From assembly GCA_020047715.1 (NCBI GenBank), contig JAIFNN010000092.1:1-45759 (forward strand): 45,759 bases of DNA. Direction: 5' to 3'. Below are positions 1 through 45,759 of this stretch, piece by piece. Both the position numbers and the translations under genes were made by a program. This DNA is from Bacteroidota bacterium (GTDB lineage: Bacteria; Bacteroidota; Bacteroidia; Bacteroidales; GCA-2748055). The notes under the pieces were generated by a model that had not been told where the DNA came from, did no database searches, and saw only the letters and a program-made list of their open reading frames with translations. How positions within the stretch are numbered: position 1 is the first letter of the stretch; each line of letters opens with the position of its first letter.

Positions 1-428
1 CCAAATTCGTGAAGAAATTCATTAGCCAGGCTGAATTCCTTTTCCGATTGCTCCCTGCTTACGTAGACTTTCGGACTTATCTCGAAAGTTACTTCCATCA
101 CAACTGCCGAATCGCCGGATCTTATTATGCTATAGACATTTACCGGAGGCTCTTGTATCTCGGAAAGCCGGGCACCAAAAATGGTGTATTCGCCATTTTG
201 GACAGTGAGTTTGGATTTGGTTCCTTTTTCCAATTTTTTGGTCCATGCATCTGCAAGCTCTGCATAACCTGCTTCAGGGATTTCCATTTTCAATCCCGGA
301 TATTCGCCATGACTGAAACGAATCAAGTTTTCTTCAAGAGTTATCGGCCGCTGGCATTGGGCCGTTTGCGAAAAGAACATAACCATAAAGGTTATAAAGC
401 CGAATAGAGTACAGGATAACTTACCCAT
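1..428 (-). CDS. Secreted protein of unknown function, 3' end cut by window edge
   Basis: This gene is absent from the ORF track because it has no stop inside the window; the plus-strand ORF there is its shadow. Read on the minus strand from an ATG at 428, 142 codons stay open to base 1. The product starts MGKLSCTLFGFITFMVMFF, a typical signal peptide, with likely cleavage near TAQC-QRP. The Cys is preceded by Gln, so a lipobox is unlikely. The visible mature part contains short beta-like segments and no motif I recognise. It lies 61 bases downstream of mutS on the same strand, so it may be read through from mutS, although the functions look unrelated. Export to the periplasm or outside is inferred from the signal peptide only. 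The reading frame is well supported; the function is unknown. Confidence 0.75.
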   Translation of the reverse strand, partial: MGKLSCTLFGFITFMVMFFSQTAQCQRPITLEENLIRFSHGEYPGLKMEIPEAGYAELADAWTKKLEKGTKSKLTVQNGEYTIFGARLSEIQEPPVNVYSIIRSGDSAVVMEVTFEISPKVYVSREQSEKEFSLANEFLHEF

Positions 429-489
429 AGCTAAATTTTTTACGGTTAGAAATTGATAAGGAAAAAGGTAAGTTACAACAAAATAAAAC

Positions 490-3108
490 CTATTTCAACC
501 CTGAAAGTTTCTTGATCTCGTTGAGTTTGTTCAAAGCTTCTATGGGAGTGAGATTGTTGATATCCATCTTCATGATCTCATCCCGAATCTGTCGCAGCAC
601 CGGATCTTCAAGCTGGAAAAAACTGAGTTGCATCCCTTCGCGGTTCGAAGCGATTTCAGCAACAGGTTTGCTTAGTCCTTGTCCGCCTGAGGATTTCTCC
701 AATTCAACAAGAATTTCCCCGGCCCGTTTCACAACCGACTTTGGCATTCCCGCCATACGGGCAACGTGAATACCAAAGCTGTGCTCACTGCCCCCCCTGA
801 CGAGCTTGCGCAGGAAAATTACTTTATCGTCGAGTTCTTTAATTGAGATGTTATAGTTTCGAACCCGGCCAAAGGCGTTTTCCATCTCATTCAACTCATG
901 GTAATGCGTGGCAAAAAGGGTTTTCGCTTTAAAGCTTGGGTGTTCATGAATATATTCTACCATGGCCCAGGCAATCGAAATTCCGTCGTATGTGCTGGTC
1001 CCACGACCTATTTCATCGAGAATGATCAGGCTTCGGCCCGAAAGGTTATTCAAAATGCTTGCTGCCTCGTTCATCTCCACCATAAAAGTGGATTCGCCCA
1101 GAGAGATATTGTCGCTGGCTCCCACCCGGGTGAAAATCTTATCGACCAGGCCTATCTCGGCTTTCGCAGCCGGAACAAACGAACCCATTTGTGCCATGAG
1201 CACAATTAAAGCTGTTTGTCGCAAAAGAGCCGATTTACCTGACATATTGGGCCCTGTAAGGATTATGATCTGCTGATCGTCGCTATCCAGAATCAGATCG
1301 TTTGAAATATACTTTTCATCCACTGGAAGTTGCAGCTCGATGACCGGATGTCGGCCTTCTTTGATGTCGATAATATCGGAATCGGAAAGCACAGGCCTCA
1401 CATAGTTGTTATCCACTGCGATTCGCGCAAACGACAAGAGACAGTCAAGCCGTGCCAGCAGGCTGGCGTCGAGCTGTATTGCGGGAACAAATCCCCCGAT
1501 ACTGTACACAAGGTCCTGATAGAGTTTTCCTTCGAGTGCAAGGCTCTTTTCCTCGGCTCCGAGGATTTTCGACTCGTATACCTTGAGTTCCTCGGTTATA
1601 TAGCGCTCCGCACTTACGAGGGTCTGCTTCCTTATCCAATCGCCCGGGACCTTATCCTTGTGTGTGTTCCGAACCTCGATGTAATAACCGAAAACGCCGT
1701 TAAATCCAATTTTGAGGGAGGTAATCCCTGTTTTTTCAATCTCCCGCTGTTGAATTTCAAGGAGGTAATCTTTGCCGGAATACATAATTTTCCTCAGTTC
1801 ATCGAGTTCCTCCGACACACCCGAAGCGATAACATTGCCTTTGTTCAGCTGGTTCGGCGGGTCTTCGTGCAACTCCCCCGAAATCCGCTCTATTACCGTG
1901 TCACAGGGATTCATTTGCTCGCCCAGCCTCTTGAGGGAGTCAATGCCTGAGTTAAGGCAATATTCTTTCAGGGGATGAATGGCCGACAGCGAGATTTTGA
2001 GTTGTTGGAGTTCACGCGGGTTGATTCGGTTCACAGCAACTTTTGAGATTATCCGCTCCAGGTCGCCCAATTTCTTTAGCTGATCTTCAAAGAGCTTACG
2101 TTCCGGCTCGTTTTCCTTGAGGTATTCCACAACGTCGAGCCGTTCTTCCAGAGGATAAATGTCTTTCAGGGGGAGTGCCACCCAGCGCTTCAGCAGGCGG
2201 GATCCCATAGGAGAAACCGTTTTGTCTAGAACAGTGATAAGGTTGTGACCCTCTTCATATATGGAACGGAACAGTTCCAGATTGCGGATGGTAAACCTGT
2301 CGAGCCATACGTAATGATCCTCCTCGATCCGAGCCAGCCGGGTAATGTGGCTCACCTTGTCGTGACGGGTGAGGTCGAGATACTGTAATATGGCGCCGCT
2401 GGCAATAATCCCGCTGCTGAGGCTATCCACTCCGAAGCCCTTTAGGCTTTTGGTTTGGAAGTGGGAGTTGAGCTTCTCGCGCGCATTATCTTCCTGGAAG
2501 ATCCATTCGTCGAGGGGATAGGTGTAATAGCCTGTTCCAAAGATGGAGTTGAACTCGTCGAGTTTCCGTTTTTCAATCAGGATTTCTTTGGGCTGGAAGC
2601 TACTGATCAGCTTGTCGATATACTCGCTGTTTCCCTCGGCTGTAAAAAACTCCCCCGTGGAAATATCAAGAAACGAAACCCCTGAAATATTTTTCCCAAG
2701 GTAAACGCTGCCCAGAAAATTATTTTCCTTATGGTTGAGCACATTATCGTTGAAAGATACGCCCGGTGTCACCAGCTCGGTAATTCCGCGCTTCACGATG
2801 TTTTTGGTAAGCTTGGGGTCTTCAAGCTGTTCGCAAATTGCCACACGTTGTCCGGCGCGGACCAGCTTTGGAAGGTAAGTGTCGAGCGCGTGGTAAGGGA
2901 ATCCGGCCAATTCCACAAATGATGCTGAGCCATTGGCGCGACGGGTTAAGGTGATGCCCAGAATTTCGGCAGTACGGATGGCATCCTCCCCGAAGGTCTC
3001 ATAGAAATCCCCTACCCTGAAAAGCAAAACCGCATCAGGATGTTTGGCCTTGATGGTGTAATACTGCTTCATCAGGGGTGTTTCGACGTACTTTGGTAGT
3101 TCGCTCAC
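490..3108 (-). CDS. mutS: DNA mismatch repair ATPase MutS
   Basis: MutS binds mismatches and small loops in newly replicated DNA and recruits MutL. The N-terminal mismatch-binding domain has the GDFYETF motif, with the Phe-Tyr-Glu that stacks on the mismatched base at residues 35-37 from the start chosen here. Connector, lever and clamp domains follow. The C-terminal ATPase has Walker A GPNMSGKS near residue 620 and Walker [13 protein letters not shown] near 697. The product is 872 aa, normal for the family. The ORF track begins at a TTG (3135), but that codon lies inside a TAnnTTTG promoter element (3133-3140), so I prefer the GTG at 3108 ([17 protein letters not shown]). The gene stands alone upstream of the left-edge secreted protein. 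Function is near certain; the exact start is less so. Confidence 0.96.
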
Positions 3109-3132
3109 AGCGGAAATTATTATCGTAAGAAA

Positions 3133-3140
3133 CAAAAATA
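3133..3140 (-). promoter_or_regulatory. Putative -7 element of the mutS promoter
   Basis: On the minus strand this reads TATTTTTG, matching the Bacteroidota consensus TAnnTTTG. No TTTG was found at the usual -33 distance. Transcription would start about 20 bases before the GTG at 3108, which argues against the TTG at 3135 as the start of translation. Confidence 0.4.
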
Positions 3141-3377
3141 AGAAAATTGGGGCAGTTTATTGGTTTCACTGTTAAATCTGCTGAATATTTCTTCAAGGAC
3201 AATCCTGTACGCCATTTCGCACAAAAGAAACTATATTTGATCAATTGGCCATATTCCATGACAAACTATTTGGATAATTAACCAAACATGGACTATCTTT
3301 AATGGCCAAAATAGTTCGGCGTTTGAGCTGAGAATTTACTAAACATTCAAACTAGTATTTAATTAATACCTACCCAC

Positions 3378-4784
3378 ATGAAAAAAAGATCCTGGTTATT
3401 TATCCCGGTAATACTGCTTGCTGCGTTGGTTATATCATGCGACAAGAAGAAGGATGACGATGACAACACTGTTGAAAAATTCAGCACCCTGAGTGTTGAG
3501 GCAAACAAAGCCACTGTTGAAGATGCCGGCATAGAGCTCGTTGGCAAAATGAGCAGCATGGAGAATATTGAAACAGTAGGTGTTGTTGTTAATCTCGGGG
3601 AAATCCTCTCTACCACCAGCCCAAAGAAATCCTTTATAGCAAAAGAATCAAAAGTCATTTCAACTCTCGAAACTTTTGCTTCCGTGGCAAAGGGAGAAAA
3701 GAAAGTTAATGACCTGTACCGTGAAATGATCTCCTCTGACGAACTCTCAGAAGATCCCGAAAGCATTCAGGAAGTATGGGAGGAAAATGTAGGAACCTAT
3801 ACCTGGAACCCATCTTTTGAGGATTGGGATATTGTTTATGGGGGCAATAAAATACTTGTACTGTTTCCCTCTTCGGAGAGTTCAGTGACAAATGACGCCA
3901 GCCTTACGATTTCGAATTATGCCGGCATTATTATCAGCAATCCGATTGAAGATGATTATACAGGTGACCTGCCTGTTTCGCTGAATGCAGAGTTAAAATC
4001 CGGAACCAAGTCTCTTGTAACCATGGTATTCAGTGCCAGCTATAATGAGGAAGGGATTCCGAAAGCTATAGCCTCCGATCTCACGATTGAAGCCTATAAG
4101 TTTGAAGTCGATATTTCAAACACATCTGCCTTAGCTTCTGTTAATTACAAGTTTACTGAAAACGGAAATGTTATTATGGAGATGGGAGCCAGTGGCGAGG
4201 GATTGTTTACCCAAGACAATATTGACGACAACACTATCACCACCACTTACACTGAAACTCGTGGATACTATGATTATGTCTACAACGAAAGTACAGGATA
4301 CTATGATGAATTTTGGGTTGAATATATCTATGAATGGGATGAAACCGAAGTCGAAGTTGAGGAAATCCTTAATTCTGCTAACGCTCATTTCCAGCTATTT
4401 GACATTGCCATAAAAGGTGAGATCAATGTTAAAGGAATGATGGATCAAATCAGACTGATCGATAAGGACCTGGAAGACGAATTGATTTCAGAGGATGATG
4501 CAAATTCCCGCGGAATAGCTGCAATAAACGAGTATGTAAACCTCCGCCTTGTTAATGTGAAAACCAATGAGATCATGGCTAAGGCTGAGGCGTATGTTGT
4601 TAATGACTTGGAATATGATGATTCCTATATCGATTTCCGGTTAACCTTTGGCGATGGTTCTTATGTTGATATGGAAACATACCTTGAAGAAGGGTTTGAA
4701 GACTTTATTGATGAAATAAACGCTTTATTGGGCGACATTAATTCCGATTATGATCTGGATCTGGATCCGGTTGAGTACAAATAG
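3378..4784 (+). CDS. Acidic lipoprotein of unknown function
   Basis: The 468 aa product begins MKKRSWLFIPVILLAALVISC, a lipoprotein signal with lipobox VISC, so Cys21 would be lipidated. A charged linker (DKKKDDDDN) follows, unlike the uncharged start of many inner-membrane lipoproteins, and display on the outer membrane is plausible. The mature protein is strongly acidic, with a Tyr/Glu-rich stretch around residues 298-332 (YYDYVYNESTGYY, then several Asp/Glu/Tyr residues) and a further Asp/Tyr-rich C-terminus ending DLDLDPVEYK. No enzymatic motif is visible. It is monocistronic, transcribed away from mutS and toward the DUF4249 gene. I do not recognise the family. A structural or adhesive envelope role is a guess from the composition. 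Confidence 0.88.
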   Translation: MKKRSWLFIPVILLAALVISCDKKKDDDDNTVEKFSTLSVEANKATVEDAGIELVGKMSSMENIETVGVVVNLGEILSTTSPKKSFIAKESKVISTLETFASVAKGEKKVNDLYREMISSDELSEDPESIQEVWEENVGTYTWNPSFEDWDIVYGGNKILVLFPSSESSVTNDASLTISNYAGIIISNPIEDDYTGDLPVSLNAELKSGTKSLVTMVFSASYNEEGIPKAIASDLTIEAYKFEVDISNTSALASVNYKFTENGNVIMEMGASGEGLFTQDNIDDNTITTTYTETRGYYDYVYNESTGYYDEFWVEYIYEWDETEVEVEEILNSANAHFQLFDIAIKGEINVKGMMDQIRLIDKDLEDELISEDDANSRGIAAINEYVNLRLVNVKTNEIMAKAEAYVVNDLEYDDSYIDFRLTFGDGSYVDMETYLEEGFEDFIDEINALLGDINSDYDLDLDPVEYK

Positions 4785-4817
4785 CTAGCCGACAACTTCC
4801 GAATCCCCTGCTATAAG

Positions 4818-4926
4818 AACAAGGATTAACGGTTTTATATTTGTGAATTTCAAGAGGCTCGATTTTTGCTAACTAACAGCAAATTGCCGCCTTCACATTT
4901 AAAATGAAAGCCCGTTAATCCTTGTT
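4818..4926. repeat. Nested palindromic element between convergent genes
   Basis: A perfect 15-base inverted repeat, AACAAGGATTAACGG (4818-4832) and CCGTTAATCCTTGTT (4912-4926), encloses two smaller nested pairs: TGTGAA (4842-4847) with TTCACA (4892-4897), and TTTGCT (4865-4870) with AGCAAA (4878-4883) around a 7-base loop. The stems nest without crossing, so the segment can fold as one long interrupted hairpin on either strand. It sits between the 3' ends of the lipoprotein gene and the DUF4249 gene. It could be a bidirectional terminator, a small non-autonomous palindromic element, or a structured RNA. There is no coding potential. Confidence 0.6.
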
Positions 4927-4967
4927 TTTCATTTATATCCATTCTGCTACCATTCCAGCATTCCAGT

Positions 4968-5828
4968 TCATTTTATAATCAAGTTAAAGTAGCTTACCCC
5001 ATAGCCCCCCCATATTCCCAATCCATCACCCTGGATGTTTGTATTAATTTTCGAAAGAGAAGATGCAAAAGGGTTACTCGAATTAAAAGCCTCATTCTGG
5101 AACGAGTTCCAAAAATCGTAGTGAGGCTTGTCGATGGTGCAAAATTTTATACTTACCGTATCCCCAATCTTAAAATACTCACGCCCATAGGAGGAGAGTA
5201 TGGATTCGGGTCCCCTGGTAATAGAGAACCCAACTTTTTCACCGCTGAACAGTCCGTCGTCCAATGCCATTACCATTGTTGAATAGTACCGTGGGTCTTT
5301 TGTTTTTCGTTTTGTCAGCATTCGATAGAAATTCCTTTCCTCAGGCGGGTCAGTGAATTCGAGGAAAATAGCGCCAAGACTGTCGCTTCCTGTTTCCAGT
5401 TTAAAATAAGCCGTATCGAGCATTACGCTGGAAGGTATGGTTGTGCTTGCAGTAACAGTTTTTCCACCATAGTCTGCCGTTAAAGTATAGATTTTTCCAA
5501 TTTCCCCGATTATCTCATTTCCCTCGAAAATATATGGGGGGAAGTAATCTTCGTTTTTCCTTAAAATAAGGGTTTCAGTCTGTATGCCATCGGTAAGGGT
5601 AACTTTAGCCCTTGTTAAAACAAGTGCACGCATGGATGCCGAATCAATTGAAGAGAAGTAAGGCGAGTTGCGGGTTAGCAGAACCTTTGCATACTGTCCG
5701 TTCTCGATCCATCCGTCAACAACAATTAAATCACCAGGGTCTGGAATGTTCAGGTTCATCTCATCGCTGCAGGACATTATTGTCAGCGAACAAAGAGTAA
5801 CCAAAGAGATTAATAATTGTTTTCTCAT
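4968..5828 (-). CDS. DUF4249-family outer-membrane lipoprotein
   Basis: The 286 aa protein starts MRKQLLISLVTLCSLTIMSC, a lipoprotein signal with lipobox IMSC and acylation at Cys20. The mature N-terminus has the pattern typical of DUF4249 proteins in Bacteroidota: DLIVVDGWIENGQYAKVLLT, then a YFSS stretch and a short Ig-like beta domain (ARAKVTLTDG). The molecular role of the family is not established, but it is repeatedly encoded next to TonB-dependent receptors and is presumed to be a surface or periplasmic partner. Here it follows the receptor gene by 6 bases in the same direction, so the two are almost certainly cotranscribed. Length is close to the family norm. The identification rests on the N-terminal pattern and the neighbour. 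Confidence 0.85.
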   Translation of the reverse strand: MRKQLLISLVTLCSLTIMSCSDEMNLNIPDPGDLIVVDGWIENGQYAKVLLTRNSPYFSSIDSASMRALVLTRAKVTLTDGIQTETLILRKNEDYFPPYIFEGNEIIGEIGKIYTLTADYGGKTVTASTTIPSSVMLDTAYFKLETGSDSLGAIFLEFTDPPEERNFYRMLTKRKTKDPRYYSTMVMALDDGLFSGEKVGFSITRGPESILSSYGREYFKIGDTVSIKFCTIDKPHYDFWNSFQNEAFNSSNPFASSLSKINTNIQGDGLGIWGGYGVSYFNLIIK

Positions 5829-5834
5829 TATGTT

Positions 5835-8252
5835 TTAAAATTTAAAATTCCAGCTTAGGGATGGGATAACAGGGATGAGGCTAACTTCAAAAGCCTTCAC
5901 TTTAAGAGAGTATTTCTCAACATCACCTACAATCTCGTAATAAATATAATAGGGATTGGCCCGGTTGTAAAGGTTATAAACGGAGAAAACAAATTCCGAA
6001 TTCCGGATTCTCCCTGTGGTTATTTTCCGGGTTAACGAAATGTCCATCCTATGATTTGGAGGCATCCTGAAACTATTTACATCCCCGTACTGGTTAATCA
6101 CATTCCCTTGGATAATATAGCGCCCCACCGGCATGGTGAAAGCATTGCCCGTTGCATAAACAAAAACTGCCGATGCGCTCCATTTTTCATTTAAGGTTCT
6201 GCTTATCGTAAAAGAAACATCGTGGCGCCTATCATATTTTGCCGGATAAAAATAGCCTTCGTTTATCTCGTCAAACTGAAGTTCCGTTTTTGCAAGTGTG
6301 TAGCTCAACCAACCCGTTGTTTTACCAAGTTTTTTGGCAAGGTAAACCTCCATTCCATATGCCTGCCCGAAGCCGGATGCCATGTTGGACTCCATATTCC
6401 CTTCAATTGAGATATTAACGATACCGCGCAGAAACTCCAGCTGGTTCATCATTTTTTTATAATAAAGCTCGGTGGAGAATTCAAGGCCGGTTTTGCTGAA
6501 ATTCCGGAAATAGCCGATGCTTGCCTGGTCTCCCAACAGGGGTTTTATATCTCTGGAACTGGGAATCCAAATGTCGGCAGGCAATGATGCGCTTGCGGAT
6601 GTTGCAAGGTGAATGTACTGGGCAATCCGCATATATGATACTTTAATGGATGCCTTGCTGCTTAACTGGTATTTGATTACCATCCTTGGCTCAGGATTTA
6701 CGAAAAATGCCAGAGATTCTTTGCCTGAATAGTAAACTGTATCAATAATGCTTCCTGAAGCGTTCCTAACATTCTCACTAAATGGACCATGATGGTCGAA
6801 TGCTGATAGTCTTACTCCCCCGGAAACAGAAATCCGTTCTGAAACGCTAAACTCATTATTTACAAAAAGCCCGCCTTCGAGCGCTTTCATAGGACTAAGC
6901 TGCCCGAATTTCAGGTCGAATTTTCCTGTTTGTGCGCTGATCCTGTTAGGGACAAAACTGTGTTCGGTAAGTTCGAAACCTGCTACAATCTTATTTCTTT
7001 GCCTTCTCAAAACAAGTTCGCTTTTCAAATTGTAGTCTGCAACCGACGAGAAAAGATCGAAGGAATATTCGCCTTGTGAACCTGAAAGCCCAAAATCATA
7101 CTTAGTCCACGATATACTGGTATTCCAATTATCATTCTGATTGAACTTGTGATCCCAAAGCAAAGAAACCATGCTGTTTCCCCAATCCACATAATTGCCC
7201 TGTTTAAGATTTGCCTGATCCATCCTGTAATTATCCCTACCATTGTATCCTGAGAGCGAAATCAAATCCTTATTGCTAAGTTGGAGGGATGCGCCAAGAT
7301 TAAGATCATAAAAATTGTAGCTGTTGTCGTTTACCAAAAATGAGGTGCTTGAAACGGCGTGCTTCACAATGGGCTTTACAATCAGCTCAAGATAGGTTCG
7401 CCTTGCTCCAACTATGAACGTACCCCTCTTCCCGAATAAAGGTCCGCTTGCAGCTACCCTCGAAGAAATCAGACCAAGGCTTCCCTTTACCTCTATTGAG
7501 TCCTGATTGCCCTTATAACTGTCAACAACGATCACCGACGAGAGCTTTCCTCCATACTGGGCCGGGATGCCCGATTTTACAATACTCAGGTCCTTTACCA
7601 GATCGGGATTGAAAACGGAAAATATGCCGAGAAGGTGCCCGGGATTGTATAGCACCGTGTTGTCGTACAATATCAGATTTTGGTCTATCCCTCCTCCCCT
7701 GACATAAAAACCCACCCCCCCGTATGTGGCCGACTGGATTCCCGGAGTAAGTTGGAGTATCTTCAATACATCCGTTTCGCCTAAAAGGGAAGGTAATTTG
7801 GCCAGTTCCTCGTCAGAAAATGTAAAAGTTCCCATCTGAAGGGAAGATACCTGATCTTTCTGAGCATCGGCGGTTATGGTAATCTCTTCAACCGGGAAGA
7901 CTTGAGGATTCAGAAATATGGAAATGTTTGAATTTTCAATGAAACTAATAGAAGTGTCGACTTTCTCGTACCCCATGAACGAGAATACCAAGTTATGCCT
8001 ACCGGCCGGCAGGGAGATCATGAAAATCCCTGACCTGTCGGTAATTGCTCCCCTGAGAGTTGTCTTATCATAAACCGAAACCGAATTGACAGGCTGCATC
8101 GACTCTCTATCCATAACGATCCCTTTGATAACAAGCTCCTGAGACAGTATATGGTTATGAATGAGCATAAAAAAACCAAGACAAAAAAGTATTGTTCGAA
8201 TAGTTTTGCAGGCGCACAAATGGAATATTCCGGAATTAAGATGCCCTTCCAT
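5835..8252 (-). CDS. TonB-dependent outer-membrane receptor with carboxypeptidase-like N-terminal domain
   Basis: The protein imports an unidentified ligand across the outer membrane using TonB energy. From the ATG at 8252 it is 805 aa. I prefer this start because it gives a clean signal sequence (IRTILFCLGFFMLIHNHILSQ); the ORF-track start adds 25 residues without function. A CarboxypepD_reg-like beta domain follows (VIKGIVMDRESMQPVNSVSV, ending in a GRHNLVFSFMGYE stretch). The plug domain holds GETDVLKILQLTPGIQ, YVRGGGIDQNLIL and KSGIPAQYGGKLSSV. The rest is a beta-barrel ending SLSWNFKF, with the terminal aromatic residue used for outer-membrane insertion. DUF4249 lies downstream. There is no SusD partner, so glycan uptake of the SusCD type is not indicated. 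The ligand is unknown. Confidence 0.93.
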   Translation of the reverse strand: MEGHLNSGIFHLCACKTIRTILFCLGFFMLIHNHILSQELVIKGIVMDRESMQPVNSVSVYDKTTLRGAITDRSGIFMISLPAGRHNLVFSFMGYEKVDTSISFIENSNISIFLNPQVFPVEEITITADAQKDQVSSLQMGTFTFSDEELAKLPSLLGETDVLKILQLTPGIQSATYGGVGFYVRGGGIDQNLILYDNTVLYNPGHLLGIFSVFNPDLVKDLSIVKSGIPAQYGGKLSSVIVVDSYKGNQDSIEVKGSLGLISSRVAASGPLFGKRGTFIVGARRTYLELIVKPIVKHAVSSTSFLVNDNSYNFYDLNLGASLQLSNKDLISLSGYNGRDNYRMDQANLKQGNYVDWGNSMVSLLWDHKFNQNDNWNTSISWTKYDFGLSGSQGEYSFDLFSSVADYNLKSELVLRRQRNKIVAGFELTEHSFVPNRISAQTGKFDLKFGQLSPMKALEGGLFVNNEFSVSERISVSGGVRLSAFDHHGPFSENVRNASGSIIDTVYYSGKESLAFFVNPEPRMVIKYQLSSKASIKVSYMRIAQYIHLATSASASLPADIWIPSSRDIKPLLGDQASIGYFRNFSKTGLEFSTELYYKKMMNQLEFLRGIVNISIEGNMESNMASGFGQAYGMEVYLAKKLGKTTGWLSYTLAKTELQFDEINEGYFYPAKYDRRHDVSFTISRTLNEKWSASAVFVYATGNAFTMPVGRYIIQGNVINQYGDVNSFRMPPNHRMDISLTRKITTGRIRNSEFVFSVYNLYNRANPYYIYYEIVGDVEKYSLKVKAFEVSLIPVIPSLSWNFKF

Positions 8253-8305
8253 TTTTGTTGTTTTGATAAGATGGTTTAAAAGTAAGAAAAACCCCTCAAT
8301 TAAAA

Positions 8306-8313
8306 CAAAATTA
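8306..8313 (-). promoter_or_regulatory. Putative -7 element of the receptor/DUF4249 operon
   Basis: The minus strand reads TAATTTTG, matching TAnnTTTG, 54 bases upstream of the preferred ATG at 8252. There is no convincing -33 TTTG. The element also lies upstream of the whole receptor frame that I favour, in the divergent gap shared with the gene starting at 8461. Confidence 0.35.
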
Positions 8314-8460
8314 TGTTGATCGAGCAAGTGGGCAGATCCGCATTCATATTTGGATATCTGGTTTCCCGGTTCAAATTCATGTTTTATAAGACATTAAACC
8401 CGACACAAATCCCAATACAATACGCTTATCTTTAGGGTCATTATTTTACAAACCCCCGGA

Positions 8461-9801
8461 ATGAAAAAAATTCTCTTATTGGGAGCCGGTTTATCGGCAT
8501 CCACCTTAATCAGATACCTTTTGGAGAACGCCCAGGAAAACGATTGGATTCTCAGAGTGGGCGATTTCACTGAAGAACCAGTGAAGAAAAAGCTCAACGG
8601 TCATGCCCGTGGCGAATCGCTGCAGTTTGATGTTCACAACGCGATTCAATTGGATCAGGAGGTAAAGGAATCCGATCTGGTTATTTCTTTGCTTCCGGCA
8701 AAACTGCATTATCTGGTAGCTCAGAGCTGCATCAGAAACAAAAAAAGCATGGTTACTGCCTCCTATGTTTCCAAAGAGATTCAGAAAATGGACAAGGATG
8801 CAAAAGCCAATGGGGTGCTGCTGATGAACGAAGTAGGGGTTGACCCGGGGATCGACCATATGTCGGCCATGCAGGTGATAAACCGCATAAAAGGCGACGG
8901 GGACAAGCTTATATCCTTTGAATCGGCCACCGGCGGACTCGTTGCCCCAAGTTATGACAATAATCCATGGAGATACAAATTCACCTGGGCCCCCAGAAAT
9001 GTAGTGCTTGCTGGCCAAGGGGGAGCAAGGTTTTACCACAACGGGAAGTTCAAATACATCCCCTACCACAAGCTCTTTGAACGAACCGAAACTATCGAAA
9101 TTCCCGGTTATGGTCAATTTGAGGTTTATGCAAACCGCGATTCGCTTCAATACCGCGAAGCTTACGGTCTTTCGGACCTAATGACCATGTTCAGGGGAAC
9201 TATTCGAAGGCCTGGCTTTTGCGAAGCATGGAACCTGTTGGTCCAACTGGGCGCCACCGACGACTCCTATGTTATGGACGATTCGGAAAACATGACGTAC
9301 CGCGTTTTCACGAACAGTTTCCTTGCCTATAACATCGTTGACCCGGTTGAGTCGAAAATTGCCCGGTACCTCGGCATTAGCGAAGATTCCCCGCTGATGA
9401 AAAAACTTGAATGGCTCGGGTTATTCGATGACACCAAAAAGATCGGCATTCATGGCTTGACTCCGGCTCAGTGTCTTCAGCACATTTTGGAGCAAAAATG
9501 GCAACTCGACCCGGGCGACAAGGACATGATCGTTATGGAGCACCAATTCGACTATCTGCATATCGGTTCGCACCGTAAAAGGTTTTCCACTATGGTTGTT
9601 ATTGGCGAAGACCAGGTCCATACCGCCATGTCGATTACGGTTGGACTTCCGGTTGCCATTACTGCCAAGCTGATCCTTCAGGGAAAGATAGGATTGAAAG
9701 GGGTTCAAATCCCTGTGCTGAGTGAGGTTTACGATCCGGTGATGAAAGAACTGGGAAATTATGGGATAAAGTTTGAGGAAAGGGATTTTAAACTAAGTTA
9801 A
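8461..9801 (+). CDS. Saccharopine dehydrogenase-family protein
   Basis: The 446 aa protein begins MKKILLLGAGLSASTLIRYL, a Rossmann NAD(P)-binding fingerprint (GAGLSA). It continues with the saccharopine dehydrogenase/reductase layout: a nucleotide domain to about residue 120, the conserved VGVDPGIDHMSAM segment near residues 125-140, and a C-terminal substrate domain. Family members oxidise or form saccharopine in lysine and 2-aminoadipate metabolism. No other lysine-pathway gene is present here, so the true substrate is uncertain, and a role in an unrelated imino-acid reaction is possible. The gene is monocistronic, diverges from the receptor operon and converges on trmN6 with a 23-base gap. 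The family call is strong, the specific reaction is not. Confidence 0.88.
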   Translation: MKKILLLGAGLSASTLIRYLLENAQENDWILRVGDFTEEPVKKKLNGHARGESLQFDVHNAIQLDQEVKESDLVISLLPAKLHYLVAQSCIRNKKSMVTASYVSKEIQKMDKDAKANGVLLMNEVGVDPGIDHMSAMQVINRIKGDGDKLISFESATGGLVAPSYDNNPWRYKFTWAPRNVVLAGQGGARFYHNGKFKYIPYHKLFERTETIEIPGYGQFEVYANRDSLQYREAYGLSDLMTMFRGTIRRPGFCEAWNLLVQLGATDDSYVMDDSENMTYRVFTNSFLAYNIVDPVESKIARYLGISEDSPLMKKLEWLGLFDDTKKIGIHGLTPAQCLQHILEQKWQLDPGDKDMIVMEHQFDYLHIGSHRKRFSTMVVIGEDQVHTAMSITVGLPVAITAKLILQGKIGLKGVQIPVLSEVYDPVMKELGNYGIKFEERDFKLS

Positions 9802-9824
9802 TGCGAAACGAAGCATTGGCCGGG

Positions 9825-10535
9825 CTAGTCGAGATAATATTCTGAGGTAAGGTTTTTGTATTCCTTGGAATATTTATGTCGCCCACCCGTTTCAATTATC
9901 ATCTCGCTCTCTTTTGCTTCTTGCTCAAAAAATGAAAAGTCAAGCAGCACCCGCTTATATTCTTTTCGGGGGATTGGCCGTATCCTGAGGATTTTTGCCG
10001 GGAATAAGTGATAGGCAGCCGCAAGCGCTATCATCTCAACCTCTTTGTCGGCGGGGAGAATAAGACAGAAATGTCCATTGGGATTCAGCAGGCTTTTTGC
10101 GCCTGATATCAGCTCATCCATCGCCAGACTGTCGTTATGTCGGGCGAGGCTCCTTGAAGAAGTCTTAGCCTTTAAGGAATCGCTGAAAAAGGGAGGATTG
10201 CATACCATCAGGTCGTAGGGAAATTGCGCAGTTTGGCAGAAGTCTTGGAAAGAAACACAGGTAACCGAGATTCTCCCGGCCCATGGGGATTCCTCAACAT
10301 TTTCCCCTGCTTGCAAAGCTGCTTCAGGATTAATTTCCAAAGCATCGATGAAGGCGTCGGAACGCTGGGCCAGCATAAGTGCAATAAGGCCTGTGCCAGT
10401 GCCGACATCCAGAATTCTCTTGCAGCCGGAAGCTTCAGCCCATGCCCCAAGCATCACCCCATCGGTGCCCACCTTCATGGCCGTTTTATCCTGACGGATG
10501 ATAAATTGTTTGAACTTAAACCAATTGTTCGACAT
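9825..10535 (-). CDS. trmN6: tRNA1(Val) adenine-37 N6-methyltransferase
   Basis: TrmN6 (YfiC) methylates N6 of A37 in tRNA1(Val) using S-adenosylmethionine in the cytoplasm. The N-terminus FKFKQFIIRQDKTAMKVGTD is the hallmark of this family. The SAM-binding motif I is ILDVGTGTGLIALMLA near residues 41-56, and the catalytic N6-adenine motif is CNPPFF near residues 113-118. The length, 236 aa, is typical. It overlaps the end of the DUF2400 gene by 20 bases, which suggests translational coupling in a lolD-DUF2400-trmN6 transcript. Nothing is missing from the active site. Confidence 0.94.
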   Translation of the reverse strand: MSNNWFKFKQFIIRQDKTAMKVGTDGVMLGAWAEASGCKRILDVGTGTGLIALMLAQRSDAFIDALEINPEAALQAGENVEESPWAGRISVTCVSFQDFCQTAQFPYDLMVCNPPFFSDSLKAKTSSRSLARHNDSLAMDELISGAKSLLNPNGHFCLILPADKEVEMIALAAAYHLFPAKILRIRPIPRKEYKRVLLDFSFFEQEAKESEMIIETGGRHKYSKEYKNLTSEYYLD

Positions 10536-11304
10536 GATTGTAATTTTTTCCCAAAGCGCTTAAACCGAAAAGAGCAAAATCGTATTTAACGGGATCTTTC
10601 GGGTCGAATTCCCTCAACCTGAAGGTTAACTCCTGAACGGCCTTCCAATCGTCCTGACTCCTCTTCAGCAAGCCCAGTTCGCGGGACACCTTACCCGAAT
10701 GAAGATCCAACGGCATATATAGGGCGGAGGGTGGAATATCCCAGAGCCCGAAGTCAACTCCCTTGTCATCCTTTCTCACAAGCCATCGAAGGAACATGTT
10801 GATGCGTTTTCCCGCCGCATTCTTTTCAATATCAGCAATGTGCTTGAGCGATCGGCGAGGAAAAGGGATATTGAAAAAAATATTCCGGAAATGGATAATT
10901 GCAGCCGGGATATTTCCGGCAGCGCTATAACCCTCCTCGAAAACGGTTTGTAATCCTCCGTGATTACGATAAATATTTTGGAGTGAGGTAAGGAAAAAGA
11001 CACAATCAACACCATTGAAAGTTCTGTGCTTAAAACCGAGAAAGTATTCGAAACGATCGGCATCCGACTCCATAAGGAACTGGTGGGGTCCGTCGGGCAT
11101 GCTTTCAAGAAGGCTAAACGCGTTGCGGATCATCACCGGACGCTGTCCCCAGGCAAGGCTTGCCGTAAGAAAAGCAGCAATTTCAATATCCTCCCTTTTG
11201 GAGAAACTGTGGGGCACCTGAATGGGGTCGGAAGCTATAAACGACCGACGGTTGAAATAATCAACATAGGTGTCGAGCAGGTTCTTTATTTCCGAAGTTT
11301 TCAA
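10516..11304 (-). CDS. TIGR02757/DUF2400 family protein of unknown function
   Basis: The 262 aa protein matches the TIGR02757 (DUF2400) pattern I know from Bacteroidota and other phyla: a short N-terminal helix, DPIQVPHSFSKREDIEIAAF, then LTASLAWGQRPVMIRNAF and HRTFNGVDCVFFLTSLQNIY, and later MFLRWLVRKDDKGVDFGLW and PLDLHSGKVSRELGL. The last two segments resemble the helical core of DNA-glycosylase/HhH-fold enzymes, but no reaction is established for the family. The only in-frame start near the family N-terminus is a TTG at 11304. The gene follows the lolD-like gene by 13 bases and overlaps trmN6, so it belongs to that operon. There is no signal peptide, so it is cytoplasmic. Confidence 0.88.
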   Translation of the reverse strand: MKTSEIKNLLDTYVDYFNRRSFIASDPIQVPHSFSKREDIEIAAFLTASLAWGQRPVMIRNAFSLLESMPDGPHQFLMESDADRFEYFLGFKHRTFNGVDCVFFLTSLQNIYRNHGGLQTVFEEGYSAAGNIPAAIIHFRNIFFNIPFPRRSLKHIADIEKNAAGKRINMFLRWLVRKDDKGVDFGLWDIPPSALYMPLDLHSGKVSRELGLLKRSQDDWKAVQELTFRLREFDPKDPVKYDFALFGLSALGKNYNHVEQLV

Positions 11305-11317
11305 GGCAAGGGATTTT

Positions 11318-11974
11318 CTACGAATCCAGAATCATTCCATCCTGCATGGTGAGCTTCCGGTCGGCCATGTCGGCCAGATGTGCATCATGGGTAACCAGAA
11401 CAATGGTCTGCTGCATTTTTTCGCGCAGGGTAAGGAAGAGTTCATGCAGTTCTTCTTTGTTGCGGGAATCGAGGTTACCTGAGGGTTCGTCGGCGAGAAT
11501 CACCGAAGGGTTGTTGATAAGAGCACGTGCAACGGCCACGCGTTGCTGCTCTCCCCCGGATAGCTCATTGGGCTTGTGCTCGAGGCGGTGATCGAGACGA
11601 AGGAATGTAAGGAGTTCTTTAGCTCTTTCCTCCACCTTGGCTCGGGAAGTTCCGCCAATAAATCCCGGTATGCAAACATTCTCGAACGCGGAAAATTCGG
11701 GCAAGAGGTGGTGAAACTGAAAAACGAACCCGATATTACGATTGCGGAATCGGGCAAGTTGTTTTTCTTTAAGGGAGCTGATCTCAATTTTGTTGATTGC
11801 AATACTTCCGGTTTCAAAAGGAAGGAGGGTACCAATTATTTGCAGCAAAGTTGTTTTGCCGGCTCCGCTTGCCCCAACGATGGAAACAATTTCCGCAGGC
11901 TTAATAGACAGGCTGATTCCTTTGAGAACCTCCAAGGTTCCGAAGGATTTGTGAATATTTTCTGCGAGGATCAT
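11318..11974 (-). CDS. lolD: LolD-like ABC transporter ATP-binding protein
   Basis: This is a 218 aa ABC ATPase of the LolD/MacB/FtsE class, which powers FtsX-fold permeases such as the lipoprotein-release LolCDE complex. It has Walker [12 protein letters not shown], a Q-loop ([14 protein letters not shown]), the signature [15 protein letters not shown], Walker [13 protein letters not shown] and a switch His in VTHDAHLA. All catalytic residues are present. The sequence [13 protein letters not shown] is characteristic of LolD. No LolC/E permease gene is adjacent; the neighbours are tatA upstream (38-base gap) and DUF2400 downstream. The only FtsX-type permease in the window, at 21195-22550, lacks its own ATPase and could in principle be a client, but this is speculative. 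Confidence 0.9.
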
Positions 11975-12012
11975 TGATTCGGATTTAGGAATATAAGTAA
12001 AACGCCAAGTAG

Positions 12013-12285
12013 TTAATCCGATTTGATGTCCTTTTCCACCTTATTTATTATTTCCCGGGTTTCGTTCTCGATATCGGTTTTAATGTCGTTTATGTCTTTA
12101 GTTATTTCAGAAGTGCTTTCCCTGAACTCCTTTTTAATGTCATCGGAGGCTTTTTTAAACTCGCGCATTCCCTTCCCCAGACCTTTGGCAAGGTCAGGAA
12201 TGCTCTTGGAACCGAACAGCAGCAGGATTACCACAAAGATGACGACGATTTCCTGTCCACTGATAAATAATATAACATCAGGCAT
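12013..12285 (-). CDS. tatA: Sec-independent (Tat) translocase subunit TatA
   Basis: TatA forms the protein-conducting element of the twin-arginine pathway in the inner membrane. From the ATG at 12285 the product is 90 aa: a short N-terminus [18 protein letters not shown], one membrane helix, the hinge [20 protein letters not shown] with the conserved FG and amphipathic helix, then a charged tail predicted as coiled coil. The ORF-track start at 12303 is a TTG inside the promoter -7 element, so the ATG is preferred. No tatC is in the window. TatB-like function cannot be excluded, although Bacteroidota commonly use a single TatA/E-type protein. The gene heads a probable tatA-lolD-DUF2400-trmN6 transcript. 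Confidence 0.92.
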
Positions 12286-12300
12286 AATCGGGATTTTGGT

Positions 12301-12308
12301 CAAAGATA
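12301..12308 (-). promoter_or_regulatory. Putative -7 element of the tatA promoter
   Basis: The minus strand reads TATCTTTG, a TAnnTTTG match placed just after the secDF terminator T-tract and about 16 bases upstream of the tatA ATG at 12285. The upstream half of the promoter would overlap the terminator. Confidence 0.45.
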
Positions 12309-12321
12309 GCGAACTTTAAGG

Positions 12322-12360
12322 AAAAAAAAAGGGGCCACCCCTTGTTTTAGGAGTGGCCCC
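12322..12360 (-). terminator. Rho-independent terminator of secDF
   Basis: On the minus strand, GGGGCCACTCC, a short loop (TAAAACA) and GGGGTGGCCCC form an 11-pair stem with one mismatch, followed at once by a run of nine T. It lies 20 bases past the secDF stop and separates secDF from tatA. Confidence 0.9.
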
Positions 12361-12379
12361 GGTTATTTCGATTCAATAA

Positions 12380-15300
12380 TTATTTTGTGTCATCTTTGTC
12401 AGCAATACGCCTTTTGATGGTGTCGAAAACAACAGGAGTTGCAATAAACACTGAAGAGTATGTACCTACGCCGATACCTACCAGGAGCGCGAAAACAAAT
12501 CCGCGAATTACTTCTCCCCCGAAGATAAACAAAGCACCAATAACGATAAGGGTTGAGAATGATGTACTGAATGTACGGCTCAAGGTGCTGTTCATAGCTC
12601 CGTTGATAGTTTCGTAATCGCCTCGCTTGCGGAACAGGTTCCTGAATTCCCTTATACGGTCAAACACAATCACGGTATCGTTGATGGAGTAACCGATTAC
12701 TGTAAGGATTGCTGCAATGAATGCCTGGTCAATCTCCATAGAGAATGGCATGAAACCATGCAAGAGTGCGAAAATACCTATTATAATAAGCACGTCGTGC
12801 GCCAGAGATACAAGTGCGCCCACTCCAAACTGCCAGTTGCGGAACCTCATCAGTATATAAAGGAAAATCATAACCAGAGAGAGCAAAATTGCCCAAACAG
12901 CCTGTACTTTAATGTCGGTGGCAATTGCGGGTCCAACTTTAAGCGAGCTCTTCACATATTGGTCCGTGTCGATGAAATCAGCTCTGGAAATAGCTCCTTC
13001 CGGAATTAATCCAGGTACGAGGCCGTCATAAAATTTCGATTTAATGATGCTGTCCACAGCAGAGCCCTCGTCTTCGATTAAAACTTTTGTGGTAATCCTT
13101 ACTCTGTTTTTTTCACCGAAAGTAATTACCATTGGTGATTCGCCGAGGCTTTTCTTTAATGCTTCACGAACCTCCAGCGTGTTCACATCCTGTTTGAATT
13201 CAACCACATAGTTTCTACCTCCTGTAAAATCAACGCCCAGACTTAATCCCCTGGTAAGAAGAGCTATCATACCAATAGTGATAAAAATCCCTGAGATGAC
13301 ATAAAAGTACTTTCTCATTCCCAGGAAATCGATATTCACGTTTTTGAAAAGGTTTTCGGTGAACTTAGTGCTGAAAGTAAGATTGCGGTTTTTAGCAAGC
13401 AGACGCTCATAGATCAATCGGGTAATGAAGATTCCGGAGAAAAGGGATGTTAAAATACCGATTACCAGTGTGGTTGCAAAACCTTTGATAGGTCCGGTTC
13501 CGAACACATAAAGAATAACACCGGTAAGTATAGTCGTAACGTTGGAGTCGATAATAGCCGAATAAGCATTCTTGTAACCGTCGGCAATTGCAATTTTCAC
13601 ACCTTTTCCGGAGGCGAGCTCCTCCTTGATACGCTCAAAGATAAGAACGTTCGCATCAACAGCCATACCAATGGTTAGTGCGATACCGGCAATACCGGGC
13701 AGGGTAAGAACAGCCTGAAGGGAAGCAAGCACGCCAATGAGGAAAAACATATTGGCAGTAAGAGCTATATTTGCTACAAGCCCTCCACTGCGACTGTACC
13801 AGAACAACATATATAGAAAAACAACCACAAAAGAAAGAATAAAGGAATTCAATCCTGAGCTGATGGAAGCTTGTCCGAGTGATGGTCCGATTACCTCGCT
13901 GGACTCGATCCTGGCGCGGGCTGGCATTTTTCCCGATTTCAGAATATTTGCCAAGTCGGTTGCCTCAGCCTGGGTAAAGTTTCCCTCGATGCTGGAGCTC
14001 CCTCCTTTTATTTCACCCCTTACAACAGGAGCAGAAACAACATATCCGTCGAGTACAATTGCCAAGCATCGATTTATATTTTCGCGTGTAAGATTTGCCC
14101 AGCGTTTTGCACCTTCACCGTTCATCGACATGTGAACCTGAGCCTCGTTTTTAAACTGGCCGAACTGCATGTTTGCTTCCGTAACATATTTACCGCTCAT
14201 TGAAGCTCCTTTTTCGCGACTTGCTTTCAAGGCATGAAGTTCGATAAAGGTTTCATTCTCCTTCAGGGTTTTCTGATGCCAGTAAAACTTCATGTCGCCA
14301 GGAAATAGTGTTTTAATCTGAGGTCTCAGAAGCATGGTGTTTACAGTGGCTGTATCGCGGATATTGGCAATACCCACAACAGAACCTCCAACAGGCTGAT
14401 TTTGCTGATCGAGGTAGGGTATGAGCACTGAGAACAGAGGGTTTTCCTTCCTCATCTGATCTTCCTGCGAGGCCATGATGCTGGCGCTGTCTTGTGCTTC
14501 AATCAGGCTGATTTCGCCTGTTGAATCTTTAGGTGTGTCGAGCAGGGAAATCTCTCCCGAAGGACTTTTTACTTCATCCGTTTGCGTTGTGCCAAGAATT
14601 GCAGAACCACCTTCGGTTTCCGCAATTTCCTTCAAAAGGGAATTTGCCTGTTGGAAATATGGCAGAACCTCAATGTTTTCGTAAGTCGTCCAGAATTCAA
14701 GGTTAGCAGTACCTGTCAGAAGTTTGGTAACCCTTTCAGGGTCTTTGATACCGGGTAGCTCGATGAGAATACGACCCTGACGTTCCAGACGTTGAATATT
14801 AGGTTGAACAACCCCAAAGCGGTCGATACGGTTCCTCAATACGTTGAAAGAATTGTCGATGGCACTTTCAGCCTGGGTTCTTAGATATGAAACAACATCC
14901 TCATTAGGTGTGGTTAAATCGATCTCTCCGCGTGTGTCGGGTGTCATGAAAAACTGCGCCAGCTTTCCTCCCGGGTTCACTTGCTGGAATGATTCAGCAA
15001 ACAATACCACAAAGTCTTCCTGCACGGTTGCTCTTTTCTGTTTAGCCAGAGTCATTGTCTGGTTGAAAACCGGATCAGCAAGGTAATGAGGTGCGGCAAG
15101 AGATTTGATTACATCTTCTACAGATATCTCGAGAATTACGTTCATCCCGCCTTTCAGGTCGAGACCAAGGTTAATTTCTCTCTCCTTGCATTCCATGTAG
15201 GTGTATTTTCTTAACCACACGAAATTGTAAACTACCTCATTTGAGATTGAATCGAGGTAGTTTTTTTCCCTTATCGGATCCCCTTGCGCGTATTTGGCAG

Positions 15301-15403
15301 CATCTTTCTCAATCTTTTTGGAAAAAAAGGTAAATGAAAGTTGATAGACACAAACCAGTGCTAAAACAATGGCGAATAACCGGATAGCTCCTTTATTTTG
15401 CAT
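12380..15403 (-). CDS. secDF: Fused protein-export subunit SecDF
   Basis: SecD and SecF, fused as is usual in Bacteroidota, use the proton gradient to pull proteins through SecYEG. The 1007 aa product has an N-terminal membrane helix (residues 7-27), the SecD periplasmic P1 domain starting NLGLDLKGGMNVILEISV, six SecD-type membrane helices (about 510-670, with the IALTIGMAVDANVLIFERIKE region), then the SecF half from about residue 700, with LGVDFTGGRNYVVEF and a second six-helix set ending VVFDTIKRR. The SecD region carries an insert near residues 245-320, including a near-repeat SGEISLLD / TGEISLIE. The gene stands alone, with its own promoter and a strong terminator. Confidence 0.96.
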   Translation of the reverse strand: MQNKGAIRLFAIVLALVCVYQLSFTFFSKKIEKDAAKYAQGDPIREKNYLDSISNEVVYNFVWLRKYTYMECKEREINLGLDLKGGMNVILEISVEDVIKSLAAPHYLADPVFNQTMTLAKQKRATVQEDFVVLFAESFQQVNPGGKLAQFFMTPDTRGEIDLTTPNEDVVSYLRTQAESAIDNSFNVLRNRIDRFGVVQPNIQRLERQGRILIELPGIKDPERVTKLLTGTANLEFWTTYENIEVLPYFQQANSLLKEIAETEGGSAILGTTQTDEVKSPSGEISLLDTPKDSTGEISLIEAQDSASIMASQEDQMRKENPLFSVLIPYLDQQNQPVGGSVVGIANIRDTATVNTMLLRPQIKTLFPGDMKFYWHQKTLKENETFIELHALKASREKGASMSGKYVTEANMQFGQFKNEAQVHMSMNGEGAKRWANLTRENINRCLAIVLDGYVVSAPVVRGEIKGGSSSIEGNFTQAEATDLANILKSGKMPARARIESSEVIGPSLGQASISSGLNSFILSFVVVFLYMLFWYSRSGGLVANIALTANMFFLIGVLASLQAVLTLPGIAGIALTIGMAVDANVLIFERIKEELASGKGVKIAIADGYKNAYSAIIDSNVTTILTGVILYVFGTGPIKGFATTLVIGILTSLFSGIFITRLIYERLLAKNRNLTFSTKFTENLFKNVNIDFLGMRKYFYVISGIFITIGMIALLTRGLSLGVDFTGGRNYVVEFKQDVNTLEVREALKKSLGESPMVITFGEKNRVRITTKVLIEDEGSAVDSIIKSKFYDGLVPGLIPEGAISRADFIDTDQYVKSSLKVGPAIATDIKVQAVWAILLSLVMIFLYILMRFRNWQFGVGALVSLAHDVLIIIGIFALLHGFMPFSMEIDQAFIAAILTVIGYSINDTVIVFDRIREFRNLFRKRGDYETINGAMNSTLSRTFSTSFSTLIVIGALFIFGGEVIRGFVFALLVGIGVGTYSSVFIATPVVFDTIKRRIADKDDTK

Positions 15404-15456
15404 TTGTAAACGGTTTAATTTTTCGTATTTTTTTGAGTATCATTTTAAAATGACCG

Positions 15457-15464
15457 CAAATATA
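15457..15464 (-). promoter_or_regulatory. Putative -7 element of the secDF promoter
   Basis: The minus strand reads TATATTTG, an exact TAnnTTTG match 53 bases upstream of the secDF ATG, in an A/T-rich gap. No -33 TTTG is seen at the usual spacing. Confidence 0.45.
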
Positions 15465-15527
15465 GTATTATTTTTTTAGAATTCATATTGGGATTAAAAC
15501 TGTTAAAGAAGCAGGATGCCAAAGGGT

Positions 15528-15980
15528 TTAGCGTTTATTGGCTGCAGGCTTTTTCAAAATAAGCATTGCTTTTGAATAATCAATCACGGCATTCATTTCG
15601 AGGAGGAAATCGCTTCCCAGCAAACCATGGATCTGTCGGCCGGTAACTTTCTGATACAACATATTAATACTTTGAAGATCGATAAGCACCACGGGGAAAT
15701 CGGACAGCTTGAGCTTGCCCAGCTTAAAGCTGTCGGCTATGGCAAATACACTTTCTATGTTTCCGGCCACAATACCGGCAGACTGAATCTCTTCTTTGTT
15801 TCGTCTGTCGGAGAGCCTCATCTTACTGCCCAGCAGGGATTTGTCAAATACAGTTCTCGATGCTCCCGTATCGATGATTAAATTTACCGGGAGCTTATTA
15901 ATTTTCACTTCAATCAGGAGATGGAAACTCTCTCCGTCGAGTTCAATGATATGAATGGGAATTTTGTATCGGGAAGGCAT
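15528..15980 (-). CDS. Retropepsin-like aspartic protease
   Basis: The 150 aa protein has the aspartyl-protease core: LPVNLIIDTGASRTVFDKSL, with the catalytic Asp in the D-T-G-A-S motif near residues 37-41, and the C-terminal GLLGSDFLLEMNAVIDY hairpin with the LLGSDFL motif. Single-domain proteases of this type must dimerise to form an active site, as retroviral proteases do. There is no signal peptide or lipobox, so action in the cytoplasm is likely, and the substrate is unknown. It follows mdh on the same strand after a 147-base gap that contains a repeat-like hairpin. The fold assignment is good; proteolytic activity is inferred from the intact motif. Confidence 0.86.
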   Translation of the reverse strand: MPSRYKIPIHIIELDGESFHLLIEVKINKLPVNLIIDTGASRTVFDKSLLGSKMRLSDRRNKEEIQSAGIVAGNIESVFAIADSFKLGKLKLSDFPVVLIDLQSINMLYQKVTGRQIHGLLGSDFLLEMNAVIDYSKAMLILKKPAANKR

Positions 15981-15990
15981 AGTTCTGTAA

Positions 15991-16025
15991 TTTCACGCAA
16001 AGACGCTAAGTGCGCAAGCACTAGC
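15991..16025. repeat. Short hairpin within a dispersed-repeat-like sequence
   Basis: The stretch TTTCACGCAAAGACGCTAAG leads into GCTAAGTGC (16005-16013), a GCAA loop and GCACTAGC (16018-16025), a hairpin with one bulged base. Cacgcaaagacgc-type runs are a familiar kind of dispersed intergenic repeat in bacterial genomes. It lies 10 bases upstream of the protease gene start. Confidence 0.4.
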
Positions 16026-16127
16026 AAACAAAGGGCTAAGATAGCGGTTTTCTGAACGCACTATAGCGACTTTCCGCGAAATTTTCAAGCAAGTTTAAAT
16101 TCGTACAAAGAAGGGAACCAACATCGA

Positions 16128-17066
16128 TTAGAAAAGATTCATGTCATCCAGCACTTTCATGGTTTCCTTGACAGAGTTGGCCGAGTCGACCAGCAATTTC
16201 TTTTCATCGGCGTCAAGGTTGATCTCTATGATTTCTTCAACCCCTTTTCTGCCAAGCTTAACCGGAACCCCAAGATAAATATCCTTAAGGCCGTATTCAC
16301 CATTCAGGTAAGCGCATATAGGAAAGATCCGCTTCTGGTCGTCAACAATCGCCTCAACCATCTGAGCTGCAGCTGCACCGGGAGCGTACCATGCTGATGT
16401 TCCCATGAGATTTACCAATTCGCCCCCTCCTTTTCGGGTTCTCTCCACAATTTTCTCAATCACATCAGTGCTGAGCAATTCAGTTACCGGGATACCATTA
16501 ACAGAAGTATAACGGGGGAGTGGAACCATTGTGTCGCCATGACCTCCCAAAAGCATCGCATGAATATCCTTTGGCGACACGTCAAGTGCCTCAGCAAGGA
16601 ACGCCTTATAACGACCTGTGTCGAGTGTGCCCGCCATCCCAAAAACTTTCTGACTGGGCTTGTTTGCTGTCATGTAAGCCGCATAGGTCATAACATCCAG
16701 AGGATTGGATACTACAATAATTATGGCTTCGGGGGAGTATTTGATCACCTTTTCGGTTACTTCCTTAACAATAAGTGCGTTGGTCTTTATCAAATCATCC
16801 CTCGACATCCCCGGCTTGCGTGGCAAACCAGAAGTAATAACAACGATTCCTGAACCTTTGGTTTTTAAGTAATCGTTGGTTGAGCCGATTACCCGGGAAT
16901 TAAAATTGTTTATCGAAGAAGATTGCCAAATATCCAGAGCTTTGCCTTCAGCAACGCCTTCCTTGATATCGACCAGCACAACTTCTTTTGCCAAATCTTT
17001 GTGAGCAATAACATTTGCGCATGTTGCTCCAACGTTTCCTGCTCCAATAATTGTAATCTTATTCAT
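16128..17066 (-). CDS. mdh: Malate dehydrogenase
   Basis: The enzyme interconverts malate and oxaloacetate with NAD in the TCA cycle or its reductive branch. The 312 aa protein begins MNKITIIGAGNVGATCANVI with the NAD-binding GAGNVG. The substrate loop GLPRKPGMSRDDL has Arg at the specificity position, which favours malate over lactate. The catalytic His is in LLGGHGDTMVPLPRY, and the active-site Asp/Arg pair is in the NPLDVMTYAAY region. The length and the motifs fit the LDH-like malate dehydrogenase group common in Bacteroidota and Chlorobi. It is monocistronic or leads weakly into the downstream protease gene. Confidence 0.96.
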   Translation of the reverse strand: MNKITIIGAGNVGATCANVIAHKDLAKEVVLVDIKEGVAEGKALDIWQSSSINNFNSRVIGSTNDYLKTKGSGIVVITSGLPRKPGMSRDDLIKTNALIVKEVTEKVIKYSPEAIIIVVSNPLDVMTYAAYMTANKPSQKVFGMAGTLDTGRYKAFLAEALDVSPKDIHAMLLGGHGDTMVPLPRYTSVNGIPVTELLSTDVIEKIVERTRKGGGELVNLMGTSAWYAPGAAAAQMVEAIVDDQKRIFPICAYLNGEYGLKDIYLGVPVKLGRKGVEEIIEINLDADEKKLLVDSANSVKETMKVLDDMNLF

Positions 17067-17104
17067 AATCAGAAGCTTTAGTTATTATTATTCAAGGCAA
17101 TAGG

Positions 17105-17112
17105 CAAATATA
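17105..17112 (-). promoter_or_regulatory. Putative -7 element of the mdh promoter
   Basis: The minus strand reads TATATTTG, a TAnnTTTG match 38 bases upstream of the mdh ATG, within an A/T-rich stretch. There is no clear -33 element. Confidence 0.45.
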
Positions 17113-17302
17113 ATTAAATTAGTTAAATATATACATTTTTATAGTTATTCGCCTTCGGTACAGAAATATGATCTTGAAATTCAGATTTGTAAACTGACAG
17201 CATCCCAAGCTTTACGGATCAGAAAAAAATCTATATCTTGGAGGGTCAGATTTATTTTGAAACAGGGCTTTGCGAAAGCCTCTTGAAACCGAAAATTGCG
17301 CC

Positions 17303-18100
17303 ATGAAAAGTATCTCACTGTTTACCGCTATTTGTTGTTTTCTTATTTTTTCCTGCGACGATTCTTCGACCAAAAAGAAGGTTAAAGATGGTATTGCATA
17401 TGAGTATTATTCCGACGGTATTATAAAAACGGAAACTGAGGTACAGGACACTCTGGCACACGGTCTTATGAAAAAATACGATAGGGATGGGAACCTCAGC
17501 AGTGTTTACACCTTTAAGATGGGGAAACTCGATGGTCCAGCGGTGACCTACTATCCGAACGGCAAACTGGAACAGAAAATGGTCTACAGGAATGGCCGTC
17601 GGGAAGGCAGCTCACAATGGTTTTACAATACAGGTGAGTTGTATAGGGTAATTCCATTCAAAGAGGGAAAAATTGAAGGAACCAAAATTACTTATTACAA
17701 AGATGGTACAATTATGGCGGAAGCTCCTTTCCATAACAGTATGCCCGGGATTGGACTGAAAGAGTACAACATGAAAGGAGAGCTCCTTAAAGATGAAACA
17801 AAAATTGTTGTAAGGGAAGAAAACAGGCTTTTTGCCGAAAACAAGTTCATACTCCATCTGAGCCTGAGCCAGCCGGTAAAAGGTGCAAATTTTTATCTCG
17901 GGGAACTGGTGGAAGGGAAATTTCTTTCTCCCAATCAATGGCAACTTCCCGAAGACTCGGATGGCGCGAGTTACACCTTTAACGTTTTTAAAGGTGGCTT
18001 CAGAATGGAAACCTTGGTTTTAACGGCAAGCTATAAAACAAACAAATCAAATTACCGCGTAATCAGCAGGAACTATAACCTTGCTATTGACAATAAATAG
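17303..18100 (+). CDS. MORN-repeat lipoprotein (YwqK-type)
   Basis: From the ATG at 17303 the product is 265 aa and starts MKSISLFTAICCFLIFSCDD, a lipoprotein signal with lipobox IFSC. The ORF-track start at 17270 is a TTG and would spoil the signal. Residues about 30-160 are tandem MORN_2-type repeats: YEYYSDGIIKTETEV, MKKYDRDGNLSSVYTF, VTYYPNGKLEQKMVY, QWFYNTGELYRVIPF and ITYYKDGTIMAEAPF, each about 22 residues. Such proteins are often labelled YwqK-family antitoxins, but no toxin gene is near and a lipoprotein location argues against a toxin-antitoxin role. The C-terminal third is a beta-rich domain I do not recognise. The gene converges on the transglutaminase-like gene with a 9-base gap. 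Confidence 0.85.
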   Translation: MKSISLFTAICCFLIFSCDDSSTKKKVKDGIAYEYYSDGIIKTETEVQDTLAHGLMKKYDRDGNLSSVYTFKMGKLDGPAVTYYPNGKLEQKMVYRNGRREGSSQWFYNTGELYRVIPFKEGKIEGTKITYYKDGTIMAEAPFHNSMPGIGLKEYNMKGELLKDETKIVVREENRLFAENKFILHLSLSQPVKGANFYLGELVEGKFLSPNQWQLPEDSDGASYTFNVFKGGFRMETLVLTASYKTNKSNYRVISRNYNLAIDNK

Positions 18101-18109
18101 TAACGCAAT

Positions 18110-19669
18110 TCACAAGGCTCTCAGGCGATACATCAACTTGTAGTTTTCGGGAGAGAACTTTAGCCCCCTATTCAGGTATGTGCGTGCAACAGCTTTATTG
18201 TTACGTTTAAAATGATATACAGCAGCAGCTGAGTAGGCGTCGCCAACTTTCTCATAATGAATGCTGATCCCTGGGTGCAGATAGAACAAGTTTTCGAACT
18301 TCTTCAATAAAACTTCTCCTTCCACAGGTTGGTCAAAATCAAACTTCTCTTCACCTAGCTGAAGGTATCCAAGCATCTGAAGGCTAATAAAGGATTCGTT
18401 GGTTTGCATAACCGGAAATCGCATTTCAAATTCCTCAATCGACCTAACGATCTCCTGGTTTGAGGCGGATGAAAAGGTAAAGGCAAGGCTCTGCACACAG
18501 TAAGCTTGAACTTCCAGATCATCAGGCTCAACAGAAAGTGCTTTTTCAAAATAGATAAGGGCCTCTTTAACGCGGAAGGATGACAGCAACAACCTTCCTT
18601 TTTGGAAGTAGTATTCTTTTTCGATGGAAATGCGAACATCGGGCATTTCGATCTCATCCATAAGAAAGAAATAAAACTGATCGTAAAGAGCATTCTGCGA
18701 TCTTTCCAGCAGAACTTTATCGGTAAGGTTTCTGAATTCAAGCAGAATCATTTCGGTCTCTATGTCTTTTCCGGCAAACCTTGATGCGAATACGAGATAT
18801 GAGGCATCCCGAATATCGTTATAATCGGCTTCGGTAATACACCACGATAAAAGAAATAACATTACCGTCGAAACTCTGTCGGAAGGGTAGAGATAATAAG
18901 CTTTTTGAACTTGCTGAAATGCGCAGGCGTAATTGCGTTTGCCAAAGTTGTAAAACGCATCATTCATATATTGCAATCCGGCAAGCTCCCTCATCCCAAT
19001 GCTCGAATCAGGAAAATAATACTTGTTAAAGATATCATCCACCGAAACGCTGCTTGCTTCTTCTTTGCTAATCTTTTTGGCAAATACCAGATAATTAACA
19101 AATTGCGCTTTAAGCTTCGCATCGAAATATTGAAAACCAAAAATCGGATCGGTGGTTTCGACTTTTATCTGCAGGCTTCCGGGAAAAGCAACAGGATGAA
19201 CATGATTCGCGCTCTCTTTAAACTCAAAACTCACTCCGAGGTTAGAAAAAACGAAACCGTAAAAAGCCGATGCTGTAAGACAATTAAAATTTCCTGAGGA
19301 AAGAACCTCAGGAAATAGAGTTTCTTCCTTGTATTGTTTAAGCACGTCGCCATTTATAAGCTCATAGACTCTTTCAATTTTTTTCTCGTCTTTTAGCTTT
19401 TCGAATTTTTTCTGACTGATTTTTTCTGTTTCCTGATGTATTTTGTTGGAAATCTGATCCCGCAATTCTCTGCCAGCTGATGGAGAAACAGCAAGAAAAA
19501 GGCTAAGATAATCGATGGAGTCTTTCTTAACCCCTGCGAATGTCTCCTCTTCAAACTCCGAAGTAAACGTCAAATCATCAAAGCTCACCAGCGCAGGACT
19601 TTGCGCAAAAGAATTGATACTTAAAACGGCAATTACGAAAATCAAACAAATAGGGCGAGGTAGGATCAT
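18110..19669 (-). CDS. Secreted transglutaminase-like and TPR protein
   Basis: The 519 aa protein has a signal peptide (MILPRPICLIFVIAVLSINS, cleavage near FAQS). Residues about 125-175 match the papain-like transglutaminase core: FNCLTASAFYGFVFSNLGV with the nucleophile Cys near 129, NHVHPVAF with the His near 155, and TTDPIFGF with the Asp near 173. The remainder is helical, with tetratricopeptide-like repeats, clearest at LLSSFRVKEALIYFEKALSVEPDDLEVQAY and AVARTYLNRGLKFSPENYKLMY. Such proteins are probably periplasmic peptidases or amidases, or non-catalytic scaffolds; the substrate is unknown. It follows tolC by 30 bases but has a strong promoter of its own inside the tolC 3' end, so it can be expressed independently of the efflux operon. 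Confidence 0.82.
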   Translation of the reverse strand: MILPRPICLIFVIAVLSINSFAQSPALVSFDDLTFTSEFEEETFAGVKKDSIDYLSLFLAVSPSAGRELRDQISNKIHQETEKISQKKFEKLKDEKKIERVYELINGDVLKQYKEETLFPEVLSSGNFNCLTASAFYGFVFSNLGVSFEFKESANHVHPVAFPGSLQIKVETTDPIFGFQYFDAKLKAQFVNYLVFAKKISKEEASSVSVDDIFNKYYFPDSSIGMRELAGLQYMNDAFYNFGKRNYACAFQQVQKAYYLYPSDRVSTVMLFLLSWCITEADYNDIRDASYLVFASRFAGKDIETEMILLEFRNLTDKVLLERSQNALYDQFYFFLMDEIEMPDVRISIEKEYYFQKGRLLLSSFRVKEALIYFEKALSVEPDDLEVQAYCVQSLAFTFSSASNQEIVRSIEEFEMRFPVMQTNESFISLQMLGYLQLGEEKFDFDQPVEGEVLLKKFENLFYLHPGISIHYEKVGDAYSAAAVYHFKRNNKAVARTYLNRGLKFSPENYKLMYRLRAL

Positions 19670-19689
19670 TTCTGTATACTCTTTGATCC

Positions 19690-19720
19690 CAAATTTACAT
19701 TATCTAATCAAGTTGTCAAA
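19690..19720 (-). promoter_or_regulatory. Promoter of the transglutaminase-like gene, complete -33 and -7
   Basis: On the minus strand TTTG (19720-19717), a 19-base spacer and TAAATTTG (19697-19690) match the Bacteroidota consensus TTTG-N19-21-TAnnTTTG exactly. The start of transcription would fall about 15 bases before the ATG at 19669. The -33 half lies in the last codons of tolC. Confidence 0.65.
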
Positions 19721-21202
19721 CTCTTCTGACAAGGTTTGGTTATTTATCCAGTCGAAAAGTGTTAATGATCGCATATTGAAGAAGTAATTCCAATAATTTC
19801 TCAGGGCTTCGATATAAGCTCGTGTTGCTATATCCTTCTCCTGAAGAGCTACATTGAGGTCAAGAACACTGATCTTCCCGATTAGGAACCGCTGTTTTGT
19901 GACCTCGTAGCGCAATCGGGCAATTGTGTCGGCTTTGGCGGCGATAACCAGCTGGTCGTCCTGAAGGTTAAACTGCATTACCTGCAGCAGCACTTCCTGC
20001 TCGAAGTCCATCTCAGCCTGAGCAACATTGGTTTTAACAACTTCCTGGGCCGACTGCGCCATTTTGTATTTTCCGCGGGCTAGTCCCCAGTCCATCAGAG
20101 GAATTTCAATACCCAATCTCACCCTTTCCTGCTGCTGGGGGTTTACATAGAGTCCATCGAATTTATCTCCTCGTTGACTTAGACCGAAACTTGCAAAAAG
20201 ATCGGCATTCAGGCCTTTTTCGGCTTTGGAAAGCGATACGCTCTGACGGGCCTCAATAAGCTGTCTTTGACGTGAAAGCACATCCGGATTGTTTTTCCGG
20301 GCTTCCTCCAGAGCTTTTATGAGCTGCACCTCATTATCCGGGATTTCTTCGGGGATGATAAGTGCAATATCCTGATCCTGGTTGAATCCCAGGAAAGAAT
20401 TAAGCTGAAACTTCCGGATGGCGAGATCAATTTTAGCCTCGTTAAGTGATGTGCCTGCATTGAGCATTGAAAGTTCCATCTGAAGAAGTTCGTTCTCAGC
20501 GATGGTGCCCAACTGGTATCTTCCCCTGGCAATTTTATATAGGGTGTCGGCATTCGAGTAATTCTGGTTGGAAATCTCAAGATTCTTCTGTGCAAGGGCA
20601 AGGTCGAAGAAATAGTTTACCGCCCGCAGCGACACCCGTTCAAGGGCATTGATATAATCCTTCTTGGATTCCTCGTATTTCAGGGGTTCGATAAGTTTCT
20701 CCCATTTCATCCGGTTGTAACCGTTGATTGGTTGCCTAAAACCAATGTTTATAGGATTGGTAAGATAGGATGTACCCCCATCCTCGGTAAGAAAATCGAT
20801 TCTCTGGAGGTCCGAGCTCATATAGATATTTCCCCCGGTAAAAGGGATGTTCTGGTTAAGTTCAAGGCTTCCCATTGTTCCTATCTGCTTTCGCTCAGCA
20901 AAGATGTCACCTTCTTCAAGAGAGATTTTTTCAATGCTCCGATTCAGGTCGGGCAGGGTTGCGCTCATCGACAAGTTAGGCAAATATCCTGCCTTATAGG
21001 AACGGTACTCCCAATAGCTTGCACGGAACTGGTGCCTGGCGGTAACGGCCATAGGCGATTGGCTGCGGGCTGTAGCGATGACCTGCTCAAAACTCATCTC
21101 CCGCCTGTTGTTGATCTTTGCCGAGTCTGATTGAGCAACCAGCAAAAGCGAATTGCCGACAAAGCATAAACCAATAAGGCAATAAAATATTTTTCTATTC
21201 AT
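19700..21202 (-). CDS. TolC-family outer-membrane efflux channel
   Basis: This protein forms the outer-membrane channel of the tripartite efflux system encoded just upstream. From the ATG at 21202 it is 500 aa, with signal peptide MNRKIFYCLIGLCFVGNSLLLVAQ; the ORF-track start adds 31 non-signal residues. Two helical-hairpin halves of the TolC/OEP fold are visible: SFEQVIATARSQSPMAV with RASYWEYRSYKAGYLPNLS, then RQRQLIEARQSVSLSKAEKG and ERVRLGIEIPLMDWGLARGK. Long alpha segments follow each half. The start overlaps the permease gene's end by 8 bases, so the genes are translationally coupled. Family assignment is firm; the exported substrate is unknown. Confidence 0.92.
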   Translation of the reverse strand: MNRKIFYCLIGLCFVGNSLLLVAQSDSAKINNRREMSFEQVIATARSQSPMAVTARHQFRASYWEYRSYKAGYLPNLSMSATLPDLNRSIEKISLEEGDIFAERKQIGTMGSLELNQNIPFTGGNIYMSSDLQRIDFLTEDGGTSYLTNPINIGFRQPINGYNRMKWEKLIEPLKYEESKKDYINALERVSLRAVNYFFDLALAQKNLEISNQNYSNADTLYKIARGRYQLGTIAENELLQMELSMLNAGTSLNEAKIDLAIRKFQLNSFLGFNQDQDIALIIPEEIPDNEVQLIKALEEARKNNPDVLSRQRQLIEARQSVSLSKAEKGLNADLFASFGLSQRGDKFDGLYVNPQQQERVRLGIEIPLMDWGLARGKYKMAQSAQEVVKTNVAQAEMDFEQEVLLQVMQFNLQDDQLVIAAKADTIARLRYEVTKQRFLIGKISVLDLNVALQEKDIATRAYIEALRNYWNYFFNMRSLTLFDWINNQTLSEEFDNLIR

Positions 21203-22550
21203 ATCTGAGTGATTCAATTGGGTCTTTCTCTGAGGCTCTTTTAGCCGGAGAATAGCCAAAAACAATTCCAACCGATGCGGAAACACAGAAAGCAATCAGC
21301 ACTGAAAATGGGGATATTATTGTAAGGATATCAGCAAACTCGGTTATTAGTTTTGCTCCCACGATACCCAGAACAACCCCGATCAGACCTCCGGAAACGC
21401 TAATCAGAACAGCCTCTGAGAGGAATTGCACAACGATATCCTTTTTTCTGGCACCGATGGCAAGCCGGGTACCAATTTCTTTTATTCGCTCCATTACTGT
21501 TGCAAACATAATATTCATAATACCAATCCCCCCTACCAAAAGAGAGATACTGGCAATAGCCCCAAGTACGATGTTGAACACATCCTTGGTACGCTGTTCC
21601 TGTTTAAGAAGTAATTCAGGAACCGTGATCTCGAAATCTTTAACTTCCTGGTGCCTTCGAAGAAACATCCTGCTAAGCACCTCGGTGGATGGTGTTAATT
21701 CTTTCGAATCGTTGACCTGCACAATAATCCGGTCAAGTTGATTGTAGTTTGAAGAAGTGTTTTGGTTTGCGGTTGTGGAGATTGAAAAACTGAAGTTGCC
21801 CATCATTGTGGTTTGGGTGGATTTCAACCTTGATGACACCAAGGCTCTGTTCTGAAACCGAAGCAGCATGGTCTTTACCGGAACGTAAACGTTATCGTTC
21901 ATAACATTCACGCCTGTGTTTTCAAACCTTGTGAGTTTAATGTTGTTCTTCTCAAGAACCCCGATAACCCTTAGCCAGACCTGGTCGAACTTGATAAACT
22001 GTCCCACCGGGTTTTGCCTTGGAAAGAATTTTACAGCAATATTTGAACCGATAACACATACAGGAATGCCTTTCTCCTCATGATAATCGTTAAAGAAAAG
22101 TCCACTTTCGAGCTGGAGATTGAAAATATCAAAGTACTCGTTCGAAACGCCGAGAAGCTTGGCTGTTTCCCTCTTTCCGTGTTGCATAACGTATGAGTTT
22201 AGCGAGACCTCCGGGCTTATACGGTGAACCGTTGTCAGTACCTCTTTGATCGCGTCAACATCAGCCAAATTAAGACCGGGTGAAAATTTGGACTTCTCCT
22301 TGTCGTTTGCGGCAGATTCCGAGCCGGAATTCCCATCGGCAGGTTCAACAATAGGAGTAATCATGATATTGTTTACCCCAACCATCTTAATCTGCTCGAG
22401 GATTTCCTGTTGAGCGCCGTTTCCGATGGCAAGCATGCTGATAACTGCTGCCACCCCGAAAATAATCCCAAGGCCTGTAAGCAGGCTGCGAAACTTGTTT
22501 CCAAGGATTGATTCAACAGCAATTACGATATCATGAAAATAGCGACTCAT
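21195..22550 (-). CDS. MacB-type ABC transporter permease without ATPase domain
   Basis: The 451 aa inner-membrane protein has one N-terminal membrane helix (LTGLGIIFGVAAVISMLAIG), a periplasmic MacB_PCD domain of about 230 residues, and a C-terminal FtsX core of three helices (VLGAIASISLLVGGIGIMNIMF with the MERIKEIGTRLAIGARKKDI coupling region, then two more). Family members move substrates from the periplasm to a TolC channel with power from a LolD-like ATPase, usually fused to the N-terminus (MacB) or encoded next door. Here neither is present. The gene starts with a 4-base ATGA overlap with the adaptor and overlaps tolC by 8 bases. The ATPase must come from elsewhere, perhaps the lolD-like gene 10 kb away. 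Confidence 0.92.
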   Translation of the reverse strand: MSRYFHDIVIAVESILGNKFRSLLTGLGIIFGVAAVISMLAIGNGAQQEILEQIKMVGVNNIMITPIVEPADGNSGSESAANDKEKSKFSPGLNLADVDAIKEVLTTVHRISPEVSLNSYVMQHGKRETAKLLGVSNEYFDIFNLQLESGLFFNDYHEEKGIPVCVIGSNIAVKFFPRQNPVGQFIKFDQVWLRVIGVLEKNNIKLTRFENTGVNVMNDNVYVPVKTMLLRFQNRALVSSRLKSTQTTMMGNFSFSISTTANQNTSSNYNQLDRIIVQVNDSKELTPSTEVLSRMFLRRHQEVKDFEITVPELLLKQEQRTKDVFNIVLGAIASISLLVGGIGIMNIMFATVMERIKEIGTRLAIGARKKDIVVQFLSEAVLISVSGGLIGVVLGIVGAKLITEFADILTIISPFSVLIAFCVSASVGIVFGYSPAKRASEKDPIESLRYE

Positions 22551-23935
22551 TGGTTTCTCTGTCTTTTTCCTTGTTGACCCGGACCTCGGGCTCCTTCCCT
22601 GCTTCCTTGTTTAGTCTCTTTATCGGGCTTTTCTTTCATTTCTTCCATTTTGCTGGCTTCCTCAGCTTTCCTGGCTTTGATAACATCCATTAGCTCAAGT
22701 CCGGAATACTTAAACTTTTCAGGTTCATTGGGAATGGAAATATATATCTCTTCTCCCGGTTCAAGACCTTGTTCAACGATTATAGAATTTTCGTTGGACT
22801 CACCCAGAAGAATAACTTTTTTCTGCCCTTTTACGGTATATACAAATGTGAGGCTATCATTTGTATGAATGGTTTCAAGGGGGATAAACATAACATCCGG
22901 GAATTCAATGGTCACAATCCTGTTACTGGTGGTCATGGAAGGTCTTAGGATGGGATCTTTTTCAAACAGCTCGATTTTCACTTCGAAAACCTTTGCGTCG
23001 GTATTTGGAAGCTGCTCTCCAATATTGGCAACCTCGGTAATGATGCCTGTATATTTTTTCTCCGGAAAAGCATCCACTCCGATCATTACTTTCTGTCCAA
23101 CCTTAACTTTGGAAATATCAATTTCATTGACATAGGTGCGGGAGACCAATGTGGAAAGATCGGGTAATTCAGCAACTGTGAGATCCCATGTGTTTATCTC
23201 GGATCCAACAGTTCGTTTTTGTCCGTCCCACTCCCTCTTGTAGATAACCATTCCTGATGCCGGAGCACGAATATCAAAACTGTTCAACACAGCTTCCATC
23301 TCATGCTTCCTGCGGGTTTCTTTTGAAAGGTTAATACTTACCTCTGTCATTTGGGCCTGGTATTGAGCTACCTTAAGCTCATAGTTTTTCATTGCCTGTT
23401 CATATGCTCTCTGGGCCTTGTCGAGGTTAATCTGAGCCTGACGAATCGTTGCCGGGGGTTCGTATTTCGACTGTTCCAGGGCGATTGTTGTTTCTTCCAT
23501 ATTAAACTTCAGGTTAATAAGGTCGTCGCGAAGCTGCCGAAGCTGAATAGTTGTATCCAGTTGTGTCTTAATAAACTGCGACTGGTCCTTCTCGAGTTCA
23601 TCAATCATATCCTTCAGGCTGTTATCGGCTTCCGAACGGTCGAGGGTAGCAACCCAATCGCCTGAATCAACAACGGTACCTTCGGGGATAAGACTTTGGA
23701 TCTTAACTGAGCGTATCCTGAGATTCTGACTTCTGAGGTCGGAAGGGCCCCGGATTTCCGTCGAATTTCGCGCTCTCAACTCCCCTGTGACAGCCACCAC
23801 GATTTCAAAATTGCCTTTTTGGACCTTGGAGGTTAGTTTAACCGCTGCCTCACCATCGGGAACCATTGAATATATTATAATAGCAATAACTACCACTGCC
23901 AGAATAATCAATGGGATTAGAATTTTTTTCTTCAT
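22547..23935 (-). CDS. Periplasmic adaptor (HlyD/MacA-type) of an efflux system
   Basis: The adaptor links the inner-membrane permease to the TolC channel. The 462 aa protein starts MKKKILIPLIILAVVVIAIIIYSM, a single N-terminal membrane anchor. Then come the lipoyl/barrel half (KGNFEIVVAVTGELRAR), a long alpha-hairpin (residues about 120-225, EQAMKNYELKVAQYQAQM), the second lipoyl segment (FDIRAPASGMVIYKREWDGQ), and beta-barrel and membrane-proximal domains. An unusual charged tail of about 45 residues ends SREGARGPGQQGKRQRNQ. Operon order is adaptor, permease, tolC, with overlaps at both junctions. The tail overlaps the permease start and could be a spacer or simply relaxed sequence. Confidence 0.92.
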   Translation of the reverse strand: MKKKILIPLIILAVVVIAIIIYSMVPDGEAAVKLTSKVQKGNFEIVVAVTGELRARNSTEIRGPSDLRSQNLRIRSVKIQSLIPEGTVVDSGDWVATLDRSEADNSLKDMIDELEKDQSQFIKTQLDTTIQLRQLRDDLINLKFNMEETTIALEQSKYEPPATIRQAQINLDKAQRAYEQAMKNYELKVAQYQAQMTEVSINLSKETRRKHEMEAVLNSFDIRAPASGMVIYKREWDGQKRTVGSEINTWDLTVAELPDLSTLVSRTYVNEIDISKVKVGQKVMIGVDAFPEKKYTGIITEVANIGEQLPNTDAKVFEVKIELFEKDPILRPSMTTSNRIVTIEFPDVMFIPLETIHTNDSLTFVYTVKGQKKVILLGESNENSIIVEQGLEPGEEIYISIPNEPEKFKYSGLELMDVIKARKAEEASKMEEMKEKPDKETKQGSREGARGPGQQGKRQRNQ

Positions 23936-24044
23936 TAAAAATAACTGTATTAAATATACATGCGTTTCACTGAAAATTCATCCTTCATTTCCAGCCAAAA
24001 CATCCAACAACAATTTAGACAACGTAGAAACCTAAATTATTCGT

Positions 24045-25424
24045 CTATTTTTTTAAAAAATTAATAATACTCAATGCAAGATTATCTGCTTCCTCCTGAG
24101 TTTTAGCTTCTGCGTATATACGAATAATGGGTTCTGTATTGGATTTGCGGAGATGTACCCATCCATTTTCAAAGTCTATTTTTATTCCGTCGCGTGTGTC
24201 GATTTTTTCACTCCGATAGTATTCTTTTACGGATTCGAGCAATTCATCAACATTCACATCGGCTGATAAATCCGCTTTGTTTTTGGAAATGACGTACCGG
24301 GGGTAGGTTGAGCGCAATTCGCTGCATTTCATTTTCTTTTCGGCAAGAAGGCTAAGAAACAGGGCAACTCCAACAAGTGAATCCCTGCCATAATGGGCCT
24401 CAGGGTAAATAACTCCCCCATTACCTTCGCCACCAATGACGCAGTTGTTGCCTTTCATTACTTTCACAACGTTCACCTCCCCAACAGCGGCTGAAAAGTA
24501 TTGCTGAGATCTTGCCACTGTTATATCCCTTAGTGCCCGGGAAGATGACAGGTTGGAGGAAGTGTTTCCAGGAGTGTGCGACAGAACATAATCGGCAACG
24601 GCAACAAGCGTGTATTCTTCGCCAAACATGGTCCCGTCTTCGCAAACGATGGCCAGTCGATCCACGTCGGGATCAACCACAAAGCCAAGATCGGCTTTTT
24701 TCTCTTTTACCAGCTTTGAGATTTCCTGAAGGTTCTCAGGCAGTGGTTCAGGATTATGAGGGAAAAGACCATTGGGTTCGCAGTAAAGCTCATAAACAAC
24801 CTCCACGCCAAGTGCTTTGAGAAGCTGAGGAATAACCATTCCCCCTACTGAATTGACACAATCGACGGCTACCTTAAAATTGGCTTTCTTAATTGCGTCA
24901 GTGTTAACCAGCTTTAAACTAAGAACCTGGTCGATATGAATCTTCCCGTAAGATGTTATATTAATTTGTTTACCGAGTTTTTCAACGGGAACATAGCTGT
25001 ATTCATCACTTTGAGTATGCGAAATTATTATCTGTCCATCGGCAGCCGACAGAAACTCGCCGTTCTGATCCAGCAATTTGAGGGCGTTCCATTGACCCGG
25101 ATTGTGGCTGGCAGTAATGATTATACCGCCTTGGGCCTTTTCGCGCGTCACGGCAATTTCGACGGTTGGGGTGGTAGCAAGTCCAAGACAGATCACATCC
25201 ACACCCATTCCCTGCAGGCTGCCGGAAACAATCTTCTCCACCATTTCGCCTGAAACACGCGCATCGCGGCCCAGAACAACCTTGAGCTTTCCGGAAGGAT
25301 TACGGTCGGTAAGCCAGCGCGCATAAGCCGAGGAGAATTTCACAATGTCGAGAGGGGTCAGACCTTCATCGGGTTTCCCTCCTATGGTACCGCGTATGCC
25401 GGAGATCGATTTTATAAGTGTCAT
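24045..25424 (-). CDS. glmM: Phosphoglucosamine mutase (phosphohexomutase family)
   Basis: The enzyme converts glucosamine-6-phosphate to glucosamine-1-phosphate for cell-wall UDP-GlcNAc. The 459 aa protein starts MTLIKSISGIRGTIGGKPDE and has all four alpha-phosphohexomutase signatures: active-site Ser in TASHNPGQWNALK (near residue 104), metal loop DPDVDRLAIV (near 252), sugar loop GEGNGGVIYPE (near 335) and phosphate-binding RKSNTEPIIRIYAEA (near 425). The GEGNGGV sugar loop is typical of the Bacteroidota/archaeal-like branch, where annotations shift between GlmM and phosphomannomutase or phosphoglucomutase. Substrate choice is thus likely but not certain. The gene is divergent from rluB and has its own promoter element. 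Confidence 0.92.
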   Translation of the reverse strand: MTLIKSISGIRGTIGGKPDEGLTPLDIVKFSSAYARWLTDRNPSGKLKVVLGRDARVSGEMVEKIVSGSLQGMGVDVICLGLATTPTVEIAVTREKAQGGIIITASHNPGQWNALKLLDQNGEFLSAADGQIIISHTQSDEYSYVPVEKLGKQINITSYGKIHIDQVLSLKLVNTDAIKKANFKVAVDCVNSVGGMVIPQLLKALGVEVVYELYCEPNGLFPHNPEPLPENLQEISKLVKEKKADLGFVVDPDVDRLAIVCEDGTMFGEEYTLVAVADYVLSHTPGNTSSNLSSSRALRDITVARSQQYFSAAVGEVNVVKVMKGNNCVIGGEGNGGVIYPEAHYGRDSLVGVALFLSLLAEKKMKCSELRSTYPRYVISKNKADLSADVNVDELLESVKEYYRSEKIDTRDGIKIDFENGWVHLRKSNTEPIIRIYAEAKTQEEADNLALSIINFLKK

Positions 25425-25469
25425 GGATTAGAAAGTTTTGATGATAAGCTATTTGGAAATGATACCTTG

Positions 25470-25477
25470 CAAAGGTA
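25470..25477 (-). promoter_or_regulatory. Putative -7 element of the glmM promoter
   Basis: The minus strand reads TACCTTTG, a TAnnTTTG match 45 bases upstream of the glmM ATG. No -33 TTTG is present at the normal spacing. Confidence 0.45.
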
Positions 25478-25601
25478 ACAAAAAAGCTTATTAGTTAATT
25501 TCTGAAGCGTTTAAGAAATCAACAACCAAAAACAAGACTATTGTCTGAACGTTTTAATCCGAATTCAAAATAATCAACCTAATAATAAATAAGATAATGT
25601 A

Positions 25602-25627
25602 TTTGCCGATAAATTAACTTAACTTTG
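25602..25627 (+). promoter_or_regulatory. Putative promoter of the rluB-era-der operon
   Basis: TTTG at 25602-25605 and TAACTTTG at 25620-25627 fit the Bacteroidota consensus, but with a short 14-base spacer. A start just downstream, near 25632, would place both tandem hairpins (25641-25681) at the very 5' end of the transcript. Confidence 0.4.
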
Positions 25628-25640
25628 CATCCGTTCGATT

Positions 25641-25681
25641 GACGAAGTGATTCGTCCTGAACTGAAGCGAAGTGATTCGCT
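25641..25681 (+). promoter_or_regulatory. Two tandem GNRA-loop hairpins in the rluB leader
   Basis: GACGAA-GTGA-TTCGTC (25641-25656) and AGCGAA-GTGA-TTCGCT (25666-25681) are perfect 6-pair stems with the same GTGA loop, a GNRA tetraloop in RNA. They share the core CGAAGTGATTCG and are separated by 9 bases. The outer base pairs differ between copies, and both remain paired. No T-tract follows, so they are not terminators. Confidence 0.6.
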
Positions 25682-25710
25682 ATGAATAATTAATAATAGT
25701 AAAATAAAAA

Positions 25711-27228
25711 ATGACAAGAGATTTTAATGCCGGGGACAATTCAAGTCGCTCTGGGAAGAGCCGAAGTCCTGAATCGGAAGATTACAAAAAAAACAGTAAA
25801 GAGGAAAATGAGGATTCAAGATCCTTTGCAACCAGAAACCCCTTAAACCAGAAAAGCAGACCCAAGAGACCCCGCACCACCCGGTTACGGCCCGGTGAGA
25901 CGCGTCCTTACGATGCAGCCCATAACCATAAGCCAAGTTCCGATGACAGGGGCGACCGTCCTTTTCACGACCGCAGCAACACCAGTTTTCCCGATCGCGG
26001 AAACTTCGGTGGAGGAAGGGAAGAAAAACCATGGGGTGCCCGAAAACCATACAGCCCAAAGCCATACGGTGAAGGTCGAAGCAACTTTAGCCCTAACCGT
26101 TCCTCCGACAGGAGAGAGGGATCCGGCAACAGTAGCAGAACCTATAACAATAACGGCAGCAGACCGCAGAGAGATCAGGGCGGTTACAATTCTGACCGGA
26201 ACAGAGCGCCCAGAGACGGTAACAGAGCTCCAAGAGACGGAAACAGAGCGCCACGTGAGGGTGGTTATTCACAGAGAGACGGAAACCGCGAAAGTGGCTA
26301 CTCTCAAAGGGATGGCAACAGAGCTCCTTCTTATGGAAACCGCAGCTCCAGAGACGGCAACAGGTCTGAAGGTGGAAATTATAACCGCGACAGCCGACCC
26401 AAGCCTGCTTTCAGAAACGATCGTCCAAAAGCTCCCTTTAAAAAATTCATCAAACCAAAAAAAACATCCGAAGCCGATAATACTCCCATCAAACGGGAGT
26501 TTAACGATGCAGGAGAGATGCGTCTTAACCGCTATCTGGCTCACGCAGGAATTTCCAGCAGACGACAGGCCGACGATTACATCAAAGCAGGACTCGTAAC
26601 TGTAAATGGCGTTGTTGTAACCGAAATGGGAGTAAAAATCAAGCGAAGCGATGATGTCCGTTACAACGGCGAACGTCTTGCCACCGAGAAGAAAGTTTAC
26701 ATCCTTGTAAACAAGCCCAAGGATTATGTTACGACAACCGATGACGAACAGGGGCGCAAAACCGTTCTCGACCTTGTCGCTGACGCATGTCCGGAAAGAG
26801 TATATCCTGTGGGACGCCTTGACCGCAACACAACGGGTGTGATATTGCTCACCAACGATGGTGACCTTGCAGGAAAACTCACACATCCCAAGTACAATAA
26901 AAAGAAAATCTACCATGTGGTTTTGGATAAAAACCTAAAAACCACAGATCTTCAGTTAATTACAGATGGAATTACTCTGGATGATGGATTTATTCAGCCC
27001 GATGCAGTTTCACTTGTTGGTCCCGAAAAGAAAAATGAAGTCGGTATTGAGATCCATTCCGGAAGAAACCGGATCGTTCGCCGAATATTCGAACAACTCG
27101 GTTACGAGATTGTACGCCTCGACCGGGTTTACTTTGCCGGACTTACAAAGAAAAATCTTGCGAGAGGAAAATGGAGATTTCTCAACGACAAAGAAATCAG
27201 CATGTTGCAAATGAATGCTTTCGAATAA
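25711..27228 (+). CDS. rluB: Pseudouridine synthase (RluB family) with long Arg/Gly/Asn-rich N-terminal tail
   Basis: This enzyme isomerises uridine to pseudouridine in large-subunit rRNA. The 505 aa protein is twice the usual length because residues about 1-265 are a disordered, repetitive tail rich in Arg, Asn, Gly, Ser and Asp (NRAPRDG repeated, SQRDGNR, GGNYNRD). The enzyme follows: an S4 RNA-binding domain (MRLNRYLAHAGISSRRQADD, near 270-320) and the RsuA/RluB catalytic core with VYPVGRLDRNTTGVILLTND, containing the catalytic Asp, plus HPKYNKKKIYHV and EIHSGRNRIVRRIFEQLGYE. The tail may give non-specific RNA binding or phase separation. It is first in an operon with era (TAATG stop-start overlap) and der. 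The exact rRNA target is inferred. Confidence 0.9.
   Translation: MTRDFNAGDNSSRSGKSRSPESEDYKKNSKEENEDSRSFATRNPLNQKSRPKRPRTTRLRPGETRPYDAAHNHKPSSDDRGDRPFHDRSNTSFPDRGNFGGGREEKPWGARKPYSPKPYGEGRSNFSPNRSSDRREGSGNSSRTYNNNGSRPQRDQGGYNSDRNRAPRDGNRAPRDGNRAPREGGYSQRDGNRESGYSQRDGNRAPSYGNRSSRDGNRSEGGNYNRDSRPKPAFRNDRPKAPFKKFIKPKKTSEADNTPIKREFNDAGEMRLNRYLAHAGISSRRQADDYIKAGLVTVNGVVVTEMGVKIKRSDDVRYNGERLATEKKVYILVNKPKDYVTTTDDEQGRKTVLDLVADACPERVYPVGRLDRNTTGVILLTNDGDLAGKLTHPKYNKKKIYHVVLDKNLKTTDLQLITDGITLDDGFIQPDAVSLVGPEKKNEVGIEIHSGRNRIVRRIFEQLGYEIVRLDRVYFAGLTKKNLARGKWRFLNDKEISMLQMNAFE
26200..26262 (+). repeat. 21-base tandem repeat coding NRAPRDG, three copies
   Basis: Copies start at 26200, 26221 and 26242, each beginning AACAGAGC and encoding NRAPRDG or NRAPREG. 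Third-position differences show that the copies have diverged while the peptide is kept. More degenerate related units (SQRDGNR) follow downstream within the rluB-like tail. Confidence 0.8.
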
Positions 27229-28106
27229 TGGCTCATAAATCGGGATTTGTAAATATTATTGGCAGTCCGAATGTTGGGAAGTCCACTCTTATGAATGCTA
27301 TGGTAGGCGAGAAATTGTCTATCATTACAGCCAAAGCACAGACCACTAGGCACCGTATTCAGGGAATAGTGAACGGTGAAGACTTCCAGATTGTATATTC
27401 CGATACCCCCGGAATACTCGACCCCAAGTACAAGCTCCAGGAGACGATGTTGCGCACAGCAAAGTCGGCTCTTGTTGATGCTGATGTAATCCTATATGTT
27501 ACAGAGGTTAGAGAAGATCCTGAACAGTTGTCAGAAATAACCAACAAACTTGCAAAAATCAAGATTCCCGTAATTCTGGTCTTGAACAAGATCGACAAGA
27601 GTAATCAGGAAGTGGTGGAGAAGCTGGTGGAGATGTGGGCTACGATCCTTCCTGAAGCGCGCATATTGCCGATTTCCGCCATCGAGAAGTTTAATCTCGA
27701 CGGGCTTTTCAAGATGATTATGGAATTCCTTCCTGAAGGTCCGGCGTTTTATTCAAAAGACGAACTGACCGATAAAACCGAGCGTTTCTTTGCCGGAGAG
27801 ATTTTACGTGAAAAAATCCTTCTGAATTACCAGCAGGAAATCCCCTACTCCACTGAGGTGGAAATTGAGACCTTCAAGGTTGAAGAGAGGCTTATTCGGA
27901 TCGGCGCGGTAATTTATGTGGAGCGCGACAGTCAGAAAGGTATTCTTATCGGCAACAAGGGAGCTGCCATTAAAATGGTTGGCACACAAGCCCGTATTGA
28001 AATGGAGGCTTTCTTCGGTCAGCGGGTGTTCCTTGAGATGTTCGTCAAAGTCCGCAAAGATTGGCGAAACAATGAAAATGCATTAAAAAATTTCGGGTAC
28101 AGGTAA
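27228..28106 (+). CDS. era: Ribosome-assembly GTPase Era
   Basis: Era binds the 3' end of 16S rRNA and acts in small-subunit maturation. From the ATG at 27228 (overlapping the rluB TAA as TAATG) it has 292 aa; the longer ORF-track start lies inside rluB. The GTPase domain has G1 [12 protein letters not shown], a switch region ([15 protein letters not shown]), G3 DTPGI, and G4 NKID. The C-terminal KH domain is clear: [18 protein letters not shown], then [20 protein letters not shown] with the GxxG-type loop GNKG. All motifs are intact. It sits between a pseudouridine synthase and Der, a ribosome-biogenesis grouping. Confidence 0.97.
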
Positions 28107-28116
28107 TCTTAAAATT

Positions 28117-29421
28117 ATGGGTAATATAGTTGCCATTGTGGGTCGACCCAATGTGGGTAAATCAACGCTTTTCAATCGGCTTACAGAAAGCCGCAGTGCC
28201 ATTGTGCACGAAACTGCAGGAGTTACGCGCGACCGTCACTATGGGAAATCGCTCTGGAACGGAGTGGAATTTTCCGTGATCGATACGGGTGGCTATGTGA
28301 CCAATTCCGATGATATTTTCGAAGAAGAAATCCGCAAGCAGGTTCGCCTCGCCATGGATGAAGCCGACAACATTCTTTTTCTTGTGGATGCCTCCAACGG
28401 GATTACCGATTTGGATGAAAGCATTGCTGGATTTCTGAGAAAGGCTAAAAAACCTGTTTTCCTGGTTGTAAACAAAGTTGACAACTACGAACGCAGCTTG
28501 GAGGCCAATGAATTTTATAACCTTGGACTGGGAGAGATTTACCCTGTTTCTTCACTAACGGGGAGTGGAACCGGCGACATGCTCGACGCACTTGTTAAAA
28601 CCTTTTCGAAACCAACGTTCGAGGAGGAGGAAGAATTACCCCGCTTTGCCATCATCGGGCGACCCAACGTAGGAAAATCGTCATTGATAAATGCACTTGT
28701 TGGTGAAGAACGAAATATCGTGACACCCATTGCCGGTACTACCCGCGATTCGGTGCATACCCGTTACAACAAATTTGGGCATGACTTTTACCTGATCGAC
28801 ACAGCTGGCCTGCGCCGAAAAACCAAAGTAAGCGAAAACCTTGAATTTTATTCGGTTATGCGCTCTATCAGGTCTATCGAATACTCCGACGTTTGCCTAT
28901 TGCTCCTCGACGCAGAGAGAGGCATTGAGGCCCAAGACATGAGCATTTTAAACCTGGTGATCAAAAACCGCAAAGGGGTAGTTGTGCTGGTTAACAAATG
29001 GGACTTGATCGAAAAAGATCAGATGAGCACCGTGCATTTTGAAAAAGCAATTAAAAAGCGGATGGAACCGTTTACCGATGTTCCCATTATTTTCACATCC
29101 GCAATAACACTCCAAAGAATACACAAAGTATTGGAAACGGCTGTTGAGGTTTACAAAAACCGAATTAAACGCATTCCCACTCATAAACTTAACGAGGTAA
29201 TGCTCAAAGCCATTGAGGAACTGCATCCCCCTGCAATCAAAGGAAAGTTCGTGAAAATCAAATATGTCCAACAACTCCCTACGCATGCACCTACATTCGC
29301 GTTTTACTGCAACCTTCCCCAATATATTAAGGAGCCTTACAAAAGATATCTTGAAAACCGCTTGCGCGAAAATTTCAATTTCACAGGCGTTCCCATTCAA
29401 CTATTCTTTAGGGACAAATAA
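28117..29421 (+). CDS. der: Ribosome-assembly GTPase Der (EngA)
   Basis: Der has two tandem GTPase domains and acts in 50S subunit assembly. The 434 aa product shows G1 of domain 1 at [14 protein letters not shown], with DTGG and NKVD, and of domain 2 at [14 protein letters not shown], with DTAG and NKWD. The [18 protein letters not shown] region starts the C-terminal KH-like domain, which ends [14 protein letters not shown]. The gene starts 10 bases after era and is the last of the rluB-era-der operon. The length is standard and nothing is missing. Confidence 0.97.
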
Positions 29422-29435
29422 ACTTTAGCATTATT

Positions 29436-29468
29436 TTTGTGTTAATTAAGTTCCGATTCCTAACTTTG
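29436..29468 (+). promoter_or_regulatory. Promoter with full -33/-7 match, 5 bases before a start codon
   Basis: TTTG (29436-29439), a 21-base spacer and TAACTTTG (29461-29468) match the Bacteroidota consensus. The -7 element ends only 5 bases before the ATG at 29474, so transcription should start at or next to the first codon. Confidence 0.65.
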
Positions 29469-29473
29469 ACTCA

Positions 29474-29986
29474 ATGCTTACTATTCGGAAAATTGCAGTT
29501 ATTCTTTTTGCCTCTTTCGCAATATTTAGCGGATGCGGAGAGATTGTGACCTACCCGGAAACTCCAATAATCGAATACAAAGCATTTGCCCTTTACAGGA
29601 CAACGGATGATCTTGGAAATTCAATTTTTCTGGGTAAAATGGAGGTGGTTTTTACCGACGGCGACGGGGACGTAGGCCTGGTACAGCCCGATTCGGCGGA
29701 AATTGCCGACAGCCTCAAATACAATTTCTTCACCACCCTATACAGCATGAACAATGGAAACTTCGAGAAAATCGAAGGGGCGGTAGGCGAACAAAACTTC
29801 AGGATTCCTTACATCACCAGGGAAGGGCAGAACAAAACCCTTAAAGGCTCAATAATCGTTGAGTTTGAATATAAACTGATCGTTCACGACACTATCTTCT
29901 ACACCTTTTACATGACCGATCGGGAATTCCACAAAAGCAACACCGATAGCTCCGAAGTAATCGTTTTTACAGGCTTAGACTTTTAG
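29474..29986 (+). CDS. Small lipoprotein of unknown function
   Basis: The 170 aa protein starts MLTIRKIAVILFASFAIFSGC, a lipoprotein signal with lipobox FSGC. The mature part has a calcium-site-like DGDGDVG loop in FTDGDGDVGLVQPD, and a beta-sandwich-like pattern ending VHDTIFYTFYMTDREFHKS. Proteins of this form are common orphan lipoproteins in Bacteroidota, and I know no assigned function. It is transcribed from a promoter whose start would almost coincide with the ATG, so the message is probably leaderless. Its last 12 bases overlap the end of the convergent phosphatase gene. Confidence 0.85.
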   Translation: MLTIRKIAVILFASFAIFSGCGEIVTYPETPIIEYKAFALYRTTDDLGNSIFLGKMEVVFTDGDGDVGLVQPDSAEIADSLKYNFFTTLYSMNNGNFEKIEGAVGEQNFRIPYITREGQNKTLKGSIIVEFEYKLIVHDTIFYTFYMTDREFHKSNTDSSEVIVFTGLDF

Positions 29987-32900
29987 CCCCATAAAAAGCA
30001 CATCATCCACCTGCTCGAGATCTTCTTTCCAGAGATTGAAATTGCTTTTCACATAATTGTACTGCTCGTCCATGGGCTTATCATGTATGTCGTGGAGGAG
30101 ATTCTTAAGCCTCACCATCTTGAACTTCTTGCCAAGCGGCCCACCAAACTGGTCGGGATAGCCGTCGGAAAACATATAAACTATGTCGCCTGAAGAAAGC
30201 TGATATCCTTCTTCCTGAAATACTTTGTCATCGGATTCCTTATCGTAGTGGCCCCCAACAGAACTTCGGCTGCCTTTAACATACACTTGCTCCCCTCCCA
30301 CATAAATAATAAGAGGCCGCATGGCGGAGGCTATCCTAAGAAATTTCGTCCGCATATTAATCTCTGCAACAATAATGTCCATTCCGTCATTTGATTTTTC
30401 GGCCTCAAGATTCTGATTCAGGGCCGTCATAATCTCGGTGTCCAAGGTTTTGAGGATTCCCGAGGGAGAATTAACACCCGGGCGGCTGCAGATATCTTTG
30501 ATAAGGGTTGTGCCAATCATCGACATAAAAGCGCCCGGAACCCCGTGCCCGGTCGAATCGGCGCAAACAATCACAAACCTGTCCTCCGCAACCTTGTCAT
30601 ACCAATAAAAGTCGCCGCTCACAATATCCCTGGGCTGGTAAAAAACAAAACTCCCGCTAAAGGTATCCTGCAATCTTTTTATCGGGGGAAGGATACTGGC
30701 CTGAATTCGCTGTGCGTAATTTATACTGTCGGTAATATCCCTGTTTTTGTTCTCAATAACCTCGGCCTGTTCGATTACTTCCTTGGTCCGCTCATCGAGC
30801 TCTTTCTCAAGGTATTCCTGAATTTCTTTCTGCTTTTTCTCCCTATATTTGATTATCGCAAATACTGAACCCACCAAAGTAACAACCGATAAAAGAATAA
30901 ACCACCAGGATTTCCAGAAGGGAATCTTGACATATATGCGAAGTTCAAGAGGCGTTTCAGAGCAAATCCCCGATTCACTGCAAGCACGAAGCATAAAGGT
31001 AAAATCGCCATCTTCAATACGGCTGTAATTTACATAAGGATTCTCGGTAGGTTCAGACCAGTCGTCATACCCATCAAGTTTATATTGATAGCTGACCCCT
31101 TCAGGATTCTTAAGATCAATTCCGATAAAATCGATACGTATCTTGTATTTTCCGTAGGGAAGCCTAACATCGTGGCTATAATCATAATCGACATCGGAAA
31201 TTTTCAGACCGGTAATATTCATTTTCGGGGGAGAAATGGTCTTCCGCTCCTTTGATGGGTCAAACTCAACCATTCCTTTCGACGTGCCGATTACAAGGTT
31301 TCCCCGGGCATTAATCAGACTCGCATTATAGTTGCTGTTGGAAGTTATTCCCTGGTCGACGCTAAACCGCCTGATGCTGCCGCTTGCCTTGTTGATTCGG
31401 CTAAGCCCCAGACTATGTCCAACCCAAACAGATCCCTCCCTGTCGGTTGAAATGCTGTAACAATAGTTGGAAAGTAAGCCATTATCGGTCGAATAATAAT
31501 GAAGGGAATCGCTCAAGAAATGGAAGACCCCATCGCCGTTAGTAGCCCCCCACAAATCGCCTTCCTTGTCTTCTGTAATAGAAACAAATTCAAGTTCGGT
31601 ATTCGCTTCAATTCGAAACTCCTGGCGCGACGTTATGCAATACAAACCATTCGTCCGGGTAGCAACCCACACATTTCCTTTGGAGTCGATAAAAAGATCA
31701 TTAATCTTATTATGGGGGAGACGCTCTGTGGTGGTATATCGTGTGCGTATTCCCGTGGAAGAATTATAATTTATTACCCCACCGTTGGTGGCTATCCAAA
31801 TATTATCGCCGGTTCCGGCTATCCTGTTTACAATATTCTCGAGTGAATTCTGGGAGAAATGGAATAATTCCACGTTCTTGCTTCCAGCCTTCAACCGATA
31901 AACCCCGGAACGGGAGGTCCCGATCCAGATTATATTCCTGCTGTCCTTGTAAAGTGATGTGATTTTGTCCAACGGTAATCCACTGCTTCGTTCCAGAAGA
32001 TACTCCGCTTTGTTGCCGGTGTTATCGGTAACAAGAATACCCGATTCACCTCCAAGATAATATCGGCTCCCATCGCTGCATAACGAAAGAATGTTATCGT
32101 TAAACCTCTCGCTCTCATAAGAATAAAAGGTAAAAGACTGGTCCTTGAGAACCGTTATTCCTTCACCCACCGTGGCAAACCACAAGTTACCCTGATAATC
32201 CTCGAAAACATCCGAAACATAATTGCTGGGCAAACCATTTCTAACCTCAAAATGCTGTATTCCCGTATAGCTTGATGGCTCCGTTCCGGGTAGAAGCCTG
32301 AAAACACCTTCGCCATTTGAGCAAGCCCAAACATTTTTTTCTCCATCCTCATATACATCCATAATGTTTGTATACTGGAGCCCAAGGTCATTCCCGATTT
32401 TGCTTGCTTCAAAGGAATTCGAATCGCTTCCCTGGGCGCGAAGAATGTAGATTCCGTCGGTTTCGGTGCCAATCCAGAATTTTCCCTTTTCAGGGGATTT
32501 CACGATTGCCTGTATTTTAGTGTATGGAACGCTCTCTATTCGTTTGGACAGGGAGACTTTGCCCTTTTCAAAATCAAGGTTGTACATAAAAAGCCCGTCA
32601 AACGTCCCGGCAAGCAGATTATTATCATCCGTGAGAATAACCGATGAGAGGAGCTGTCCTTCAAATCCCTCGGTGAGGTATTGAAAAGCATAGTCGCTAC
32701 CGATTATTATAAGGCCCTTATCCTGGGTGGCGGCAATAATTCGTCCGTCGGTAGTTTCAAGAATCCCATTTATGCTACTCTTATGCTCGTCGTCTGTTGA
32801 GAGAATCCTAAAATGTATCCCTTCCAGCAAAGCTATCGATCCGTCTCTGTATCCAAACCACATCCGGTTCTTGCTGTCAAGAAAACTGCTTACAACAATC

Positions 32901-33142
32901 CTTTGCGGAAGCGTGTCTCCCTGAAAAGTATTTGCAAACTGAAATCCATCGAAGCGAAATATGCCCTCTCCTGAGCCCAGCCAAAGGTAGCCCTCAGCAC
33001 TCTGGTTGATGCGGTTGATGTATTTGTTGGAAAGTCCCTTATCCGCCCCAAAAGTTTTAAAACGGAAATCCTGGGAAAAAGAAATGTCCCCTGCGGTAAG
33101 CAGAAAGATCAGTATTATTAGATGGAATTTGTTTTTTTTCAC
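29975..33142 (-). CDS. Propeller-sensor SpoIIE-family protein phosphatase
   Basis: The 1055 aa protein has a signal peptide (MKKNKFHLIILIFLLTAGD) and about 600 residues of two-component-regulator beta-propeller repeats, recognisable by recurring WLGSGEGIFRFD, WIGTETDGIYIL, WACSNGEGVFRL, WFATVGEGITVL and WVATRTNGLYCI. Then comes a Y_Y_Y domain (KIRIDFIGIDLKNPEGVSYQYKLDG), one membrane helix (WWFILLSVVTLVGSVFAII, near 740), a coiled coil, and a cytoplasmic PP2C/SpoIIE phosphatase with metal-binding Asp in IVSGDFYW, ADSTGHGVPGAFMSM and MFSDGYPDQFGG. It thus resembles a hybrid sensor with a phosphatase in place of a kinase. The presumed target is an anti-sigma-factor antagonist, none of which is in the window. 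It is last in the adhesin cluster. Confidence 0.92.
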   Translation of the reverse strand: MKKNKFHLIILIFLLTAGDISFSQDFRFKTFGADKGLSNKYINRINQSAEGYLWLGSGEGIFRFDGFQFANTFQGDTLPQRIVVSSFLDSKNRMWFGYRDGSIALLEGIHFRILSTDDEHKSSINGILETTDGRIIAATQDKGLIIIGSDYAFQYLTEGFEGQLLSSVILTDDNNLLAGTFDGLFMYNLDFEKGKVSLSKRIESVPYTKIQAIVKSPEKGKFWIGTETDGIYILRAQGSDSNSFEASKIGNDLGLQYTNIMDVYEDGEKNVWACSNGEGVFRLLPGTEPSSYTGIQHFEVRNGLPSNYVSDVFEDYQGNLWFATVGEGITVLKDQSFTFYSYESERFNDNILSLCSDGSRYYLGGESGILVTDNTGNKAEYLLERSSGLPLDKITSLYKDSRNIIWIGTSRSGVYRLKAGSKNVELFHFSQNSLENIVNRIAGTGDNIWIATNGGVINYNSSTGIRTRYTTTERLPHNKINDLFIDSKGNVWVATRTNGLYCITSRQEFRIEANTELEFVSITEDKEGDLWGATNGDGVFHFLSDSLHYYSTDNGLLSNYCYSISTDREGSVWVGHSLGLSRINKASGSIRRFSVDQGITSNSNYNASLINARGNLVIGTSKGMVEFDPSKERKTISPPKMNITGLKISDVDYDYSHDVRLPYGKYKIRIDFIGIDLKNPEGVSYQYKLDGYDDWSEPTENPYVNYSRIEDGDFTFMLRACSESGICSETPLELRIYVKIPFWKSWWFILLSVVTLVGSVFAIIKYREKKQKEIQEYLEKELDERTKEVIEQAEVIENKNRDITDSINYAQRIQASILPPIKRLQDTFSGSFVFYQPRDIVSGDFYWYDKVAEDRFVIVCADSTGHGVPGAFMSMIGTTLIKDICSRPGVNSPSGILKTLDTEIMTALNQNLEAEKSNDGMDIIVAEINMRTKFLRIASAMRPLIIYVGGEQVYVKGSRSSVGGHYDKESDDKVFQEEGYQLSSGDIVYMFSDGYPDQFGGPLGKKFKMVRLKNLLHDIHDKPMDEQYNYVKSNFNLWKEDLEQVDDVLFMGLKV

Positions 33143-33157
33143 TGTTCCCCGTTAAAA

Positions 33158-34132
33158 CTATTGTTGTACTGGCTTTACCCCGATGCTGTATTTGTATTTA
33201 GGCACTCCGCCAATAGGACTGGTAAAAAACTCAAGGTTTTGTCCGTATTGGTTCTTGACATATATTACAACATTGTTATTTTTTATCGGGGGAGTTTTTT
33301 TCTTGATGAACTGAATATCAAGGGAGGTGTTTTTCTCAGCATCCAAAATCTTGAACTCGCTGGTTTCCCATACATCTTCTGCTGAAACAGGGCTCAACTG
33401 CCCTTTTCTGGCAACAGAGACGGTTCGGATAAAACCATCGCTGTCCCAGTCGAAATTCGAAAGTCTAACGGTTACCGTCTGATCGTCAACGAAAGGGTAA
33501 ATGTGTGAAACCTCTTCCGGGTTATTATGCATCCTGAAAGAGTACTCATAGGCAAAGGCATTGGCTCCTTCCACAGGTTTGTCTGAGTTGGCATCCGTGC
33601 TCAGAAAATAACGGTACATATTGCCGTCGTCACCTGATATTCCCTCGCAGATAATTTTAAACACGTTGCCGTCCCATCGCTCGGTATATTCGCCTTCACT
33701 GGGATTAAACGGGCCGAAAGTGTAATAATTCTTGTCATACCGGGGTTCTTCACCAAAGGTTTTTGTGGCAAGCAAGGTTCCGCTTTTATAGTTGCCAGTG
33801 GTCTCTGTTCCCTGTGCAGCCTTATCCGACCAGCATCCTTTGCCCCCATAAACCGAGAAGGTAGTTCGGCTGTCCCAAACCCCTGCAAGCTCATCAATAT
33901 CCCCACCAGAATCGGGATCGTATACACGTATGAAAACGGGTTGATTATGAGATTTCGGAAGCAAAAAGAAGAAGGTTGAGGAAAAGTCATCATCGCCCCA
34001 ACTGGTTTCAGCCTTGTTGCCAAAAGTCATGAGAAAAGGAATGTTCTCATCCACGTTCGGTACCGGCTGCGAAAAAGCTGATTCCGAAAGGAACACTATT
34101 ATTATTGTTGCTATTAAAAAGTATCTCTTCAT
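33158..34132 (-). CDS. Secreted protein of unknown function in the adhesin cluster
   Basis: The 324 aa protein has a clear signal peptide (MKRYFLIATIIIVFLSESAF, cleavage near SQPVP). The mature part is beta-rich, with FFFLLPKSHNQPVFIRVYDP, CWSDKAAQG, WDGNVFKIICEG, AFAYEYSFRMHNN and VTVRLSNFDWDSDGFIRTVS. The DWDSDGF loop resembles a calcium site. No catalytic motif is visible and I do not recognise the family. It follows the PD40/PKD gene after 128 bases and precedes the phosphatase gene by 15 bases, so the last two are probably coexpressed. A role outside the cytoplasm, perhaps with the propeller sensor, is inferred only from position. Confidence 0.8.
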   Translation of the reverse strand: MKRYFLIATIIIVFLSESAFSQPVPNVDENIPFLMTFGNKAETSWGDDDFSSTFFFLLPKSHNQPVFIRVYDPDSGGDIDELAGVWDSRTTFSVYGGKGCWSDKAAQGTETTGNYKSGTLLATKTFGEEPRYDKNYYTFGPFNPSEGEYTERWDGNVFKIICEGISGDDGNMYRYFLSTDANSDKPVEGANAFAYEYSFRMHNNPEEVSHIYPFVDDQTVTVRLSNFDWDSDGFIRTVSVARKGQLSPVSAEDVWETSEFKILDAEKNTSLDIQFIKKKTPPIKNNNVVIYVKNQYGQNLEFFTSPIGGVPKYKYSIGVKPVQQ

Positions 34133-34260
34133 TTGTTTCCCAAAAAATTCCCGTTAAAGTTGAATGCGGCGTACCTAAGAACTTACAAATACTGTGCAAA
34201 TTTTCAGACCGGGTGCTTTCATTTCAACTTTTCTCTCACAATTTAAACCTCAACAAGGTA

Positions 34261-35721
34261 TTAATTTTCCGTTATAACTATTGTTTTAGAGGTGCAAAAC
34301 TTCTTTGCTTCTATCGCGTCCGGATCATCATTAGCCTGCCCCGGTTTAGACTTTGCCTCCTCTGGGTTATTTTCAATAAACATAAGTTTAACAGTAATAG
34401 TGCCTGGAATCAGGTATTTATGTCGGATGGAGGCGTCCGTTCCTTTCTGCCCGTCGCCAAAATCCCAATAGTAATTACCCTTAATTTCTCCCCCGAAATA
34501 CGATTCCAAACCACTCAAAAGAATATCCTCACCTGTTTTGGCACTGTCGGGCATAGTAATGTAGGATTGGATAATCTTCTCAATATTCAATTCATACTCC
34601 GCCTGACTGAACAAGACTTCTTTTGTGAGTTTATCAATAACATTCAGACTCACCATAAAGCTTCCCGGGCCGGCAAAGCAATGTTGTGCTTCCATAGCCC
34701 GAATTTTTGAATTGTCGCCCAAATCCCACTCATATTGGTAGAGTGTGGTATCAAGTTCAACTGTGTTCTCTTCGAAAAACACAAAACAGTAATTGTTTTC
34801 GCGCTGCTGGCGGCACAATTCGAATTTCGGCATTGTTGAAGTGAATGTCCATATTTCCCGGGAACCACCACGGTTATTGGAGAAAAGCCCATTTTCAAAC
34901 TTCTCATCAATAAAATAGGTGTAGTCGTCGAAGTTTGTGTTAAAAGGAGCGCTCAATTTGACAGGTGATATCCACTTCCCTTTATAAAATTCGGAATAGA
35001 AGAGGTCATAGCCCCCAATGTTGTTATCATGCCCGTCGGAAGAAAAGTACAATCTCTCGGTTGCGTGAATGAAAGGATAGCGCTCGTTACCGGCTGTATT
35101 TACCCTTGGTCCCAGATTTTCGGGGGAGCCCCATTTGCCGTTCTGGTAGCGACTGACATAAAGATCATACCCTCCAAAACCTCCGGCACGGTCGGACGAA
35201 AAATATAAAACCGAGGCGTCTTTGTTAAAGCTGGGATAGATTGTATTTGCTTCCCTGTCGTTATGCTCGTATTCCTGTAAATTTCCCCAGCTCCCGCCCT
35301 GATTATCGGCAAAAAACAACCCGAATTTCGAAGTCGACCGAGAGGTTGTCTTCTCGTCAAAGCATTTTGAGAAAGCCATATAGTCGCCTTTCTCGTTGAA
35401 GCAAACAGGACCGTCGTGAAAATCGCTGGCTATCTCAAGACCGAATGGGGCCTGGTCACTCCATTTTCCCTTTTCATCTTTTTCGCTTTCTACTATTTTG
35501 AAAAAAGATTTATTATTCATATCAGTGCCCGTTTTGGGACCGGGAACAGGTCGGTTTGAGCAGAAAATCATTTTATTTCCCAGCATAACGGGTGCCACCT
35601 CATCATATTCACGGGTTGAACGAGGATGCTTTTTTGTATCGTAATAGCTTTGCGCAACAACAGGATAAACCATCGCTGACAATAGGGACAACACAAATGC
35701 TATTTTAACAAGCCTCCTCAT
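34261..35721 (-). CDS. Secreted PD40 beta-propeller and PKD-domain protein
   Basis: From the ATG at 35721 (a GTG lies just before it) the product is 486 aa with a signal peptide ending near YPVVAQ. Residues about 40-300 are PD40/WD40-like propeller repeats: VAPVMLGNKMIFCSNRP, YPSFNKDASVLYFSSDR, YPFIHATERLYFSSDG and GGYDLFYSEF. Two PKD-like domains follow: YQYEWDLGDNSKIRAMEAQH with FAGPGSFMVSLNV, and YYWDFGDGQKGTDASIRHKY. The first part resembles PorE-like proteins encoded with type IX secretion partners, but the OmpA peptidoglycan-binding domain of that group is absent. It abuts porP/sprF and likely forms part of the envelope complex for the adhesin. Confidence 0.88.
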   Translation of the reverse strand: MRRLVKIAFVLSLLSAMVYPVVAQSYYDTKKHPRSTREYDEVAPVMLGNKMIFCSNRPVPGPKTGTDMNNKSFFKIVESEKDEKGKWSDQAPFGLEIASDFHDGPVCFNEKGDYMAFSKCFDEKTTSRSTSKFGLFFADNQGGSWGNLQEYEHNDREANTIYPSFNKDASVLYFSSDRAGGFGGYDLYVSRYQNGKWGSPENLGPRVNTAGNERYPFIHATERLYFSSDGHDNNIGGYDLFYSEFYKGKWISPVKLSAPFNTNFDDYTYFIDEKFENGLFSNNRGGSREIWTFTSTMPKFELCRQQRENNYCFVFFEENTVELDTTLYQYEWDLGDNSKIRAMEAQHCFAGPGSFMVSLNVIDKLTKEVLFSQAEYELNIEKIIQSYITMPDSAKTGEDILLSGLESYFGGEIKGNYYWDFGDGQKGTDASIRHKYLIPGTITVKLMFIENNPEEAKSKPGQANDDPDAIEAKKFCTSKTIVITEN

Positions 35722-35724
35722 CAC

Positions 35725-36639
35725 TTAAAAATAAAATGGACTATCATCAACATTGGCTTTGTACTTCAACTCATAACGAATCATAATTTCATGGGATCCA
35801 TTCGAAAACTTTGATATCTCGCTAAATGAGTGGTCGTAAGCATACCCAATTTTCAGGGCTGCGTTTATCTGCACTTCGAGCATAAAAGTAAGGTCTTTAT
35901 TCGATTTATATGCGGTTCCCAACCAGAGCGCATCGTTTAAAAGTATAAAATGACTGGCAAACTGATACGAAACAAAATATTTATTGTAATCGATAAGCGT
36001 AACGGGTTTGAACTTGAAATTCGGGCCGAAATCAAATAGATAACCGGCAGTAAGGACATAATGGTAACTGCCCAAATCGAATTTGGCTTTTGTGGAATCG
36101 GACTTGCTCATGAAAAACGGCACAGCTAATCCCACGAAATATTTATTATTGTACAAGTAGGCACCGGCACCAAAGTTAGGTGCGAAACCGCTGCGGGGAA
36201 CAAAGGCAGGGTCGGTTGCCACCGGATCTTTGAGATTCAAATCCTTAAGTGTTTCTTTGAAAACATACCCCCCACCTTTAAATCCCAACGAGAGCCTCGA
36301 ACTTCCAAGCCACATCCTGTAGGCATAATTGAAATATAGACTATTGTACTGAACCGAGGGGATGGAGAAATTATCAAACATAATACCCAGGCCAATTTTC
36401 TCATTTTTAAGGGGAGAATGGGAGGCCAGGATCTGAGATACGGGAGCACCTTCAAAACCAAGCCACTGGGAGCGATGCATCAGTGTGGTGCTCATGGCTT
36501 CGCGGCTGCCTGCATACGCGGGGTTGATGATAAGCCCGTTATTCAGGTACTGATCCACGCTATGAATATAGGGTATATCCTGCGCTTGCACGGAAGAGCA
36601 AAACAGTAAAACAAAAGCTATATTAAAAAGTCTGCGCAT
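35725..36639 (-). CDS. PorP/SprF-family outer-membrane protein of type IX secretion
   Basis: PorP/SprF proteins are outer-membrane beta-barrels needed for surface delivery of adhesins with type B sorting domains, as SprF is for SprB in Flavobacterium johnsoniae. The 304 aa protein has a signal peptide ending at AQDIPY. The family start IHSVDQYLNNGLIINPAYAGS is present and then the MHRSQWLGFEGAPVSQI segment. Beta-barrel strands follow, ending in an aromatic residue (DDSPFYF). It lies 8 bases downstream of the adhesin gene, and its stop is directly followed by the PD40/PKD start, so the genes are coupled. Confidence 0.95.
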   Translation of the reverse strand: MRRLFNIAFVLLFCSSVQAQDIPYIHSVDQYLNNGLIINPAYAGSREAMSTTLMHRSQWLGFEGAPVSQILASHSPLKNEKIGLGIMFDNFSIPSVQYNSLYFNYAYRMWLGSSRLSLGFKGGGYVFKETLKDLNLKDPVATDPAFVPRSGFAPNFGAGAYLYNNKYFVGLAVPFFMSKSDSTKAKFDLGSYHYVLTAGYLFDFGPNFKFKPVTLIDYNKYFVSYQFASHFILLNDALWLGTAYKSNKDLTFMLEVQINAALKIGYAYDHSFSEISKFSNGSHEIMIRYELKYKANVDDSPFYF

Positions 36640-36647
36640 TTAATCCT

Positions 36648-39600
36648 CTAACGTTTTACAACTATATATCCCTTTTTATCAAAACTTTGTCCACGGTAAT
36701 CAACAATGAGCACATAATAATATGTACCGTCGGGAACATAATTCCCGGCCCCTCCCAAACTGGTAGTGCCATCCCAGATTACAACCTGGTTATTCAGCAA
36801 ATCCACTTCCGGTAAATCTTTCCGCACAATCTCACGGATAAAATTCCCCGAACTCGAAAACAACTGGAATTTGAAGTCCACTTCCTCATCGGCAAGCCCA
36901 ACTGCCCAAAGCTCATCGTTTACACCATCTTCATTCGGTGAAAAGCCATCGTACACAAGCAATTCTTTTCTCACTATTTTAACCGTGCGGAGACTTACAG
37001 GACAGGTACCGTTGGAAATGCTGTAGGTCAGGAATGTCGGATCGTCCTGATCCAGTTTGCTGATAGAAGTAGTAATTCCTGTTGTGGACGAAAGCTCGCC
37101 TGCACCTGAACTGATGCTCCAGGCAGGCACTCCCGTAACAACTTCGTCTGCTTTAAGGTTTTGATTATCGCTTATAAATACAATAAGAGTGTCACCTATG
37201 GCCGACTCCTGACTATTTGCAAATTTGTAAAGGTTTCTAATGGTGTCGGGGTTATTGTACAAAATAGCATCAATGAAAAGCGTGTCGCTCGGACAGTTTG
37301 CGATATCCTCAACATAAGCCAGGGATACCGAGGCAAAGTCTTTATCGGGGGAGTAAAGGGCTGTGAGAGTAATATCAGGATTTTTAAGTTGACTGGCAGT
37401 TATTCCGTTTGCATTCCATAAATGCCAGGAGGGCACTCCAAAACTCTTGTCAACAGAAACCAGAAGGCTGTTGGAACAAGACTCTATGAGGGTGTCGCTT
37501 GCTGAAATTAATCGAGGCTCAGGTGCAACAAATACCGTCAGCGGAAGACTTTCATTTAGCTTATTGTTTGTTGCCCGACAAGCCTTGGAATCGATAATGG
37601 AGAGGACTTTGAAATGGTACTCAATAAAACCGGGATCCAGATCAGGTTTACCGATAAGGGGCTGAATTGCCTTCGATCCGGTTTCAAAAGTGAAAATCTG
37701 TCCATCGCTAAAACTTACGGTATAAGGTAGCGCTCCCGATTCAACACTTATCGTAATAAAAGGGTAGTTCTTATTGGAGCATATAGAGTCCAGATCGGCG
37801 GTAAGGCTGGAAAGCTCCGGAAGATCAAGAGGCTCTACTCTAACGGGGAGTGAGGTACTTTCGCAGACCCCGGAGGTAACAAGTCTCTTGTAATACCGAA
37901 CGGTTTGGATTGCTTCGGTTAGGTATTTCGGATTGGATTTTTCTGCAGATTGACTTGCGTCCTCGTACGTGCCATCTGAAGTAGGACTCTCCTTCCATAG
38001 GTAAGAGTAGGAGGTTTCGTCTCCCCCGGTTAAAACGCCTGCCTGAAGCGTTGTGTCACTATCAAAACAGACCCACACTGTATCGTTGTTATTTATGCGA
38101 TTATTCTCAATACTCTTCTGCATGGTAAGGCTAATAATATTACTGGTATCCTTGCAAGTCGCTTTTAATCCCGATTCCACAATTCTGCGGTAATCAACCG
38201 AGGAGGCGATAACCGGAGTATTCAGTGAAATAGCTGTTTCGCCTGTGTTGGCCCAACTGTTTTCCGAGGTCATACTTTGCCAGGTATACAGATAGCTGCC
38301 GCTGCCATTCTCGGGAATATTGCCTGTAACATCGTCGGGCTCATCGCCTTCACACCAGGTTGTTTCGGGAATTGATATCAGGTTATTAGTAATTTCCTCT
38401 AAAATAGTAATTGTACTTACATCTGTTGTATCGTAGCATCGCTGGGATAAAACAGGATTTGTCCCGGAAGAAACGATCCTTCTGAAGTTTGAGGTGCTGG
38501 TGAGGATTCCCGGGATAAAGCCGGTTGCCACGGTTCCACCTGCTGCATCGGTGTTATTAACCTGCCAGCGGAAGGCATACGTGCCGTTCCCTCCTGAAAG
38601 GGCAGGGGAAGAGGCAGTGGTAGTTGCGCTAAGGGTGTCTCCTGGCAGCCCGGAGCATAATATATTTTGAGCTATTGGGTTGAGGATGTTATTGGAAATA
38701 TCGGGCATTACAGCAACTGTAAGCTTGGCGGACGTGTCTTTGCAAGTTTCGTTGGGACCTGAAATCACGATTCTGCGATAATTCATACTATTGCTTAAGG
38801 CAAGTGGGGGCTGGTAGTTCTCACTGGTAACCGCAGCCGACCATACTGTAGAAGCTGTGGTTTTTTGTTCCCATTTGTAGGTATAGGAAAGGGGCCCGGC
38901 ACCTCCGGCGGGTGGATTTCCGGTTAGTTGTGAAGGCGTTCGGGCGGTACAGATTTCCTGATCCGGACTTAAATTATTATTGGTAATCAAAGGGAGAACG
39001 GTAATTTTTATGCTGTTGCTGTTGCTCACGCAAGCTGTTTTTGCCGGCCCTGACATGGCAATTCTTCGGTACCAGGTAGTGTTTGTAAAGGGTAATGTGG
39101 GGTAAGATGCAGCAGCATAAACACTGTCGGCAGATGTAAAGGCGGCATCAGAAGATTTTTCCCATTTATAGCGATAGCTATTGTTGCCTCCCGAAATAAC
39201 CAGGTTTGGGGAGAGAGTCCCTGCATCGAGATTGGTGCAAACTGTTGCATCGCCAACAATGGAGTTATTGGAAATAACGGGCATTACGAACATCTCAACA
39301 ACATTGCTTGTATCGTAAAGCGCGGGAGCGTTGTAAACCGTTCTTTTATAGAAGGTCGTAACATTGGTTCCCGGAGGAGGCGTGTATGCAGCCTGGTCGA
39401 TGGTTCCAGCTGCGTCAACCCAGTTCACCGCATCGGCACTCTGCATCCATTTGTATACAAACACTCCGGTTCCTCCTGCAGGAGGAGCCGCGTTTATCGT
39501 TTGGGGAGGACTGCCGAAACATATTGTATCGGCATCGGGAATGTAGTTGAACAGAAACCCCCGTATCGGGATTTTAAGATCTCCCAATCTGGGTTTGAAG

Positions 39601-40934
39601 CCACCATCGGTAGCTCCCCGGGTACCCAGATTAGAGGAACCGGCCTTCCCTCTTGCAAGGTAAAATTCCGGACCTGTAAGGGTAGTCCTGTTATGCCAGA
39701 TAACTCCACTTCCACCGCCGCCGCCTGGCCCGCCTGGTTTAACTACTGAGTTATCAATACTGCCGCCGTGGCCCCCATTTACCCATAATTTTGGCTTATT
39801 GGGTGCAGGAACCGTATTGACATGAAGAATAATGGTGCCGCCGCCACCGCCGCCGCCTGCCCCGTATGTTGACAATTCAGAAACCGAATCGCCTCGCGCA
39901 TAAATATTTCCGTTCCCGATAAGGCTGTCGCATACAATAATAACAATGCCTCCTCCATTTCCGCCCGCGCTTGCACCAAAACCGGCAAGCATCTGTGAAG
40001 AAGTTCCACCGCCACCACCCAGAGAGATCCGGTTATCGGCACCGTAATAGAGTTCAAGTGGCCGGCCTCCTTTGCCTCCCATACCGGACACTGCTGCACA
40101 ATCGGAATACTCGTTACCACCCGATCCGCCTAATCCGCCATTGGCACCTCCGCCCCCACCCGAAAATCGTCCGTTGCCACCGCCTCCTCCATTTATGATG
40201 GCCCCATTGCCCCGGGTGATATCGTTGAAGGTGTTTGCAACTCCTTGACCCTTTGAAGCCGAATACACTGACTCTGAAGAGGTAAAATAAGCTTTGCTAT
40301 AATTGGTTGGATCGAGCGATGCACAGGTTCCCGTATAATCAAAATCGTCGGGAGCGGCACCCGGGAAGCCCTTGCCGTCAACATCGATATCGCTTTCAAG
40401 TTCTAGACCCTGTTTAACCATCAAGGCAAGTATCCCGCCTGTTTTTGTGGCTGTATCGTAGGGTAAACAAGTAAGGGTGCTGGTTACTTTAGCGCTTCGA
40501 TAAGTGGGGATTTTGATAACCTGCCCGTACTCCCCTGCAGAGAGTTTGTCAAAACCACCAAGAGTAGAATTTAAAAACAGAAGGTTTGAGGGAGCATCAA
40601 GACTGTCTAAAATAAAAATCGCATACTTGCCGGAATTCCGCTGAGCAGCCATTTTTCCTTCAGTGGAACCGGGGATAGTGATAAAATCTGCCCCAACCGT
40701 CATATGGATCAACACTGTGTCCCCGGATGCGAAGCCACTTGTGCTGTTTACCCTCAAAGAGTCAATATCCGAATCGTTTAGGCCATAAACCTCATCAATC
40801 CTTGCGGATACCGTGTTAATAACACCCCCAATATTTTCCTGACCGAAAGCATTGAAATCCGAAGACAAGAACAGGATGATAAATCCAGTTGTAATCCAAT
40901 GAGTTAGACGTATTACGATTCTCTTATGATCCAT
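36648..40934 (-). CDS. Large surface adhesin with type IX (gliding-type) C-terminal sorting domain
   Basis: The 1428 aa protein starts with a signal peptide (THWITTGFIILFLSSDFNAF). In order: an N-terminal beta domain; a Gly-rich block (about 245-415, with repeated GGGG runs); six Ig-like repeats of about 94 residues (about 465-1030); a beta-rich spacer; and a C-terminal domain of about 100 residues (DGFSPNEDGVNDELWAVGL, ending KKGYIVVKR). The last matches the gliding motility-associated, CHU_C (type B) domain used for outer-membrane passage by the type IX system. Cell-surface display is therefore likely. The binding target is unknown. The gene heads the adhesin cluster; its secretion partner porP/sprF is the next gene. 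Confidence 0.92.
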   Translation of the reverse strand: MDHKRIVIRLTHWITTGFIILFLSSDFNAFGQENIGGVINTVSARIDEVYGLNDSDIDSLRVNSTSGFASGDTVLIHMTVGADFITIPGSTEGKMAAQRNSGKYAIFILDSLDAPSNLLFLNSTLGGFDKLSAGEYGQVIKIPTYRSAKVTSTLTCLPYDTATKTGGILALMVKQGLELESDIDVDGKGFPGAAPDDFDYTGTCASLDPTNYSKAYFTSSESVYSASKGQGVANTFNDITRGNGAIINGGGGGNGRFSGGGGGANGGLGGSGGNEYSDCAAVSGMGGKGGRPLELYYGADNRISLGGGGGTSSQMLAGFGASAGGNGGGIVIIVCDSLIGNGNIYARGDSVSELSTYGAGGGGGGGTIILHVNTVPAPNKPKLWVNGGHGGSIDNSVVKPGGPGGGGGSGVIWHNRTTLTGPEFYLARGKAGSSNLGTRGATDGGFKPRLGDLKIPIRGFLFNYIPDADTICFGSPPQTINAAPPAGGTGVFVYKWMQSADAVNWVDAAGTIDQAAYTPPPGTNVTTFYKRTVYNAPALYDTSNVVEMFVMPVISNNSIVGDATVCTNLDAGTLSPNLVISGGNNSYRYKWEKSSDAAFTSADSVYAAASYPTLPFTNTTWYRRIAMSGPAKTACVSNSNSIKITVLPLITNNNLSPDQEICTARTPSQLTGNPPAGGAGPLSYTYKWEQKTTASTVWSAAVTSENYQPPLALSNSMNYRRIVISGPNETCKDTSAKLTVAVMPDISNNILNPIAQNILCSGLPGDTLSATTTASSPALSGGNGTYAFRWQVNNTDAAGGTVATGFIPGILTSTSNFRRIVSSGTNPVLSQRCYDTTDVSTITILEEITNNLISIPETTWCEGDEPDDVTGNIPENGSGSYLYTWQSMTSENSWANTGETAISLNTPVIASSVDYRRIVESGLKATCKDTSNIISLTMQKSIENNRINNNDTVWVCFDSDTTLQAGVLTGGDETSYSYLWKESPTSDGTYEDASQSAEKSNPKYLTEAIQTVRYYKRLVTSGVCESTSLPVRVEPLDLPELSSLTADLDSICSNKNYPFITISVESGALPYTVSFSDGQIFTFETGSKAIQPLIGKPDLDPGFIEYHFKVLSIIDSKACRATNNKLNESLPLTVFVAPEPRLISASDTLIESCSNSLLVSVDKSFGVPSWHLWNANGITASQLKNPDITLTALYSPDKDFASVSLAYVEDIANCPSDTLFIDAILYNNPDTIRNLYKFANSQESAIGDTLIVFISDNQNLKADEVVTGVPAWSISSGAGELSSTTGITTSISKLDQDDPTFLTYSISNGTCPVSLRTVKIVRKELLVYDGFSPNEDGVNDELWAVGLADEEVDFKFQLFSSSGNFIREIVRKDLPEVDLLNNQVVIWDGTTSLGGAGNYVPDGTYYYVLIVDYRGQSFDKKGYIVVKR
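37840..39540 (-). repeat. Six tandem Ig-like coding repeats in the adhesin
   Basis: Six diverged units of about 94 residues share the pattern I-x-N-N, an early Cys, Gly-rich middle, YxYxW, (Y/F)RRIV or YKR, SG, and a late Cys or CxDT. Examples are RRIAMSGPAKTACVSN, RRIVISGPNETCKDTS, RRIVSSGTNP, RRIVESGLKATCKDTS and KRLVTSGVCESTS. The two Cys could form one disulfide per unit. Boundaries are approximate. Confidence 0.75.
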
Positions 40935-41006
40935 TCAGTTAAAAATCTCCCATAAAAATAATAATTTATAAACGTTTGCAGCCTTTTTTCGGAAAAAATG
41001 ATGCAT

Positions 41007-42137
41007 TTATTTTCCAAACCGTTTCCGCCAACCGGTTTTAATCGTGTTTACAAATCTCCTTATATTCTCTCCTGTGATTGCGTGCTTGCGGGTTCCTGTT
41101 TCTCCCAGCAGAAAAGAATAGGCATGGAGTTTTGGTGCAGCCTCGGCCATAATATTGAACATTGCCATCAGTGGAACAATGGAAAACATTCCCGGTATCC
41201 CCCATACCATTCCCGCCCCAACAATCCCAAGGATTATCATCATGGGGTTCAGCCGTAAACTGCTTCCTACAATATTCGGCGTGAGGATATTGTTTTCGAG
41301 GGAATTTACAATCAGGAAAAAAATAGTGACCTGCACTGCAAAAAATGGAGTGTCGCCCGTCAGCAAAGCAAAGCCAACGGGAAATATCCCCCCGATAAGA
41401 ATTCCAAAATAGGGTATAAAAGCAAACAAGCCCGACACCACACCAAAAATAAGTGGATGTTCAAATCCGATATAATACAATCCCACGGAATTCAGGATCA
41501 TCAAAATAACCACCACAGTCGAAACGCCACCCATGTAGCGCGGAACAACGCTCGCAAAGCGGTTAAGCACATCAACCGCAATGGGGCGGTTTTCTTTCAC
41601 AACCATTTTCATTATGAAATAGGCGAGTTTCGTGCGGTAATAAAGAAAAAGGAACATATAAATCGGTAATATGGCAAGGCGAAAGAGGGTTCCGGTAATG
41701 TTCGAGAAAAGGCTGTTCATTGCCACGTTTCCCACTTCAAATAGGTGCTTTACACGGGTTCGCAGAAAATCAGTAAGCCGGAGGTCTGCCAATCCAAACT
41801 CCTGCTCAATAAACGTCTCCATAGCATCGATGTTTGAAAGCGCCTTTTGCTTATAAAGGGGGAGGTTATCCAACAAATTTCCTGCCTGGTTGTAGATTGA
41901 AACAAGGGCAAATCCAACTATAAACACAAAAAACGCAATACCGATCAGGCTCGCAGGGATTCGGGGGAGGCCCTTCTTTTCGAAAAAGTTCGCTATTGGA
42001 TATACCAGATACCCAAACAAAACACCCAAAACAATAGGATACAGGAAATCCTTTGCCTGTATGATTGCATAAAAGAAAAGTATGATCAACAGTAGTACGT
42101 ATGTAAACTTTAAGTATAACGGGTTTTTGTTGTCCAT
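41007..42137 (-). CDS. AI-2E family membrane transporter
   Basis: The 376 aa inner-membrane protein matches the AI-2E (PerM/TqsA-like) family: MDNKNPLYLKFTYVLLLIILFFYAIIQ, YPIVLGVLFGYLVYPIANFF, a cytoplasmic hydrophilic block, then VVVILMILNSVGLYYIG, PLIFGVVSGLFAFIPYFG with the conserved IPYFG(P/I) segment, and NILTPNIVGSSLRLNPMMII with the family NPxxxxLGxxxxG region. Family members export autoinducer-2 or small ions or solutes; the substrate here is not predictable. It begins 3 bases after the histidine kinase stop, so the two are cotranscribed. The kinase may control or sense a related signal, but this is inference. Confidence 0.92.
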   Translation of the reverse strand: MDNKNPLYLKFTYVLLLIILFFYAIIQAKDFLYPIVLGVLFGYLVYPIANFFEKKGLPRIPASLIGIAFFVFIVGFALVSIYNQAGNLLDNLPLYKQKALSNIDAMETFIEQEFGLADLRLTDFLRTRVKHLFEVGNVAMNSLFSNITGTLFRLAILPIYMFLFLYYRTKLAYFIMKMVVKENRPIAVDVLNRFASVVPRYMGGVSTVVVILMILNSVGLYYIGFEHPLIFGVVSGLFAFIPYFGILIGGIFPVGFALLTGDTPFFAVQVTIFFLIVNSLENNILTPNIVGSSLRLNPMMIILGIVGAGMVWGIPGMFSIVPLMAMFNIMAEAAPKLHAYSFLLGETGTRKHAITGENIRRFVNTIKTGWRKRFGK

Positions 42138-42140
42138 ATT

Positions 42141-45100
42141 CTATTGCTGATAAATGGGTAATTCAACGATAAATACACTGCCTTTGTTCATTTCGGTCTC
42201 ATAATAAATTTTGCCTCCGGCATTCTTCAATATGCTGTCCACAATTGCCAGGCCCATGCCCATCCCACCGGATTTGGTTGTAAAGTTAGGTTGAAAAAGC
42301 TTATCCCTGATTTCTTCGGGTACTCCTTTCCCATTATCCCGGAAACGAATAATCGCTATATCCCCGCTTTTCTCAAGGCTCACATGCAGTTTCCCTTCTT
42401 TGGAATCATGAAGCGACTGTATCGCATTTTTCAGCAAATTGATAAATACACGCGATAGCTGCTCTCGATCGGCATATACAAACAACCCTTCGTGTTCCGG
42501 CACATTAAGATCTATGCTCAGGTTTTCTGTGTTCTCAAAAAGCCTGCAGGCATTGCTGAGTTTTTTGATGAGATCGAGCTTTTCGTTATTGGCAGAAGGC
42601 ATTTTGGCAAAGTTGGAAAATTCTGTTGCAATAGCCGAAAGGTCATCAATTTGTTCAATGAGCATCTTGCTTAAGCGCTCAAACTGCTCGTCCCAGTTTT
42701 CCTGTTTGTCGTGCAATGTCCGCTGCAAATGCTGAATGCTGAGCCTCATAGGTGTTAAGGGGTTTTTTATTTCGTGGGCTATCTGCTTGGCCATTTCCCT
42801 CCATGCAGACTCCCGTTCCGATTTCGCCAGAAGCTCTGCGCTTGAGGTTAGCTGGTCCACCATTTTATTGTACTCACTCACAAGACTCCCGATTTCGTCG
42901 CGTGCCTTGTATCGGATCTTCTCATTACTCGCATTCAGGCTTATTCTTGAAAAGCTTTCCTGCAGCAGCCTCAAGGGCAGGGTTAGCTTGTTCGAAAGAA
43001 AAACGGCAATGGTAAAGCTGAGCAGAGACATCAGCACCATAATATTAATAATCGCAACTACAAGGTTGGTTATTTCGCTTGTTAGCTCGTTCTGACGCGT
43101 GAAATAGGGCAGGTTCAGATAGGCCAGCAGATGGTTTTCGGAGTTCACAAAAGGTACGTAGGCCGACAGGTATTCCAATCCCCCTACATTTTCTTTATGA
43201 ATAAACTCCGAGCGCTTGTGGATTACCATTTCCAGGTATGCCTGACTGTTCATCCTGCCAGCGATAAGGTTGTTTTCTATAATCTCGGGGCGCGATGTGG
43301 CAAGAATCTCTCCCTTCTCATCGTACATATTGATATCGGTGTAAAACACGTTGGAGAATTTCTCGAGCAAATCGTCGAGACTGTAATAGCTTTCTGTAGA
43401 CCAGTTATGCAAATCATGCTCATATTCGAGTTTATGGATAAGCTCGACGTAAACCGACTGTATTTTCTCCTGCAAAATCTCCACATGCTTGCTCTGATAT
43501 TGGCGGATACTGAAATAAACAATGCCCGCGCCAATACATAAAAGGGAGAAAAAAAGCAGACCTGTCATGGCAAATTGGATTTTATTCTTGAAGTTCCATT
43601 GCAGTTTTGTGATAACCGGACTGATATTGGTTATTATCAAGAAAAACACCATAATTATAAAAAAGAAACTGAAGACATACGAAAAGGAGATGACTATATC
43701 CACCCAAAACACAGTGGGCTTGCTCACAATAATCGTGTTTGATTTGTCTATATTGTACACCAGATGATCGAAATTATCCTTTTCCACAAACGACCATCCT
43801 TCGCTGCCGTCGGTATAAATGCTGCTGGTCATATAATAGGCAAAACTCCCTGAAAAGGTAATGAGTCGACCGTTATTGTATTTCGCATACGAATAATCAC
43901 CTGCGCTTGGAGGTGGGTTGTACTTATCATCGAGAAGAAGTTCGGGATAACCTAAGCCTTCGGAAATCAGCTTGGAGTTGAGCTCAATGTAAAGCGTCAT
44001 TTCGGTATCGTTCTGCTCATAGGGAATAGCTGCGAAATAACTGATCCGGCCATTTAGATTGTCGAGAAAATAGAACCGTGTGTTTGGCACACTAATCCCG
44101 TCGGAAAGAACAATCTCCTCGAAAAACTGATAACAATGGTACCAGTTGTCGTCCGGAGGAGCTACATAAAGACTGTCAAAGGGTCGACACAAGGTAATCT
44201 GCATTTCGTATTTGTCCCAGAACCCGCTAAAATACTTACGCTGTATGGTGGAATAAATAAGGTTGAAATCTATCTGACGATCGAAAAGCATTTGTTTTAA
44301 ATCGCTGTCGCCCTTCAGTCTCCTGTCGATATCCACAAATAGCAATTCGGCAACAGGATCGTGCTCTGCAGAGAGGTTAACAGCCTTGATCTTCATATCC
44401 GTCTGGCTTTTTCTGGCAGTATATTTAACCACCTCCAAAACGGTAAAGGCAGAAAACAATACAACGAAACTTACAAATCCCGAGAAACGATAGTTTCCCT
44501 TCCTCGAAATCCTGATGAAATAGATCAGGAAGCTCAGGAAGAAAAAGAAAAAGGCCGATTCGGTATTTATAAAGCTGGAAGCAGGGATCAGCTCAAGGAA
44601 AACAATAAGGTTCATCGTGGAAATGAGGAACAGCGCTTCCTTCTTTTTGCGCAGATTTTTGAGGATCCCTAAAAACTTGTCAATGAGCAACGCCAAGGAA
44701 GCAAAAAGGAAAGCAAGGATCAGAAACCCAAAAAAGGTGTATACCGTAAGGTTGAGTACCTTGTATGTTTCAAACGAGATTGTAGAGTCGAGAATCAGAC
44801 TTTCAAAAAGGAAAACTGTAAGTCCAAACCATCCTAAAATAAGAATTGAGAACATCAGCACCAACAGGGACAGAAGAGTCTTCGACTTCTTTAAAATCGT
44901 CAGATCAATAATGTACTCTTTGTAAAAATTATAAATTGTGAAGAAGCTTATTAAAGACAGGAAGAGCAGATCGCCAAGAGAAGGGAACCAAACCGAACGG
45001 GCATATTTTTCGGGGGAGAATAAATCCAGGTTGTAAATTATATCGGGTAGCCGGAAATAATGAAGGAAGTAATAAACCCCAAAAAGAAGGATCACACTTA

Positions 45101-45759
45101 CAAAGAACAATATCTTCTTAAGTTTTCCCTCCGCGTTATGAATAAATCTGCGTAAGAAAAACAAGAATAGGATAAACACAAACAGATACATGAAAACCGA
45201 CAATTGTTTTTCGAGGGGACTAAACTTCCGGGTAATATTGTAGTCGAGTGTAAACAGAAAACCGCCGTCGCTGTTGTAGACAGCGTTCTCACCTTTATCA
45301 ACCATTTTTGGTTGGATCTTCACCTGGTTGTCAAGCCGGAAATCCCTGTGAAAACCATTTTTAAGGAAGCGGTTTTCATAAGGGTACTCTTTTTTAAGAA
45401 GAATAAGACCAATAACATCAACCCCTCCGGCTTTGACTTCCCTTTTAATAAAAAACGAATTGGTTATCATCACCAAATCCCTGACCGGGAAATTTTCCCT
45501 GAGTGTTGCAACGGGGACAGTATTGTCGCTCCAAAAGGCAAGTGAGTCGTTTCGGTACACGAATAAGGCCAAACCATTCTCACTGAGTTCAGTGGAGGCT
45601 TTTGTGTATAAGGAGGCGAAATCGTTCCCACTAAGTTTCTGCGCATCCCCCAGAGCTTCTGCCAAAATGGTATCCAGTTGAGCCTGCTTTACTTGCAAGG
45701 TTTGCTGAAATTTTTTTGTGTCGTCCTGATTGTAGAAGCGAGTGCCCGATTTGCTCTCC
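42141..45759 (-). CDS. Membrane sensor histidine kinase, N-terminus outside window
   Basis: The reading frame stays open through base 45759, so the ORF-track start at 45698 (a TTG) is not real; 1205 residues are visible. The N-terminal extracytoplasmic part is followed by about eight membrane helices, a large periplasmic region, further helices, a second periplasmic sensor segment, and a helix leading to HAMP. The kinase core has the phosphoacceptor His in AKQIAHEIKNPLTPMRLSIQ and a HATPase with N, G1 and G2 boxes (NLLKNAIQ, FRDNGKGVPEE, GMGMGLAIV). The H-box is NtrY-like. No response regulator is nearby. The kinase autophosphorylates in response to an unknown envelope signal. It is in an operon with the AI-2E transporter. 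Confidence 0.93.
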   Translation of the reverse strand, partial: ESKSGTRFYNQDDTKKFQQTLQVKQAQLDTILAEALGDAQKLSGNDFASLYTKASTELSENGLALFVYRNDSLAFWSDNTVPVATLRENFPVRDLVMITNSFFIKREVKAGGVDVIGLILLKKEYPYENRFLKNGFHRDFRLDNQVKIQPKMVDKGENAVYNSDGGFLFTLDYNITRKFSPLEKQLSVFMYLFVFILFLFFLRRFIHNAEGKLKKILFFVSVILLFGVYYFLHYFRLPDIIYNLDLFSPEKYARSVWFPSLGDLLFLSLISFFTIYNFYKEYIIDLTILKKSKTLLSLLVLMFSILILGWFGLTVFLFESLILDSTISFETYKVLNLTVYTFFGFLILAFLFASLALLIDKFLGILKNLRKKKEALFLISTMNLIVFLELIPASSFINTESAFFFFFLSFLIYFIRISRKGNYRFSGFVSFVVLFSAFTVLEVVKYTARKSQTDMKIKAVNLSAEHDPVAELLFVDIDRRLKGDSDLKQMLFDRQIDFNLIYSTIQRKYFSGFWDKYEMQITLCRPFDSLYVAPPDDNWYHCYQFFEEIVLSDGISVPNTRFYFLDNLNGRISYFAAIPYEQNDTEMTLYIELNSKLISEGLGYPELLLDDKYNPPPSAGDYSYAKYNNGRLITFSGSFAYYMTSSIYTDGSEGWSFVEKDNFDHLVYNIDKSNTIIVSKPTVFWVDIVISFSYVFSFFFIIMVFFLIITNISPVITKLQWNFKNKIQFAMTGLLFFSLLCIGAGIVYFSIRQYQSKHVEILQEKIQSVYVELIHKLEYEHDLHNWSTESYYSLDDLLEKFSNVFYTDINMYDEKGEILATSRPEIIENNLIAGRMNSQAYLEMVIHKRSEFIHKENVGGLEYLSAYVPFVNSENHLLAYLNLPYFTRQNELTSEITNLVVAIINIMVLMSLLSFTIAVFLSNKLTLPLRLLQESFSRISLNASNEKIRYKARDEIGSLVSEYNKMVDQLTSSAELLAKSERESAWREMAKQIAHEIKNPLTPMRLSIQHLQRTLHDKQENWDEQFERLSKMLIEQIDDLSAIATEFSNFAKMPSANNEKLDLIKKLSNACRLFENTENLSIDLNVPEHEGLFVYADREQLSRVFINLLKNAIQSLHDSKEGKLHVSLEKSGDIAIIRFRDNGKGVPEEIRDKLFQPNFTTKSGGMGMGLAIVDSILKNAGGKIYYETEMNKGSVFIVELPIYQQ

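Follow-up and report, generated by a model that had tools for sequence, protein, structure and literature searches.

A five-gene block of Bacteroidota joining a surface-adhesin anchor to a sensor phosphatase, with a possible role in adhesin-status signalling

The closest described systems combine an exported surface protein with its outer-membrane carrier and a periplasmic propeller protein. In the PorE-PorP-PG1035 complex of P. gingivalis a PorP barrel, together with a PorE-like propeller protein of the periplasm, holds a type B CTD protein (PMC9143113), and the available part of a study on F. johnsoniae describes five operons composed of a type B substrate, an SprF-like shuttle and a PorE-like gene, e.g., Fjoh_3952-3951-3950 (PMC12618676). 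The locus considered here lies on a stretch of 45,759 nucleotides (the window; assembly GCA_020047715.1, contig JAIFNN010000092.1) from a draft, Bacteroidales-like genome that is 88% complete. All five minus-strand genes that the initial annotation had placed between 29975 and 40934 were recovered as open reading frames, at the same coordinates and in the same order:

36648-40934, minus strand: surface adhesin of 1428 aa with a type B CTD (Pfam/NCBIfam and sequence reading)
about 39660-40805, minus strand: Gly-rich AgmC_N-like region of the adhesin, after the signal peptide
about 36657-36956, minus strand: CHU_C secretion domain of the adhesin
35725-36639, minus strand: 304-aa outer-membrane barrel of the PorP/SprF family, predicted cognate carrier and anchor for the adhesin (PF11751, TIGR03519)
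34261-35724, minus strand: PorE-like periplasmic protein of 487 aa, a PD40 propeller plus a pair of PKD domains, with neither TPR nor OmpA (Pfam/NCBIfam)
34133-34260, minus strand: gap of 128 bp separating the PD40-PKD gene from that of Unk, where an internal promoter or a 5' UTR may lie; elsewhere often 0-30 bp or an overlap
33158-34132, minus strand: Unk, 324 aa, periplasmic tandem beta-sandwich protein (signal peptide, predicted fold)
29975-33142, minus strand: inner-membrane sensor phosphatase, 1055 aa, with signal peptide (Pfam and hydropathy)
about 31133-33070, minus strand: Reg_prop propeller of the phosphatase
about 30929-31111, minus strand: Y_Y_Y domain of the phosphatase
about 30842-30913, minus strand: transmembrane segment of the phosphatase (aa 744-767, hydropathy), then a linker
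about 29981-30586, minus strand: SpoIIE/PP2C domain of the phosphatase
42141-45698, minus strand: NtrY-like HAMP-HisKA-HATPase kinase, a regional neighbour of uncertain module membership
41007-42137: AI-2E-type transporter, between the kinase and the adhesin

The first three genes are the counterpart of the known PorE-PorP-type B anchor. The adhesin opens with a Gly-rich AgmC_N-like N-terminus (172 bits, under the cut-off of 275), carries about six repeats of ~98 aa each, with YRR/YKR/FRR at aa 529, 622, 719, 817, 915, and 1015, and closes with a CHU_C type B CTD (PF13585, 38.8 bits versus a cut-off of 27, E 1e-9), while its TIGR04131 score stays under the cut-off of that model; the CHU_C CTD together with a porP/sprF gene 8 bp downstream marks it as T9SS type B cargo. 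The product of that downstream gene belongs to the PorP/SprF family with 199.9 bits to PF11751 (E 7.8e-59) and 204 bits to TIGR03519, both over cut-off. SprA, the T9SS translocon, was not found in the window's own 88%-complete genome but scored 2772 bits in a genome of the same genus (G001) with TIGR04189, used in place of PF14349 (SprA_N), which matched nowhere. The third protein resembles the N-terminal part of PorE (E 2e-45), although a true PorE was rejected at 155 bits, covering the propeller part only, versus the NCBIfam cut-off of 600; a Pfam scan found no TPR or OmpA in it and PKD instead. The initial annotation had stressed the missing OmpA domain, and this holds for the window; OmpA is nevertheless present in distant orthologues of ~700 aa or more, including the counterparts at loci L149 and L156, so its absence is a lineage difference among these sequences and no defining feature. 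A second adhesin-PorP-PD40PKD cassette, without Unk or phosphatase, occurs in the same genome (L313, 9052-14489; PD40-PKD protein of 716 aa).

In contrast to this familiar half, the product of the fourth gene, named Unk here, found no match in Pfam, NCBIfam, or PHROGs. It is better conserved than its neighbours, the PD40-PKD and propeller-PP2C proteins. Mature Unk is predicted to begin at Gln22, Gln22 and Pro25 being invariant in 116 of 116 sequences, and a signal peptide that follows the Q-rule (as given in the available part of PMC5837995) argues for a soluble exported protein and not a lipoprotein; since Unk has no T9SS CTD, it is expected to remain periplasmic. Given 116 alignment rows, AlphaFold2 predicted a tandem beta-sandwich (pLDDT 94.2, pTM 0.89), whereas 23 rows gave a pLDDT of only 70 and no useful match. 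Structure comparison found no close relative of the model in the PDB, and a profile search of PDB sequences returned nothing credible. A function could not be read from the fold, the PDB matches being generic tandem beta-sandwiches at TM 0.2-0.25 (SIDT1/2 ectodomains, N-terminal domains of DeCLIC, and tandem collagen-binding domains of ColG). Two divergent short Unk proteins of about 240 aa (L185 on G011:C74, L186 on G006:C6), 38-41% identical over the N-terminal ~200 residues, are encoded by genes that stand alone, without a propeller or PKD gene.

The fifth protein carries Reg_prop, one transmembrane segment and SpoIIE domains, which bears out the earlier view of an extracytoplasmic propeller coupled to a cytoplasmic PP2C in a predicted single-pass membrane protein. 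Its phosphatase domain is of the SpoIIE/PPM type (PF07228, 54.9 bits, over cut-off, E 1e-14), with D844, D862, D993, and D1046/D1047, the predicted catalytic or metal-binding acids, among the invariant columns of 14 homologues. Hybrid two-component systems usually sense through Reg_prop together with Y_Y_Y; of the output parts of such systems, neither kinase, receiver nor DNA-binding domain was found on this propeller protein, which has PP2C only. Identity with PorZ was rejected as well, at 70 bits versus an NCBIfam cut-off of 260.

How far does this arrangement extend? Unk was matched in 28 of 61 genomes searched and, class-wide, in 49 of 396; a scan of genome contigs gave 376 relatives, the best 80 of them being examined, and 40 longer stretches at the levels of family, order, and class were annotated with profiles built here and seeded from the window. 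Once near-identical Unk copies were removed, 117 distinct Unk loci were left, many of them cut by contig ends. The full-length matches examined in the 28-genome set have PD40-PKD or PorP before Unk and a propeller gene after it. Directly downstream of Unk, a Reg_prop propeller gene is present at 108 of 114 readable loci (96 with PP2C, one with a kinase, and 11 with a propeller only, many of these being interrupted by a contig end, a frame break, or masked bases), and a PKD-protein gene lies directly upstream at 102 of 116. A long propeller ORF at L154 was discarded as a variant because it ends in masked bases. The complete order of type B adhesin, PorP/SprF, PD40-PKD, Unk, and propeller sensor is seen at 76 of 100 evaluable loci, so that, judged on these loci, its conservation is far above chance; the initial annotation had staked its proposal on an order kept beyond the adhesin-PorP pair, and this is what the loci display. 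One complete block, L108, comes from the cultured carrier Labilibacter sediminis CG51.

Spacing is tight as well. In the window the gaps from adhesin to phosphatase measure 8, 0, 128, and 15 bp; across loci, PorP follows the adhesin, and PD40-PKD follows PorP, at a distance of about zero and nearly always of ≤30 bp, and the gap between Unk and the propeller gene has a median of 11 bp (≤30 bp in 69 of 76 blocks), while that between PD40-PKD and Unk has a median of 62 bp versus the 128 bp of the window. Because all four gaps are ≤30 bp in 24 blocks, a single transcript is likely in many carriers; in the window an internal promoter is possible within the 128-bp gap. A promoter and terminator scan gave terminators at shuffle level and uninformative promoter-like sites. 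By hydropathy, Unk, the PD40-PKD protein, and the phosphatase all have signal peptides. On the plus strand, a small lipoprotein-like gene (29474-29986) lies between Der and the phosphatase gene, converging on the latter with a 12-bp overlap at its end, and is kept beside Der in near relatives. At the other border, 40 of 55 complete blocks have a kinase gene, an orthologue wherever this was checked, directly upstream of the adhesin; in the window's genus, the AI-2E-type transporter gene separates the two.

One genome, G002, holds three modules (L262, L171, and L172), every one of which has a separate adhesin, PorP, Unk, and sensor, and distant-family adhesins, from about 700 to 2,700 aa long, share little except the CTD. 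As the flanking genes also differ in distant families, the block is not plain synteny, and on gene order and copy number the five genes behave as one co-inherited, co-duplicated unit within their class of Bacteroidota. In a tree of PorPs, the linked ones group together (3 label changes versus a shuffled mean of 18.1) with the PorP of the window among them. They do not form a single clean clade: at L171 and L184, the PorP adjacent to Unk falls among the free ones. Both loci bear double cassettes, i.e., adhesin-PorP-PD40PKD, then a second adhesin-PorP, then Unk and propeller-PP2C, and it is with their upstream PorPs that the PorP of the L313 cassette groups.

The sensor appears to be specific to Unk. 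Sixteen matches to a propeller-PP2C profile exceeded 1000 bits in a set of 28 genomes, and each of them lay directly behind an Unk gene; the best unlinked paralogue reached 983 bits, and genomes without Unk gave at most 675 bits, a test that is partly circular since the profile was built from linked sequences. A maximum-likelihood tree of 64 propellers sets 37 Unk-linked ones, with 2 tandem copies at the same loci, apart from 25 free ones on a branch with 98/96 support, and a dedicated propeller clade is thus seen to pair with Unk. Nested in this clade, the propeller of L172 carries HisKA-HATPase, and a receiver gene comes after it; the sensor output domain is thus exchangeable, a histidine kinase replacing PP2C in one paralogous module, and such a change of output behind a retained sensor would be expected if the role is in signalling. 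At L165 the propeller has no output domain, and a LytS-type kinase and a LytTR regulator adjoin.

Outside the class, Unk occurs as the N-terminal domain of ~1600-aa PKD-repeat proteins in the eight stretches examined (L271-L278), and this domain fusion supports a physical relation between Unk and PKD proteins. Within the class, Unk loci without PorP often retain a PKD gene in front of Unk (L160, L163, L166, L176, L177, and L187). Kinase, receiver-PP2C, or cyclase genes lie near most of the eight fusions: at L271 the neighbours encode LysM-FecR, Cache-kinase, Cache-cyclase, and receiver-PP2C proteins, and similar neighbours, kinase or FecR, recur at other loci of this kind. Several fusions are preceded by a LysM-FecR-Glucodextran_B or FecR protein, with a Cache-HAMP kinase or cyclase or a receiver-PP2C nearby, and L271-L278 possibly represent a second type of envelope-sensing locus.

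Taken together, we favor, with a probability of roughly one in two, a trans-envelope anchor-and-sensor module that relays the state of the adhesin anchor to the PP2C. The T9SS would export the adhesin, and PorP would hold it while itself resting on the PD40-PKD protein, whose PKD part would bind Unk; Unk in turn would bind the propeller of the inner-membrane sensor. What is relayed may be a loaded or unloaded barrel, a pulled adhesin, or misassembly, and this state would switch the PP2C to dephosphorylate an unlinked STAS anti-sigma antagonist and so alter transcription, probably including that of surface or adhesin genes. While the module itself is documented by the loci described above, we infer its signalling half, and the direction and nature of the signal, from the architecture and the pairing of Unk with the propeller. 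An anti-sigma antagonist partner had been anticipated; a search of the genome found no STAS or anti-sigma partner gene linked to the block, but three free STAS proteins and one RsbW-like ATPase are encoded elsewhere in it. The secretion-and-sensing unit of the initial annotation therefore stands as a secretion-plus-signalling unit by its order, its co-inheritance, and its propeller clade, whereas sensing of the adhesin is a conjecture in view of PorP-less pairs and the lack of a linked anti-sigma partner. About a dozen Unk-propeller pairs, in several families, have no adjoining PorP or adhesin gene (e.g., L152, L153, L157, L159, L179, and L182), and the adhesin accordingly cannot be the only input.

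The same pairs hold our estimate for adhesin-status sensing at even odds and leave some room for another reading, rather unlikely in our view, in which Unk and the propeller sense a ligand from outside the cell or in its envelope (a glycan, a form of LPS, or calcium) and control the co-operonic adhesin as their output, much as hybrid two-component systems do at polysaccharide loci. The domain pair Reg_prop and Y_Y_Y would suit such a role, the sensor pair stays while adhesins differ widely, and the invariant acidic positions of Unk (D47-D49, D72, D80, and D228/D230) could bind calcium or a ligand; yet the recurrent link to a PKD or PorE-like anchor, PKD fusions included, points to a structural partner, and no DNA-binding output is linked. 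We consider it improbable that Unk helps to assemble the PorE-like/PorP complex or acts as its chaperone, with the phosphatase as an accessory regulator and no sensing through Unk. The PKD protein is kept with Unk oftener than PorP is, and without any propeller at L166, L167, L177, and L178, but the dedicated propeller clade and the Unk-propeller pairs that lack an adjoining PKD or PorP gene (L152, L157, L179, and L182) speak against it. That an adhesin-PorP-PD40PKD cassette merely sits, through general synteny, beside an unrelated Unk-phosphatase operon is most improbable: conserved flanking Der/lipoprotein and NtrY-like kinase genes in near relatives might suggest it, but it is already contradicted by distant loci, where the block persists with wholly different flanks, and by the several block copies in single genomes.

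If anchor-state relay holds true, the cell may monitor its own adhesin from inside. The literature we found does not describe how Bacteroidota know whether T9SS-exported adhesins are displayed or engaged, and the module is a specific, testable candidate for this; it also offers a plausible role for a Reg_prop-PP2C subfamily, as well as for a protein family that neither Pfam nor NCBIfam lists. It is tempting to go further, at slightly less than even odds, and to see in Unk the founder of a Bacteroidota-wide family of periplasmic relays. These would couple anchors of the outer membrane or cell wall that contain PKD, here those of T9SS type B adhesins, to propeller sensors in the inner membrane whose output, PP2C or histidine kinase, can be exchanged, as a system dedicated to signalling surface-adhesin status.

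In comparison with known systems, searches of the open-licence literature found no paper on the Unk/PP2C arm. PorZ, a T9SS attachment component, has only a weak propeller similarity to the sensor, which differs by its transmembrane segment and PP2C. With the hybrid two-component systems of Bacteroidota, the sensor shares a Reg_prop, Y_Y_Y periplasmic input, and in the L172 variant also a kinase, but its output in the window is a PP2C without fused receiver or DNA-binding domain. The SpoIIE/RsbU partner-switching systems, as the available parts of PMC5468089 and PMC11418112 present them, have in common with it the catalytic domain and its conserved acidic residues, and free STAS and RsbW-like proteins are encoded in the window's genome, none of them linked to the block; here, however, an extracytoplasmic Reg_prop propeller, paired with Unk, serves as the input, and the putative substrate is unlinked. 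The first three genes are ordered as in the F. johnsoniae operons, for which the available description (PMC12618676), the sole basis of this comparison, reports no Unk or propeller-PP2C. As in PorE-PorP-PG1035, a PorP barrel together with a PorE-like propeller protein would hold a type B protein; unlike that complex, the window protein lacks TPR and OmpA, and the published complex has no Unk and no inner-membrane phosphatase (PMC9143113). The anchor half of adhesin, PorP, and PD40-PKD protein is thus known, and Unk and its propeller-PP2C clade are new.
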